48,003 nt of DNA from a virus: the IMG/VR virus record IMGVR_UViG_3300031227_000081, positions 1 to 48,003 of that record. One strand, 5' to 3'. The translations under genes and the position numbers were made by a program. Below are positions 1 to 48,003 of the stretch, one piece after another (positions within the stretch are counted from its first letter, which is position 1; each line of letters begins with the position of its first letter). The notes beneath the pieces are model-generated. The model worked only from the letters and a program-made list of their open reading frames with translations. It made no database searches and had not been told where the DNA came from.

Positions 1-411
1 GTAAGTAAATTCAATACTGCTACTATTTTCTTTCTCTACTTTTTCCCATTTGCAACCTTCATTTGATAATTCTTTAGGATAATTTCCTATATCAGAACTT
101 AACCATATTTCAAATAGATTATCATCAGAAACCCATGAAGTCATTAGTTTATTTGAACCACTATACCATCTTATTTGATATTTGAAGTTTCTTAATTCTA
201 AATTATTGCTTAACCAGCGTCTACATTTATTTAAATCTTTTATATCATATATAATAATGCGATAAGTTCCGTTGGAAATTGAGATATTGTGATTAAACGA
301 AGGCGAAGTAGCCTTTTTTAAGTTATTATATAACTTTACACTAAAATTGTTTTTTAATGCCAGAAGTTCTAATCCTTTGTTAAACTCATTTGAAAATTTA
401 TCAATAATCAT
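1..411 (-). CDS. Hypothetical protein, 3' part cut by window edge
   Basis: An open frame of 137 codons starts at ATG 411 on the minus strand and runs off the left edge without a stop. Its ATG overlaps the TGA of the DUF932-like gene upstream (ATGA), the usual sign of translational coupling inside this leftward operon. The visible protein begins MIIDKFSNEFNKG and is mixed charged and aromatic, with no signal peptide, membrane segment or motif I recognise. The real length is unknown. No function can be assigned. Confidence 0.65.
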   Translation of the reverse strand, partial: MIIDKFSNEFNKGLELLALKNNFSVKLYNNLKKATSPSFNHNISISNGTYRIIIYDIKDLNKCRRWLSNNLELRNFKYQIRWYSGSNKLMTSWVSDDNLFEIWLSSDIGNYPKELSNEGCKWEKVEKENSSSIEFTY

Positions 412-1139
412 GTCAATTCTTTCGTTAATTTGTTATATATTTTTGAAAACATAGCATTTAGTTTTACATGTCTTTCTACGCTGGTAAGTATAGAGTATTT
501 TTTCATAATATAAGTAAAGGCATTGTATAATGAGTTTAAATTATTACCTTCATTCTCTGAAAATGTTGGTCTTTTATATTCATTCATTACATTTACTACA
601 TCAGAAGCATTTATTATTTTGTCCTTAGCCATTGATAAAACTATATGAGAAGCTTTCTCATTATGTATTGTAATTTTTTTGTAGTCAATTATATTTTGAC
701 CAAGCGTTGAACATTGACTTTCAAAGATTAAAAAAGAAATGTCAATTATTTGTTGTGGATTCAGTTGTTTAGTATGCTTACTTGATAATTTAACGTTACC
801 ATTAAATATCAAGTTGCTACATACAAGAATATCTAGCCCCGCAACAATACCAAAGGCTATGCTTTTATCATAGCTATTTTTTACGGCAACTACACGAGTA
901 TATTCTTTATTATCCGTAGGCTCAAATTTGATAATACCAAACATTTTATTTCCATCATTGGCAACTCCGTATTCCTCGCTTCTAATTTTATATCCTATCT
1001 CCTCTGCTTTTTTGATAACCATATGAACAGCATCAATATGATGCAATGGGTGATAGGTTTTTGTTTTAGGGGGAGACAAATAGCAACTGAGTTGGTCTCT
1101 GTCTGTCATTGTAGAATCTCTTTTAGGTACTTTACCCAT
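408..1139 (-). CDS. DUF932-like phage protein
   Basis: This 243-residue protein resembles the DUF932 (phage/plasmid-like, TIGR03299-type) family. The recognisable core is at residues 86-122, where VAVKNSYDKSIAFG is followed by LDILVCSNLIFNG and a SSKHTK segment, matching the family's pattern of a 'nsxDks...G...fvCsNlxfsg' stretch. The family is common in phages and plasmids but its molecular role is not established. A longer frame opens at 1187, but ATG 1139 is preferred because AAGGAG lies 6 bases upstream of it. The gene sits downstream of the recombination genes in the same leftward operon, and its stop overlaps the next gene. Confidence 0.6.
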   Translation of the reverse strand: MGKVPKRDSTMTDRDQLSCYLSPPKTKTYHPLHHIDAVHMVIKKAEEIGYKIRSEEYGVANDGNKMFGIIKFEPTDNKEYTRVVAVKNSYDKSIAFGIVAGLDILVCSNLIFNGNVKLSSKHTKQLNPQQIIDISFLIFESQCSTLGQNIIDYKKITIHNEKASHIVLSMAKDKIINASDVVNVMNEYKRPTFSENEGNNLNSLYNAFTYIMKKYSILTSVERHVKLNAMFSKIYNKLTKELT

Positions 1140-1227
1140 AACTTTCTCCTTAATTCCTGGATTTGTTATGTGAGCCTTGCGAATCAAGAATCACAATACA
1201 AGCCCAGGCAGGCTTGCATGTATATAT

Positions 1228-1446
1228 TTATCTTTGTGTTTTTTTTGGCTCAAACCAATGTCCAGCTTTTCCGCAATGGTTATGTCTTACGGAATAGCAA
1301 AAATAATCATTAACTTTCTTTTTACCGGTAACAACATCTATATGATAGTTTTGCGGGTGTACGCATATTTGCTTAGGTAGAAAAAGTAACATTGCACCTA
1401 TACTAACTTTACAAAACTTGCAATCTTTACAATAATTTTCACTCAT
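1228..1446 (-). CDS. Small Cys-rich zinc-ribbon-like protein
   Basis: A 72-residue protein with Cys at 6, 9 and 12 (CxxCxxC), a CVHP motif at 28-31, further Cys at 50 and 58, and the C-terminal signature GHWFEPK. This arrangement is familiar from small uncharacterised phage proteins and suggests one or two bound zinc ions. I infer a nucleic-acid or protein-binding accessory role, without evidence for a specific one. A longer frame from 1533 exists, but ATG 1446 forms a TAATG junction with the upstream gene's stop and gives a protein starting exactly at the Cys-rich domain. Confidence 0.6.
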   Translation of the reverse strand: MSENYCKDCKFCKVSIGAMLLFLPKQICVHPQNYHIDVVTGKKKVNDYFCYSVRHNHCGKAGHWFEPKKTQR

Positions 1447-1874
1447 TATTTTTTGCCTGATATTTGTTTTTCCATGGCGGTATAAAGGATGTGTCTTGCT
1501 TCGTACTCTGTCGCATCTTGTGCCAGCTTCCATTCAGATTTAGAACCTCTAAGAACATTTAAATAACAGAAGTTATCTCCGTAGTTATATTTATGAAACT
1601 TTTTTGCTGAAACCTTATAAATGCTACATGTAGCGTATGAAATATCATATTTTTTCCTCCATATGTCTATTAGTTGTTTAAACATTTCTATGTGTAAAAA
1701 TGTTTTTTCTTTACGCTCGATTGATAGAGTATATTCACCAAGTTTATCTATCTCGACATCATATATGTTGGTACTGTCTGTATCTATTGATTCTTTAATT
1801 TTTTTAATAAACCTGTCATTATGAGATTCTTTATCAAACTCTAGTATAAATTCCGTTGAGTATAGATCCTTCAT
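1446..1874 (-). CDS. Hypothetical protein (142 aa)
   Basis: A charged soluble protein with no recognised domain, signal peptide or membrane segment. The ATG at 1874 is preceded by AAGGAT about 8 bases upstream, and the stop overlaps the ATG of the next gene by one base, so it is part of the leftward operon. Its position between recombination genes and a Cys-rich protein suggests an early accessory function, but nothing in the sequence says which. Confidence 0.6.
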   Translation of the reverse strand: MKDLYSTEFILEFDKESHNDRFIKKIKESIDTDSTNIYDVEIDKLGEYTLSIERKEKTFLHIEMFKQLIDIWRKKYDISYATCSIYKVSAKKFHKYNYGDNFCYLNVLRGSKSEWKLAQDATEYEARHILYTAMEKQISGKK

Positions 1875-1890
1875 TTTTTTATATCCTTGT

Positions 1891-2121
1891 TTATTGATAA
1901 GTTAAATTAATTAGTGTGGCAGTAGGTTCATCATTTTTGAATTTATTCATTACTGCTTTATGAGCATTTTTGCTATGTGCATAATAAGGAGATTCTTTTC
2001 TTATGGTTAATCCATTAATTTGGATTAACGAATAACTGGCAACATACTCTTCTGAATATTTAACCTTTTCATCAATACATAACTTGCCATACTCTCCGCT
2101 ATTGAATATTTTTTTAGACAT
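1891..2121 (-). CDS. Hypothetical protein (76 aa)
   Basis: A small basic protein beginning MSKKIFNSGEYGKLCIDEKV. The frame is open from 2151, but ATG 2121 is favoured: it overlaps the end of the ERF gene by 8 bases, as expected for coupled translation, and removes an N-terminal hydrophobic stretch that looks spurious. The Shine-Dalgarno sequence is weak. No domain is recognised. It lies immediately downstream of the annealing protein gene. Confidence 0.55.
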   Translation of the reverse strand: MSKKIFNSGEYGKLCIDEKVKYSEEYVASYSLIQINGLTIRKESPYYAHSKNAHKAVMNKFKNDEPTATLINLTYQ

Positions 2122-2722
2122 TTTTTTTACTTTCACTGGCAAAAAAACCATTTACTTGTGGTAAGAAACTATACGGAATTTGGCTTGAACTATTAATTTT
2201 ATTCTTTTTTAGAAATACTAAAAAAGTGTTTGAATCACAATTTGCTTCTCGCATATCAGAAAATACTTTTTGTCTTTCTGCCATATTAAGAAGTCTCTTT
2301 GAGCTAGGAGTAAAACTGGATACTCTATCGTTCATAGTAGACTCTGCATCATCGTCAGCTTGCGGAACTCCAAATATTGCAGATAAACTATATCGTCTGA
2401 GGTACGTAATAGCAGATCCAACAGCTTGCGGAGTATTTTTAATCATTGGTATAGTTGCAATATTACTCATCCATTGCCCTGAGTTGTGCATTATTGTTGT
2501 TTCAAGATATAATTGCTCACTTGATCCGCCTATAACAGGAAATTGTGTGTATGATAATCCATTTTCCGCACATGGCTTCCTTATAGCTTCTATTACTGAT
2601 GAAATATCAGCATATTGGCTTTTAAACTGGGGATTCGTACTATCTTTAATAGCTCCGCATATCAAATGTTGAGCATTATTTAGGGCTGTAGCAATTTCAT
2701 TTATTGATTCAGATTTACTCAT
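2114..2722 (-). CDS. erf: ERF-family single-strand annealing protein
   Basis: A 202-residue recombinase of the ERF family, which anneals complementary single strands during phage recombination and genome circularisation. The diagnostic core is at residues 98-125: TPQAVGSAITYLRRYSLSA followed by IFGVPQADDDAE, the strongly conserved ERF signature. The N-terminal part (LNNAQHLICGAIKDSTNPQF, then YADISSVIEAIRKP) also matches the family. AAGGGA precedes the ATG. The next gene upstream encodes a YqaJ-type exonuclease; exonuclease plus annealase is the classic two-component phage recombination system, as with lambda Exo/Beta. The C-terminal 70 residues are not conserved with anything I recognise and may be a protein-interaction tail. 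Confidence 0.9.
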   Translation of the reverse strand: MSKSESINEIATALNNAQHLICGAIKDSTNPQFKSQYADISSVIEAIRKPCAENGLSYTQFPVIGGSSEQLYLETTIMHNSGQWMSNIATIPMIKNTPQAVGSAITYLRRYSLSAIFGVPQADDDAESTMNDRVSSFTPSSKRLLNMAERQKVFSDMREANCDSNTFLVFLKKNKINSSSQIPYSFLPQVNGFFASESKKNV

Positions 2723-2734
2723 TTTTCTATTCCC

Positions 2735-3631
2735 TTATAAATTTTTATTAACTAGCAAGAGTCTGCGACCTGATGTTTTATTTGTACAGATTTTATATAT
2801 TTCTATATATTCTTCTTTTAGCTTTTTTGAGTTTATTCTAGTAGAGTAAGATGTTTTATATGTTGCAAGGGTAACTCCGTTGCAAACTAAAGACTCTTTG
2901 TCCGAAAATGCTTCTTTAACTATAAAATCAAGCTCTTCTTTTCGCTTTGTTATAACTGATTCCTGGGATTTTATGTTTTTTAATTCTAGTAAAGCATTAA
3001 TTATTGTTTCGTCGGCTTGAACAGAAGAATCGGGAGAAGCTACTGGAAACTTATTATTTAAATCTCCAACACTCGACGGTGCAGGTGGAATTTGTGGTAT
3101 TATATGATCATTCCAAAAATTAACTCCCTCACTGACAAGAAATTCATAATAGTTTTTGTCAAACTCAATCTCTTTAATGAAAAAGTCTTTTGCTCCTGCT
3201 AAACATTGAACACCTAAATAACATTTCTTCTTGCCCGATAAACCAAGGTAATATTGTATCTGAGTGTAATAAGTTGCTGGTATTTCTTCGCTTTCTTTTA
3301 TCTTATGCGAAGCGGTTGTTTTTGCCTCTATTATACAATCACCTATTAGTGCATCTGGACTTCCACCTAAAAAGTCGTATACAGGGTGTTGTAAAAAATA
3401 TGGCTTTATCAGAGGAAGACCAACTTTGTCTGCTACATTTTGTAACACCATAGGTTCGAGAGCTAAGCCAATTTTCATGTGGCTATTTGATTCTGTTTTT
3501 GGATTTAATCCTAATTTATCCTCATATAACTCTAATAAAGTTTTGTACTCATTGACTCCAACAACTGTAGAAATACATGAGCCTCCTAGATAACTTAGCC
3601 GTGATTTTCCGTACTCGTTTGCTTGTTCCAT
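2735..3631 (-). CDS. YqaJ-type viral recombinase (5'-3' exonuclease)
   Basis: A 298-residue nuclease of the YqaJ/lambda-exonuclease (PD-(D/E)xK) fold. Landmarks are SYLGGSCISTVVGVNEY at residues 13-29, GLALEP with Glu59, GSPDAL with Asp93, IEAKT with Glu102 and Lys104, and the downstream YYTQIQYYLG helix at 121-130. These are the residues expected to bind metal and cut DNA. The enzyme would resect double-stranded ends to give 3' tails for the ERF protein encoded next. The ATG has AAGGAA upstream. The C-terminal third (residues 215-298) is rich in Lys/Glu and partly helical, and may contact the annealase. A dyad overlapping a TATAAT box lies about 30 bases upstream of the start. Confidence 0.9.
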   Translation of the reverse strand: MEQANEYGKSRLSYLGGSCISTVVGVNEYKTLLELYEDKLGLNPKTESNSHMKIGLALEPMVLQNVADKVGLPLIKPYFLQHPVYDFLGGSPDALIGDCIIEAKTTASHKIKESEEIPATYYTQIQYYLGLSGKKKCYLGVQCLAGAKDFFIKEIEFDKNYYEFLVSEGVNFWNDHIIPQIPPAPSSVGDLNNKFPVASPDSSVQADETIINALLELKNIKSQESVITKRKEELDFIVKEAFSDKESLVCNGVTLATYKTSYSTRINSKKLKEEYIEIYKICTNKTSGRRLLLVNKNL

Positions 3632-3661
3632 TTTAATTTCCTTTTTTTGTTTGATTTATTA

Positions 3662-3679
3662 TTCAGTAATTATACTGAA
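3662..3679 (-). promoter_or_regulatory. Candidate promoter -10 with overlapping dyad (operator)
   Basis: A perfect inverted repeat TTCAGTA-ATTA-TACTGAA is centred on a TATAAT hexamer read on the minus strand (3669-3674). It lies about 30 bases upstream of the exonuclease start, suggesting an internal promoter controlled by a dimeric repressor. No good -35 box is visible at 16-18 bases, so activation or extended contacts would be needed. A GC-richer imperfect hairpin (about 3690-3714) follows and could end the upstream transcript. Confidence 0.4.
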
Positions 3680-3732
3680 ATGCGAATGAAGCCTGCCGAT
3701 TTGTGGGCGGTAGGCTATATCGTACTTCAATG

Positions 3733-4218
3733 TTATGGGGTTAGTAGTTTGTATACTTCCTGGAATAGCTCGGGGAGAATAACTTTGTTTATTTCATCAT
3801 GTTTTTTTTGGTCTTTTAGCTTTTCCGCCATAGGATTTGACGTTATAAACGAACCTCCATGATGATAAAGTTCTGCTATATCTGACAGAGAATAAAATGT
3901 TTTCATTAATTCTGATAATAACCAGCTTTCATTATTATCCACTACTGTGGATTTAAAGTCTTTATTCTCATTAATATGACTACAAGATTTATTGTGGAAT
4001 TTCCATGCAATTGAATGATTCCAGTGACTATGAGACATTATATCTTTGCTCCGTGAAGGTACATTTGAGGTAAATATTGTAATATATCCAAATCCCCAGT
4101 ACCAACCACAATCCCATGATGCCTCAGTTAACCATACTTTTTTGCCATCATGGTCTGTTCCCAATAAATAATATTTTTCGCCGTTCCGCTCATCAATCTT
4201 TTTTTTACACTTGTTCAT
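3733..4218 (-). CDS. Conserved hypothetical phage protein (SWDCGWYWGFGY motif)
   Basis: A 161-residue protein with an N-terminal block KYYLLGTDHDGKKVWLTEASWD running into CGWYWGFGYITIF, a very Trp/Tyr/Gly-rich motif that I recognise from uncharacterised phage early proteins. His residues cluster at about 63-80 (SHSHWNH, then KFHNKSCSH). No signal peptide or membrane segment is present. The start overlaps the stop of the upstream gene by 4 bases and is preceded by AGGCGGG. The function is unknown; conservation in recombination operons suggests an early DNA-metabolism role, which is inference. Confidence 0.6.
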   Translation of the reverse strand: MNKCKKKIDERNGEKYYLLGTDHDGKKVWLTEASWDCGWYWGFGYITIFTSNVPSRSKDIMSHSHWNHSIAWKFHNKSCSHINENKDFKSTVVDNNESWLLSELMKTFYSLSDIAELYHHGGSFITSNPMAEKLKDQKKHDEINKVILPELFQEVYKLLTP

Positions 4219-4406
4219 TTTTGCCCGCCTAACTTGTACGATAATATTTTGCTTGTTTTCTCGCCAAGCTCACAAAGTTCTTTGAATTTTCTCATACGTC
4301 TCGGGTGTAAATCCTTACCTTTAGTACTCACCAATAGTTTTACTTGTGCATCTGAAACACATTCTTCTAATATCGTTAGTTCATCTGTTGTAAATTCTGT
4401 ATCCAT
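4215..4406 (-). CDS. Small hypothetical protein (63 aa)
   Basis: A short, mostly helical charged protein starting MDTEFTTDELTILEECV. The frame opens at 4427, but that ATG has no ribosome binding site and overlaps the upstream gene; ATG 4406 starts 5 bases after the upstream stop with AAAGGG in front of it. The Lys/Arg-rich middle (KGKDLHPRRMRKFKEL) could bind nucleic acid. No family recognised. Confidence 0.55.
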   Translation of the reverse strand: MDTEFTTDELTILEECVSDAQVKLLVSTKGKDLHPRRMRKFKELCELGEKTSKILSYKLGGQK

Positions 4407-4410
4407 TTTT

Positions 4411-5190
4411 TTATAGCCCTTTTGCATTTTTTGCGTAGTCGTTAACTCTTTTTATCTTTGCATAGTAACCAGCTTTTTTTATATTTATCATATCTTCTCT
4501 GCATATATTGTTACTGTTAATAATCCAGTCAACTTTTAACAAGCTACATCTTCTAACTGCTACATTTATTATTATTTTGAATAGCCGACTATCATTAATT
4601 ATTAATCTTTTTGAATTATTTATCATTCTAGCTATTAAAACCCTATCTATTGTTTTGAAGCTATAGTCGTATACATGGCAAGTATCTGTATAAAACAAGG
4701 CTGATAGTTTGCATAGCCTTATAAAATTTAAACTAGAGCTTCCGCTAAACGCATTTAGCTCATGGTAAAATCGTCCATCCTGTACAAGCTTTTTTAGCGT
4801 AATATCTCTGACATTATTTTCTGATAAAATACGTCTTGCCCTGGTAACTGTTATTGGTTTGTCTCCGTATAGCTCATCCCAGATTTTACCTCTGAACCTA
4901 GAAGGGCAGTAGTGTTTTGTCTGTGTGTAAGGAATATTTTGTATCAAATCCTGAGTAACATTCTTTTTAAAGCCAGCTGTAGCGTTATTATAATCGCTGA
5001 GGTTGATTAGGACATTATGCTTTTTAAGGATAGCTATATGCTTATTGTTTAGTCGGGCTGGTAACTTTATTGCATACTCGTTAATTGGTAGCTCTGCATA
5101 GTCAAGGTCCTCTAGTTCAATGTCTCCATACCTTGATATTTTATTTGTTCCGCCTACATGTGTAGGGCTTTTTATTTCGTGTAGTGTCAT
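4411..5190 (-). CDS. Hypothetical protein (259 aa)
   Basis: A soluble basic protein with no domain I recognise. AAGGTAG precedes the ATG. The C-terminal half is rich in Ile, Asn, Arg and Lys with scattered Cys, and the centre (KPITVTRARRILSENNVRDI) could be a helix-turn-helix-like segment, though that is only an impression. It is the first large gene of the leftward recombination operon, a position often held by a DNA-binding or regulatory protein. Confidence 0.55.
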   Translation of the reverse strand: MTLHEIKSPTHVGGTNKISRYGDIELEDLDYAELPINEYAIKLPARLNNKHIAILKKHNVLINLSDYNNATAGFKKNVTQDLIQNIPYTQTKHYCPSRFRGKIWDELYGDKPITVTRARRILSENNVRDITLKKLVQDGRFYHELNAFSGSSSLNFIRLCKLSALFYTDTCHVYDYSFKTIDRVLIARMINNSKRLIINDSRLFKIIINVAVRRCSLLKVDWIINSNNICREDMINIKKAGYYAKIKRVNDYAKNAKGL

Positions 5191-5246
5191 AACTTTTCTA
5201 CCTTTTGTTTGCTTGTGTGTGTGTAGCGTGTGTGTAGCGTGTGTGA

Positions 5247-5333
5247 TTAAGAGTTGTATACTCCGATTAGGCAGATAAGCCCGAATAAAAGTGAAGCCGC
5301 TCCTATAAATAAATAAGCATTGTCTTTATTCAT
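5247..5333 (-). CDS. Single-pass membrane micro-protein (28 aa)
   Basis: ATG 5333 is preceded by AAGGAATAT at good spacing and opens a 28-codon frame ending in TAA. The product starts MNKDNAYLF and continues into one hydrophobic segment (residues 7-25: Ile/Leu/Gly/Ala rich) ending VYNS, so it would span the membrane once. Such micro-proteins are frequent in phage early regions and may modify host membrane functions. Only the start signal and hydrophobicity support it, so treat it as probable rather than proven. Confidence 0.5.
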   Translation of the reverse strand: MNKDNAYLFIGAASLLFGLICLIGVYNS

Positions 5334-5400
5334 CTTTTATATTCCTTGTGTTAAAGGTTAACTGTACGTGGCGAGTGGGGTATGCTATATTCGTTAAAAG

Positions 5401-5558
5401 CCATTGCAAAATATGCGTTGACCTGGCTAGCTATTTTTCATCCCCCTATATATCTCATTGCAAAAAAAGGAACACTCTGTCTATCTATTTTTTAGCCTCC
5501 CTACAGAAAATCCCATTGCAAAATATGCGTTGACCTGGCTAGCTTTTTTTTCTCCCCC
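5401..5558. repeat. Tandem array of three ~56-bp units
   Basis: Read on the minus strand, three successive units begin with a run of Gs (plus-strand C runs at 5442-5446, 5499-5501 and 5554-5558), continue through an A-rich stretch and end in TTTTGCAATG. The outer two units share a perfect 32-bp segment (5401-5432 and 5513-5544); the middle unit is diverged but keeps the G run, the A-tract and TTTGCAATG. Spacing is 55-58 bp. No coding explains it. The array lies in a 410-bp gene-free interval beside an AT-rich repeat, an arrangement typical of iteron-type origins or multi-site regulator targets. Confidence 0.75.
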
Positions 5559-5600
5559 GACATGGCTATTTACTTATTTGATTATTTTTTTTAAGTTTGA

Positions 5601-5660
5601 AATAAATATTTTGAAAATAAAATAAATATTTGAAAAATAAAATAAATATTTTGAAAATAA
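5601..5660. repeat. Three AT-only 20-bp direct repeats
   Basis: The unit AAATAAATATTTTGAAAATA occurs at 5601-5620 and 5641-5660, with a two-base variant at 5621-5640 and a more degenerate copy from 5661. Only four G and no C occur in this 60-bp block. Its composition would make it easy to melt, as a DNA unwinding element would be, and it sits directly beside the 56-bp array. Confidence 0.75.
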
Positions 5661-5683
5661 AAATAGATATTGGATTTTAAAAC

Positions 5684-5717
5684 TGGATATAGCATTAATA
5701 ATTCGGGCTATATCCAG
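5684..5717 (-). terminator. Rho-independent terminator of the 6695-5744 transcript
   Basis: CTGGATATAGC (5684-5694) and GCTATATCCAG (5707-5717) form a perfect 11-bp stem with a 12-base loop. Read on the minus strand it starts 27 bases after the stop of the 5744 gene and is followed by TTTTAAAA. The stem is AT-rich and the U-tract short, so it may be weak. Confidence 0.55.
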
Positions 5718-5743
5718 TGTTATTTTCAGGCTGGACTTGTGTT

Positions 5744-6034
5744 TTACATAAGACCCTCGAGCTCTAGATAACGTCTAATAATACTCAACCTTGCTTTTTT
5801 TATTCGGGCTCTGTTTGCCTTGTTTTTTACTTCAAATGATAAATCACTTTTGGCTTGGTTATCCTTCTCGGCTTGCTGTGCTTTCCTAACTTCCTTATCT
5901 AGGTCGTAGGCTCCATAGCCTAACTTTTGTTTGGGCTTGTAGAATATCCCTTGCTCCAACATATTTTGCATTGAACTTTGCATCTGTTTTGTCTTTCTTT
6001 GTTTGTAGGATTTACCCTTGCTAGGCAAGGGCAA
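5744..6034 (-). CDS. Small basic hypothetical protein (96 aa)
   Basis: A very Lys/Arg/Gln-rich protein (KGKSYKQRKTKQMQ at residues 6-19; NKANRARIKKARLSIIRRY near the C terminus) that is probably helical and could bind nucleic acid. The start is uncertain: the longest frame begins with TTG at 6034, 13 bases after the stop of the upstream gene, with no clear Shine-Dalgarno; an internal ATG (residue 18) is an alternative. A terminator follows its stop. No family recognised. Confidence 0.5.
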   Translation of the reverse strand: MPLPSKGKSYKQRKTKQMQSSMQNMLEQGIFYKPKQKLGYGAYDLDKEVRKAQQAEKDNQAKSDLSFEVKNKANRARIKKARLSIIRRYLELEGLM

Positions 6035-6047
6035 ATTTTAAGGCGGG

Positions 6048-6695
6048 CTAAATAAGCTCGACGTCTCTGTCTGTTATGATTGCCTCGTCTTTGAAATTCA
6101 AATACCGAGCGATATTTTTCACTACACTCATGAAGCTATTTGCGTCTCTTTCAATTACAATTTTGGCGTCGGTATTTGATAAGTGACATTTGAAAATGTA
6201 GGTATATTTAAAAAAGTCTTCGAGTTCTAACAAGTCATATTTGCCAGCTGGTAATAATGCCAGTTCCTCACAAGCTATAACTTGTTTAGGTATATGTATG
6301 CTATCATTTTCTATATGTTTTTTGCGAGTTGCCTCGATCTTGTTGCTACCTGCTAAAAGTTCAAGGCATACGTCCAGAGTAAAGCCTGAATCAGTTAAAG
6401 CCTGTAGTACTGGGGAGTACACCTCTCTACCGCTTCGACTACTAATACGTAGACTTTCCAGCCTTGCTATTAGGTTACTGTTTGCTACTCTGCCAAAAGT
6501 CACTGGCGTAACTTCTGTCACTTCTGTAACTTCTGTAACTTCTGTAACTTCTGTCACTTCTGTCACTGGCGTAACTTCTGTAACTTCTGTAACTGGCGTA
6601 ACCGGCGTAACTTCTGTAACTGGCGTAACCGGCGTAACCGGCGTAACTGGCGTCACTGGCGTCACTGGCGCAATCTGTGTTTCGTTGTTTTCCAT
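6048..6695 (-). CDS. Protein with 19 tandem Pro/Glu-Val-Thr repeats
   Basis: A 215-residue protein. After MENNETQIA, residues 10-66 are nineteen consecutive three-residue units, each PVT or EVT, which would form an extended polyproline-like or beta-prone arm. The remaining ~150 residues form a globular-looking domain ([20 protein letters not shown] onward) without a known motif. AAAGGA precedes the ATG. It is the first gene of a short leftward transcript that faces away from the helicase operon across a long non-coding region, a position where phage regulators or replication initiators often sit. A role there is inference only. Confidence 0.65.
6498..6668 (-). repeat. 9-bp coding minisatellite (19 units)
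   Basis: The repeat-encoding DNA is a tandem array of 9-bp units of two types, GTTACGCC(G/A) and GTTACAGAA. Runs of identical units (six EVT-type in a row) point to recent slippage or unequal recombination. Because the unit is 9 bp, copy-number change keeps the reading frame. Confidence 0.85.
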
Positions 6696-6723
6696 TGTTC
6701 AATCCTTTGTTGTTTATAGGTTG

Positions 6724-7019
6724 CTGTAGTCCCAGACAAGTGTTGTCTTGACTACAGGCATAACACAAATTGATTTGTGTATGCCCTTTGCTTTTTACTT
6801 TGCCACCGCGACGGTGAAAGCTTTTAGTTGAGGTAACTCAACAAAAAAGCACAGAGCAAAAAGACTTTAACTAAAAAACTTTGCGAATATCAAAAAGTGT
6901 TATTCGCTACTAATAAAGTACACCTTTAAAGAGATTTTGCAACTACTTATTTTAAAATAAGTAGTTAATAGTCAAGGGGTTGCGAAACAAAAGCCAACCG
7001 AAGGGCGGCGATATTGACT
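6724..7019. ncRNA. String of consecutive stem-loops; candidate structured RNA or ssDNA element
   Basis: Non-coding interval between divergent genes, packed with dyads. H1 6724-6757: CTGTAGT/ACTACAG enclosing AGACAA-GTG-TTGTCT. H2 6757-6785: GGCAT/ATGCC with one bulge enclosing ACACAAAT-TG-ATTTGTGT. H3 6798-6820: CTTT/AAAG and CACCG-CGA-CGGTG with a GC bulge. H4 6820-6850: GCTTTT/AAAAGC enclosing GTTGAG-GTAA-CTCAAC, a GNRA tetraloop if read on the plus strand. H5 6883-6907: GCGAATA/TATTCGC. H6 6941-6966: a perfect 26-bp palindrome. H7: GGTTG/CAACC (6978-6999) enclosed by AGTCAA/TTGACT (6970-7019). The chain looks like a folded RNA or a region that works as single strands; individual dyads could instead be operators. 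The strand is undecided. Confidence 0.45.
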
Positions 7020-7026
7020 CAACCTT

Positions 7027-7099
7027 GTCCACCAAATATACAGTTTTTTACCAAAAAAGAAGGTCCACCAAAATGGGCAGTTTTTTACCAAAAAAGAAG
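7027..7099. repeat. 36/37-bp tandem direct repeat (two copies)
   Basis: Two adjacent units, 7027-7062 and 7063-7099, share GTCCACCAAA at the start and CAGTTTTTTACCAAAAAAGAAG at the end (22 bases in all, in two parts: CAGTTTTTTACC and AAAAAAGAAG), differing only in a short middle. A third unit begins (GTC) and stops. They lie in non-coding DNA upstream of the helicase operon and could be protein-binding iterons. Confidence 0.8.
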
Positions 7100-7102
7100 G
7101 TC

Positions 7103-7400
7103 GATGATTTGCTAGCCAGCCCGAGATTTGGTAGCCAGCCCAGGGTTGGACTAGATGCCCGAGGCTAGGCTAGGCTTGGCAGAGTATTTTTAGGGCGGGC
7201 TAGATTTTTGAGGCTGGGCTAGGTTGGGCTAGGCTGGGCTTAGGGGGCAGGGCAAAGTTAGGCTGGGCTAGTAGGTTGAGCCGAGGGAAAAATGGGTAGC
7301 TGGACCAAAGGGTTGGGCTAAAGGGCTGGGCTAAAAGGCTAAGCCAAAGGGCTGGACCAAAAGGCTGGGCTAAAAGAAGTGGCAAAATTAAGCTGGGCTA
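7103..7400. repeat. G-rich low-complexity block built from GGGCTGGGCTA-like words
   Basis: About 300 bp composed almost entirely of degenerate repeats of GGCTGGGCTA, AAGGGCTGG and related words, with G far in excess of C on the plus strand and a base composition quite unlike the AT-rich remainder. Frames across it give only repetitive Leu/Ala/Gln/Pro or similar strings without a start signal, so I do not regard it as coding. A G-rich non-template strand can form R-loops or quadruplex-like structures, which would fit priming or pausing, but this is inference. Confidence 0.7.
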
Positions 7401-7403
7401 GAC

Positions 7404-7450
7404 TTGAAACTAGAGTTTTGTATGATATAGTTTCCCTATGACTAGGGAAA
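7404..7450 (+). promoter_or_regulatory. Candidate promoter with overlapping dyad, rightward early operon
   Basis: TTGAAA (7404-7409), a 16-base spacer and TATAGT (7426-7431) form a sigma70-like promoter pointing at the helicase operon. A perfect inverted repeat TTTCCCTA-TGAC-TAGGGAAA (7431-7450) starts on the last base of the -10 and would cover the transcription start, so it is a good candidate operator; it could alternatively be the first hairpin of the leader. The leader to 7576 (about 130 nt) has one long-range pairing, GCCTTG (7456-7461) with CAAGGC (7513-7518). Confidence 0.45.
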
Positions 7451-7575
7451 AGCATGCCTTGTCTAAAATTCATAATAGCCAATACTTTGCGTATCCAAGA
7501 CTATAACGTAACCAAGGCTTCGCATAACCGCACGCGAGACGACAGCATTTCGAAAGGCAAAATGGAGGGCTTTTT

Positions 7576-7926
7576 TTGGTGATAGAGGGCAATATTAAGA
7601 AGGCTGTAGTACACCTAAAGATGAGGGAGCGAGAGGAAACTTCGTTTTACTCTGGGCTGGAAAGGGTGAAATACGTACAAAAGAACTTGCCGATTGAAGG
7701 CAGACGAATACACAAAATGTATTACAATACTGATGAACATAGAGCATTTGTAAACAGGGCATATAGCAAGTTACATGAAAAAGAGGATAGAAGCTGGGAG
7801 TACGTGTTTACATTCTTACTCGGGCTAAGACAGGATGACTTTGTTATGCTTAAAGGAATATTCAATGACGGAAAACAAGTAAAGGATATGATGGACTTAA
7901 TGATAATGGATATGGAGGCTCAGTGA
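7576..7926 (+). CDS. Hypothetical protein upstream of helicase (116 aa)
   Basis: The first gene of the rightward early operon. GGAGG (7564-7568) is placed 7 bases before TTG 7576, which I take as the start; GTG 7579 is the alternative. The product is highly charged and probably helical (KMREREETSFYSGLERVKYV; DRSWEYVFTFLLG) with no recognised domain. Its TGA overlaps the ATG of the helicase gene (TGATG), so the two are translationally coupled and may work together. A helicase-loading or primase-accessory role is possible but unsupported. Confidence 0.6.
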   Translation: MVIEGNIKKAVVHLKMREREETSFYSGLERVKYVQKNLPIEGRRIHKMYYNTDEHRAFVNRAYSKLHEKEDRSWEYVFTFLLGLRQDDFVMLKGIFNDGKQVKDMMDLMIMDMEAQ

Positions 7927-9098
7927 TGCAAGAGGAAAGTATACGGAATGTCTTTGGAACATTCGAGCAGGACAATACAGACTTCATGGATGAGATTCAA
8001 CTACTACCAAGGAAGATTGTCTACAAGGGCAAGGGCTACATGGTTTATAATAGGAATTTCTTCAGGGCTATAACCGTGGCTATGGGAAACACTGATAACA
8101 TTAAAGAAACTATTATAAAGAAATTCTCTACCAAGGAAGACTTCAATGAATACTGTATAAGGGCATCAGAAGTCAACAAAAGAGTAGCTGGGCTACTATC
8201 TTTCCATGACGATCCTGAGTATAAGTTTGTATACTATGCAGAGGGCGGGACTATAAAGTGCTATTGCCAAAAGAGTGATGACAGTAAGGAACTGGAATTT
8301 ATTACAGATAGTATGTCTCAAAATTACCTACTGAAAATAGTTAGACGAATAAGATACATGGGACTAAGAAGTCTCTACTATGTAGCAAGTGATAGGAAAA
8401 TTGAAAACGCTCTAAACATGGAAATTACACGTAGAAAAAGATTCATGGCAAAGAAGCCAAAAATGGTGAGTAACGATTCAAATGTATACTGCCAGTTGTT
8501 CGTTCCGCTAGACAGAGAAGGAGAATGTCCAACATGGGATGCCTTCCTAAATCAGTTCGACGATAAAGGGAAAAAGGCAGTGCGATACTGGGTATATAAT
8601 CTTTTCAATGAAAATGCACCTGATGATAAATTTATACTCTATATAAAGGGCGATGGAAATACTGGCAAGACTACATTTTGTAATGCCCTGGCAGAAATAA
8701 TGGGGCATGAATTGTATCATACTCTCTCAGGTGATAGAAACGATATGTCAAGAAGCTCTGCCGTTAAAGGTAAACTGCTTGTAAGTATACCTGATAATAA
8801 AGACAGGAATATAATGCAAGACCAGCTATTGTTTAATGTGTCCGGAAAAGATTTGTCTAGCGTGAGGTTTATGTATACCGAGGCAGAAATGATTAGGCAT
8901 TCAGCTAAAATTATTATAACCTCGAATATACTTCCTAAATTTGACTTAAGTTTTGACTATAACAGAATTAGATATCTGCTATGCGAAACTAAAACTAAGC
9001 TTAAAAAAATAGCCAGGGCAGAGGAAAGATTACAGGATGAGTTTTTATATTTCATAAATAAATGCCATAAAGAGTTTAACAAGGACAAGGAAGACTAA
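7926..9098 (+). CDS. Superfamily 3 (D5-like) replicative helicase
   Basis: A 390-residue protein with the SF3 ATPase core: Walker A GDGNTGKTT at residues 242-250, an acidic Walker B-like strand in GKLLVSIPDNKD around 282-293, and a sensor strand IIITSNILP around 330-338. It therefore belongs with the phage/plasmid D5-type primase-helicases and would unwind DNA at the phage origin as a hexamer. The N-terminal 150 residues carry no primase motif I can see, so it is short for the family and may be helicase only. ATG 7926 is chosen over GTG 7923 because GGAGG then sits 7 bases upstream. It overlaps the preceding gene. Confidence 0.85.
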   Translation: MQEESIRNVFGTFEQDNTDFMDEIQLLPRKIVYKGKGYMVYNRNFFRAITVAMGNTDNIKETIIKKFSTKEDFNEYCIRASEVNKRVAGLLSFHDDPEYKFVYYAEGGTIKCYCQKSDDSKELEFITDSMSQNYLLKIVRRIRYMGLRSLYYVASDRKIENALNMEITRRKRFMAKKPKMVSNDSNVYCQLFVPLDREGECPTWDAFLNQFDDKGKKAVRYWVYNLFNENAPDDKFILYIKGDGNTGKTTFCNALAEIMGHELYHTLSGDRNDMSRSSAVKGKLLVSIPDNKDRNIMQDQLLFNVSGKDLSSVRFMYTEAEMIRHSAKIIITSNILPKFDLSFDYNRIRYLLCETKTKLKKIARAEERLQDEFLYFINKCHKEFNKDKED

Positions 9099-9102
9099 AA
9101 CT

Positions 9103-9288
9103 ATGGAATCTGATTTTAAAACTGGGAAGGTAACGCTAAGCATGAAGTGGGCTTTAGATCCAATAGTAAGAGATATATATTATAAACTTGATGGAACTCG
9201 AAGTCCTAAAGACATTAAAGATGAAATTATTGGTAAGTTTAATACCATATTAGAAGAACTATATAAAGGAAAAGAAGAGGTAATATGA
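9103..9288 (+). CDS. Small hypothetical protein (61 aa)
   Basis: A short charged protein starting MESDFKTGKVTLSMKWALDP, with AAGGAAG upstream. It starts 5 bases after the helicase stop and its TGA overlaps the next ATG. The tail (KFNTILEELYKGKEEV) looks helical. No family recognised. Confidence 0.55.
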   Translation: MESDFKTGKVTLSMKWALDPIVRDIYYKLDGTRSPKDIKDEIIGKFNTILEELYKGKEEVI

Positions 9289-9719
9289 AATTCAATGGCG
9301 AAGTAACAGATGAATTATTAGAAGGTATTATTTCTTATTGTAAAGATAATCTTATTGCAGATGGATGGATGGGACATTTCCATATTACACCAAGTACCAG
9401 GAATGAATTAATTGCTAATAATCCTAAATTTAAAGAGATAATGGAGCTTATTCCATATATAAGTAGAGATACTATAAATTGCCTAACTAGAAATATTTCT
9501 ATTGGACTAGCCAAAAAAGGTATTGTAAAAGATGACATGGATAAAATTAAATTATCTACTGCATTACTTTCCAAACAAATGGAATTTATATATAAAATGG
9601 AAAAAGATACTGGGATATTTAAAGATGAAGCTGATAGCAGGCGAAAAAGAAAATCCTATTCCTCTGAAAAAATTGGCTTAACAGAAGTAGAAAACTTAAT
9701 GAATCTAATGGAGAGTTAA
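9285..9719 (+). CDS. Hypothetical protein; candidate small terminase subunit
   Basis: A 144-residue protein that I do not recognise by motif. It is predicted to be mainly helical, with a central helical segment (residues 35-95) followed by SKQMEFIYKMEKDTGIFKDEAD and a Lys/Arg-rich, Ser-rich tail (RRKRKSYSSEKIG). Small terminases have this general build: N-terminal DNA-binding helices, an oligomerisation helix and a basic tail. It lies about 550 bases upstream of the large terminase with only two tiny genes in between. Position and size are the only support. It overlaps the upstream stop (ATGA). Confidence 0.45.
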   Translation: MKFNGEVTDELLEGIISYCKDNLIADGWMGHFHITPSTRNELIANNPKFKEIMELIPYISRDTINCLTRNISIGLAKKGIVKDDMDKIKLSTALLSKQMEFIYKMEKDTGIFKDEADSRRKRKSYSSEKIGLTEVENLMNLMES

Positions 9720-9721
9720 AT

Positions 9722-9970
9722 ATGTATGCAGTTTTTGACAGAGAAAATAAATTTATATCATTTGTAGAGAAAATTCCCACTGTATCCAATAAGACTTATT
9801 TTTTATATAAGGTGGAGGATAAATTACAGGTAGAATTATACTCAGCTTTTCTTGAAGGCGAACATGTTATAGTATACTGTAATGGTGATAAGGTTCTGAA
9901 TAAGTTAAGAGGCAAAGGCTTGTTTAGGAGAATATGTAATGCAATAACAAAGTACAGGAGACCGTTATGA
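9722..9970 (+). CDS. Small hypothetical protein (82 aa)
   Basis: Starts MYAVFDRENKFISFVEKIP with GGAG upstream and ends in a basic stretch (KLRGKGLFRRICNAITKYRR). The N-terminal half looks like a small beta-rich domain. It is tightly packed between neighbours, with 2 bases to the upstream stop and a 4-base overlap with the next start. No function can be given. Confidence 0.55.
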   Translation: MYAVFDRENKFISFVEKIPTVSNKTYFLYKVEDKLQVELYSAFLEGEHVIVYCNGDKVLNKLRGKGLFRRICNAITKYRRPL

Positions 9971-10224
9971 CATTATTAGAAAAACTGGACCTACTTGATG
10001 CAGGAACAACGACTCTTGAAAGTGGAATCAATGCTCAACTTACAAGAGAATTATATGTTTCTGCATATTCTACAATAATGAATTATCAAAGATTTATCCC
10101 AATTATGAACTACAATATAATGACAAAAACTATGCGAACTTCTTCGGGAATGAATGTATCATTTACAAAGGATGATTTGTTTACTGAGGATGACTGGACT
10201 GTATTAAATGAAGCCTCAGCATAG
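9967..10224 (+). CDS. Small hypothetical protein (85 aa)
   Basis: A small neutral protein starting MTLLEKLDLLDAGTTTLESG, with AGGAG 6 bases before its ATG and an ATGA overlap with the upstream gene. It is rich in Thr, Met and Tyr (ELYVSAYSTIMNYQRFIPIM). It directly precedes the large terminase gene. No domain recognised. Confidence 0.55.
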   Translation: MTLLEKLDLLDAGTTTLESGINAQLTRELYVSAYSTIMNYQRFIPIMNYNIMTKTMRTSSGMNVSFTKDDLFTEDDWTVLNEASA

Positions 10225-10260
10225 AATAGAACTATAGATTAATAATAACTAGGGGTGTTT

Positions 10261-12693
10261 ATGGCTATCAATGCAACCAAATATATAAAAAATATTGAAA
10301 CTAAACTAAAGGCTGGCAAAAAACTTACCGATAGAGAAGTTTCATTATTCAAAAGATTTGCTAGTTCAGTTGAAAGTTCAACTTTTCCTAGGTATTGCAA
10401 ATCCATGACTAATTTTGAATTCCCGTGGTTTCAAGATTTAATAATGGAAGAAGCTCAAAAAATATATGAAGCTGGTTCCGGAAGATTAATGTTTCAAGTA
10501 GTCCAGCAACACGGAAAATTATTAAGTGATGATACTCTATGCAAACTAGATATTGGCTGGGTAAGAAATGGAGATTTGCGTCCTGGTGATAACATAGATT
10601 CAGGTCAAGGATTCTATAGTAAGATATTAGCTATACATCCACAAAAAAATGTACAGATGTATAAAGTTACATTTAAAGATGGAAGAAGTATTAACTGCTG
10701 TATTGATCACTTATGGGAAATAAGATGTTCAAAATTCAAGAAGAATAAAACTAAAGTTTTAACAACTAAACAAATCTTAGAGCATATTAGTATCCCCCTT
10801 AACGAATCTATGTATATTCCTCGGTATATTCCTATAGATGATAATAAGTATGAACCATTACTATTATATTCGTATTCATTAGGAGCATTAAGTGATAAGT
10901 TTATATTAGATGAATACTTAAAAGCTTCTTATCCACACAGAAAGTCTATTATACAGGGAATGATGGACTCAAACGGACATATTATATCAAAAGGTAATAA
11001 AGCTATAGAATATCACACCAGCAGTCTACATGTAGCTAGTTGTTTTCAAAAACTTATATTTTCAATAGGCGGGTCATGTAAAATAAAAAAACATAAAAGA
11101 TGTTTAATTGAAGATGAAAATGGTACATTCAGCAAAAATATTTTCCATTGTAGAGTAAGAATTGAAAATCCCGAAAAATTATTCAGCGATGAAACAAAGA
11201 AAAATCAATGTAGTAAAGTATATACACATAAAGAAAAAAATAAATATCTAAAAATTAAGAGCATAGAAAAAAGCATAATAGAAGATGCAACTTGTCTAAC
11301 TGTTGATAATGAAAGAGGACTATATGTTGCAGAAAACTACATAGTTACTCACAATACAAAATTTTTAGGAACGCTATTTCCTTCATATATACTCGGAAAA
11401 AATCCAGACTGGAAAGTTTTATACCTTACATATTCCGAAACTAGAGCCAAGGAAGTTGCAGCCGATTTACTTGAACAAGTAACTAATCCCAAATATCAAA
11501 AGATGTTTCCAAATTTCAAACTTAAAGATGAATTAAGCGAAGAGGTCAGAGTAGCCATAAAACGTCGAAATAAGCTTACTGTCTCAAATTTTACAAATGC
11601 AAATTCATCTACTGGGGAGTTTAAGGCCGCTGGAATAGAAGGTAGTTATAACGGATTTTCAGCCAATTTAATAATAGTAGACGATTACTTTAATGGAATG
11701 GCTGATGCAATGTCAGATCAGATCAATTTTATTCGATGGGGATGCTTTACTAGAAATATCTTAACTAGGCAACAAAAAGATACTATAATAATAGTCATAG
11801 GAACTCAGTGGAGAGATGATGATATAATAGGTAACATGGGTAAATATATCCAAAATCCACCTGAGGGTGCTTTAAAATGGAAGCATATTATACTAAATGC
11901 ACTAAAAGATGAACGTGATTATCCGTATGATCATAGAAAAATTGGTGAGTATTTATGGCCCGAGTATAAGATGAATTTCTACCTCGAATATAAAACACTT
12001 GATCCTATTGGCTGGGATATTACTGCCATGAACAAGCCTGATAGTTTAATGCTAAAGATGTTTAACGAAGAATCCTTTCGTATTTATGATGTAGTTCCAA
12101 ATTTAACTGGGGCTACAATTATAATAAGTTGCGATCCTAATTATTCAAAAATTGCAAAGAAGGGTGATGATTGTGCCGTCGTAGTTGTTGCTATTACTCA
12201 GCAAAGAATTTATCTTTTAGACTTTTGGAACGAGCCTAGGGTATCACACAGAGATACTATGAATCAGATAAATATATATAAAGAAAAATACCCTACATAT
12301 TTAAGTGTACTGATTGAAGACAAAGCAGGTGGTGAAGCATTGTATCAGCTATTTGAGGAAGAAGGAGAATACAAAATAGAACGATTTATTTCACAAGAAA
12401 ATAAACGAACAAGGGCGCAATTTTTACTCCCACATTGCAGACGTGGAGCAGTTTATATTCCAAGCAGTAGGATTTATCCTAGAATTAGTGTTTTTACTTC
12501 ACAGTTCTATGCGTTTACAGGAGATGGTGGCATAATAAAAGATGACTTAGTAGATGCTTTGGTACAGGTTGCATGTCATTATGGGTACATGTTAAATCCT
12601 CCTATAAATAAAAATCCAACATATAAAATAAAAAATATGTTCTCTAGGGGAGGGCAAGTAAATAGATTGATGAGAGGTAAAGTATTTGGATGA
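10261..12693 (+). CDS. terL: Terminase large subunit interrupted by an intein
   Basis: The precursor is 810 residues; removing the 279-residue intein leaves a 531-residue terminase, the usual size. The host protein is the ATP-driven packaging motor and headful nuclease. Its P-loop is split: QHGK (residues 83-86) continues as TKFLGT (366 onward) after the intein. Walker B is NLIIVDD (469-475). The C-terminal RNase H-like nuclease shows CDPN (Asp625), IEDKAGGE (Glu686/Asp687) and DDLVDAL (Asp761-Asp765), as in the TIGR01630-type phage terminases. ATG 10261 is chosen over GTG 10255 because AGGGG lies just upstream. Activity must depend on splicing, since an uncut intein would destroy the ATP site. 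Portal, protease and capsid genes follow. Confidence 0.93.
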   Translation: MAINATKYIKNIETKLKAGKKLTDREVSLFKRFASSVESSTFPRYCKSMTNFEFPWFQDLIMEEAQKIYEAGSGRLMFQVVQQHGKLLSDDTLCKLDIGWVRNGDLRPGDNIDSGQGFYSKILAIHPQKNVQMYKVTFKDGRSINCCIDHLWEIRCSKFKKNKTKVLTTKQILEHISIPLNESMYIPRYIPIDDNKYEPLLLYSYSLGALSDKFILDEYLKASYPHRKSIIQGMMDSNGHIISKGNKAIEYHTSSLHVASCFQKLIFSIGGSCKIKKHKRCLIEDENGTFSKNIFHCRVRIENPEKLFSDETKKNQCSKVYTHKEKNKYLKIKSIEKSIIEDATCLTVDNERGLYVAENYIVTHNTKFLGTLFPSYILGKNPDWKVLYLTYSETRAKEVAADLLEQVTNPKYQKMFPNFKLKDELSEEVRVAIKRRNKLTVSNFTNANSSTGEFKAAGIEGSYNGFSANLIIVDDYFNGMADAMSDQINFIRWGCFTRNILTRQQKDTIIIVIGTQWRDDDIIGNMGKYIQNPPEGALKWKHIILNALKDERDYPYDHRKIGEYLWPEYKMNFYLEYKTLDPIGWDITAMNKPDSLMLKMFNEESFRIYDVVPNLTGATIIISCDPNYSKIAKKGDDCAVVVVAITQQRIYLLDFWNEPRVSHRDTMNQINIYKEKYPTYLSVLIEDKAGGEALYQLFEEEGEYKIERFISQENKRTRAQFLLPHCRRGAVYIPSSRIYPRISVFTSQFYAFTGDGGIIKDDLVDALVQVACHYGYMLNPPINKNPTYKIKNMFSRGGQVNRLMRGKVFG
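10519..11355 (+). mobile_element. Class 3-type intein with degenerate LAGLIDADG domain
   Basis: A 279-residue in-frame insertion (residues 87-365 of the precursor) inside the terminase P-loop. It begins LLSDDTLC, matching intein block A but with Leu where the usual Cys1/Ser1 nucleophile belongs. Block B is CIDHLW, with Trp at position B:12 (intein residue 66). Block F is ATCLTV, with Cys in place of the usual Asp at F:4 (residue 259). Block G is IVTHN followed by Thr, with Thr at G:5 (residue 277). Trp-Cys-Thr at these three sites is the signature of class 3 inteins, which splice from the block F Cys. The middle holds a homing-endonuclease-like segment: YSLGALSDKF and IIQGMMDSNG, the latter resembling GLMDTDG but with Asn in the acidic position, so cutting activity is doubtful. 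Confidence 0.88.
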
Positions 12694-12716
12694 AATACCT
12701 AAGTAATAAAAAATAC

Positions 12717-12760
12717 TTGTTATTAATTTTATTTAATCTATAGTAGTATATATCTACTAT
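12717..12760 (+). promoter_or_regulatory. Candidate promoter for head genes with dyad
   Basis: TTGTTA (12717-12722), a 16-base spacer and TATAGT (12739-12744) form a sigma70-like promoter in the 101-base gap before the portal gene. ATAGTAG-(7)-CTACTAT (12740-12760) is an inverted repeat overlapping the -10 and the start point. The -10 and spacer are the same as in the candidate promoter at 7404, which supports both. Confidence 0.45.
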
Positions 12761-12794
12761 TGCATACATGAAAAGATTTGCGGAGATTTAATAT

Positions 12795-14489
12795 ATGGAT
12801 AAAATAGTTCATCTAAATGAAAGAGACCAAGTAGTTATACCTGTTGGACTGGAAAAAGAAGTTTTAAAAAAACAACTTCAATCTATGGTCAAACTTGCTC
12901 CCAAAGAATCTAAATGGAAAACAGCTTTATCGGCAAATGTCAGCGAAACATTTGAAGGTGTTGTCAGCGGAGTGGGCGACCTTTTAAATAGCGATCAAGG
13001 AACTTCTATTCCTTATATATCTTCTGTAACAGGAAATTTTCTTGTTAATCCATGTCCAGTGTCTATGTCTACATTTAACAAAATGGTACAGACTGATGAA
13101 GTAATTAGTAGATGTGTTTCCCAAAATATAAATTCTATAATACAAGGTATTGGTGAATATCATCATAGTATCCCTGAATGTGAAAAAATAGGTCGAGAAG
13201 CAATAAAAAGACTTGAAGGGGGTATCGGCTCTATTGTCGAAACAGTTGCTGGGGCTTCAATGGTTAATGGTATGTATGCAGGATTTATTGATAAAGAAAG
13301 CATGTATTATACCGATGAAGGATATGTATTTCCTACAAAAATTGATCACATGCCCGAAATAACTGTACAATTTTCTGCTGATAATAAGGGCAGAGTAGAT
13401 AATATATATCAATACGTTTATAATTTTCCGTATGCTGGAACTCAAAATGCACTTTCTACAATGGGATTTATGCCTGGCGATTATAATGGTTCAATCGGTG
13501 TAATGTCAATAGATAGACTTGCAAGTTTAGGTCCAATGGATTATCCATTCAGAACTAATTTTATACAGAATTTTGGACTTGTAGAACTTGATAAAAGATT
13601 CGTTGTACACTATGCAATGGAAGGGCATCAAAAGGGAATTAATCCATATGGAACAAGCTGGTTGCTTCCAGTATACAATACATGGATAATGAAACAGTTA
13701 AGTAAAGAACTTTATATATCAGCTCAGTCAAGATCGGCACATCCGCTTTTAGTAGGATATGCAAGTCATACTGCAAAAATACAAGTTGGTGAAAGTGCCT
13801 CAGAAGTCGTTGGAGCGGTTGAAGCTTTATACGAAGCAATGAAAGATCATTCCGAAGATTCCGCCTTGATACTTACTGGACTTAAAGGTCAGGTGATGGA
13901 AATTGAAGCTATACATAATGAAGGAAACTTTAACGTTTTTGAAAATGCTTTGGCTTATTATGATAAAGGAATAGAGACTGGATTAAAAGTTCCAGGCGGT
14001 AGTTATGAGTCTGGAAACAGTTTTGCTGGTGTAACAGCTCAAAGTTCTTTATATATGCGTAATATGTCCAAATATAGAAAAGATATAGTTAGAGAAGTAA
14101 TTTTAAATCAATACATGAGGATAGTTTTACAAACAAATTATGATTCCGAAATAAATAATTTTGGTGAATTTGATATAGATATTATAGATATAGACGACAG
14201 ATTAAAGTATGTCAAACTGTATTCCCAAATGCACCAGGATGGATTTATTAGCAACTTATGTCCTGATACCGTTCGACTTGTACAGAAACAAATGGGACTT
14301 CCTGAATCTGATGATGAAGAAATGGAACTACTACTTAAAGAAAATCTATACAAACTTTCTACAGGCTTAGGAACAGGTGGCAATAGCCATGACACATCTA
14401 AGAAAAAAGATGTTGCAGAAAGTAGCGATCATTATAAATCACAGAGTCAAGAAAATAGATATAATGAAGCAAAAGGCGAACCTAAATAA
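12795..14489 (+). CDS. Portal protein
   Basis: A 564-residue protein located directly after the large terminase and before protease, scaffold and capsid genes. The long helical core with GGSYESGNSFAGVTAQSSLYMRN (around residues 395-417), followed by KYRKDIVREVILNQYMRI, matches the stem/wing region of DUF935-type and related portals. The dodecameric portal forms the DNA channel at one capsid vertex and docks the terminase. The last 60 residues are hydrophilic (Lys/Ser/Asp-rich) and probably disordered. GGAG precedes the ATG. The assignment rests on gene order plus these helices. Confidence 0.82.
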   Translation: MDKIVHLNERDQVVIPVGLEKEVLKKQLQSMVKLAPKESKWKTALSANVSETFEGVVSGVGDLLNSDQGTSIPYISSVTGNFLVNPCPVSMSTFNKMVQTDEVISRCVSQNINSIIQGIGEYHHSIPECEKIGREAIKRLEGGIGSIVETVAGASMVNGMYAGFIDKESMYYTDEGYVFPTKIDHMPEITVQFSADNKGRVDNIYQYVYNFPYAGTQNALSTMGFMPGDYNGSIGVMSIDRLASLGPMDYPFRTNFIQNFGLVELDKRFVVHYAMEGHQKGINPYGTSWLLPVYNTWIMKQLSKELYISAQSRSAHPLLVGYASHTAKIQVGESASEVVGAVEALYEAMKDHSEDSALILTGLKGQVMEIEAIHNEGNFNVFENALAYYDKGIETGLKVPGGSYESGNSFAGVTAQSSLYMRNMSKYRKDIVREVILNQYMRIVLQTNYDSEINNFGEFDIDIIDIDDRLKYVKLYSQMHQDGFISNLCPDTVRLVQKQMGLPESDDEEMELLLKENLYKLSTGLGTGGNSHDTSKKKDVAESSDHYKSQSQENRYNEAKGEPK

Positions 14490-14510
14490 CAAAAAGGTAT
14501 GGAGAAAAAT

Positions 14511-15314
14511 ATGAATGTAGTTCTATCAAAACCTACTGGACATTCTGTAGCATCGGATAATATAAGTGATGATTTTGCAGACATACGTTTAATGGCTTTA
14601 TCGGAAGGTACTTTTACCGATATGAATGGTACTAAGGTTTGTATAACACAATCAACTCTTCAAATAATGTCAGAAAAGTATAATAAAAAAGCTAAATTGG
14701 CATGGGAATCTGAAAGAGGATTTAATAAAGACATCGGTCCACTCGAAGAGTTTGACAATAGAAATGCACCAAACTGTTTATCTCACAACGATAAAGATGT
14801 TAGAGAAATAGTTGGACATGTTATAGGTTTGATGGAGGTTCGAAGAGCTAACGATAAATCATATCTCTTTATGACAGTCAGAGTAAAAGGAAAAGAAAAT
14901 GTCTGCATGGTTTCAGGTCGTACAGCTAGATGGAGAAACGTCAGCGTGCAGTTTTCACTTAAAACATTAGAGTTTTCGGAAGTGTCATGGGTTGTTCACG
15001 GAGCTGATTTATCTGCTAGAAGCCTTATGAGTCAAATGGAAAAACCACAATTTTATGAATTAAATACAATGATTGCACTTGCAAAGTCAACTATAGTCAA
15101 ATATAATAGTATATTAGAATCAGAAAGACTCTTACTTTCAGCTTGTATCAAAGGTGTAATAACCAAGGCACAATCAAATGAAATTACTTCTAAACTATGT
15201 AAGTTTGATAATCCCCTTGATGTCGTTATGCTTGTGTTATCAACGCAATCTACACTTAGATTTAACCCAATGTTTGTTAATAAAGATCATATTCCAACCA
15301 ACCTCAGGAGGTAA
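14511..15314 (+). CDS. Probable prohead (capsid maturation) protease
   Basis: A 267-residue protein in the protease slot between portal and scaffold. SHNDKDVREIVGHVIGLMEV (His92) and WRNVSVQFS (Ser145) look like the catalytic His and Ser strands of phage prohead proteases, and LEFSEVSWVVHGADLSARS is the characteristic strand that follows. It would cleave the scaffold and the N-terminal arm of the capsid protein after assembly. The frame opens at 14499, but ATG 14511 has GGAG 6 bases upstream and is preferred. The C-terminal 100 residues are helical and may act as a scaffold-like part. A sequence motif shared by scaffold and capsid is a good candidate for its target. Confidence 0.7.
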   Translation: MNVVLSKPTGHSVASDNISDDFADIRLMALSEGTFTDMNGTKVCITQSTLQIMSEKYNKKAKLAWESERGFNKDIGPLEEFDNRNAPNCLSHNDKDVREIVGHVIGLMEVRRANDKSYLFMTVRVKGKENVCMVSGRTARWRNVSVQFSLKTLEFSEVSWVVHGADLSARSLMSQMEKPQFYELNTMIALAKSTIVKYNSILESERLLLSACIKGVITKAQSNEITSKLCKFDNPLDVVMLVLSTQSTLRFNPMFVNKDHIPTNLRR

Positions 15315-15319
15315 ATAAT

Positions 15320-15835
15320 ATGGCTGATATGGGAACAATTATAGAAAAATCTGCTAAGCTGGGAGCTTCTATTGGAGGCGATAGTTCAGCAGGAACATCC
15401 ACTAAAAGCGATGTGGCATATATCCGTCAGGATAAAATACTTGCTACAAATCTAAAAGAACGGCACGCATCAATGCTTTCTGAACTGGATCAAGCTTTTA
15501 CATCTAAAGACAGTGTTAAATTTTCCGAGTCCGTGGAAAATCTTACAAAGATGGGCGAGGTAATGTCAGAGGCTAATGATGAAAATGCTTCAATTTATTT
15601 ATCTTCGTTTAACGATGTTAAAGATGGCAAAAATAGAGAGGCTGAACTTTCATCTATAACCAAGCAGGTTAATAAAATAGAAATCATGCTTGAAAAAGCA
15701 CTGGCATCTAAGTCAGTTAAGCTCGGAGCTTCTGAATCAGAAAAGGATGAGGTTGTTGAAAAGAAGCTATTTGATGAATTAAAAACGATTGTGGAGAAAC
15801 TAGAATCTTCACATTCTAAATATGGAGACAAATAA
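15320..15835 (+). CDS. Probable scaffolding protein
   Basis: A 171-residue, highly charged, Ser/Lys/Glu-rich and mostly helical protein (coiled-coil-like around residues 100-170), as expected of phage scaffolds. It has AGGAGG before its ATG and sits between the protease and the capsid genes. The hexapeptides AKLGAS (12-17) and VKLGAS (133-138) flank the central helices; a similar VKLGRS occurs in the capsid protein, suggesting protease sites that would release an internal fragment. Assignment is by position and composition. Confidence 0.6.
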   Translation: MADMGTIIEKSAKLGASIGGDSSAGTSTKSDVAYIRQDKILATNLKERHASMLSELDQAFTSKDSVKFSESVENLTKMGEVMSEANDENASIYLSSFNDVKDGKNREAELSSITKQVNKIEIMLEKALASKSVKLGASESEKDEVVEKKLFDELKTIVEKLESSHSKYGDK

Positions 15836-15837
15836 CA

Positions 15838-16308
15838 ATGGCTCTTAATCCTACATATTCACAAACTTTTGCAGGTGTAAGCTATGGAGAAAGCGTTGTA
15901 ATGGGTGAAAATCCTAAAATCGCTCAGACATTGCTTGATACATGGGACGCAAACTGGACAACTGCAAATCCTACAGTAGCAACTTATCAGAACGGCTGTC
16001 TTTTGGGGCAGGCTACATTGAGTGGAGCAATGACTTTATTCGATTCAGATGATTATGCGACTGTACCGTTCAAAGGTATTTTCTTTGATGAAACAGCTAA
16101 TGCAAGTACAGTTGGCACAACTGGTGTATTCAGTAACTATGCTATAAGAGATGGCATGATGACTAACTGGGTATATGCCTCTTTGATTGGAGCTAAGGGA
16201 AGCACAACCGATATTGACTGGTTGATTACAAATAACTATGCAACCAAAAGAACAATTAATGGTGTTGTATGTGTATCATTTGGCGTCATTGGATTTGGTT
16301 CAAACTAA
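15838..16308 (+). CDS. Probable head decoration protein
   Basis: A 156-residue, beta-rich, Thr/Ala/Gly-rich protein starting MALNPTYSQTFAGVSYGESV. Its size, composition and place right before the major capsid gene match phage decoration (HDPD/gpD-like) proteins, which trimerise on the capsid surface and stabilise it against packaged DNA. TVPFKGIFFDETANAS in the middle looks like the conserved strand of that family, but I cannot confirm homology. It starts 3 bases after the scaffold stop. Confidence 0.55.
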   Translation: MALNPTYSQTFAGVSYGESVVMGENPKIAQTLLDTWDANWTTANPTVATYQNGCLLGQATLSGAMTLFDSDDYATVPFKGIFFDETANASTVGTTGVFSNYAIRDGMMTNWVYASLIGAKGSTTDIDWLITNNYATKRTINGVVCVSFGVIGFGSN

Positions 16309-16323
16309 GAAAGGGAGAATATA

Positions 16324-17781
16324 ATGGCTAATTTCGCAAATCAGAGTTCTCCTATAGATTATAGTAGGCTCTACAGTACACTGAAAGATGACAGTGGAAA
16401 CCTTTATCCTATGGACGACAAGTTTGTTCCAGGAGTAAAGCTTTCAGAAAAATCTAAATCATACGAATCTGTTCCCGAACTAGCACATCTATCTGCTCTT
16501 AGAAATTCTCAGGATGATGCAGCTAGAGGCGAAGCAGTTTACGAAGCATTTATTAAAATGGGAGTAAATGCTGATAATGTTTTTAACTCCAATAGACAGG
16601 ATTCCGGACAGCCAATTAATTTTGCCAATAAACATAATGTTAAATTGGGACGCTCAGGGGATTCACTCTTAACAACTACTTCATTAATTACTGGTGTGAT
16701 GGAAGCAATAACTCCTTTCATGCAACCTGAAATTTTTGAATTATTTCCAGAAATGTCTTATGGTGCATGGAATCTATTAATTGATAAAATAGATCCTATT
16801 ACTGGAATTATGGATGACTCTCCACTTGGTTCACCAGTTAAGGTAATCAAGAAACGAGGATTTAATACATATTCAGTCCAGTTGCCACAGGCTGGTAATG
16901 TTGCTATATTTACACAGGAAGATATTCTTTCTCTGAGAAGTCCTGGAAGTAATGACCTTGCACTTCGTGGGCTTTCTCAGATGATTTCCTATATTTCAAG
17001 ACAGCTTGAACATATGGGTAAAGTAAGAAGGATGAATGATATTTACCAGGCATTGATCAACAACCAGGTAAAATGGCAGGGACAAACTTATTCGCTTGGT
17101 ATCCCAGGAGCTAACTTCTTAACTTCTTCCACTCTTGGTGGAGTATGGGGAACTATTAGTTCTAGTGGAGTAGTATGTTCTGCAACAGCAAATCCAATTA
17201 CTCAGCTTGCAAACTTGCTTAACTTTACATTGACAAAGCAAAGAGGCTTAAGAGTCTCAATGTTCTTGAATCATAAAACTAATCAGTTAGCAACTCAAAA
17301 TGCAAATGTTATTTCAAGGGTAAGTAATATTTATGCCAACCCGAATGTGCAGGGAACATTATATTCTCCAACAAAAGCCACTGGCGGAGCTACAGTTGAC
17401 ACATGGTTAAAGTATTACCTTGGTGGTGATCTGAATATCAATGTTGTAATTGATAGCTCACAGTATATAGCTGGTGCGAATGATATTAATGGATACACAG
17501 AGGGAACAATTAATACACTGCTTCCTGATGGTAAGATTTATTTCTTTATTGACACTACTTCGTTCGGTGGACCTATAGGCGAATATGCTTATACATTGTC
17601 TGTTCAGAATGGTGGAGCAATGAATCCAAGAAGCGGTAAGTATTTTTACATGCAGGATACTGCCATGACACAGACAGCCGAAGGCATCCAACAGCCACAG
17701 CTCGTTCTTGGGCACGGATTTAATGGTGGAATTCGTCTCTTTTACCCCGGAGAATGCTATACTTTAGACGTATTAGCTTAA
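16324..17781 (+). CDS. Major capsid protein (HK97 fold)
   Basis: A 485-residue protein, the last gene of the head module, with AAGGGAG upstream and a strong terminator just after it. The N-terminal ~110 residues are charged and helical, like an HK97 delta domain, and are followed by VKLGRS (106-111), a candidate maturation cleavage site. Cleavage there would leave about 375 residues, a normal mature size. The segment FLNHKTNQLATQNANVIS and the C-terminal hydrophobic HGFNGGIRLFYPGECYTL fit the P- and A-domain strands of such capsids. Gene order (portal, protease, scaffold, decoration, capsid) is decisive. Confidence 0.82.
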   Translation: MANFANQSSPIDYSRLYSTLKDDSGNLYPMDDKFVPGVKLSEKSKSYESVPELAHLSALRNSQDDAARGEAVYEAFIKMGVNADNVFNSNRQDSGQPINFANKHNVKLGRSGDSLLTTTSLITGVMEAITPFMQPEIFELFPEMSYGAWNLLIDKIDPITGIMDDSPLGSPVKVIKKRGFNTYSVQLPQAGNVAIFTQEDILSLRSPGSNDLALRGLSQMISYISRQLEHMGKVRRMNDIYQALINNQVKWQGQTYSLGIPGANFLTSSTLGGVWGTISSSGVVCSATANPITQLANLLNFTLTKQRGLRVSMFLNHKTNQLATQNANVISRVSNIYANPNVQGTLYSPTKATGGATVDTWLKYYLGGDLNINVVIDSSQYIAGANDINGYTEGTINTLLPDGKIYFFIDTTSFGGPIGEYAYTLSVQNGGAMNPRSGKYFYMQDTAMTQTAEGIQQPQLVLGHGFNGGIRLFYPGECYTLDVLA

Positions 17782-17800
17782 GCTATATTTATTTTTATCC

Positions 17801-17832
17801 AAAAGGGGTTGCTTCTGCAACTCCCTTTTTTA
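17801..17832 (+). terminator. Rho-independent terminator after capsid gene
   Basis: AAAAGGGGTTGC-TTCT-GCAACTCCCTTTT forms a stem of about 12 bp with one bulge and a UUCU loop, running into TTTTTT (to 17831). It ends the head transcript 20 bases after the capsid stop and is a typical place to let capsid mRNA outnumber downstream messages. Confidence 0.85.
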
Positions 17833-17851
17833 CCCCGAGAAAGGGATTACA

Positions 17852-18310
17852 GTGAAACTTAATGATATAAAAATAGAAGAGACTAGAGATTTATCAGATA
17901 TGACTATTGATGATGAAGTCAATAAAGTTCCAAAAAAAGATAAACTCGTAGGTGTTAAATTTTCAAGATTATGTTCAAATTTTCATTGTACTAAAGATGT
18001 AGTAGATTCTATTCTATATCTAATTAGATTTGGCGAGTCCAGGCAACATTTTTCGCCATATCAACTTGGTCAATCTTTGCCAAATGAAGAAGCAGAAAAG
18101 GCGGCCATTTTTAATGAAAAGTTTGGTCAACCTATTTTATTTACACCTGGTGATATATATCAACTTCCAGAAAGTGAAGCTTTAAACTACAAAGAAAAAC
18201 TAGGTACATTTAAGACTACATATAAAGAAGGACCAATGTTCTTTAAGACAGAAGAAGAATACGAAAGGGCTTTGGATACAAAGGATTTTGTAACAATCTT
18301 GGAGGCATAA
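17852..18310 (+). CDS. Hypothetical protein at head-tail junction (152 aa)
   Basis: Starts with GTG (17852) with AAGGG at good distance, right after the terminator. The N-terminal 35 residues are acidic and likely disordered; the rest is a mixed globular domain (PILFTPGDIYQLPESEALNYK around 94-114). Position between the capsid and connector genes suggests a neck or head-completion role, but I see no family motif. The last codons contain the GGAGG used by the next gene. Confidence 0.55.
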   Translation: MKLNDIKIEETRDLSDMTIDDEVNKVPKKDKLVGVKFSRLCSNFHCTKDVVDSILYLIRFGESRQHFSPYQLGQSLPNEEAEKAAIFNEKFGQPILFTPGDIYQLPESEALNYKEKLGTFKTTYKEGPMFFKTEEEYERALDTKDFVTILEA

Positions 18311-18311
18311 A

Positions 18312-18902
18312 TTGCTTTATACACCTAAGTACATTGATTTAGATTCAGTTAAACTTGAATTGAGCGGGAAGATTACATTTAGTAATGAATACTCTGCATA
18401 TATGTCAGATGATTTAATACTAGATAAAATTGCCAGGGCAGAAAGTTTAGTTGAACTTGAACTTTCAAGAATATTTGATATACCATTTAAGGGATTAGAT
18501 GACGAAGCTTTTGGATTAATTTCTTCAACTTTCTATTCCAGTAAAATGTATATAAGCACTATAGCCTTATTTGAAACATGTATATTTCTATTGGATTCTT
18601 ATTATTCTTCCAGTGATGGAAATGCTGGTGATGAGTCAAGAATTAATTACCTTGAACGTATAAAGGAAATGAAGGACGGAATAATTGATAGAGATGTAGA
18701 TGTTAGCTACTATTGGAAAAATCCACCTTTGCCTGGTCTTAAACTTAATGCTCTTGCAAGTCATGCAAGTGCCGCTTTACTTCCACCGATGAATGCTGTT
18801 ATAGGTGCTAGAGACTATAACAAACAACTGGTACAGAAAAAATTAATAAATCCGAATGCTAACTGGTTTTTATCAGGACCATATAATAATACAGTAGAAT
18901 AA
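18312..18902 (+). CDS. Probable head-tail connector protein
   Basis: A 196-residue protein whose N-terminal region, with SDDLILDKIARAESLVELELSRIF (about 31-54), is laid out like the Mu gp36/DUF1320 or HK97 gp6 type connectors: short helices that dock on the portal. It starts at TTG 18312 with GGAGG 6 bases upstream. Its stop is one base before the next ATG. The C-terminal half (YWKNPPLPGLKLNALASHAS) is a Pro/Leu/Ala-rich extension. Assignment is by helix pattern and gene order. Confidence 0.55.
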   Translation: MLYTPKYIDLDSVKLELSGKITFSNEYSAYMSDDLILDKIARAESLVELELSRIFDIPFKGLDDEAFGLISSTFYSSKMYISTIALFETCIFLLDSYYSSSDGNAGDESRINYLERIKEMKDGIIDRDVDVSYYWKNPPLPGLKLNALASHASAALLPPMNAVIGARDYNKQLVQKKLINPNANWFLSGPYNNTVE

Positions 18903-19573
18903 TGAACATTGACACAATATCTAAAGCTATTCATAGATTTAGTTCCAAAGCTTCCGTTGAAGCAATGAAGGCTGTTGTCAAAAAAAAGAAAACATACTTT
19001 TCAGTTCGAGGACGATATGGTGCTGGATGGTCTCCTTTAAAAGAAAAAACCATTAAGATAAAAGAGGCAATGCCAAACGCTCCCTTCCCTAAGGCAAAAA
19101 ATTATAGAACTGGACATTTGATGAAAAGTCTAAGAGTAGAGACACTAGATTCATTTGACACTTCTCCAGAAGGAGCAAGATTTAACCTAGAGAATAAGAA
19201 ATTTGAAAAGGGGCTAGGTGCTAAAGATGATTTTAAACTGGGCAGTAAATCTATAGAAAAAGATGAAAATGCCTCTGTAGATAAACTTAAAAATTATTAC
19301 CCTGAAAAAACAAAGATACATTATGATCATCTTAAAGGCGATAATGCAGTCTATGAATTATGCGTTATATATGGAAGAGATTTTTTAATATATAGTAATT
19401 CTGAGTTTAATATAGCAATGAAAATTTTTAATAGTATATTTATTAAACAATGGAAGTCCTTTGTTTCAAGATACGGAGAAGAACATATTGCATATATTAT
19501 TTCAAGCAATATTCAAAGTAATTCTAAAGATGATTTCCACTTGTTGAAAAAACATGGATATAGATTAAAATGA
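18902..19573 (+). CDS. Virion morphogenesis / tail completion protein (gpG-like)
   Basis: A 223-residue basic protein. GAGWSPLKEKTIKIKEA (40-56) followed by YRTGHLMKSLRVE (68-80) is the hallmark 'W.pL...T...K...-TG.L..S' pattern of the phage virion morphogenesis / HK97 gp10-like tail-joining family. Such proteins bind the head-tail interface and complete the connector. The C-terminal part contains YELCVIYGRDFLIYSNSEFN, the expected final beta strands near the domain end. It overlaps the upstream and downstream genes slightly. Confidence 0.72.
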   Translation: MNIDTISKAIHRFSSKASVEAMKAVVKKKKTYFSVRGRYGAGWSPLKEKTIKIKEAMPNAPFPKAKNYRTGHLMKSLRVETLDSFDTSPEGARFNLENKKFEKGLGAKDDFKLGSKSIEKDENASVDKLKNYYPEKTKIHYDHLKGDNAVYELCVIYGRDFLIYSNSEFNIAMKIFNSIFIKQWKSFVSRYGEEHIAYIISSNIQSNSKDDFHLLKKHGYRLK

Positions 19574-20229
19574 TAAATGATAAAAATATAATATCCCTGG
19601 GGCAAAATAGAGTTTGCCCATACTTATTGTCTCAGGGTCTTCTTGATGCAATAGTAGATTCCATGTCATACGATAAAACTTTAAAAAGCATATTTAAAAA
19701 TAGTATAAAGGCATACGAGAAACACGATTTTTCTATACAAGAAATGCCTGCAATGTCTATATTTATTTCTGATTTTGCACTTACAAGCAGAAGTAGCCTA
19801 GAGGAAGGGAATATCTCTATTCGCATATTCTTTCCTACCACTACATCTAGGGATAGAGCAATGGTTTCTATGGCTACAATCACAAGATATATTGCTAATT
19901 ATCTACAATCTCCTACAGCTTTTTCTTTAATTATTGATAACCTTATTAAATTACCCGAAAAAAATGCTGATAATTACGATGCAGTTGTTGCATATAAGGC
20001 TACTGGTAATTCTCCATTAATGGAAATATTTAGCGAATTTGAAATAACTTTACCAAGAGAACAGACAAGTAATTTCTTAGCCGAAATTAAAAGTTCATAT
20101 ACAATAGATATGCAAAATTGGATGTACTTTCTTGAAACTATTGGAATAGATTATACAGATCCAAACACAATTATATATCCCATAATAGAAGAATGGAATT
20201 TAGAAGTAGAAGCTGAATCTGTACTTTAA
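19570..20229 (+). CDS. Hypothetical protein; candidate tail terminator
   Basis: A 219-residue mixed alpha/beta protein with no motif I recognise. It is the last gene before the sheath, the usual slot for the tail terminator or a connector partner, and overlaps the upstream gene by 4 bases. Segments such as GNISIRIFFPTTTSRDRAMVSM would suit the beta-hairpin arms of a tail terminator ring. Function is inferred from position only. Confidence 0.5.
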   Translation: MINDKNIISLGQNRVCPYLLSQGLLDAIVDSMSYDKTLKSIFKNSIKAYEKHDFSIQEMPAMSIFISDFALTSRSSLEEGNISIRIFFPTTTSRDRAMVSMATITRYIANYLQSPTAFSLIIDNLIKLPEKNADNYDAVVAYKATGNSPLMEIFSEFEITLPREQTSNFLAEIKSSYTIDMQNWMYFLETIGIDYTDPNTIIYPIIEEWNLEVEAESVL

Positions 20230-20319
20230 TAAAAAGAATAATATCAATAGTTAATAATAAAATTGCATTAGCTTTATATATAGATTAGATTAAATAAAAA
20301 ATTATAACAGGAGGTTAAC

Positions 20320-22230
20320 ATGTCATCCTTTGTTAAAGTCAGTACAATTCCAGGAGTCCAATCAACTCAAAACATACAAGGACCTGGTTCTTTTGGTGTA
20401 AGTCAAAACAATATTTATATTTTTGGTAACAGGAAAGCAATTGTATCTCCTGCTACTACTCTTCCAATTCCAATTCCAGCGGCCGGATATCCTTACTATG
20501 AACTTTATCAGGTTTATGAATTACCTGAGGCTGTTACTTTTGATGGAAATTCTTTAGTCTCATATTTCGATCAATGTGGATTTACTGTTGGCTGGGGAAA
20601 TTCTGTTGAGCAAGAACTTTTAAACTGTTCGTTGGTAGACAACACAACTTATGCTTCATTGACTAGATCAATAATTTATTATACAGGTTCATCTACAATA
20701 GTCGAGACAATGGTTGGAAGCAACATAGTTGGAACTTTTGATGATACAACTGCCGATATTCAAGGAACAATTATAACTGCTGAAACTGGTTCATTTACTA
20801 TAAGTGGAGTTGTATACGATAGCTATATAGTTGTAGAATCTGCTGGTTTTGCAACCATTACGGCCGCCGATAATATTACATTTTCATTTATTGATTATAG
20901 TATAGGTCAGCCAAATCCAGCAACGACAGAACCATTTATAATGAATCTATATCACGCAGTCGCTTCGGCTTCAATTCCCGATGCTAGTTCAAATCCAAAT
21001 AGGACTGTATCTACACCTAAGATTTATTTTTCAATTCTTCCAGACGCTTCACATTCAGCTTATTTTGGACCTTCGGCTACACCTGCATCTCTAGTTGCAC
21101 CTACAGCAGTTAATGGCAGTGTCTTAACATTTGCCAGTACAATAGATAATAGTTATCTTATTCCACAGTCTGAGTTAGGAACTTCAACTATTACGCAAGG
21201 TACTGGTCCAACTTTAGCCACAGGGACAATTGAGTCTTCTGAAATAAATGGTGGAAGTATTTTGGTAACCATGAAAGATGTTACTGGAACATTCCTTATA
21301 ACCGGAGTTTGTACACTTACACTTGATGCAGGGCAGACACTAGGACTTTTGCAGTCCACACTATTTGCTTCGCTCAACATATCATTACAACAGCTTGCTA
21401 TACCTTATGAAATTTCTTTAACAACAGATATTACGACTAAGTATAAAACTATATTTGATTACATTACGACAATCAATAGAGCTCAATACAGTGTAAATGG
21501 TCAGGCAATATGTCAGGCAGTATTTGCAAGAATAGGTATATCTGATTCAGAAGCGTTAAGTGATTTGCCAACTAATGTTAACTCATGGATGTATGAACCT
21601 GTTTTCTATAACTATCAGCCAGCTGTAAGCGACATTGTTCTAACTGCTGGAATGGTTGCCGCTTCTTATGCAATGGTGATTGGAAGCAATGTATTTCCAA
21701 TAAATCCTCAGGGGGGAATTGTTCTTAACAGTTTACCTGTTTCGGCAAAGAGCAAAGGAACAAGTGTTCAAGTTGGAAGTTATGCAGATTCTATACAGAA
21801 ACTTGGATGGAATGTTGTTGCCGTTAACACAAATCTAAGACCATTTGTAATAGCTCCAAGAACTGGGCAGACTACTATTCCTGGAACATCTACTCCCGAC
21901 ACTGAATTTTATCCTGAATATCTATGGCAGACAATAGATTATTGCAGGTTGGCATCAATCATGTTTCTTCAATCTATAGGACTTGGTCAAATAAGACAAA
22001 CTCCTATTAATCTAAAAAGGATAAAAGGTGAACTGTATACAATTATGAACGGAATTGCAGATGCTGGATTAATAGAGCCAGTTGGGGCAAGCCAAATAGT
22101 TGTTGAGCAAGACGCTTCAAATCCTTTAGGCATAGATGTAACTATTTCGATACAGGTAGTTCCTGGATTATATTTTGCCTATGTAACTTTCAATGTATTT
22201 TCTAGTCTGATTACTATAACAACAGAATAA
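20320..22230 (+). CDS. Contractile tail sheath protein
   Basis: A 636-residue protein. The N-terminal VSTIPGVQ and YELPEAVTFDGNSLVSYFDQCG patterns and the C-terminal domain (ADSIQKLGWNVVAVNTNLRP; later QTIDYCRLASIMFLQSIG and VTISIQVVPGLYFAYVTFNV) match Mu gpL-type sheath proteins, whose C-terminal strands interlock between rings during contraction. The size is large for the family, with an inserted beta-rich Thr/Ser region at about 120-360. AGGAGG precedes the ATG. A 90-base gap before it is AT-rich and holds no gene; it may contain a weak promoter. The tail tube gene follows. Confidence 0.85.
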   Translation: MSSFVKVSTIPGVQSTQNIQGPGSFGVSQNNIYIFGNRKAIVSPATTLPIPIPAAGYPYYELYQVYELPEAVTFDGNSLVSYFDQCGFTVGWGNSVEQELLNCSLVDNTTYASLTRSIIYYTGSSTIVETMVGSNIVGTFDDTTADIQGTIITAETGSFTISGVVYDSYIVVESAGFATITAADNITFSFIDYSIGQPNPATTEPFIMNLYHAVASASIPDASSNPNRTVSTPKIYFSILPDASHSAYFGPSATPASLVAPTAVNGSVLTFASTIDNSYLIPQSELGTSTITQGTGPTLATGTIESSEINGGSILVTMKDVTGTFLITGVCTLTLDAGQTLGLLQSTLFASLNISLQQLAIPYEISLTTDITTKYKTIFDYITTINRAQYSVNGQAICQAVFARIGISDSEALSDLPTNVNSWMYEPVFYNYQPAVSDIVLTAGMVAASYAMVIGSNVFPINPQGGIVLNSLPVSAKSKGTSVQVGSYADSIQKLGWNVVAVNTNLRPFVIAPRTGQTTIPGTSTPDTEFYPEYLWQTIDYCRLASIMFLQSIGLGQIRQTPINLKRIKGELYTIMNGIADAGLIEPVGASQIVVEQDASNPLGIDVTISIQVVPGLYFAYVTFNVFSSLITITTE

Positions 22231-22244
22231 AAGAGGATATAATT

Positions 22245-22682
22245 ATGGCAATAAAATATAATAGATGTTCAATAATTGTGAACGGTGAAAACTATAATGA
22301 GAATGGTCCTGGCTATGTTTTTGGAGTTAATATTTCTATGGATGCAGGAGCTACATGGGTAGATGGTATGTCTGCCGATTATACTGCAATGGCATTACAT
22401 GGAAATTTACACCCTGAGCTTGATATAAGCGAATTTTTAACTTCTGATGGAACACCGATTGATTGGATGGCTTTCGACTGGGCTTCTCAAAAAATTGATT
22501 TCCAAATTATACCTGCCGCTTCAAGTGTTATTGGTGGGGATGCTTTTGCAACCGCCACCACTGTATTGCTTATGCCAAAACTTTTTTGGACAGGAGCAAG
22601 TTTATCATGGGATGTAAACAGTCCCGCAAACAGATCGAACAGATTCATGATACAGGGCAAACCGACTTGGATTTCCCTGTAG
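22245..22682 (+). CDS. Tail tube protein
   Basis: A 145-residue beta-rich protein starting MAIKYNRCSIIVNGENYNEN, immediately after the sheath gene, where contractile phages place their tube. The alternating strands and the lack of charged clusters suit a protein that stacks into hexameric rings inside the sheath. No family signature is distinctive enough to name, so the call rests on order and size. Confidence 0.68.
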   Translation: MAIKYNRCSIIVNGENYNENGPGYVFGVNISMDAGATWVDGMSADYTAMALHGNLHPELDISEFLTSDGTPIDWMAFDWASQKIDFQIIPAASSVIGGDAFATATTVLLMPKLFWTGASLSWDVNSPANRSNRFMIQGKPTWISL

Positions 22683-22746
22683 TACTATTGTTTTTTAAAT
22701 TAGGCAGTTAATAAAACTTTTATCAATAGAGTAGAAAGGACTTAGT

Positions 22747-23412
22747 ATGAACGAGGAAGACAAAGAGGCTATAAAAGAAGTATTAGACCAAAATCCCGAT
22801 AGAAGAAACGATCCAGCAAATCCCTTTTTGATAAACGAAAAGGGACTTACTCTATCGAGAGTTCTTAGAATTGGCAAGGGAGCATATAATACAGAATGGC
22901 TTAAAATCAATGGTCTTGATGTTCCTATGAGACTTCTTTCTATAGAGGAAGAAGACAGACTTCGTTTTGAAACAATGAATGAATTTAAAAATAAGAGTAG
23001 TATTTATTTTGGAATGAGCGAGGATGCAGGTTTATACGAACGCTTATTCATGATAAAAACTATTTCTTTATCTACTACCCTAAATCCTGATAGCGGAATA
23101 CCTCCATATATTTCAGAAAAGGATTTGAAAGCAATGCCAAATACTTCTTTTGCAACATTTCTTTGGCACTATCAGAGACTTGAAAAAGAGTATAGTCCTA
23201 GGGTAGGAGAAATTCCTGATGAAGAAATAAATTTCCTAATAGGAGAGTTACTTGACACAAAAAAAAAATCAATATTTATGGATGGATTGACCTTCTTGCA
23301 GATGCGAGCAGTGATCTTGACTTTATTAGATTACGTCATAGATGTTGGGGGCAATATTGGTACTATATCTTCATTAAACGATTTGAACGAGCAAGGGAAG
23401 AGTACGAATTAA
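22747..23412 (+). CDS. Tail assembly chaperone, short form
   Basis: A 221-residue acidic protein in the slot between tube and tape measure, where tail assembly chaperones are encoded. AAAGGA precedes the ATG. The first ~170 residues are shared with a longer form made by a probable -1 frameshift at an A10 run (23259-23268). Such chaperones bind the tape measure and recruit tube subunits, and are absent from virions. The C-terminal 47 residues after the slippery run (SIFMDGLTFLQMRAVILTL onward) are unique to this form. Confidence 0.68.
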   Translation: MNEEDKEAIKEVLDQNPDRRNDPANPFLINEKGLTLSRVLRIGKGAYNTEWLKINGLDVPMRLLSIEEEDRLRFETMNEFKNKSSIYFGMSEDAGLYERLFMIKTISLSTTLNPDSGIPPYISEKDLKAMPNTSFATFLWHYQRLEKEYSPRVGEIPDEEINFLIGELLDTKKKSIFMDGLTFLQMRAVILTLLDYVIDVGGNIGTISSLNDLNEQGKSTN

Positions 23413-23483
23413 AAGGTAAGAATGGACAATCTACATCGCAACTTTTTAATGCTGTAAAAAGACTGGAAAAAAATTATGGGTAG
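22747..23483 (+). CDS. Tail assembly chaperone, -1 frameshift extended form
   Basis: At the A10 tract (23259-23268) the ribosome can slip back one base. The new frame then stays open for 71 codons, reading INIYGWIDLLADASSDLDFIR and later IKRFERAREEYELKGKNGQ, to a TAG at 23481 that overlaps the ATG of the next gene. Upstream of the run this frame is closed by TGA at 23253 and has no start of its own, so it can only be reached by shifting. Predicted product: 174 + 71 = 245 residues. A G/GT-type pair made by -1 frameshifting at this position is a long-known feature of tailed phages. Confidence 0.65.
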
Positions 23484-23877
23484 CTATGAAGGTATAAACT
23501 TTGATGATCACCTTGACTCATTGCTAACCGATCTTATTACAAGGTTGAAACTTCCAAAAGCTACTGGATTAGCACAAATTATAGATGCAAAAAGATTTTC
23601 TGAAAAAGATCCTGAGGATAGAAGAAAAGAATTTAAACACTGGTACAGCTATATAATATCAAAATTAGATACTAAGAATAAAAAAAGTCGTTTCAAAAAT
23701 GAATTAAAGTCAATATTCTCTGGAACTAGTTTGCAGGATAAATTTATTGTTACCAGGTATGGAGTCGAGATAAAAGATGGAGTTATTCTTGATGTTAACG
23801 ATAGCAAATCGCTAGAACAAGCTAGGGAAATGTATGCTAGTGTTTTGCAAAAATATGTAAGGAGAATTGGTAAATGA
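23476..23877 (+). CDS. Hypothetical tail protein (133 aa)
   Basis: A small, basic, mostly helical protein (DPEDRRKEFKHWYSYIISK; KSLEQAREMYASVLQKYVRR) between the chaperone and the tape measure. Its ATG overlaps the stop of the frameshifted chaperone frame, and its TGA overlaps the next start, so translation is coupled on both sides. Its ribosome binding site is weak, so reading by ribosomes that have frameshifted may matter. No family recognised. Confidence 0.6.
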   Translation: MGSYEGINFDDHLDSLLTDLITRLKLPKATGLAQIIDAKRFSEKDPEDRRKEFKHWYSYIISKLDTKNKKSRFKNELKSIFSGTSLQDKFIVTRYGVEIKDGVILDVNDSKSLEQAREMYASVLQKYVRRIGK

Positions 23878-25727
23878 AAAGTACTGTTATCAATACATCG
23901 GAAGCCGTAAAAAGTATAACTGATCTAACTAAAGCGGCTTCAATCCTTCTAACTAGAGTTGCATCACTTCCAAAACTTCCAAAGGATGATGAAGTAAGAC
24001 CAATAGAAGCTATCCTAAAACATGTATCTAGTATAACTCAATCACGAGCAAGGGCAATGCCTGATGAAGGACTTACACCTGGTCAACGCAATGAGAATAG
24101 ATACGTTAGAAAAATTAAAGCAGAAGCTATAAAAATAAAAAGCAACAATGAAATATTGATATCAGATAATAAGCTTAATGCTACTAAAGATTTAAGTAAG
24201 AGAGCTAGAGCAAAGATAAAAGGTACGGCAACTCAGAAGCTTGAAGACTTTCAAAATGCACGATTTCTTTTAAACCGAAGGGGTACTATAGCAACACATA
24301 AGACAGACAGAAGCCTTACATCGTCTATTGTCAGACAGGCTATGAGGAGTGGAGACCCCGAAGCTATTAAGGCTTTACAAGAAACTTATGCTGGCAAGAA
24401 AGACGCTTCCAGTAAAGAAATGATGATAAACTTGCAGAGTGCAATCGTTGTTGCTACAAGCAAGGGAATAGCTGATGGATGGAAGAAAGTCTCCGAAGTA
24501 GCGTCAGTTGTAATGGGAGGTAGATTCGCCAGCAACTTTCTTTCAAATCAGGCTTCGGTTGGCATAGCTCGTGGTGTAAACCTTATAAATAATCCTGGAA
24601 GTGCAGGCTCATCTGTAGCCAGTATAATGAACACTAAAGCACAAAATACCAGTAACATTTTAAGTGATGCTGGGGCTATATCGGGAATGCTTGGTGGTGC
24701 TAGTTTTATGAGGGGAGGTGTTGTTTCTGGTTCATTATTAACGGCCGCTGGTCTTGGATTAAATATAGCTGGCAGTGCTATTACCGCAAAGGCAAAGCAA
24801 AAATCTCAGCAAGCTGAGGCAGTTGTAAATGTTGGACTGGAAATTGCCCGAATGAAATCTTCTAGTATAGGTGCATTTGGTGGACTTAGCGGTTCAAATG
24901 CCTACCTAAAAACATTCACTTCTGATGCTAAACTTTCTCCTCTAGGCTTAATTGAGGCAGAAGGTAGATTGTCTGCAAATCAAGGTTATCGTTCTACAAG
25001 TACAGGTAGATATAATGCCGATAACTTTATGAATATACAAAAAGCAAGGGGCATGTCAGGTAAAGAGATAGGGGCATTCTCTGCATCACAGGGGATAATT
25101 GATAAGTTTGGAGGACCAGGAGAAAAACTTATATCACGTTACGCTAGTTCCTATGGAACAGTTGATATAAATTCAGCTTCACAAGTGGCACTAATGGCAA
25201 CTCAATCAGGATATTCTAAAGATAAATCCGCACAAATAGGTGCATCCTATGGACACATGTCGCCAGGAGGACAACAAGCATTAACATCAATGCTTGGAGG
25301 AACTATGTCTTCTTATAGTAGGAGAAAATTTATATTAGAAAATACTATTGGAATAAATTTAGACACTGAGATGCTAAAAGGTGGGAGCAAAGAATCCAGG
25401 GCAATAAAAGCGGCACAAGAGCAAGCAGATAAACAGGGATTAGGACCATTGCCTGAGACAATGATATATGAAAATTACGCAAAGAGTGGAAAAGAAATTA
25501 CAAGAACAGATAATGAATCTTTAATGCCAGATTCAGAAGTAAAGCCTAATATAGAACTAATGCAAGCGTTGGGTGCAGCTGTCTCACAAGTTATTGGTAA
25601 TATTACTAATTTCGGCGACGCGTTTAAGCATCTAACCAAAGATATAGAAAAAGAGAAAAGAAGAATAGAAGTACAAAAACTTAGAAATAAATATAGTGAT
25701 TCAAATTCTACTCCAGGATGGGGGTAA
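23874..25727 (+). CDS. Probable tape measure protein
   Basis: A 617-residue protein in the tape measure slot, after the chaperone and before the baseplate hub. The N-terminal 200 residues are Lys-rich and helical; residues about 262-305 form a Gly/Ala-rich hydrophobic segment (GGVVSGSLLTAAGLGLNIAG) typical of tape measures that insert in the membrane; the rest is Ser/Gly/Ala-rich helix. It is short for the role, implying a short tail of the order of 90 nm at 1.5 angstrom per residue. AAGGAG precedes the ATG. No lytic transglycosylase domain is seen. Confidence 0.65.
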   Translation: MKSTVINTSEAVKSITDLTKAASILLTRVASLPKLPKDDEVRPIEAILKHVSSITQSRARAMPDEGLTPGQRNENRYVRKIKAEAIKIKSNNEILISDNKLNATKDLSKRARAKIKGTATQKLEDFQNARFLLNRRGTIATHKTDRSLTSSIVRQAMRSGDPEAIKALQETYAGKKDASSKEMMINLQSAIVVATSKGIADGWKKVSEVASVVMGGRFASNFLSNQASVGIARGVNLINNPGSAGSSVASIMNTKAQNTSNILSDAGAISGMLGGASFMRGGVVSGSLLTAAGLGLNIAGSAITAKAKQKSQQAEAVVNVGLEIARMKSSSIGAFGGLSGSNAYLKTFTSDAKLSPLGLIEAEGRLSANQGYRSTSTGRYNADNFMNIQKARGMSGKEIGAFSASQGIIDKFGGPGEKLISRYASSYGTVDINSASQVALMATQSGYSKDKSAQIGASYGHMSPGGQQALTSMLGGTMSSYSRRKFILENTIGINLDTEMLKGGSKESRAIKAAQEQADKQGLGPLPETMIYENYAKSGKEITRTDNESLMPDSEVKPNIELMQALGAAVSQVIGNITNFGDAFKHLTKDIEKEKRRIEVQKLRNKYSDSNSTPGWG

Positions 25728-25730
25728 CAC

Positions 25731-27332
25731 ATGAATTATATAGGATTTCAAATTGTAATAACTCCACTTATGACTGGGGCTTTAGCTGAGTCATGGCTAC
25801 CTTATAATGGCAATAAAGTCTATAATATTAAAATTGATATTCACAAAAATAGAAGCATTACTACATTTATATCAGAAAAAGAAACTCCACTTGAACCTAT
25901 ATGTTGTGTAAATATATGTAATATAAATATCAATAACGATATGAGCAATTCTTCCTTAGTAAACTCAAATGTAAAACTTACTATTTCCGATAATAAATTT
26001 ATAGAGAGTCCGTTTATTAAACTTTTTCGTACTGGGGATGCTATTGAAATTTCCTGTTACCATGGAATGAATCAAGATAAATTAAAACGTGTTTTTAAAG
26101 GACAAATTTCCTCTGTAAATACATCCTTTGATATAGATGGAGTAGATATAACTTTAGTATTAGATACTATGACAATGGTATTACAGGAAAGTACAGCAGT
26201 TCAATTCGAAAAAGACTGGAATACGCCACAGTTAAAGATTAGCACTATTACCACACAGCAATATGAACTTGGAGTGATAATGGAAAAGCTAATAAATGGC
26301 ACTGCTATTTCTAAGATTTCTGGGGATATAAAATACTGTTATGGAGAGTCAACTGTTAATGGTAAAGTCTATGAAGAACAAATTTCATTAGGCCTAGATA
26401 AAGAAACATCTACTCAAACTGTATTAAGTGAAGTTACACCTTCGTCAAAGGGGTCTGCTTTATCGGAAAAGTCATGGCTATATATTTATGTAGAGCCAAC
26501 AGCATCAAAATTAGCATGTATCCTTAGCTCAATTTATCCATATCAAAGACTTTTTTATTGTGATGTCGATGGTTCATTAGTTTTTTCTCCACTGAGCAAT
26601 GAACTTGCACAAGATTGGAACTTAAATATTATGGGTGCAAAGATGGAAGAAGAATATATTCCAGCAATATCCTATGACAAAGTAGACAATCTAATGTCTA
26701 CAAATAGAGCCTTCATGCCTCTTGACAATGTATTTTCAATATTCAATAAAACAAAAACTCCGTCAGAAGAATCATCAGCCTTTAATCCTCAGAGCATATC
26801 GCTTCCGTCAGAATATTTTGAACGTAGTTATGATATTGCAAGAAGCACAATAGGAACTAGAACTGATATGATGGTAAGTGCTATATCGGCATTAAATGAA
26901 AAGAATAGTGGAATATTTAATATTCTTAATCATATACATACTGGAGAAATAGAGGGGCTTGTTACAAAAATATCAACCAATAATAATATAAAAGATAATG
27001 CAACGGCTACACAGCAATCAAATAAATTTTATGCTTATTCAAGTGCATATACTGCCAATCAAATGGCTATAAGTTTATTTAAGGCAGAACAATGGATTAT
27101 AAAAATTCCCCTTGTTTCAACTGTCGATAAAGATGGAGAGCTTAAAAAAATTCCACTTAATAAGACAATAACTATTGGAACAGAGAGATTATTCGTATAT
27201 GCTTATAGTATCTCATGGGGATCTAGAACTATATTAACACTTAAACTTTGCCGTCCTTATACACTGCGTGCATTTTGGGCTGATAAAGTAAGGGAGATTC
27301 AGGATGCCTTTACATTCGGGCGTTATATATAA
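25731..27332 (+). CDS. Baseplate hub protein (Mu gp44 / gpD-like)
   Basis: A 533-residue protein directly after the tape measure. The N-terminal domain (NVKLTISDNKFIESPFIKLF, then GDAIEISCYHGMN and RVFKGQISSVNTSFDIDGVD) has the beta-rich layout of hub proteins related to T4 gp27 and P2 gpD, which cap the tube and hold the spike. A long middle insertion (about 240-400) has no assignment. GGGGG precedes the ATG. It overlaps the next gene by 29 bases. Confidence 0.68.
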   Translation: MNYIGFQIVITPLMTGALAESWLPYNGNKVYNIKIDIHKNRSITTFISEKETPLEPICCVNICNININNDMSNSSLVNSNVKLTISDNKFIESPFIKLFRTGDAIEISCYHGMNQDKLKRVFKGQISSVNTSFDIDGVDITLVLDTMTMVLQESTAVQFEKDWNTPQLKISTITTQQYELGVIMEKLINGTAISKISGDIKYCYGESTVNGKVYEEQISLGLDKETSTQTVLSEVTPSSKGSALSEKSWLYIYVEPTASKLACILSSIYPYQRLFYCDVDGSLVFSPLSNELAQDWNLNIMGAKMEEEYIPAISYDKVDNLMSTNRAFMPLDNVFSIFNKTKTPSEESSAFNPQSISLPSEYFERSYDIARSTIGTRTDMMVSAISALNEKNSGIFNILNHIHTGEIEGLVTKISTNNNIKDNATATQQSNKFYAYSSAYTANQMAISLFKAEQWIIKIPLVSTVDKDGELKKIPLNKTITIGTERLFVYAYSISWGSRTILTLKLCRPYTLRAFWADKVREIQDAFTFGRYI

Positions 27333-28017
27333 CACTATTACAGACTACAGTGGTAATATTCCAAATATAACCACAAGTTTAAATATGGGAATTATTGATG
27401 GATGTGTTAGAGAGCTTACCCCAGTAATTACTCCATACGGCTTTCATTCTGTACCAGCAGACAACTTTACGGCTGTTACTGGTACTTCTGCTGGAAATAC
27501 TTCTTCTGTAGTGTTGGGATTTCTTAATCCATGCTCGTATGCTTCTGTTGTTAATCCGTCAGAAGTTACAAAAACAAGCGAACAGGAAAATGTTCAAGAT
27601 TTAAAAACTGGCGAATCCGAGATTTTCAATTCCTTTAACTATGCACTTCGCATGGAGGAAGAAAAAATTAATATCAAATGGAAAGATTTGAGCAGTAGAA
27701 TAGCAAATGGCGAAAATGTTATGAATCTATTCCTCGAAGTATATGCTCAAATGTCTCAGCTTATAAATTTAATGAACTCATTCTGGACGCTTTATAATAA
27801 CCATGTACATGTGAATGTAGACCCTGGAACAATAACGCAGACGTTGCCTCCAATGGCTTCATTTCAAGCATCCTATATTCCAGTTGCACCCGAAGGAACG
27901 ATAGTACAGCCACAGCCATTCTTTACTACAATAAAAGATGAATTAGGAACTGGTTCGGGAATACATATAGATAATAATGGATCAAAATATTCAAACTATA
28001 TAGCGGAGACACCATGA
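27304..28017 (+). CDS. Candidate baseplate spike protein with HxH motif
   Basis: A 237-residue protein encoded right after the hub, where contractile phages keep the gpV/gp45-like spike. It has an OB-like N-terminal half (GIIDGCVRELTPVITPYGFH, then VVLGFLNPCSYAS), a helix around 115-165 and a C-terminal NNHVHVNVDPGT with His-x-His, the kind of motif that binds a metal ion in spike tips. AAGGGAG lies before its ATG, which is inside the hub gene. The order and the HxH support the call; no family signature is decisive. Confidence 0.55.
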   Translation: MPLHSGVIYNTITDYSGNIPNITTSLNMGIIDGCVRELTPVITPYGFHSVPADNFTAVTGTSAGNTSSVVLGFLNPCSYASVVNPSEVTKTSEQENVQDLKTGESEIFNSFNYALRMEEEKINIKWKDLSSRIANGENVMNLFLEVYAQMSQLINLMNSFWTLYNNHVHVNVDPGTITQTLPPMASFQASYIPVAPEGTIVQPQPFFTTIKDELGTGSGIHIDNNGSKYSNYIAETP

Positions 28018-29228
28018 CAATATCATTAAATAAAATTGCGGCAACTGCACAAATACTTGGTGTTAATGAATGGAATCTGAAAACAGGCTCATACAACGGA
28101 GAAGTGTTCTTTTTATCTCAATCAATTATTGATAAAATAAATGTATATAATCCTGCGGCTGGTGTTATAGATAGTGTATCTTCTTTGTTTGGAAAGACAG
28201 AAGAAGGCAACACAAAACTTGGTTATGGAACAATGATCAAAACCACCGACATGTCAGATAAGGGAAAAGCTAAAGTTCAAGTATTTTCACTTCCAAATAA
28301 CAAAGATGTATTTGAGGACATGGGCTGGCATGGAGAAACAATTTCACTTACATGTGTTATTGCTGGTCCAAACTATGAAAAAGCAAATAGAAACTTTTTC
28401 TTCAAGGCAATGAATCCCGAATATGCTGGGGTGGATAAAACGGGCAAGACTTTAAAATATGTTTTGGTACATCCTGTATGGGGCAGAATTGAAAATGTAC
28501 GGTTAATGGAATATGAACGTATTTATAAAGGTAGCTTGTGGAGAGCCAATGCTTGGAAGCTAACATTTAGGACAGCAGAACCATTATTTAAAATGTTTGA
28601 ATTGCCTGTAACCAATTACGATTTTGTAAAACAAAAGGCCGCAAACATACTGGCTATAGCACAATCAATTCTTGGAACATACGGAGCTGTTATTTTAGCT
28701 ACTAAATTAATATCAAATACTGTTACTCGTATTTCCCTTGAATCATCGGCAAATAATGCAATAGCAGGAGTTCCAAAACTTATAACAAATTTTGTTCCTG
28801 ATATAGTTGATGAAGATATTATATCACCTAGATATAACTCAGATTATGTGCTTCCGCAAATGAATTACTTTGATTCAATGTCTCCTTCTGATGTCAACAG
28901 TCTAGTTAGCTTAGTTGCAACTGAAATAGATGTTTCTATCGAGATACTGGAATCTGAAAATTCAAATTTATTTTATCCGTTAATTACCAATTTGCAGTCT
29001 ATAACTTCAGATTTTGGTTCTCTTGCATCATCCGTAATGGATAGCTATAATGGTAGTTCTAAAGAATATTTAGTGCCGTATGATATGAGTATGTTTATAC
29101 TATGTGGACAGAATAATTTAAATTATAACGACTTTTCTTCGGTTATATTCAACCTAAATGTTGGAATTATATATTCTTACAACTATATTCCTAAAGGGTT
29201 AACGTTAACAATACCAACGGTGGGCTAA
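28014..29228 (+). CDS. DNA circularisation-type baseplate protein (Mu gp43-like)
   Basis: A 404-residue protein whose N-terminal half matches the 'DNA circularisation protein N' family: KVQVFSLPNNKDVFEDMGWHG (about 83-103), ISLTCVIAGPNYEKANRNFF, LVHPVWGRIENVRLMEYER and WKLTFRTAEPLFKM. Despite the name, the family in Mu-like phages is a tail/baseplate component that links tape measure end and hub. The C-terminal half is helical and unconserved. It overlaps its upstream neighbour (ATGA) and ends one base before the next ATG. Confidence 0.78.
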   Translation: MTISLNKIAATAQILGVNEWNLKTGSYNGEVFFLSQSIIDKINVYNPAAGVIDSVSSLFGKTEEGNTKLGYGTMIKTTDMSDKGKAKVQVFSLPNNKDVFEDMGWHGETISLTCVIAGPNYEKANRNFFFKAMNPEYAGVDKTGKTLKYVLVHPVWGRIENVRLMEYERIYKGSLWRANAWKLTFRTAEPLFKMFELPVTNYDFVKQKAANILAIAQSILGTYGAVILATKLISNTVTRISLESSANNAIAGVPKLITNFVPDIVDEDIISPRYNSDYVLPQMNYFDSMSPSDVNSLVSLVATEIDVSIEILESENSNLFYPLITNLQSITSDFGSLASSVMDSYNGSSKEYLVPYDMSMFILCGQNNLNYNDFSSVIFNLNVGIIYSYNYIPKGLTLTIPTVG

Positions 29229-29611
29229 TGATTTTATCTACTACATTAATAGATAGTGAAACAAAAGACTACGTATTAACTTATGGATATTTTCAACAGT
29301 CAAACGAATTATTAACCGAAGCCTATAGTAGAATAAACTGCCCGCTTGGATTATATGTAATAGATTTAGAATTTGGAAGTAATATTCCTTTATGGATTAA
29401 TACCAGGACTAAATTAACTGCAAATACAGTAATAAATGAAATAAACAGAACTCTAACACCTCTTATATCATCAGGTAGAGCAACTGTAATAAATATAAAA
29501 GTAGATTCTATTCTAACAAACGGGTTTTCCTGTAGTGTTAATATTACAGACAACAATCAAAAAGTATGGACACTGCCAGTAAGAATTTTTAATACAAAAC
29601 CTTGGAGTTAA
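29228..29611 (+). CDS. Baseplate wedge protein, gpW/gp25-like (Mu gp46)
   Basis: A 127-residue protein. CPLGLYVIDLEFGSNIPLWI (38-57) is the conserved strand pair of the gpW/gp25-like lysozyme-fold wedge proteins, and INRTLTPLISSGRATVINIKV (92-112) matches the second half of the fold. These proteins connect the wedge to the sheath initiation ring in all contractile systems. The next gene is the J-like wedge, the invariant neighbour. Confidence 0.8.
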   Translation: MILSTTLIDSETKDYVLTYGYFQQSNELLTEAYSRINCPLGLYVIDLEFGSNIPLWINTRTKLTANTVINEINRTLTPLISSGRATVINIKVDSILTNGFSCSVNITDNNQKVWTLPVRIFNTKPWS

Positions 29612-29613
29612 TT

Positions 29614-30990
29614 ATGGCGACTTCGTTTGAGCAATTTGGAATTATATTTGATAACATAATAAAAAATCTTGATGCCAATATTTCCACAGGAATCCCAGGA
29701 ACAGATTTATGGTTTAAAAGAAATGCAATAGCTCAAGTTGCTTCAAATATCACTAACGATCTAGATATACTTTCTAATAATATTTTTCCGTCATCTGCCT
29801 TTGGACCATTCCTTGATAAACATGCACTAAGCACTGGATTAACACCTAGAAGATCTGCTCTTCCAGCCAGCGGAAGTTGTACGCTTGCAAATTCAGATAC
29901 AGCAACAAGCGAATTTACTATCGACCAAAATACATCCCTGACAAGTTCCGTTACTGGAAATACATATTATACAACATCAGCGGTTAAGGTGTTGGTAGGT
30001 ACTGTTATTAATACAGTAGAACTTTTTATTAAGTCAACTTTTACAGGAGCTTCTACTTCAAGCACTGGAACGCTTACTCTTGACTCGACTATAATTGTAG
30101 ATGCAATACAAATTACAACGGCAAATATTGTTGAAATGAATAGCGGTTCTAATTTAGAACTTGATAGTGAATTGGCTACAAGGATATATAACTATGAGCA
30201 TTTCCCACGTGGAGCAGGTAGCATCAGCGATTATAATCGTTGGTCTTATTCTGCAAGCGACGACGTTACCCAAGCCTTTACAATCAAAAGTACGGAAGAG
30301 CCAACAGCTAACACTACTGCTATTTTATTTCCAATCATCCTTGGCGGTTCGACGAATCCTGATTATTATATTGATGGGGATAACGACAATAGTTACGCTG
30401 AGACACCTTATCCTATAGATAGAAGATTAAGTACTGATATAATTTCTACTGTCCAGGATTATATAGATATAGTAAAGGGAGTCAATGCAAATCCTATTGT
30501 TATTACTGGTAGTACATATCTTTTTAATGGTACAGATACAGGAATACTTGAAGTATATGTTTCACTTACGGCTGGACTTACTCTTGACACTGTTATAAAT
30601 TTTCCAGAAAACGAAGGCGGTACAAAAACCGTTAGGGAGCTAATACAAAGGGAAATAAGACGCAGTATAATTTCAACTCCTATAACTGGACAAACTGTAG
30701 CTATTACAACATCGTATTCAAATAAATATATACCTGTTAGCCAAATTGAAAATGCTGTACTTACAGCACTAAATAATAGAAACACAGTACAGGGAACTTA
30801 TATTTCAATACTTACAGGATTATTTATAAGATACATGGAAGGAACTACAGCAAGCTATTATATATTACTTCCAAATACTACCGATGGAACTCTTATAATT
30901 GAACCTACATCTGAATATTTTACGGCAGATGTAGTATATGATATAGATGTAGACAATGCAATTACAATATTTAACCAGGCACAGCCATAA
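29614..30990 (+). CDS. Baseplate J-like wedge protein (Mu gp47)
   Basis: A 458-residue protein with the baseplate_J layout: an N-terminal helix pair (TDLWFKRNAIAQVASNITND), a beta-rich middle (ANSDTATSEFTIDQNTSLTS), the FPRGAGSISDYNRWSYSAS region near 200, which corresponds to the family's conserved 'R..GTd.dy..wa', and a C-terminal domain. It forms the arms of the wedge that open on contraction. The frame opens at TTG 29602, but ATG 29614 with GGAG 6 bases upstream is the better start. Confidence 0.82.
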   Translation: MATSFEQFGIIFDNIIKNLDANISTGIPGTDLWFKRNAIAQVASNITNDLDILSNNIFPSSAFGPFLDKHALSTGLTPRRSALPASGSCTLANSDTATSEFTIDQNTSLTSSVTGNTYYTTSAVKVLVGTVINTVELFIKSTFTGASTSSTGTLTLDSTIIVDAIQITTANIVEMNSGSNLELDSELATRIYNYEHFPRGAGSISDYNRWSYSASDDVTQAFTIKSTEEPTANTTAILFPIILGGSTNPDYYIDGDNDNSYAETPYPIDRRLSTDIISTVQDYIDIVKGVNANPIVITGSTYLFNGTDTGILEVYVSLTAGLTLDTVINFPENEGGTKTVRELIQREIRRSIISTPITGQTVAITTSYSNKYIPVSQIENAVLTALNNRNTVQGTYISILTGLFIRYMEGTTASYYILLPNTTDGTLIIEPTSEYFTADVVYDIDVDNAITIFNQAQP

Positions 30991-32636
30991 TGTCAATGTC
31001 AATAGATTATAGTCTTAGTCCTCTTACTCCTAGTACACTACAGTTGTATCTTTTGGATGAAACTTTAGTAAATACTACTATACGTTTCCAGGTTGGATAT
31101 ATTGATGCAGACTATGTTCTTACAGATGTAACCAGTACAACTGTTATAGTGGCAACTTCTCCCGATGGAGTTATATTTAATGGTAATACGTTTACTGTAA
31201 ACTCTTCAAAAATAGAGAGTGTGAATTTTACTGCAACCTATATTACTGTAGCCTCTGTTACTGTAACGCAATACTTTTATTTTACTGTTCACATGCCTAT
31301 TAATATTTTAAGAAATATAGATATAGTAAATGCTTTTGAACAATACATGCCTCCGTCTGTTTACAGTACTGCTGTAGATAGCTATACAAAAATAGAAGAT
31401 TCAGCCTCTAGCACAGTTCTAACAGAGCTATATAAATACCAGGTAGAAAAAACTGCAACATCTACATTTCCATTTTTTGAAGAAACTCAATTAACCACTA
31501 CACCAGTTTATAAAAACTATCAGGAAATAACAAATGAACTTTATCCGTCAAGTGGTGATCCTAGATGGGAAGTTCCCACAATGGGAACACATTCATTATT
31601 TAGACAAGAAAATACTGATTATGGTGGATTACTTGAACATATTTATCAAATAAACACAAACAATAGCAACAATCCTTACTGGCTTGCATTCAATATAAGC
31701 AAATATATTTATCTCAGGCTTGGTCTACAATTCTATGTATTTGTAACTGATAACAGGTTCTATCCTCATCAATCTTTTATAGTTGGTCTCAACAGCATGG
31801 GATATAGAATGATCAACGGTGGGATTTTTTCTGAGCATAATGAAGTAAATGTTTATGTATTTGTTGGAAATAATGACGACAATAATATTTTAGTGCAAAA
31901 CAGCAGTGCATCTGGAATACTTGGATTTTATGAAAATCTAGTGCTTGAAGACTCGTCAACTGGTGTAAATTTACCTTCGGGATTTGCAGAAGAATTAACA
32001 TTGTTTTGCAGAAAAATAATTAATCCTACATATTTTGTAAATGTATACTTTAATTTCCTAACAGATTATTTTGCTATGTATGATATAGACGAAACATATC
32101 TAGGAGATAAAAGACAAAATGATGTCGCTTGTATTGCATACGATAAAGATGTTCTATCTGAGGCATTAGGAAAAACATCATCCAAATCTTATGGTAACAT
32201 AACTGAGTTTAGTGCAACTTTTACCGAAGTAGAGGAACTACTAACTTTTAAAAGTGCTGGAATAGAAGAAGATGCCGCATTTCAATATAGTGGGGTTTCA
32301 GAACTTTTTAAAACAGCTACATTTGATCCAGGCGGTGGAAAATTTCAAGTAACTATAGATACAGTTCCTATTACTATTAGTCCAGAAAATAATGCCTTAG
32401 TGGCAAATTATAATTCAAGTAACAATGAATCTACATACTTCCGAGTTGAAAACGGAAAACAATATATGTATGTTAGACAATACGTTGATACTTCTGTAGA
32501 TGTTTATTTTTTATATTTGCAGGAGCAATATTCATTTGATAGCTATTCTTATATTAGATTTGAATCAAGCTCAATACTCAGAGAAGCGTATGTTGAAAAT
32601 AATTCTACACTGAAAAATTTAATTTCTAGCTTATAG
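30990..32636 (+). CDS. Baseplate wedge / fibre-attachment protein (Mu gp48 position)
   Basis: A 548-residue Thr/Ser/Tyr/Asn-rich protein after the J-like wedge. This slot normally holds the P2 gpI / Mu gp48-type protein that joins the wedge to the fibres. It is twice the usual size: an Ig-like N-terminal part (TSPDGVIFNGNTFTVNSSK) is followed by a long mixed region with many aromatics. ATG is one base after the upstream stop (TAATG). I recognise no family, so the role is from order. Confidence 0.5.
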   Translation: MSMSIDYSLSPLTPSTLQLYLLDETLVNTTIRFQVGYIDADYVLTDVTSTTVIVATSPDGVIFNGNTFTVNSSKIESVNFTATYITVASVTVTQYFYFTVHMPINILRNIDIVNAFEQYMPPSVYSTAVDSYTKIEDSASSTVLTELYKYQVEKTATSTFPFFEETQLTTTPVYKNYQEITNELYPSSGDPRWEVPTMGTHSLFRQENTDYGGLLEHIYQINTNNSNNPYWLAFNISKYIYLRLGLQFYVFVTDNRFYPHQSFIVGLNSMGYRMINGGIFSEHNEVNVYVFVGNNDDNNILVQNSSASGILGFYENLVLEDSSTGVNLPSGFAEELTLFCRKIINPTYFVNVYFNFLTDYFAMYDIDETYLGDKRQNDVACIAYDKDVLSEALGKTSSKSYGNITEFSATFTEVEELLTFKSAGIEEDAAFQYSGVSELFKTATFDPGGGKFQVTIDTVPITISPENNALVANYNSSNNESTYFRVENGKQYMYVRQYVDTSVDVYFLYLQEQYSFDSYSYIRFESSSILREAYVENNSTLKNLISSL

Positions 32637-32644
32637 GGGCAAAT

Positions 32645-33145
32645 ATGGCATACAGACTCCAAGACTGGCAGACATTAGAAAATGTCAATGAAAACAACAT
32701 GAAATATAATACATATAATTTATCTAAGATTATATCATATTATTTTCCTGAATCTCCATGTATTTGCTCAGGTATGGGAACTGTAGCTAGCGGATTCGGA
32801 CAAGTTGGAACTACAAATGTATTTGATATTACGGCTGGTAAACTTAGATTTTCAAATAGAGCTGTTGGAAATACTGCTGATGCACTTATTTTTTCTGAAA
32901 GTACCGCTGAACGATTAACAATAACAGTAACCAATTCAACAACAAAATATGTATGTGCTAGTGCAGTAATAACGCAATGGGATACATACACCTATGATAT
33001 TACTAATACGCTTGAATATAAAGCTAAAACGCTAACACAAGTATTAGATGATAATTTATTGCTTCCAATGTTTGTTATTACTGAGGTAGCAGGTGTATAT
33101 TCTATAAGTACAGACGCATATTGTGTATACAATTATAATACATAA
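32645..33145 (+). CDS. Tail fibre-region protein (166 aa)
   Basis: Starts MAYRLQDWQTLENVNENNMKYN with AGGGG upstream. The N-terminal helix with 'W..' and Asn-rich residues looks like an attachment segment; the rest is beta-rich Thr/Val. It is the first gene of the fibre cluster and could be an adaptor. No family recognised. Confidence 0.5.
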   Translation: MAYRLQDWQTLENVNENNMKYNTYNLSKIISYYFPESPCICSGMGTVASGFGQVGTTNVFDITAGKLRFSNRAVGNTADALIFSESTAERLTITVTNSTTKYVCASAVITQWDTYTYDITNTLEYKAKTLTQVLDDNLLLPMFVITEVAGVYSISTDAYCVYNYNT

Positions 33146-33159
33146 TTTAGGGGATAGCC

Positions 33160-34005
33160 ATGTCAACAAGTCTTTATTATCAGCCAAACGCACTATTTGA
33201 AAAGAACTTTTTAGTCTTGCCTACGATTTCCCCTGCTGGGACTCTTATTATGTCGCTTGGTTCTCTTACAGGAACTGTATTTGATATTGATACTAAATTG
33301 CAATCTAATATTACATACGCTATTAAATTAGATACTCTATTTACAACAGGTGATACTTTTAAATTTATTGGTGCATTATCTGGAATAGATGTATACGATA
33401 GACTTGGCAATCCTATTGTTACGGGAATGGTTATAGCCGATTTATATTACTTCTATATTTACGATTCAGGAAAACTTATATTGTCTGAATCTGAAACAGT
33501 ATATAATAATAATATATATGAACCACAAGCTGATATTGCAAGTATAACTGCCCTTGATGTTACTACAGATAGTGCTTTTCCAAGCGGTGTTCTTTGTAAT
33601 GTCGTAGATCAAAACGCAATATTTCAGCTAGATAGAGCTTCATCAAAAACTGCTGATGCTTATTATGTAATCCAACCTGCTACTGGACCTGGAAGATGGC
33701 TAAGACAGGGATGTGAAGTTCCAGCAACATTTTCAGTTCCTACAGTACATAAAATTACAGCGGGAGAAACTGCCTTGGGATATTTTGAAGTTGGTATAGC
33801 TCCTTCCGCTTCGACTGTTTCAGTACGGATTCATGGTGGCATAGCACAATTTAATAAAGCACTAATAGGTGCAACTGGTGTTACTGCTGATTTTGAAATA
33901 CTATCAACAAATCAGCTACACTTCAATAATAATGGTGCTGGAACAGGACTAAGCGAAATAATCACTACCGATGATATTATAATAATAACATTTATAGAAT
34001 CTTAA
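33160..34005 (+). CDS. Tail fibre-region structural protein (281 aa)
   Basis: A beta-rich protein low in charge. Its middle has LDRASSKTADAYYVIQPATGPGRWLR, a motif often seen where phage fibre shafts pack around the tube axis, and its C-terminal 80 residues (KITAGETALGYFEVGIAP onward) look like a compact beta domain similar to others in this cluster. AGGGG precedes the ATG. Probably a fibre or adaptor subunit, with no closer assignment. Confidence 0.5.
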   Translation: MSTSLYYQPNALFEKNFLVLPTISPAGTLIMSLGSLTGTVFDIDTKLQSNITYAIKLDTLFTTGDTFKFIGALSGIDVYDRLGNPIVTGMVIADLYYFYIYDSGKLILSESETVYNNNIYEPQADIASITALDVTTDSAFPSGVLCNVVDQNAIFQLDRASSKTADAYYVIQPATGPGRWLRQGCEVPATFSVPTVHKITAGETALGYFEVGIAPSASTVSVRIHGGIAQFNKALIGATGVTADFEILSTNQLHFNNNGAGTGLSEIITTDDIIIITFIES

Positions 34006-34020
34006 ATAGGAGTATCCGAT

Positions 34021-36132
34021 ATGGCATACACTAGAATAAATCTCTTAAACGCAGTAGGCTCTATTGATACATCTTATGTTTTAGCTGTAGATCCCCCAGC
34101 TGGCAGTTCGGGAGATACTCTACAACTTCCTCTTACACAATTATTAGTCGCCGAGGGAACTGTTACTGGTGCTTCTGTATCAGCACAGACATTCTCTAAG
34201 GGAATTGTATTAGGAGCTGGAACATCTTCTTTGCCAGCATTTCAAATGGCAAATGGTACAAATTTAACTACTTTAGTCCAGGGTGCAGTAGAATTTAATG
34301 GCTACAATATGAATGTAGCTGTTGGGAATACACCTGTAAGACTTAGTATTGGGATTGGGGCTGGATCAGTTGATACAAATTTAGTCTTTGGAGTTGGAAG
34401 CTTTGCCAGTAATACGACTGGATATAGGAATATAGCTATAGGTATAGATGCTTTAGCTGTAAATACAACTGGAAAAGAAAATACAGCTATTGGTCATTTT
34501 TCCCTTACTTCAAATGTTGACGGCAATGATAATGTAGCTTTTGGGGGCTATGCTTTATGTACTAATATATCAGGTCTTAGACAGACGGCTATTGGATCAG
34601 GGGCATTACACCATTCAAACACATCGGATAATACAGCAGTTGGCTGTAGTGCTGGATCGAGTATAACAACAGGTACTTACAACACTTTAATTGGTAATAA
34701 TGCAGCGACTGATACAGCAACTGATAGCAATTCAATAGTTATCGGAGGAAATGCTGTTGGTGCAGGCTCTAATACTACAGTTATTGGAAGAACGACTCAA
34801 ACAAATACTATCATAGCTGGTGGCGACTTTACAGTTGCTTCTGGCGATGTTATAATCAGTACTACTGGCAAAGGTCTAACCTCGGCTCAGGCTTCACTAT
34901 TGATTAGCAATACAACAGGCGGAGTAAACGTTACCACACACACAGACGCTGGTGATGATTTCACGGTCAATGCTACTGATTTAATAGTAGAGGGAGATAC
35001 GGGAGATACTGTTGTAGGAAATGATTTGTTTTTTAATGAATCTGTTTCTCTCGCTCATATAATTGGATATAAGAGTACTGCTACAAATGGGTCATTTACA
35101 ATTAATGCAAGAGGGGCACATGTTGATTTGTATGGGGACGACCATGGAGCAGCTGGTCAGTTAGAGCTATACGCGGGGACTAAAACTTTAAGTGATATTA
35201 ATTTTTACACCAATTCTATCAAGCATTTTATAATTGACTACAATAGTAATTGTGAAGTAACCAAGGGCAACTTGGTCATAGGTACTACAGCTAAAGGCCT
35301 AACTTCTGCACAGGCTTCACTATTGATTAGCAATACAACAGGCGGAGTAAACGTTACCACACACACAGACGCTGGTGATGATTTTACGGTTAATACGAAT
35401 GCTCTAGTGGTTGAAGGAGATACTGGAAATGTAAATATTGGACTTGGAAATATAACTCTTACTGACGGAGGAGTAAAAGGTGGAAATTGGGTTAAGCTTA
35501 TTATTGACACAGATTTTAACGATGACCCAGTTAGTGAAAGCACCGTAACTATGGTTACGGACCAAACGTCTAATGTAAAGATTGGTACACCGATTAAATT
35601 TACTCTGGGGGGAACTGCTACAAATCCAGGTACATATTATGCTATATGTACTGCAATAACAAGTAGCCTACTAACAATAAATGGAGCACCGCTTGAGGTA
35701 GACGACGGAGATTTAACGGCACTATATTATGATGATACAAGAAGTCCTATCCAACTAGATTTTTTCATAGCTGGGGTGTATGGGGATGCCATAGATACTG
35801 CACTTCTTAGCAATGATATGAACTCATATTTCACCTGGAAAGGTAAAAAGGCATACCTAGTTAATTTCTCAGCAGTTCAAAAAACAGTAGATACAGGTAC
35901 GGAACCAAAAATAAATGTTAGAATAAATAGTGCTGATGTTTCAAGTAATGATAGCAATAACGGCATACAATTAGGAGCTACAGCAACATGGGTTGACAAT
36001 CCAGCGGTCGCAATCAATACTGCTAACTACGGCATAAACAATGGAGGGTCAATGGAAATACATTGTCCTGTAGCTGGTGGAACTGGGGATGCTTCTGATC
36101 TAACAACTTCATGTATCTTTGTGGAGGAATAA
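34021..36132 (+). CDS. Tail fibre with YadA-head-like repeats
   Basis: A 703-residue protein with three parts. Residues about 120-255 contain repeats such as NIAIGIDALAVNTTGKENTAIG and DNVAFGGYALCTN, the left-handed parallel beta-roll repeat of trimeric autotransporter (YadA) heads that is also common in phage fibres. Residues about 280-470 carry two copies of an ~50-residue module starting KGLTSAQASLLISNTTGG, encoded by a 74-bp identical repeat. The C-terminal 200 residues look like a receptor-binding tip (TWKGKKAYLVNFSAVQKTVD). AGGAG precedes the ATG. It would form a trimeric adhesin. Confidence 0.75.
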   Translation: MAYTRINLLNAVGSIDTSYVLAVDPPAGSSGDTLQLPLTQLLVAEGTVTGASVSAQTFSKGIVLGAGTSSLPAFQMANGTNLTTLVQGAVEFNGYNMNVAVGNTPVRLSIGIGAGSVDTNLVFGVGSFASNTTGYRNIAIGIDALAVNTTGKENTAIGHFSLTSNVDGNDNVAFGGYALCTNISGLRQTAIGSGALHHSNTSDNTAVGCSAGSSITTGTYNTLIGNNAATDTATDSNSIVIGGNAVGAGSNTTVIGRTTQTNTIIAGGDFTVASGDVIISTTGKGLTSAQASLLISNTTGGVNVTTHTDAGDDFTVNATDLIVEGDTGDTVVGNDLFFNESVSLAHIIGYKSTATNGSFTINARGAHVDLYGDDHGAAGQLELYAGTKTLSDINFYTNSIKHFIIDYNSNCEVTKGNLVIGTTAKGLTSAQASLLISNTTGGVNVTTHTDAGDDFTVNTNALVVEGDTGNVNIGLGNITLTDGGVKGGNWVKLIIDTDFNDDPVSESTVTMVTDQTSNVKIGTPIKFTLGGTATNPGTYYAICTAITSSLLTINGAPLEVDDGDLTALYYDDTRSPIQLDFFIAGVYGDAIDTALLSNDMNSYFTWKGKKAYLVNFSAVQKTVDTGTEPKINVRINSADVSSNDSNNGIQLGATATWVDNPAVAINTANYGINNGGSMEIHCPVAGGTGDASDLTTSCIFVEE
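34888..35384 (+). repeat. 74-bp perfect direct repeat inside fibre gene
   Basis: Bases 34888-34961 and 35311-35384 are identical over 74 bp, including synonymous positions, encoding QASLLISNTTGGVNVTTHTD and on to DDF. The flanks are diverged. Perfect identity at third positions points to a recent duplication or gene conversion between the copies. Confidence 0.85.
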
Positions 36133-36134
36133 TT

Positions 36135-36659
36135 ATGAATAGCTTTAAAAAATATTTTATAGACGAAGAGAATAATTTTAAGATCGGGTATTTTTATAAT
36201 AATAAATTTCAGAAGTATATAAATGCAGATAAACCTCTTTATCTTGACTGGCTGGAAAGCGGTAATGTACCCGAGGAAATAAGTTATATTGCACCAACAC
36301 CACTAAGCAAGGAGCAATTAATTGCTAACATAACTCCTAATATCACAAAAAAATATAATAACTTAACCTATTCCAATTTTGAATATCCAGTAGCTTCTGG
36401 GGTAGTTTATGCTGGGGATAAAGAAAGCATGAACTTACTAAAAGAGTCAGTTCAAATGTTTAATATTTTAGGGGTAGTCCCTGAAGATTTCAAGTGGTGG
36501 GACATAGATGACATTAGGCATAGTTTTACCTACGAGGAATTTATCGTGATGTTCTTGGCAAGGGGGGCATTAAAAGAAGAAATGATTGTTCAAGCTAGAG
36601 ACGATAAAGATTTGCTTGAATTAATGACTGTTTCAGAACTCTTAATATACGAGGTGTAA
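36135..36659 (+). CDS. DUF4376-like fibre-associated protein
   Basis: A 174-residue protein: FKIGYFYNNKFQKYINADKP at the start, then LTYSNFEYPVASGVVYAGDKESMNLLKESVQ and WWDIDDIRHSFTYEEFIVMF. This arrangement (a 'Y..F..G..y..D..S...l' segment followed by a 'W.d.dn.....t..e' segment) is that of DUF4376-type proteins at phage fibre loci, thought to be fibre chaperones or tips. The frame opens at 36111, but ATG 36135 with GGAGG is the real start. Confidence 0.55.
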   Translation: MNSFKKYFIDEENNFKIGYFYNNKFQKYINADKPLYLDWLESGNVPEEISYIAPTPLSKEQLIANITPNITKKYNNLTYSNFEYPVASGVVYAGDKESMNLLKESVQMFNILGVVPEDFKWWDIDDIRHSFTYEEFIVMFLARGALKEEMIVQARDDKDLLELMTVSELLIYEV

Positions 36660-36662
36660 TAA

Positions 36663-37391
36663 ATGATTAATAGAATGCCTAGAAGTTGGGCTTTTAAGCC
36701 TAACCAAATAGCAGGTCTAACATTATGGCTTGATGCTTCGGACTCTGATACGATAACCTTGAATGGTTCAAATGTAAGCACTTGGGCGGATAAATCAGGT
36801 TTGGGGAATGATGCCTCTATGACTGTAGAAGCTAATCAGCCTGAGTATAAAATTAATGCTCAAAATGGTTTGAACTCTGTGCTTTTTGATGGGGTTGATG
36901 ATTCTCTTGATGGTAGTAATTTAGGGTTGCATCTATCGTCTCAAACTATATTTGTTGTTTCTAGTAGCGAGCCAGCATCCGCAATAAATCAGGAAATTGT
37001 CATATTTGCTCTTATGCCTGCATACGAAACTGGCATGGTAATTGAAAGGAGTACTTGGGCGAGTGGTTCGGTTGGTATTTATAACAGTGGGAGTTCTGTA
37101 TCTGCGACAAATATAGATTGGCAAGGATACACTAAATCTATTCCTTATAATGTAATTTCATATAGAAAAGATGTTGGCGTTGACAGAAATATGTGGCTCA
37201 ATGGTACTGATAATAGTAATAACTTAGTAGCTACTACTTATTCATCAGGCAATTATGTTATATCTCCAAGTATAACCTATTCCTTTCCATGGAAGGGTGA
37301 AATTTCAGAAATAATTATATACAATACTGCTCTTTCAACAAGAAATATCAGACTAAATGAATCATATCTATTCAAAAAATGGGGTATTTAA
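36663..37391 (+). CDS. LamG/concanavalin-A-like lectin domain protein
   Basis: A 242-residue jelly-roll lectin-type protein. IAGLTLWLDASDSDTITLNG followed by VSTWADKSGLGNDAS (16-52) and SVLFDGVDDSLDG are the classic start of LamG/Laminin_G_3-like domains in phage and bacterial surface proteins; GEISEIIIYNTALSTRNI near the C terminus is the closing strand. It probably binds a surface glycan as a receptor-binding module. GAGGT precedes the ATG. Confidence 0.8.
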   Translation: MINRMPRSWAFKPNQIAGLTLWLDASDSDTITLNGSNVSTWADKSGLGNDASMTVEANQPEYKINAQNGLNSVLFDGVDDSLDGSNLGLHLSSQTIFVVSSSEPASAINQEIVIFALMPAYETGMVIERSTWASGSVGIYNSGSSVSATNIDWQGYTKSIPYNVISYRKDVGVDRNMWLNGTDNSNNLVATTYSSGNYVISPSITYSFPWKGEISEIIIYNTALSTRNIRLNESYLFKKWGI

Positions 37392-37408
37392 TCAAAGGAG
37401 AATAAAAA

Positions 37409-37642
37409 ATGGCACTAACAAAAGAAACTGTAATAGAAAAAGTTGTTATCACACAAGCAGGAAAAGTTCTATTAACTGAATTTGTGAATCTAATGGAAGA
37501 TGGTGTATTTCTAGCCCATATTTCTGTTGCAGATAGAGAAGTAGAGCTTACTGAATATGCCTCAAAAGAGGAGGCGATAGTTATTCAAAATGTTTTATCT
37601 AGGACTCTTCCAGTTGAAGGAGAAGTTGTTGAAGAAATTTAA
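37409..37642 (+). CDS. Small hypothetical fibre-region protein (77 aa)
   Basis: Starts MALTKETVIEKVVITQAGKV with AAAGGAG upstream. It looks like a small beta-sheet protein (strands at 10-22 and 24-52) of a type common near phage fibre genes, unannotated elsewhere. The 107 bases that follow are non-coding and include a TGCGGT-TGAAAAT-ACCGCA hairpin (about 37660-37680). Confidence 0.6.
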   Translation: MALTKETVIEKVVITQAGKVLLTEFVNLMEDGVFLAHISVADREVELTEYASKEEAIVIQNVLSRTLPVEGEVVEEI

Positions 37643-37749
37643 ATGATACTACAACAGAAAATGCGGTTGAAAATACCGCAATTGTAATCAATAGTAAGGT
37701 AAGGATTACAAGGTAAAGTCTAAGATTAATACAAACAGAAAGAAAAAAC

Positions 37750-38481
37750 ATGAGAAAAGTAGCGTTTTTAACTCCTGCACTAGATGGCAAAGTAAATTGT
37801 GAATATGCGATTTCACTATCCAATTCTATTATTGCATGTGCTAGTAGAGGTATAGAATTAATACCTATAATGGTTTCATGTGATGCACTAATACAGAGAG
37901 CAAGAAATGATTTAATGACACTTATACATGATAGCGATATTTCAGATGCTATCTTTTGTGATGCCGATCAGGAATGGAGTCCAGAAGATTTACTTAAACT
38001 CTTGAAGTATAATGTTGATGTAGTAGGAGGAGCAGTTGTAAAAAAATCCGATTACGAGTCATATAACATCAAAGCTAAAGAAGAAATGTTTGTTAAAGAT
38101 AAAGCTGGGCTTATGCAAGTTGAATGTATAGGTACAGGATTTTTACGCATGTCAAAGAAAGCTATTGATTTCTTATGGGATAGTTCAAAGGAATACACGG
38201 AAAATAAAATATCTAAGAGATGGATATATGATGTTATCTTAGAAAATGGCGAACTTTTAAGCGAAGACATTGTAGTATCGGATAAGTTAAGAGATGGTGG
38301 ATTTGATATAAACTTAGACCCGACCATTACCTGTAGTCATATTGGATTAAAAAAATGGAGTGGAAACTTTGAAGCTTTAGTTAATAAATTAAAAGATCAA
38401 GCTAGAGAGAATGAGCCAACTATAATTAATGATAAATCTGATAATGTTATTCAAAGTGATTTGCCATTAGATGTAAAATAA
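37750..38481 (+). CDS. GT-A-type glycosyltransferase
   Basis: A 243-residue protein with the phage-type glycosyltransferase layout: VAFLTPALDGKVNCEYAISL at the N terminus, ALIQRARNDLMTLIHDSDIS, then the metal-binding FCDADQEWSPEDLLKLL (73-89, Asp-Ala-Asp) and VVGGAVVKKSDY. The later IGTGFLRMSKKAIDFLW (125-141) and SEDIVVSDKLRDGGFDI (176-192) contain the second acidic set. It would transfer a sugar from a nucleotide donor. Set inside the fibre cluster, it may glycosylate fibres or modify host surface polymers to affect adsorption. The Shine-Dalgarno is weak (ACAGAAAG). Confidence 0.75.
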   Translation: MRKVAFLTPALDGKVNCEYAISLSNSIIACASRGIELIPIMVSCDALIQRARNDLMTLIHDSDISDAIFCDADQEWSPEDLLKLLKYNVDVVGGAVVKKSDYESYNIKAKEEMFVKDKAGLMQVECIGTGFLRMSKKAIDFLWDSSKEYTENKISKRWIYDVILENGELLSEDIVVSDKLRDGGFDINLDPTITCSHIGLKKWSGNFEALVNKLKDQARENEPTIINDKSDNVIQSDLPLDVK

Positions 38482-38508
38482 AATCTATTTAAAATAGGAA
38501 GCACAGTA

Positions 38509-39975
38509 ATGCCAAAAGTATATAGTAATTCAATTAAATTAGATTATTCGGATGCAGATGCCTTAACTGCCGATAAAATATATGTTGACGCTACTAATAC
38601 AGTAAGTGATGCAATTACTGCCGCTTCTATTGCATCGCCCGCAAATACTGTTACAATTTCTTCTAGTGGTGCAGACTTTACTACTATACAAGATGCTTTA
38701 GATAATAGTGGCGGAACAGGTGTACCTCAGGCTAATACTATGTTTGTGGTATATCCTGGAACTTATGCGGATGATACTATTAATTTCACTGCAAATAATC
38801 AATATGTCGTAGCTTCTCAGAACGTCTCTCCTAAAACTGTACTGATTACTAAGTCTTCCACTATCTGTAACTATGGAACATTTATGGGCTGTATCGTTAA
38901 AGATATAAAAATGGTTATGACATTAGGAGCAGGAGCAGGATATAGCACTATTGATGGAGGAATACCTTCGACACCAGGATCAAATAGTTGTAATTTCAAA
39001 CATTGCCACATTGAAGCATCAACTACAGATGATATTACTGGCTCAGGTATGGTTGCAGTTCAAGGAAATGGAATTGTTAAAATAGTAGATGGATCTATTA
39101 GTTACAGCAATACTGGAAATAGAGGTGGCAATGGTAAAAAAGCTATACTAATAGAAGAGGATAGTTTTTTAACCATAGATAAGGTTGAAATACAAGTTAC
39201 AGCAAGTGGATCGGCAGTGCATACCGCTGGAATTAGAGATAATTCAATAAGTGGCGAACTTCTTATTCAAAATTCCACATTAGATGTTACCGATAGCTCT
39301 GCAATATCTACATACGGATTGCATATAGATGATGGAGCTGGAACTCCAGAGATTTACAGAAATGTAATACACGTTACTAATAATGGAAACAATGTAGGAA
39401 CACCGTTCAATGCTACTTGTGTAAAAATAGGAACTAAAAGTGGATCTTTGCTCAGTGTTAGGAGTATGTACAACCATTTCCATGCAGTTGCTGACGGAAC
39501 TACAGTAGGCGGAGCAAACTTTTCATATTATCTTGTAATAGATGATATAAGGACAACAGCAATTAGCCAGTTTGATGATATTGTTTCTGCCGATGGATTT
39601 ACAAATGCAGGTGGGACTTATACATATGTTAACTCTCCGTGCGATGGATGCTTACAGACTAGCTCTACATTAAGTGGGCCCAGTGCTTTTACTGATGTCG
39701 ATAGTTCTACTTACAGCTTACTTTTAGCAGACGATACACTTGGAGTGTCTTATACTGCCACTGGAACTTGCGAAATAACAATACCTACATCTCAAATGAT
39801 TTTGGGTAGAGAAATTACCATTAAAGATACTGCTGGAAATGCTGGTACAAATGCAATTACAATAAGTACTGGTGGAACAGAAAAAATTGATGGAGTTGAT
39901 ACCCTTGAATTGAATAGTGATTATTCATACGCAGTTTTAAGAACCGATGGTTTAAATTGGTTTATTGTTAGTTGA
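38509..39975 (+). CDS. Parallel beta-helix tail spike (pectate-lyase-like)
   Basis: A 488-residue protein. SSSGADFTTIQDALDNSGGT (51-70) is the start typical of parallel beta-helix spikes ('..g.dfttIqdAi'), followed by regular Asn/Gly/Ser-rich turns to about residue 370. The C-terminal ~100 residues are a separate beta domain (SYTATGTCEITIPTSQMILG) found in many phage appendages. It may degrade or bind a surface polysaccharide; I cannot see catalytic residues with confidence. AGGAAG precedes the ATG. Confidence 0.7.
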   Translation: MPKVYSNSIKLDYSDADALTADKIYVDATNTVSDAITAASIASPANTVTISSSGADFTTIQDALDNSGGTGVPQANTMFVVYPGTYADDTINFTANNQYVVASQNVSPKTVLITKSSTICNYGTFMGCIVKDIKMVMTLGAGAGYSTIDGGIPSTPGSNSCNFKHCHIEASTTDDITGSGMVAVQGNGIVKIVDGSISYSNTGNRGGNGKKAILIEEDSFLTIDKVEIQVTASGSAVHTAGIRDNSISGELLIQNSTLDVTDSSAISTYGLHIDDGAGTPEIYRNVIHVTNNGNNVGTPFNATCVKIGTKSGSLLSVRSMYNHFHAVADGTTVGGANFSYYLVIDDIRTTAISQFDDIVSADGFTNAGGTYTYVNSPCDGCLQTSSTLSGPSAFTDVDSSTYSLLLADDTLGVSYTATGTCEITIPTSQMILGREITIKDTAGNAGTNAITISTGGTEKIDGVDTLELNSDYSYAVLRTDGLNWFIVS

Positions 39976-40011
39976 TAAAAAATATAACGTTAAATTAATA
40001 AGGAGACGAAC

Positions 40012-40341
40012 ATGTCAACAAAAGAAATTCTCACGTTTGGTCAGTTAGCAGATACAAAAGCAGATTTGTTTGCTATAGGTTTTGATGGAGTTATCGAGCA
40101 AATTGTACTCCACAACATTAACACCACAGCAGAAAATGTTGAAATTAACTTGCATGACGGAACAAATGAATTTATGATCTTCAACAGATCTATTGCTTCA
40201 AATGAAACTTTTGTATGGGATTTAACCAATGGAGGAAATGAAGCAGGCATGTATATTACCTTTGCCTATAAAATGACAGGTAATACAGATACAGCTTCAA
40301 AGGTAACTGTTTTTATTAGTGGCACACAACTAGGGGGTTAA
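40012..40341 (+). CDS. Small beta-sandwich virion protein (109 aa)
   Basis: A 109-residue beta-rich protein (IEQIVLHNINTTAENVEINL; NETFVWDLTNGG) with AAGGAG upstream. The layout resembles small receptor-binding or head-fibre base proteins that accompany spikes, but I cannot name a family. Its own strong start signal implies high expression. Confidence 0.55.
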   Translation: MSTKEILTFGQLADTKADLFAIGFDGVIEQIVLHNINTTAENVEINLHDGTNEFMIFNRSIASNETFVWDLTNGGNEAGMYITFAYKMTGNTDTASKVTVFISGTQLGG

Positions 40342-40343
40342 TT

Positions 40344-40967
40344 ATGGGCTTCAAAAGTTCAAAATCAAATGAAATATCATGCTCTACAGTTGATTTCTCA
40401 GGATCAGCTATTGCTGGACAGCCTGTTGTTTTAGGTAATACTGGTCAACTTAATGTTGATGTTACTATAGATGCAGGAGCAAGTGTTGGACATATAATAA
40501 AATGTATCGGTGGGTCAGGCCTTTCATATAGTGGAACCAATGCTGGTCTAACCGTTAAAAATTACGATGCAGATGATACAGTAGTTCATGACGGCGGGGA
40601 AAATGTTGGTCTTAGTGTATGGCTAAAAACATTATCAGAAGTTACGGCTGGTGGAGAATATGCTGTATTTTCAGGTCATGTTCATGCTAGTAATACTGGA
40701 ACCATTAAGTATGCTTCTGTAATTTATGGCGATTTTACCAACGGTATGGCATTAAGTGGCGGAGCTGTAACAAACGCTTTCTACTTAGAAAATCAAACTG
40801 TAACTAATCTATTTGCACTAGCAGACGGAGCAGAGGCAAGAACAACAGATGCAGACTATGCCAAAACAAGTACAGCTTCCTCAGATGCAGCAATAAAAGT
40901 AACAATTGGAGGAGTTGACTATTTTATTCCAGCTTTCTCTGCAACAAATACAAATAATTCTTGGTAG
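40344..40967 (+). CDS. Fibre-region structural protein (207 aa)
   Basis: A Gly/Ser/Thr/Ala-rich, beta-forming protein starting MGFKSSKSNEISCSTVDFSG, with GGGGG upstream. Contains GHVHASNTGTIKYASVIYGD (110-129), which has His-x-His. It ends in a flexible Asn/Ser tail. Probably an appendage subunit; no family recognised. Confidence 0.5.
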   Translation: MGFKSSKSNEISCSTVDFSGSAIAGQPVVLGNTGQLNVDVTIDAGASVGHIIKCIGGSGLSYSGTNAGLTVKNYDADDTVVHDGGENVGLSVWLKTLSEVTAGGEYAVFSGHVHASNTGTIKYASVIYGDFTNGMALSGGAVTNAFYLENQTVTNLFALADGAEARTTDADYAKTSTASSDAAIKVTIGGVDYFIPAFSATNTNNSW

Positions 40968-40996
40968 TATACCAGTAAAAAAAACAGGAGGTCTTC

Positions 40997-41494
40997 ATGA
41001 GATTTTTATATTGCGGTGCTGATAAATACCCCGACACTAAACAGATCTCAGAAGACTTTTATATTTTACAAAAGCCTTTTATCTCTACCATGATTGCGAG
41101 CGGAACACAAATTTTAGTACCTGCTGGGCTAATCACTGACTATGGATCAATACCTGATTTTGCACAATCTTTTTTTGACAAAGCTGGTGCAAATAGTGGA
41201 AGTTATTTAACACATGACTTTCTATATTCTATTCAGATCTATAGAAGAAGCGTGAGTGACTGGAACTTGCTTTTAAGTCTAAAGCTTGATGGAATGAACT
41301 GGTTTAAGCGTAATAGTGCATGGCTTGCTGTAAAAGCTGTCGGTGGAAAGGTATGGGATAATAACTCAGAAGAAAGCATTGAAGATGTAAAAAAGATCAC
41401 ACATGAAAATCTTGTTCAAATAATGCAGAAAAAAAATCAATTTGGATTATATTATAAAAGAGGATCTTATTTTAAAGGTCCAAGTTATGGCTAA
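40997..41494 (+). CDS. DUF1353 protein
   Basis: A 165-residue protein with the DUF1353 signature: VPAGLITDYGSIPDFAQSFF (42-61), then SGSYLTHDFLYSIQIYRRSV (67-86) with HD, and WFKRNSAWLAVKAVGGKVWD. The family is common in phages near lysis and tail genes, and the conserved Asp/His suggest a hydrolase-like or metal site, but no activity is established. AGGAGG precedes the ATG. It is followed by a lipoprotein and a membrane protein, so it may belong to a host-envelope module. Confidence 0.8.
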   Translation: MRFLYCGADKYPDTKQISEDFYILQKPFISTMIASGTQILVPAGLITDYGSIPDFAQSFFDKAGANSGSYLTHDFLYSIQIYRRSVSDWNLLLSLKLDGMNWFKRNSAWLAVKAVGGKVWDNNSEESIEDVKKITHENLVQIMQKKNQFGLYYKRGSYFKGPSYG

Positions 41495-41810
41495 GAAATA
41501 CATTTATATATTTCTGTTAATCATAATATTATTATTCCTTGCTTCTTGTGGTATAGTTGATTTAAAGAATAAAGCTATTGCCTCAGAAACAAAAGTAATA
41601 GGATTTATTATCGAAATGCCTAGTATGTATGTTTCATCAGCTTTAATGTCTTTAAAGTTTGGATACATAGTAAAAAAATACACCAGTAGTCCGCCTGGTG
41701 CGTCAACTTTAATTGATACAGTTTATAAAGATATTTCTATTTTTAATGGTACGGGAAATGTAGGTTCAAGAATAACCACAAATAATAAAGGTCTACCCAA
41801 TGACAAATAG
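41487..41810 (+). CDS. Putative phage lipoprotein
   Basis: A 107-residue protein beginning MAKKYIYIF and a hydrophobic LLIIILLFLASC, a clear signal peptide with lipobox L-A-S-C (cleavage before Cys20 and lipid attachment). The mature part is about 88 residues, with no domain recognised. The longer frame opens at 41442, but ATG 41487 has AAAGG upstream and starts exactly at the signal peptide. It overlaps the DUF1353 gene. Lipoproteins here can be outer spanins (lysis) or superinfection-exclusion proteins; I cannot tell which. Confidence 0.72.
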   Translation: MAKKYIYIFLLIIILLFLASCGIVDLKNKAIASETKVIGFIIEMPSMYVSSALMSLKFGYIVKKYTSSPPGASTLIDTVYKDISIFNGTGNVGSRITTNNKGLPNDK

Positions 41811-42018
41811 CGAATGGCTCACTGTATTAATAACAGTGGTGGTAATAATGGCTTCTGCGTCAGCATTTTTAATGAAGATCTTACTAGACATAAAAAAAGA
41901 AATACAAATAATATCAACTTGTATAGTTCCTATTGAAAGAATAAAATGTGAAACTCATAATATGATATTAGAACATAGCGAGAAATGTAGATTAAGAAGG
42001 GCAACAGATAAAGCATAG
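41800..42018 (+). CDS. Small N-terminal membrane-anchored protein (72 aa)
   Basis: One hydrophobic segment (residues 6-29: LTVLITVVVIMASASAFLM) followed by a short charged region with Cys/His (KCETHNMILEHSEKC). This size and single-segment build suits an inner spanin or pinholin-like protein and it overlaps the lipoprotein gene by 11 bases, as spanin pairs do. No coiled coil is obvious, so a spanin role is only a possibility. AAGG precedes the ATG. Confidence 0.55.
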   Translation: MTNSEWLTVLITVVVIMASASAFLMKILLDIKKEIQIISTCIVPIERIKCETHNMILEHSEKCRLRRATDKA

Positions 42019-42039
42019 GCATAAATCGAAATTAATTGC

Positions 42040-42080
42040 ATTTATCTATAATAGAACTATTATATATATATAATAAAAAA
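42040..42080 (+). promoter_or_regulatory. Weak candidate promoter / AT-rich leader
   Basis: The 71-base gap before the next gene has TTGCAT, about 17-19 bases and a run of TATATATATA, which could work as a promoter. It is too AT-rich for a firm call. Confidence 0.25.
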
Positions 42081-42089
42081 GGAGATTTT

Positions 42090-42317
42090 ATGGCATACTC
42101 AGGAGAAAAAGTATTAGTGTTCACTGATAGTGTAGATGCCGACATAAGCTATATATGCGATGCTGTCGCTGGATCAGAAACAACCGATTCTACATGGGCT
42201 ATAATGAGAATGGATCAATCAGCATCATCAGCACAGACTTTATCGGTTACTTATCCAACTGGTCTCACAAGTCATATCTTCAAAGCCTCATTAAGAGAAA
42301 CTTATATCTATTCATAA
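42090..42317 (+). CDS. Small virion-like protein (75 aa)
   Basis: Starts MAYSGEKVLVFTDSVDADIS with AAGGAG 8 bases upstream, so the true start is ATG 42090 rather than the frame opening at 42036. Small beta-rich protein with no recognised family. It is followed after 12 bases by the last fibre gene and may be its partner or tip. Confidence 0.55.
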   Translation: MAYSGEKVLVFTDSVDADISYICDAVAGSETTDSTWAIMRMDQSASSAQTLSVTYPTGLTSHIFKASLRETYIYS

Positions 42318-42329
42318 AGGGAGGTTATT

Positions 42330-43571
42330 TTGAGCTTACGAATACAGCAATTAATTACTGGAACAGCTTCATCAAGCACTGTAATTGCTACAGAAATAGA
42401 TGGCGACTTAGTTTCAGATAGTAAGAAAATTAGCCTTTCAGCTCTTTCGACATATTTCGGTCTAAATATTGGTACATCAGTAAACACTCCTAGTACTGTA
42501 GTTAAGCGAGATGGAAGCGGAAACTTTTCAGCAGGTACTATTACAGCTAATTTAACTGGAATTGCATCTAGTGCTTCCGTTAAAGCATTAGTAAAAACAG
42601 GTTCACATACTATATCCTCTGCCAATAGGGGGAAATTATTTATATTAAATTCAGCAACTAATAAAATATTTACTTTACCAGCAGTTGCCAATGGATTGTG
42701 GTATATATTAAAAAATATTGGTGTAGGTTATATGACAATAACCCCAAACGGAACTGAGACCACAGAGTGCTCAAGACTATATACTAATAACACTGTTATC
42801 CTTATTGCAGATGTTGCTAATTTAAAATGGCGAGCTTCCCAGTGTATGCCAGTTGGAATACAGGGAGATATAGCATACAATAATGGATATTCGTGGAAAT
42901 CATTAGTTGCTGGAACTACTGGAAAATTTCTGAAAACTCTAGGAGCTGGTGCAAATCCTGCATGGGACTCAGCAAGGGAACTTCCTGCCTCCGGTGTTCA
43001 AGGTGATATTGCTTATCATAATGGCACAGTATGGGTAGTATTATCTGCTGGAACTACTGGAAAATTTTTAAAGACTTTAGGCACTGGTGCAAATCCTGCG
43101 TGGTCTACTATCCCAAATTCATCTGAAACAGTAAAGGGAATAATAGAATTAGCAACTCAGACTGAAACAAATACTGGAACAGATGATACTAGGGCAGTAA
43201 CTCCAAAAAAACTTAAAGCATTTTCAAAAGTAATAACAACGGCTTATACTTCATTATGGACTGGTAATGTAAACACAGCTACAACAATAACACTAAGTCA
43301 AAATGTAACTAATTTTAATCAAATCCTTGTTAACTTTCGTCCAAGCCTAGATGTAGCTACTGTAACATATACAAGTGTAATTATTCCAGTAAGTTTACTT
43401 TTAATTAAGAAGATAGGATTAATTAATAATGGTGGCGAAGATGCAAATAGAGACCTTGGCATGTATCTCAAAAGTATAAATGCAACTAAAACTATACTTA
43501 ACTCGTATATAGGAGTAGAAGGAACCCGTATTTCAATAGCAGAAATATATGGGATAACACACACGTTTTAA
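42330..43571 (+). CDS. Tail fibre with tandem GDIAY repeats
   Basis: A 413-residue fibre starting at TTG 42330 with GGGAGG 5 bases upstream. The N-terminal (SLRIQQLITGTASSSTVIAT) and VNTPSTVVKRDGSGNFSAGT segments are typical shaft motifs. Residues 179-215 and 225-261 are a 46-residue-period repeat (GDIAYNNGYSWKSLVAG... and GDIAYHNGTVWVVLSAG...). VKGIIELATQTETNTGTDDT, ending RAVTPKKLKA (about 269-298), is the widespread phage fibre repeat. The C-terminal ~110 residues would be the receptor tip. It is the last late gene before the bidirectional terminator. Confidence 0.8.
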   Translation: MSLRIQQLITGTASSSTVIATEIDGDLVSDSKKISLSALSTYFGLNIGTSVNTPSTVVKRDGSGNFSAGTITANLTGIASSASVKALVKTGSHTISSANRGKLFILNSATNKIFTLPAVANGLWYILKNIGVGYMTITPNGTETTECSRLYTNNTVILIADVANLKWRASQCMPVGIQGDIAYNNGYSWKSLVAGTTGKFLKTLGAGANPAWDSARELPASGVQGDIAYHNGTVWVVLSAGTTGKFLKTLGTGANPAWSTIPNSSETVKGIIELATQTETNTGTDDTRAVTPKKLKAFSKVITTAYTSLWTGNVNTATTITLSQNVTNFNQILVNFRPSLDVATVTYTSVIIPVSLLLIKKIGLINNGGEDANRDLGMYLKSINATKTILNSYIGVEGTRISIAEIYGITHTF

Positions 43572-43580
43572 TAAAAAAAA

Positions 43581-43600
43581 CCCTGCTATTTAAAGCAGGG
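43581..43600. terminator. Bidirectional terminator between convergent operons
   Basis: CCCTGCT-ATTTAA-AGCAGGG forms a perfect 7-bp stem. On the minus strand it is followed by eight Us (AAAAAAAA on the plus strand at 43573-43580); on the plus strand by ATTATATATT. It separates the rightward late genes from the leftward right-hand operon. Confidence 0.85.
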
Positions 43601-43608
43601 ATTATATA

Positions 43609-43761
43609 TTACGATATTTCTTCCAGGAAAGCATTATAAATAAACCTGGACGAATATCCGCAGTTTGGACATGAACTTATAATTATTTGTTGGTCTAGTG
43701 GCATAAAAATTGTCTCAATATAAAACTTATCGCAAGCTACACATTTAATCTGTTTTATCAT
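43609..43761 (-). CDS. Zinc-ribbon micro-protein (50 aa)
   Basis: ATG 43761 opens a 50-codon frame with CVAC at residues 7-10 and CPNC at 31-34, the two knuckles of a classic rubredoxin-like zinc ribbon, and ends just before the terminator. It overlaps the upstream gene's 3' end by 17 bases. No clear Shine-Dalgarno is visible, so translation may be coupled. Likely a small zinc-binding adaptor. Confidence 0.6.
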   Translation of the reverse strand: MIKQIKCVACDKFYIETIFMPLDQQIIISSCPNCGYSSRFIYNAFLEEIS

Positions 43762-44005
43762 TTTTGTAGGCATTGATTATTTCCTTTAGCTTTATATTTG
43801 TTTTAATTTCATGTTCTAAATTGTGTTCTAATTTTTTTATATACTCTTTATTTTTTTTAACATTTTTTGGCACTGTTAAATATTCAATACATATATATTT
43901 CCCGTTTTGACATTCCATGTGGGAACAAGCCCAACTTTCTATATGCCGAGTTCTATGGGGACATTCTTCAACATTACATTTCTCATGATTTTTGCATATT
44001 ACCAT
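43745..44005 (-). CDS. C/H-rich mini-protein, paralogue A (86 aa)
   Basis: Starts at ATG 44005 with AAGGAAA upstream; the frame opens earlier at 44035 but that start has no site. The N-terminal half carries C-x5-C-x4-C-x-H-x3-H (Cys4, Cys10, Cys15, His17, His21) followed by more Cys (30-50), a likely zinc module also present in two other proteins of this operon. The second half is a Lys/Glu-rich helix (KKNKEYIKKLEHNLEHEIKT) that could be a coiled coil. Confidence 0.6.
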   Translation of the reverse strand: MVICKNHEKCNVEECPHRTRHIESWACSHMECQNGKYICIEYLTVPKNVKKNKEYIKKLEHNLEHEIKTNIKLKEIINAYKNDKTD

Positions 44006-44033
44006 TATCAAATTTCCTTTTTTTGTTGATAGC

Positions 44034-44060
44034 AAAAACTCCTGCTTTACGCAAGAGCTT
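44034..44060 (-). terminator. Terminator downstream of Gly-rich gene
   Basis: On the minus strand GCTCTTGC-GTAAA-GCAGGAG forms a stem of 7 bp with one mismatch followed by TTTTT. It lies between the Gly-rich gene (stop 44069) and the next start at 44005, so it could cut expression of the last genes of the operon. Confidence 0.55.
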
Positions 44061-44068
44061 TATTAATA

Positions 44069-44248
44069 CTATTTTATTTTATCAATCAAGGGGTTAATTG
44101 TTCCCGAACCTTCTACCGTACTCCTATAAACTCTCGTTAAATCAATCGCTCTATCCTGGATAGGTTGATTCGGTGTATTTCGATTACCAGTTCCGCCACC
44201 ACTTCCATCACGTTTAGGTGTTCCGCCACAATCGCCTTGTCTGTTCAT
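44069..44248 (-). CDS. Gly-rich small protein (59 aa)
   Basis: ATG 44248 has AAGGAAGAG upstream and encodes 59 residues, starting MNRQGDCGGTPKRDGSGGGT and ending IDLTRVYRSTVEGSG then INPLIDKIK. The G-rich, Arg-containing repeat-like part (GGTPKRDGSGGGTGNRNTP) resembles small Gly-rich phage proteins of unknown function; it is probably disordered and could bind nucleic acid. The length falls just below usual gene-finder cutoffs. Confidence 0.6.
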   Translation of the reverse strand: MNRQGDCGGTPKRDGSGGGTGNRNTPNQPIQDRAIDLTRVYRSTVEGSGTINPLIDKIK

Positions 44249-44271
44249 TTTTCTCTTCCTTTATTTTGTTG

Positions 44272-44427
44272 TTAATCCTCATATAATTCTTGGCATTTAC
44301 CACAGCCATTACATGGTTTATCCGAATACTCGCACATTTTTATATCCTCAATATCTACTTCATATTGATAGTAATCAGGAGAAAGCTTTTCATCGTATAT
44401 AAGTTGACATTGATCGTAATTATTCAT
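44272..44427 (-). CDS. Cys-rich mini-protein (51 aa)
   Basis: ATG 44427 with GGAG 5 bases upstream is taken rather than the frame opening at 44478. The product starts MNNYDQCQLIYDEKLSPDYY and ends with CEYSDKPCNGCGKCQELYED, a dense Cys cluster (C-x6-C-x2-C-x2-C) that would coordinate a metal or iron-sulphur-like centre. Acidic overall. Function unknown. Confidence 0.55.
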   Translation of the reverse strand: MNNYDQCQLIYDEKLSPDYYQYEVDIEDIKMCEYSDKPCNGCGKCQELYED

Positions 44428-44568
44428 AATTACTCCATATATTTTATTAATTAAGTAATCCATCATTTTTATACACAAATAAACAATCTTATTCTTTATA
44501 ATCTTATTTTTTGTGCTATTATATATTCTTGACAGACTTTCCTTTTTACTTGTTTGTAGTGTGGATAT

Positions 44569-44596
44569 AGGAGTAGGGCGTTGCTTCCCTACTCCT
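44569..44596. terminator. Strong hairpin downstream of exonuclease gene
   Basis: AGGAGTAGGG-(8)-CCCTACTCCT is a perfect 10-bp stem just after the DnaQ-like gene's stop (44602). The U-rich tail (TTTCTTTATCTTTTTG) is on the plus-strand side, so as a terminator it would work best on rightward transcripts; on the leftward message it lacks Us and may act as an mRNA 3'-end or processing structure. Confidence 0.6.
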
Positions 44597-44601
44597 TTTC
44601 T

Positions 44602-45102
44602 TTATCTTTTTGTCATAGCCATATATATTTTTGCACACATCCTAGCATCACAGCTTGCATTATGATGCCCTTCTGTGCTTATTCCAAATCTCTTGGAAAG
44701 AGCCTTTAAATTTGCAGGGAAATATCCCTTAACCTTTGCAAGTTTCCAGCTACATTTCCATTTATGTTCTACACCTAAATTATTATAGTTTATTCCATAA
44801 TATTCCATTGTAGCCTTTAAACATGATTTATCAAAATTTACATTATGTGCAATTAATACATTGCCCTTCAATAATGGTTCTATTTCGTGCCATGCCTCTT
44901 TAAATGTTGGACTGTCCTTTGTATCACTGGCACTAAGACCATGTATTTTTGTATGGATATAATGATATTTATTACCAGGAGGCTTTATTAGTTTATAATA
45001 TTCATCTACTATCTTACCATTTTCTACTATACATAGACCTATTGAGCATAGACTTTCTTTTGAATGTCTAGCAGTTTCTACATCTATACAAACATAATTC
45101 AT
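44602..45102 (-). CDS. DnaQ-like 3'-5' exonuclease (DEDDh)
   Basis: A 166-residue RNase T/DnaQ-family exonuclease. All catalytic residues are visible: CIDVETA (Asp7, Glu9), IAHNVNFD (Asp91) and GHHNASCDARMC (His147, Asp152). The size matches stand-alone DEDDh domains rather than a polymerase subunit. It would trim 3' ends of DNA or RNA. The frame opens at 45147, but ATG 45102 places MNYVCIDVETA as the N terminus, the normal first strand, with AGGG upstream. It follows an ERCC4 nuclease gene, hinting at a DNA repair or recombination pair. Confidence 0.88.
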   Translation of the reverse strand: MNYVCIDVETARHSKESLCSIGLCIVENGKIVDEYYKLIKPPGNKYHYIHTKIHGLSASDTKDSPTFKEAWHEIEPLLKGNVLIAHNVNFDKSCLKATMEYYGINYNNLGVEHKWKCSWKLAKVKGYFPANLKALSKRFGISTEGHHNASCDARMCAKIYMAMTKR

Positions 45103-45109
45103 TTTTTCC

Positions 45110-45580
45110 CTACTTTCCTTTAAATTCATTAATGATAAGCTGTTCACAAAATCTTTGCATCCTTTTATAGAAGTTCAAAAGAATATAAAATGTAATCCTT
45201 TCAGCATTATCTTTCGTTCCAGCAAATATAAATGGTACTCCATACATAGTAGTCCAGCTTGCAAGGCTGGATAATACTGCGTTTGGAGCAACTTTGCTTC
45301 TGTAGTTGTGTGTAACAATATCTTGTATATCAGATTCAATTACTACTGCCTTGCCCTTGTATGATTGCATACGGTGCATTTCTGCACTAAAACGTTTTCT
45401 GCCTGTAGTAACTATTGATATAAAATCAGAAAGTTCTTTTCGCTCCACTGTAATATAGTCTCTGAGGTGTAAGATTGAATAATCGCCAGTGGTAAGACTA
45501 TCATCCATTACTTTGCAATCATAGTCTTTAAATCTATATCCTAACTGTTCCCTAGAATCTCTAATTATAGTAAAGCTCAT
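45110..45580 (-). CDS. ERCC4-domain (XPF-like) nuclease
   Basis: A 156-residue single ERCC4 domain. DSREQLGYRF (8-17), GDYSI (32-36) and the motif VERKELSD (45-52) give the GD-x(n)-ERK-x3-D active site of XPF/Mus81-type structure-specific nucleases; RKRFSAEMHRM follows as in the family. No helix-hairpin-helix tail is present, so it would need a partner or work on simple branched or flapped DNA. GAGGG precedes the ATG. Similar stand-alone proteins occur in phages and are presumed to act in recombination intermediates. Confidence 0.88.
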   Translation of the reverse strand: MSFTIIRDSREQLGYRFKDYDCKVMDDSLTTGDYSILHLRDYITVERKELSDFISIVTTGRKRFSAEMHRMQSYKGKAVVIESDIQDIVTHNYRSKVAPNAVLSSLASWTTMYGVPFIFAGTKDNAERITFYILLNFYKRMQRFCEQLIINEFKGK

Positions 45581-45591
45581 TTTTAGACCCT

Positions 45592-46044
45592 CTATTTTTT
45601 ATTTTTTACCTTTAATTTTTTTTCGGTAATGAATTCAACTGTTACACCACGACCTCCACAATGCTCACAATCTATTACTGGTTCATTAATTAGTGAAATT
45701 AATCTCTTACAATATTTATCAATACTTTTCTTCAATTTATTCTGATTTTTACAAATGAATGTATGGACAATATCATAATCTTGATACTCTTTTGGACACA
45801 TATTAAATATATCTACAGTCCTAGATAAAGCTAAATTATTTTTACTCGTTAGTATTTTTTTCCGCACAGTCATGCAAAAATCATAATCTGAACTAATTTC
45901 CGCATAATTGTAATCAATATTCTGCTTGATGTATGCTCGAATAACATCGAATGATTGTTGAGCATTTAAGCTTGATGGCTTTTCGTGTAATATAATATCT
46001 GGAAATACAATTTGATCAATAAGTTGATGCTTCACATCTGACAT
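45592..46044 (-). CDS. Hypothetical protein with C-terminal CxxC knuckle (150 aa)
   Basis: A mainly helical protein ending with VIDCEHCGGRGVTVEFITEK: a CxxCxGxG knuckle of the DnaJ-like type with only one Cys pair, so it could form a half zinc site or a dimeric one. Located between the ERCC4 nuclease and an unknown gene. The Shine-Dalgarno is weak (AGGA). Confidence 0.6.
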   Translation of the reverse strand: MSDVKHQLIDQIVFPDIILHEKPSSLNAQQSFDVIRAYIKQNIDYNYAEISSDYDFCMTVRKKILTSKNNLALSRTVDIFNMCPKEYQDYDIVHTFICKNQNKLKKSIDKYCKRLISLINEPVIDCEHCGGRGVTVEFITEKKLKVKNKK

Positions 46045-46064
46045 AGTTATACTGTGTCCTACTT

Positions 46065-46529
46065 CTAGTTTTTTTTTCTATAAACAGGATAATTAAACTT
46101 TTTTGGCTCACTAATTCTGTCCAGTGTTAGTATAGTCTCATACTCATATTTAATATCAATTAATATATCAGGCTGGACATCTTCTGAATACTTGTATAGC
46201 GATTTATATTGTGCATATTTTGGAAAAACAACTTCCTCATAATCATCCTCCTCATAAACAAAATCTTCCTCGGGAATTACCAGTGGTATATCATCGCATT
46301 TAAATTTTTCATCAATTAATTCATATCTCTTATTAATACTTTCTTGTTTGTCATATCTTTGTACTGTTTCAGGTATAGAAATTGTAGAGTACCAATTAAG
46401 TTGAAATGTACTTTTTACTTTTTCTCCATTTACAATAATATCTTTAAGCGAGATTCCATATCCATCAATATTTTTAAAATATATTTTGTCTTTGCATTCT
46501 ACACCGACTAATTTTAATGTGTTTTTCAT
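46065..46529 (-). CDS. Acidic hypothetical protein (154 aa)
   Basis: ATG 46529 with AAGGAAC upstream is used rather than the frame opening at 46562. The protein is beta-rich at the N terminus (MKNTLKLVGVECKDKIYFKN) and has a Glu/Asp stretch (PEEDFVYEEDDYEEVVF). No motif recognised. Confidence 0.55.
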   Translation of the reverse strand: MKNTLKLVGVECKDKIYFKNIDGYGISLKDIIVNGEKVKSTFQLNWYSTISIPETVQRYDKQESINKRYELIDEKFKCDDIPLVIPEEDFVYEEDDYEEVVFPKYAQYKSLYKYSEDVQPDILIDIKYEYETILTLDRISEPKKFNYPVYRKKN

Positions 46530-46717
46530 TCTGTTCCTTTGTTTGTTTTTGTTGACAGCCAATCTAAATCATTTTCTTTTTTATATTCAACAAGTTTGCA
46601 TTTTGTATTTCCATGAGCAGCACAGGGTTTAAAACATGAATCTTTAAGCCTATGAAGAATTTTATGCTCACAGTTGCTAGTGCAAGTTTTATACTTTTCG
46701 CATATTACCTTGCTCAT
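46526..46717 (-). CDS. C/H-rich mini-protein, paralogue B (63 aa)
   Basis: Starts at ATG 46717 with AGAGGA upstream. VICEKYKTCTSNCEHKILH gives C-x5-C-x3-C-x-H-x3-H (Cys6, Cys12, Cys16, His18, His22), followed by Cys28, Cys32 and Cys40. It shares this frame with two other small proteins in the operon and probably binds one or two zinc ions. It overlaps its upstream neighbour's 3' end and is overlapped by its downstream neighbour. Confidence 0.6.
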   Translation of the reverse strand: MSKVICEKYKTCTSNCEHKILHRLKDSCFKPCAAHGNTKCKLVEYKKENDLDWLSTKTNKGTE

Positions 46718-46859
46718 TATTTTTTTCCTCTTTGCATTCTATACATTTAGACTCAGGATGCAAACTACATGGAAGATCACAACTACTATCTTCTTTATGG
46801 GGAATGATATGATTACATGAAGAAAAAGAACATATTTTTGACTTATTACATATCTGCAT
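46689..46859 (-). CDS. C/H-rich mini-protein, paralogue C (56 aa)
   Basis: ATG 46859 has GGGGGAAG just upstream and opens a 56-codon frame that overlaps genes on both sides. MQICNKSKICSFSSCNHIIPH gives C-x5-C-x4-C-x-H-x3-H (Cys4, Cys10, Cys15, His17, His21), then Cys27, Cys31, Cys39 and Cys42. It aligns closely with paralogue B over 45 residues, so the two arose by duplication. Confidence 0.6.
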   Translation of the reverse strand: MQICNKSKICSFSSCNHIIPHKEDSSCDLPCSLHPESKCIECKEEKNNEQGNMRKV

Positions 46860-47130
46860 TGTCTTCCCCCTTTAATATATATGGATTAATTTCTTTCTCC
46901 AAAGGATCGCCTCTTCTTAAATTACAATGACTATCCTCCCAGTTTTCTTGCATCATACCTTCAACAGCTCTTGCCTTCCTTAATACAGTGTCGATTGCTG
47001 TATATTCCCTGGTATAGCTCTTAAATTTTAAATGTATTTCGTCTTGTATAGAAGACAAACTTTTTAGCAATGAGGCAAATTCTTTAGCCATATTCTCATG
47101 CTTTTCGTGTGAAATTTCTTCATATTTCAT
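46846..47130 (-). CDS. Hypothetical helical protein (94 aa)
   Basis: The real gene starts at ATG 47130 with AAGGAG upstream; the frame is open further up only because it runs through the 15-bp repeats of the next gene. The product (MKYEEISHEKHENMAKEFAS onward) is a long charged helix followed by an Asn/Gly/Pro tail. No domain recognised. Confidence 0.55.
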   Translation of the reverse strand: MKYEEISHEKHENMAKEFASLLKSLSSIQDEIHLKFKSYTREYTAIDTVLRKARAVEGMMQENWEDSHCNLRRGDPLEKEINPYILKGEDNADM

Positions 47131-47131
47131 T

Positions 47132-47569
47132 TTACAGACTCCTTTGTTTGTTTGTTTCAACGTTTGTTGTTTCAGCATTACTGAAATCAGCAGAAGTGCA
47201 ATCAGCATATCTACAATCAGCATTACTGAAATCTGCATATCTACAATCAGCATATCTGAAATCAGCAAAAGTGCAATCAGCATTACTGAAATTAGCATTA
47301 CTGAAATTAGCATTACTGAAATCAGTATTACTGAAATCAGCATTACTGAAATTAGCATTACTGAAATCTGCATTTCTACAATCAGCATTACTGAAATTTG
47401 CATTTCTACAATCAGCATATCTGAAATCAGCAGAAGTGCAATCAGCATTACTGAAATTTGCATTTCTTAAATCGAGATTACTGAAATCAGCAAGCTTACC
47501 TTTTTTCCCTTTTGTTTTATTATAAAGATTATGAAGATTTAATATTTCTTTTATTTTTACGGCTTCCAT
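47132..47569 (-). CDS. Pentapeptide-repeat protein
   Basis: A 145-residue protein. After a helical N terminus (MEAVKIKEILNLHNLYNKTK), residues about 26-130 are some twenty pentapeptides of type A(D/N)(F/L/C)(S/R/T)(N/Y/S), such as ADFSN, ANFSN, ADCRY, which fold as a right-handed quadrilateral beta helix. Proteins of this fold in mobile elements can mimic B-DNA (MfpA/Qnr type) and protect gyrase, but many have other roles, and the Cys at the inward position is unusual. GGGGAA precedes the ATG. Confidence 0.85.
   Translation of the reverse strand: MEAVKIKEILNLHNLYNKTKGKKGKLADFSNLDLRNANFSNADCTSADFRYADCRNANFSNADCRNADFSNANFSNADFSNTDFSNANFSNANFSNADCTFADFRYADCRYADFSNADCRYADCTSADFSNAETTNVETNKQRSL
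47160..47490 (-). repeat. 15-bp coding repeat array in the pentapeptide gene
   Basis: The DNA is a run of 15-bp units, typically ending CTGAAAT(C/T)AGCATTA or similar on the plus strand. Many neighbouring units differ by one or two bases, so array length is likely to vary by slippage in multiples of one pentapeptide. Confidence 0.85.
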
Positions 47570-47591
47570 TTTTTCCCCTTTTGTTTGTAGT

Positions 47592-47783
47592 TTATTTTAA
47601 AATTACACCTTTAAACATTTTCTTAATTTCATGTATAACTTTGTAAGAAGTTTTCTTCTTATCCTGCAACATACGCATTTCCCGATTGTTATAGGAAACT
47701 CCGTCTTCAAATTTTACTCCTATGTTAGTTTTTTTAAACCTCAATCCAATATGTTTAGAATAGAGTTTTTTATTATTTTCCAT
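47592..47783 (-). CDS. Small basic hypothetical protein (63 aa)
   Basis: The first gene of the leftward right-hand operon, with AAGGAAGGA upstream of the ATG. Very Lys-rich (KKLYSKHIGLRFKKTNIGVK; DKKKTSYKVIHEIKKM), so a nucleic-acid-binding or phage-early regulator role is plausible but unsupported. No family recognised. Confidence 0.55.
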   Translation of the reverse strand: MENNKKLYSKHIGLRFKKTNIGVKFEDGVSYNNREMRMLQDKKKTSYKVIHEIKKMFKGVILK

Positions 47784-47918
47784 GTAACTTTATCCTTCCT
47801 TTTATGGTTCACTATCACTTAGTTTTTCATTTTGCCTAATAAAGGAGGTCGGGATTTAAAAATCTTTATAATTATAAAAATATCAAAGTTATCGAGCTTC
47901 TTCCGTCTAGGCACGTTT

Positions 47919-47947
47919 AATATACTATTTTTAGCCTTAAAAAGCAA
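47919..47947 (-). promoter_or_regulatory. Candidate promoter of the right-hand leftward operon
   Basis: Read on the minus strand, TTGCTT (47942-47947), a 17-base spacer and TATATT (47919-47924) form a sigma70-like promoter about 135 bases upstream of the first gene of the operon. The leader between is AT-rich with no gene; 47784-48003 otherwise shows nothing I can support. Confidence 0.5.
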
Positions 47948-48003
47948 TCGGTTCTATTTATTTATAAAAAAAAACAAACCCACTTTTTTTGAAAGTCGAT
48001 TTT

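Follow-up and report, generated by a model that had tools for sequence, protein, structure and literature searches.

The terminase large subunit (TerL) gene of this phage is interrupted at the GK/T junction of its Walker A motif by a class 3 intein that is predicted to splice by the Cys259 route, and that carries a decayed endonuclease and is probably immobile. The probability of this reading is put at about 0.88. The gene was analysed in the context of the whole 48,003-nt stretch of DNA, referred to here as the window.

The interrupted terminase gene

The precursor open reading frame occupies positions 10261..12693 on the plus strand and predicts a protein of 810 aa from the ATG at 10261, with an alternative GTG start at 10255 and the frame open throughout to 12693. 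Judged by its sequence, the host protein is a phage terminase large subunit, matching Pfam Terminase_6C and sharing ~45% identity with the TerLs of two related contigs, L259 and L260, described below. The N-extein (10261..10518, plus strand), as delimited by alignment with intein-free TerLs, ends in VVQQHGK, which is the Walker A motif up to its Lys. The C-extein (11356..12693, plus strand) starts at Thr+1 and carries the match to Terminase_6C (E 6e-14). The exteins are intact for both the ATPase and the RNaseH-like nuclease domains, and the features by which TerL membership is judged, the acidic pair of Walker B (LIIVDD) and the nuclease aspartates, are conserved. A portal gene lies directly downstream.

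The intein itself (10519..11355, plus strand) is an in-frame insert of 279 residues, from Leu1 to Thr277-His278-Asn279, that splits Walker A as QQHGK/T and is recognised by alignment, family survey, structure model and profile. Translation across the two junctions reads ...MFQVVQQHGK / LLSDDTLCKLDIGW...ENYIVTHN / TKFLGTLF... Five TerLs of cultured phages that lack an intein read through the insertion point with an unbroken [RQ]H[GS]KS. Among 80 IMG/VR TerL relatives, 74 have a contiguous Walker-A-like motif that ends in [GS]K[ST], and a THN-type intein end was seen in none of the 80. The contiguous motif in the empty-site TerLs fixes the junctions as K(-1)/Leu1 and Asn279/Thr+1. The first-pass annotation of this DNA had placed an insertion in the terminase Walker A loop at 10519-11355, and these limits proved exact, the intein-free TerLs being contiguous there. 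Its figure of 531 residues for the spliced product was also reproduced, as removal of the intein in silico leaves a TerL of 531 aa counted from the ATG at 10261. No minus-strand ORF of at least 60 aa was found inside the intein.

Splicing motifs and class assignment

The first residue is the non-nucleophilic Leu1 (10519..10521). The core of block B, C61-I-D-H64-L-W66 (10699..10716), has the codons for Cys61 (B:7), His64 (B:10) and Trp66 (B:12) starting at 10699, 10708 and 10714, respectively. Cys259, the presumed first nucleophile, is at block F:4 (11293..11295), and block G is Thr277-His278-Asn279 (11347..11355), all of these being on the plus strand. His64, Trp66, Cys259, Thr277, His278 and Asn279 are invariant in an alignment of the window intein with nine class 3 phage inteins (alignment A1); in a further alignment (A3), Cys259 is again invariant and block G is recovered. 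Trp66 aligns to the B:12 column, Cys259 to F:4 and Thr277 to G:5, and an independent profile places them in the same columns, in agreement with the blocks B, F and G to which they had been assigned earlier.

The intein therefore shows the class 3 features that can be judged from sequence and model, namely a position 1 without a nucleophile, the Trp B:12, Cys F:4 and Thr G:5 combination (WCT), Thr+1 and a HINT fold. Class 1 inteins have Cys, Ser or Thr at position 1, where the window intein has Leu. Class 2 inteins have Asp at F:4 and Cys+1 in a KlbA host, and here F:4 is Cys, the +1 residue is Thr and the host is TerL. A profile of 76 other inteins, from which the window intein and its sister were excluded, scored the window intein at 240.9 bits (E 6e-73) with the class 3 columns aligned. 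The best of 500 shuffled sequences reached 12.1 bits, which excludes a chance match. The match to Pfam Intein_splicing was below the cut-off (19.7 vs 35.8 bits), and an NCBIfam search gave no intein match. The earlier class 3 reading is thus upheld on every feature that can be read from the sequence, and the intein falls among the class 3 phage inteins.

An AF2 model was computed from a 78-row alignment of the intein, flanked on both sides by five native extein residues, giving a pLDDT of 92.5 and a pTM of 0.91. Its splicing domain superimposes on the M. smegmatis class 3 DnaB intein 6bs8 (Z 18.7, rmsd 1.5 Å over 123 residues, 27% identity) and on M. chimaera 6riy (Z 19.0, rmsd 2.0 Å over 128 residues, 25% identity). 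The model also matches PI-SceI over 266 residues at 3.2 Å, with the endonuclease part included. As general intein structures match too, the fold identifies an intein only, and it is WCT together with the absent nucleophile that assigns the class.

Variation among related inteins

Related inteins were detected by tblastn in 365 phage records, with identities mostly near 30%. Further ones were gathered from IMG/VR and from bacteria and archaea, each species being represented by a single genome, and 168 could be read in register. The block B His is present in all 168, Trp B:12 in 165 and Cys F:4 in 165 (the remaining three are not aligned at that column). Thr G:5 is present in 164, a count that is biased upward because THN belonged to the search patterns; the Trp and Cys counts are unaffected. 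The +1 residue is Thr in 147 and Ser in 20.

Position 1 is Ala in 117 inteins, Glu in 16, Ser and Met in 10 each, Leu in 5 (including the window intein, counted through its identical copy, L018), Asp and Pro in 3 each, Gly in 2, and Gln and Val in one each. The emphasis that had been placed on Leu1 is not borne out, and Leu1 was rejected as a novelty, since L026, L056, L065 and L095 share it. L065 even begins with the same LLSDDT as the window intein, in another P-loop protein. Cys at B:7 had been correctly read but had been presented as an oddity, and that was rejected also, as Cys is the commonest residue in this column (90/168); a B-block Thr is generally absent from class 3 inteins (PMC6195587). 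With both found in relatives, Leu1 and Cys B:7 represent variation within the family.

Several further observations were made in the survey. L048, L086 and L094 have Phe in place of Trp at B:12 and retain Cys F:4 and Thr G:5. Mycobacterium phage Phrappuccino (L007, 1489-2550) carries a class 3 intein that has WCT and a Cys at +1 (SGK/AQPL...THN/C). The Bvi IcmO intein was the only class 3 intein with Cys+1 known to a 2016 paper (PMC5222942), and the Phrappuccino intein looks like another. An ORF starting near 2700 in a Neisseriaceae MAG [RXKI01000004.1] contains two full class 3 inteins (341 and 347 aa), of which only one occupies a GK site. Intein proteins in a number of RefSeq phage records, among them NC_054727.1, NC_042081.1, NC_042100.1 and NC_070650.1, are labelled 'DarB-like antirestriction', and some of these are named terminase in parallel records. 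This label is probably an error to which the intein gave rise.

The sister intein and endonuclease decay

An intein of 358 aa occupies the identical site in the TerL of IMG/VR contig 3300020125_000357 (intein L019, locus L259), which is 45% identical to the window TerL over the spliced length. The two inteins share the GK/T site, the WCT set and Cys B:7, and are 37% identical, but the L019 intein differs in its length, in starting with Ala1 and in having the LGDG and DTDG endonuclease motifs. In a quick tree confined to inteins that share WCT, they are sisters with 99% SH-aLRT support, and the branch lengths are 1.23 for the window intein and 0.37 for its sister.

That the endonuclease has decayed was missed by the first-pass annotation. 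Block C of the LAGLIDADG endonuclease is truncated to YSLGAL (10873..10890, plus strand). At this point the alignment to the profile jumps from position 131 to 195, and ~64 positions starting inside block C, including the catalytic acid of LGDG, are gone; L019 retains LGVLLGDG and the whole stretch. Block E is degenerate, reading GMMDSNGHI (10957..10983, plus strand), with Asn152 (codon 10972-10974) in place of the catalytic Asp, where L019 has GLMDTDGTI and 126 of the 168 surveyed inteins have Asp. An active LAGLIDADG endonuclease has an acid in both blocks and the window intein has neither. As both catalytic acids are lost, the intein is probably immobile. Homing has thus probably ceased, and splicing probably persists.

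This combination is common in the family. One or both endonuclease acids are missing in 48 of 165 scorable inteins, although the share of shortened inteins in the survey is inflated by the query itself being short. The full splicing set is kept in 47 of these 48, and loss of the endonuclease with retention of the splicing residues is the rule among surveyed inteins. Shortened, acid-less remnants were also seen on several branches in L005, L008, L009, L010 and other inteins under ~312 aa. The pattern suggests that homing has been lost repeatedly, and splicing kept, among class 3 phage inteins.

An intein that decayed along with its endonuclease to a splicing-dead relic, leaving the terminase a pseudogene or complemented by another phage, is unlikely. 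The state of the endonuclease is compatible with such decay, as is the long branch of the window intein, which could reflect relaxed constraint. However, all of the splicing residues are intact, identity to the sister is 43% and 49% in the two splicing halves but 33% in what is left of the endonuclease, and the TerL exteins retain Walker B and the nuclease aspartates. The class 3 intein Arth_1007 is documented as dead (PMC3196547), but it is without Cys F:4 and His B:10, both of which the window intein has. An intein that is still mobile through an active endonuclease is very improbable, since the LAGLIDADG-like remnant, which matches Pfam LAGLIDADG_3 below the cut-off (E 0.03), has lost the block C acid in the deletion and has Asn for the block E acid.

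An empty site is present in a third contig, 3300029985_000054 (L260), in which the TerL is without intein and reads QQHSKS at the insertion point (QMPQQHSKSELMG). This TerL is 69% identical to that of L259 and 44% identical to that of the window, and the three loci have portal, protease and primase-like neighbour genes in common. Single-sequence scans with the intein or TerL found one identical contig as the only close relative. This only other copy of the window intein shows no difference across the 9,335 bases that were compared, and so offers no natural variation from which to measure selection. The simplest history, inferred from these comparisons, would be ancestral gain or homing between relatives, followed by endonuclease decay on the line leading to the window phage.

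Predicted splicing route

In the class 3 inteins that have been tested, Cys F:4 attacks the N-terminal bond, the N-extein is transferred to the +1 residue and Asn cyclisation follows, with Cys F:4, His B:10 and Trp B:12 essential (PMC5222942). By comparison with these, Cys259 is expected to start splicing in the window intein. It would attack the Lys(-1)-Leu1 bond to form a block F thioester, assisted by His64, Thr277 and the pocket of Trp66. The N-extein would then pass from Cys259 to Thr+1, Asn279 would cyclise to release the intein, and an O-N acyl shift would restore QQHGKT. Thr+1 would thus double as the Walker A Thr and the presumed second branch point. Splicing is expected to be required for the packaging motor to bind ATP, and the intein is probably retained because an essential terminase depends on it. 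A direct attack of Thr+1 on the N-terminal bond, with Cys259 dispensable as in a class 2-like route, is hardly credible: a non-nucleophilic position 1 is common to classes 2 and 3, but the known class 2 inteins are all KlbA inteins that have Cys+1 and Asp F:4 (PMC4031507), the window intein has the full WCT set, and tested class 3 inteins no longer splice once Ala replaces Cys F:4 (PMC5222942).

Cys61 (B:7) and Cys259 (F:4) are both expected to lie beside the N-terminal scissile bond. A reversible disulfide between them that pauses splicing is conceivable but improbable in this phage branch of class 3, in which Cys predominates at B:7; if formed, it would make both the activation of the terminase and the packaging of DNA sensitive to redox. 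The DnaB intein of M. smegmatis has a redox response of this sort, through a different Cys pair (PMC6195587).

Other genes in the window

The window (1-48003) is probably from a contractile-tailed phage, as indicated by its baseplate genes. Its head and tail genes are distant from those known, and there are few close relatives in IMG/VR. Within 7576-9098, a 116-aa ORF shares its last four bases with the primase/helicase-like gene that follows it (7923-9098, starting at GTG). The product of this second gene matches only the C-terminal part of most of the phage primase families matched, and is possibly a split or N-terminally reduced primase. No tRNA or tmRNA genes were found in the 48,003 nt.

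Relationship to known class 3 inteins

Class 3 inteins in phage terminases and insertion between K and T of the P-loop were already known (PMC5050341), and nr contains 1701 class 3 inteins (PMC7891396). Terminase or helicase inteins of Acinetobacter TaPaz, Vibrio USC-1, Klebsiella Eowyn and Pseudomonas SL2 share WCT, THN, Thr+1 and P-loop insertion after GK with the window intein, and those of USC-1, Eowyn and SL2 likewise have shortened endonucleases. They differ in having other exteins and A, E or D at position 1, and are only ~30% identical. The mycobacterial class 3 DnaB inteins (M. smegmatis DnaBi1, 6bs8; M. chimaera DnaB1, 6rix/6riy), for which the class 3 mechanism has been studied biochemically, share the fold, WCT and P-loop insertion, but are mini-inteins without endonuclease in a DnaB host, and DnaBi1 has Ala1 and Asp B:7. 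The mycobacteriophage TerL1-a inteins (PMC5050341) are also in TerL, at the same 'classic' site between the Walker A Lys and Thr, though in a different terminase family (terminase_1); the likeness to the window intein is taken from their description.

The window intein is a further class 3 intein for phage terminases and leaves the known mechanism unchanged. Class 3 inteins vary almost freely at position 1, and Cys at B:7 is normal. The three related TerLs form a natural triple in one phage lineage, with intact endonuclease motifs in L259, a decayed endonuclease in the window and an empty site in L260, that suits the question of what becomes of splicing after mobility is lost.
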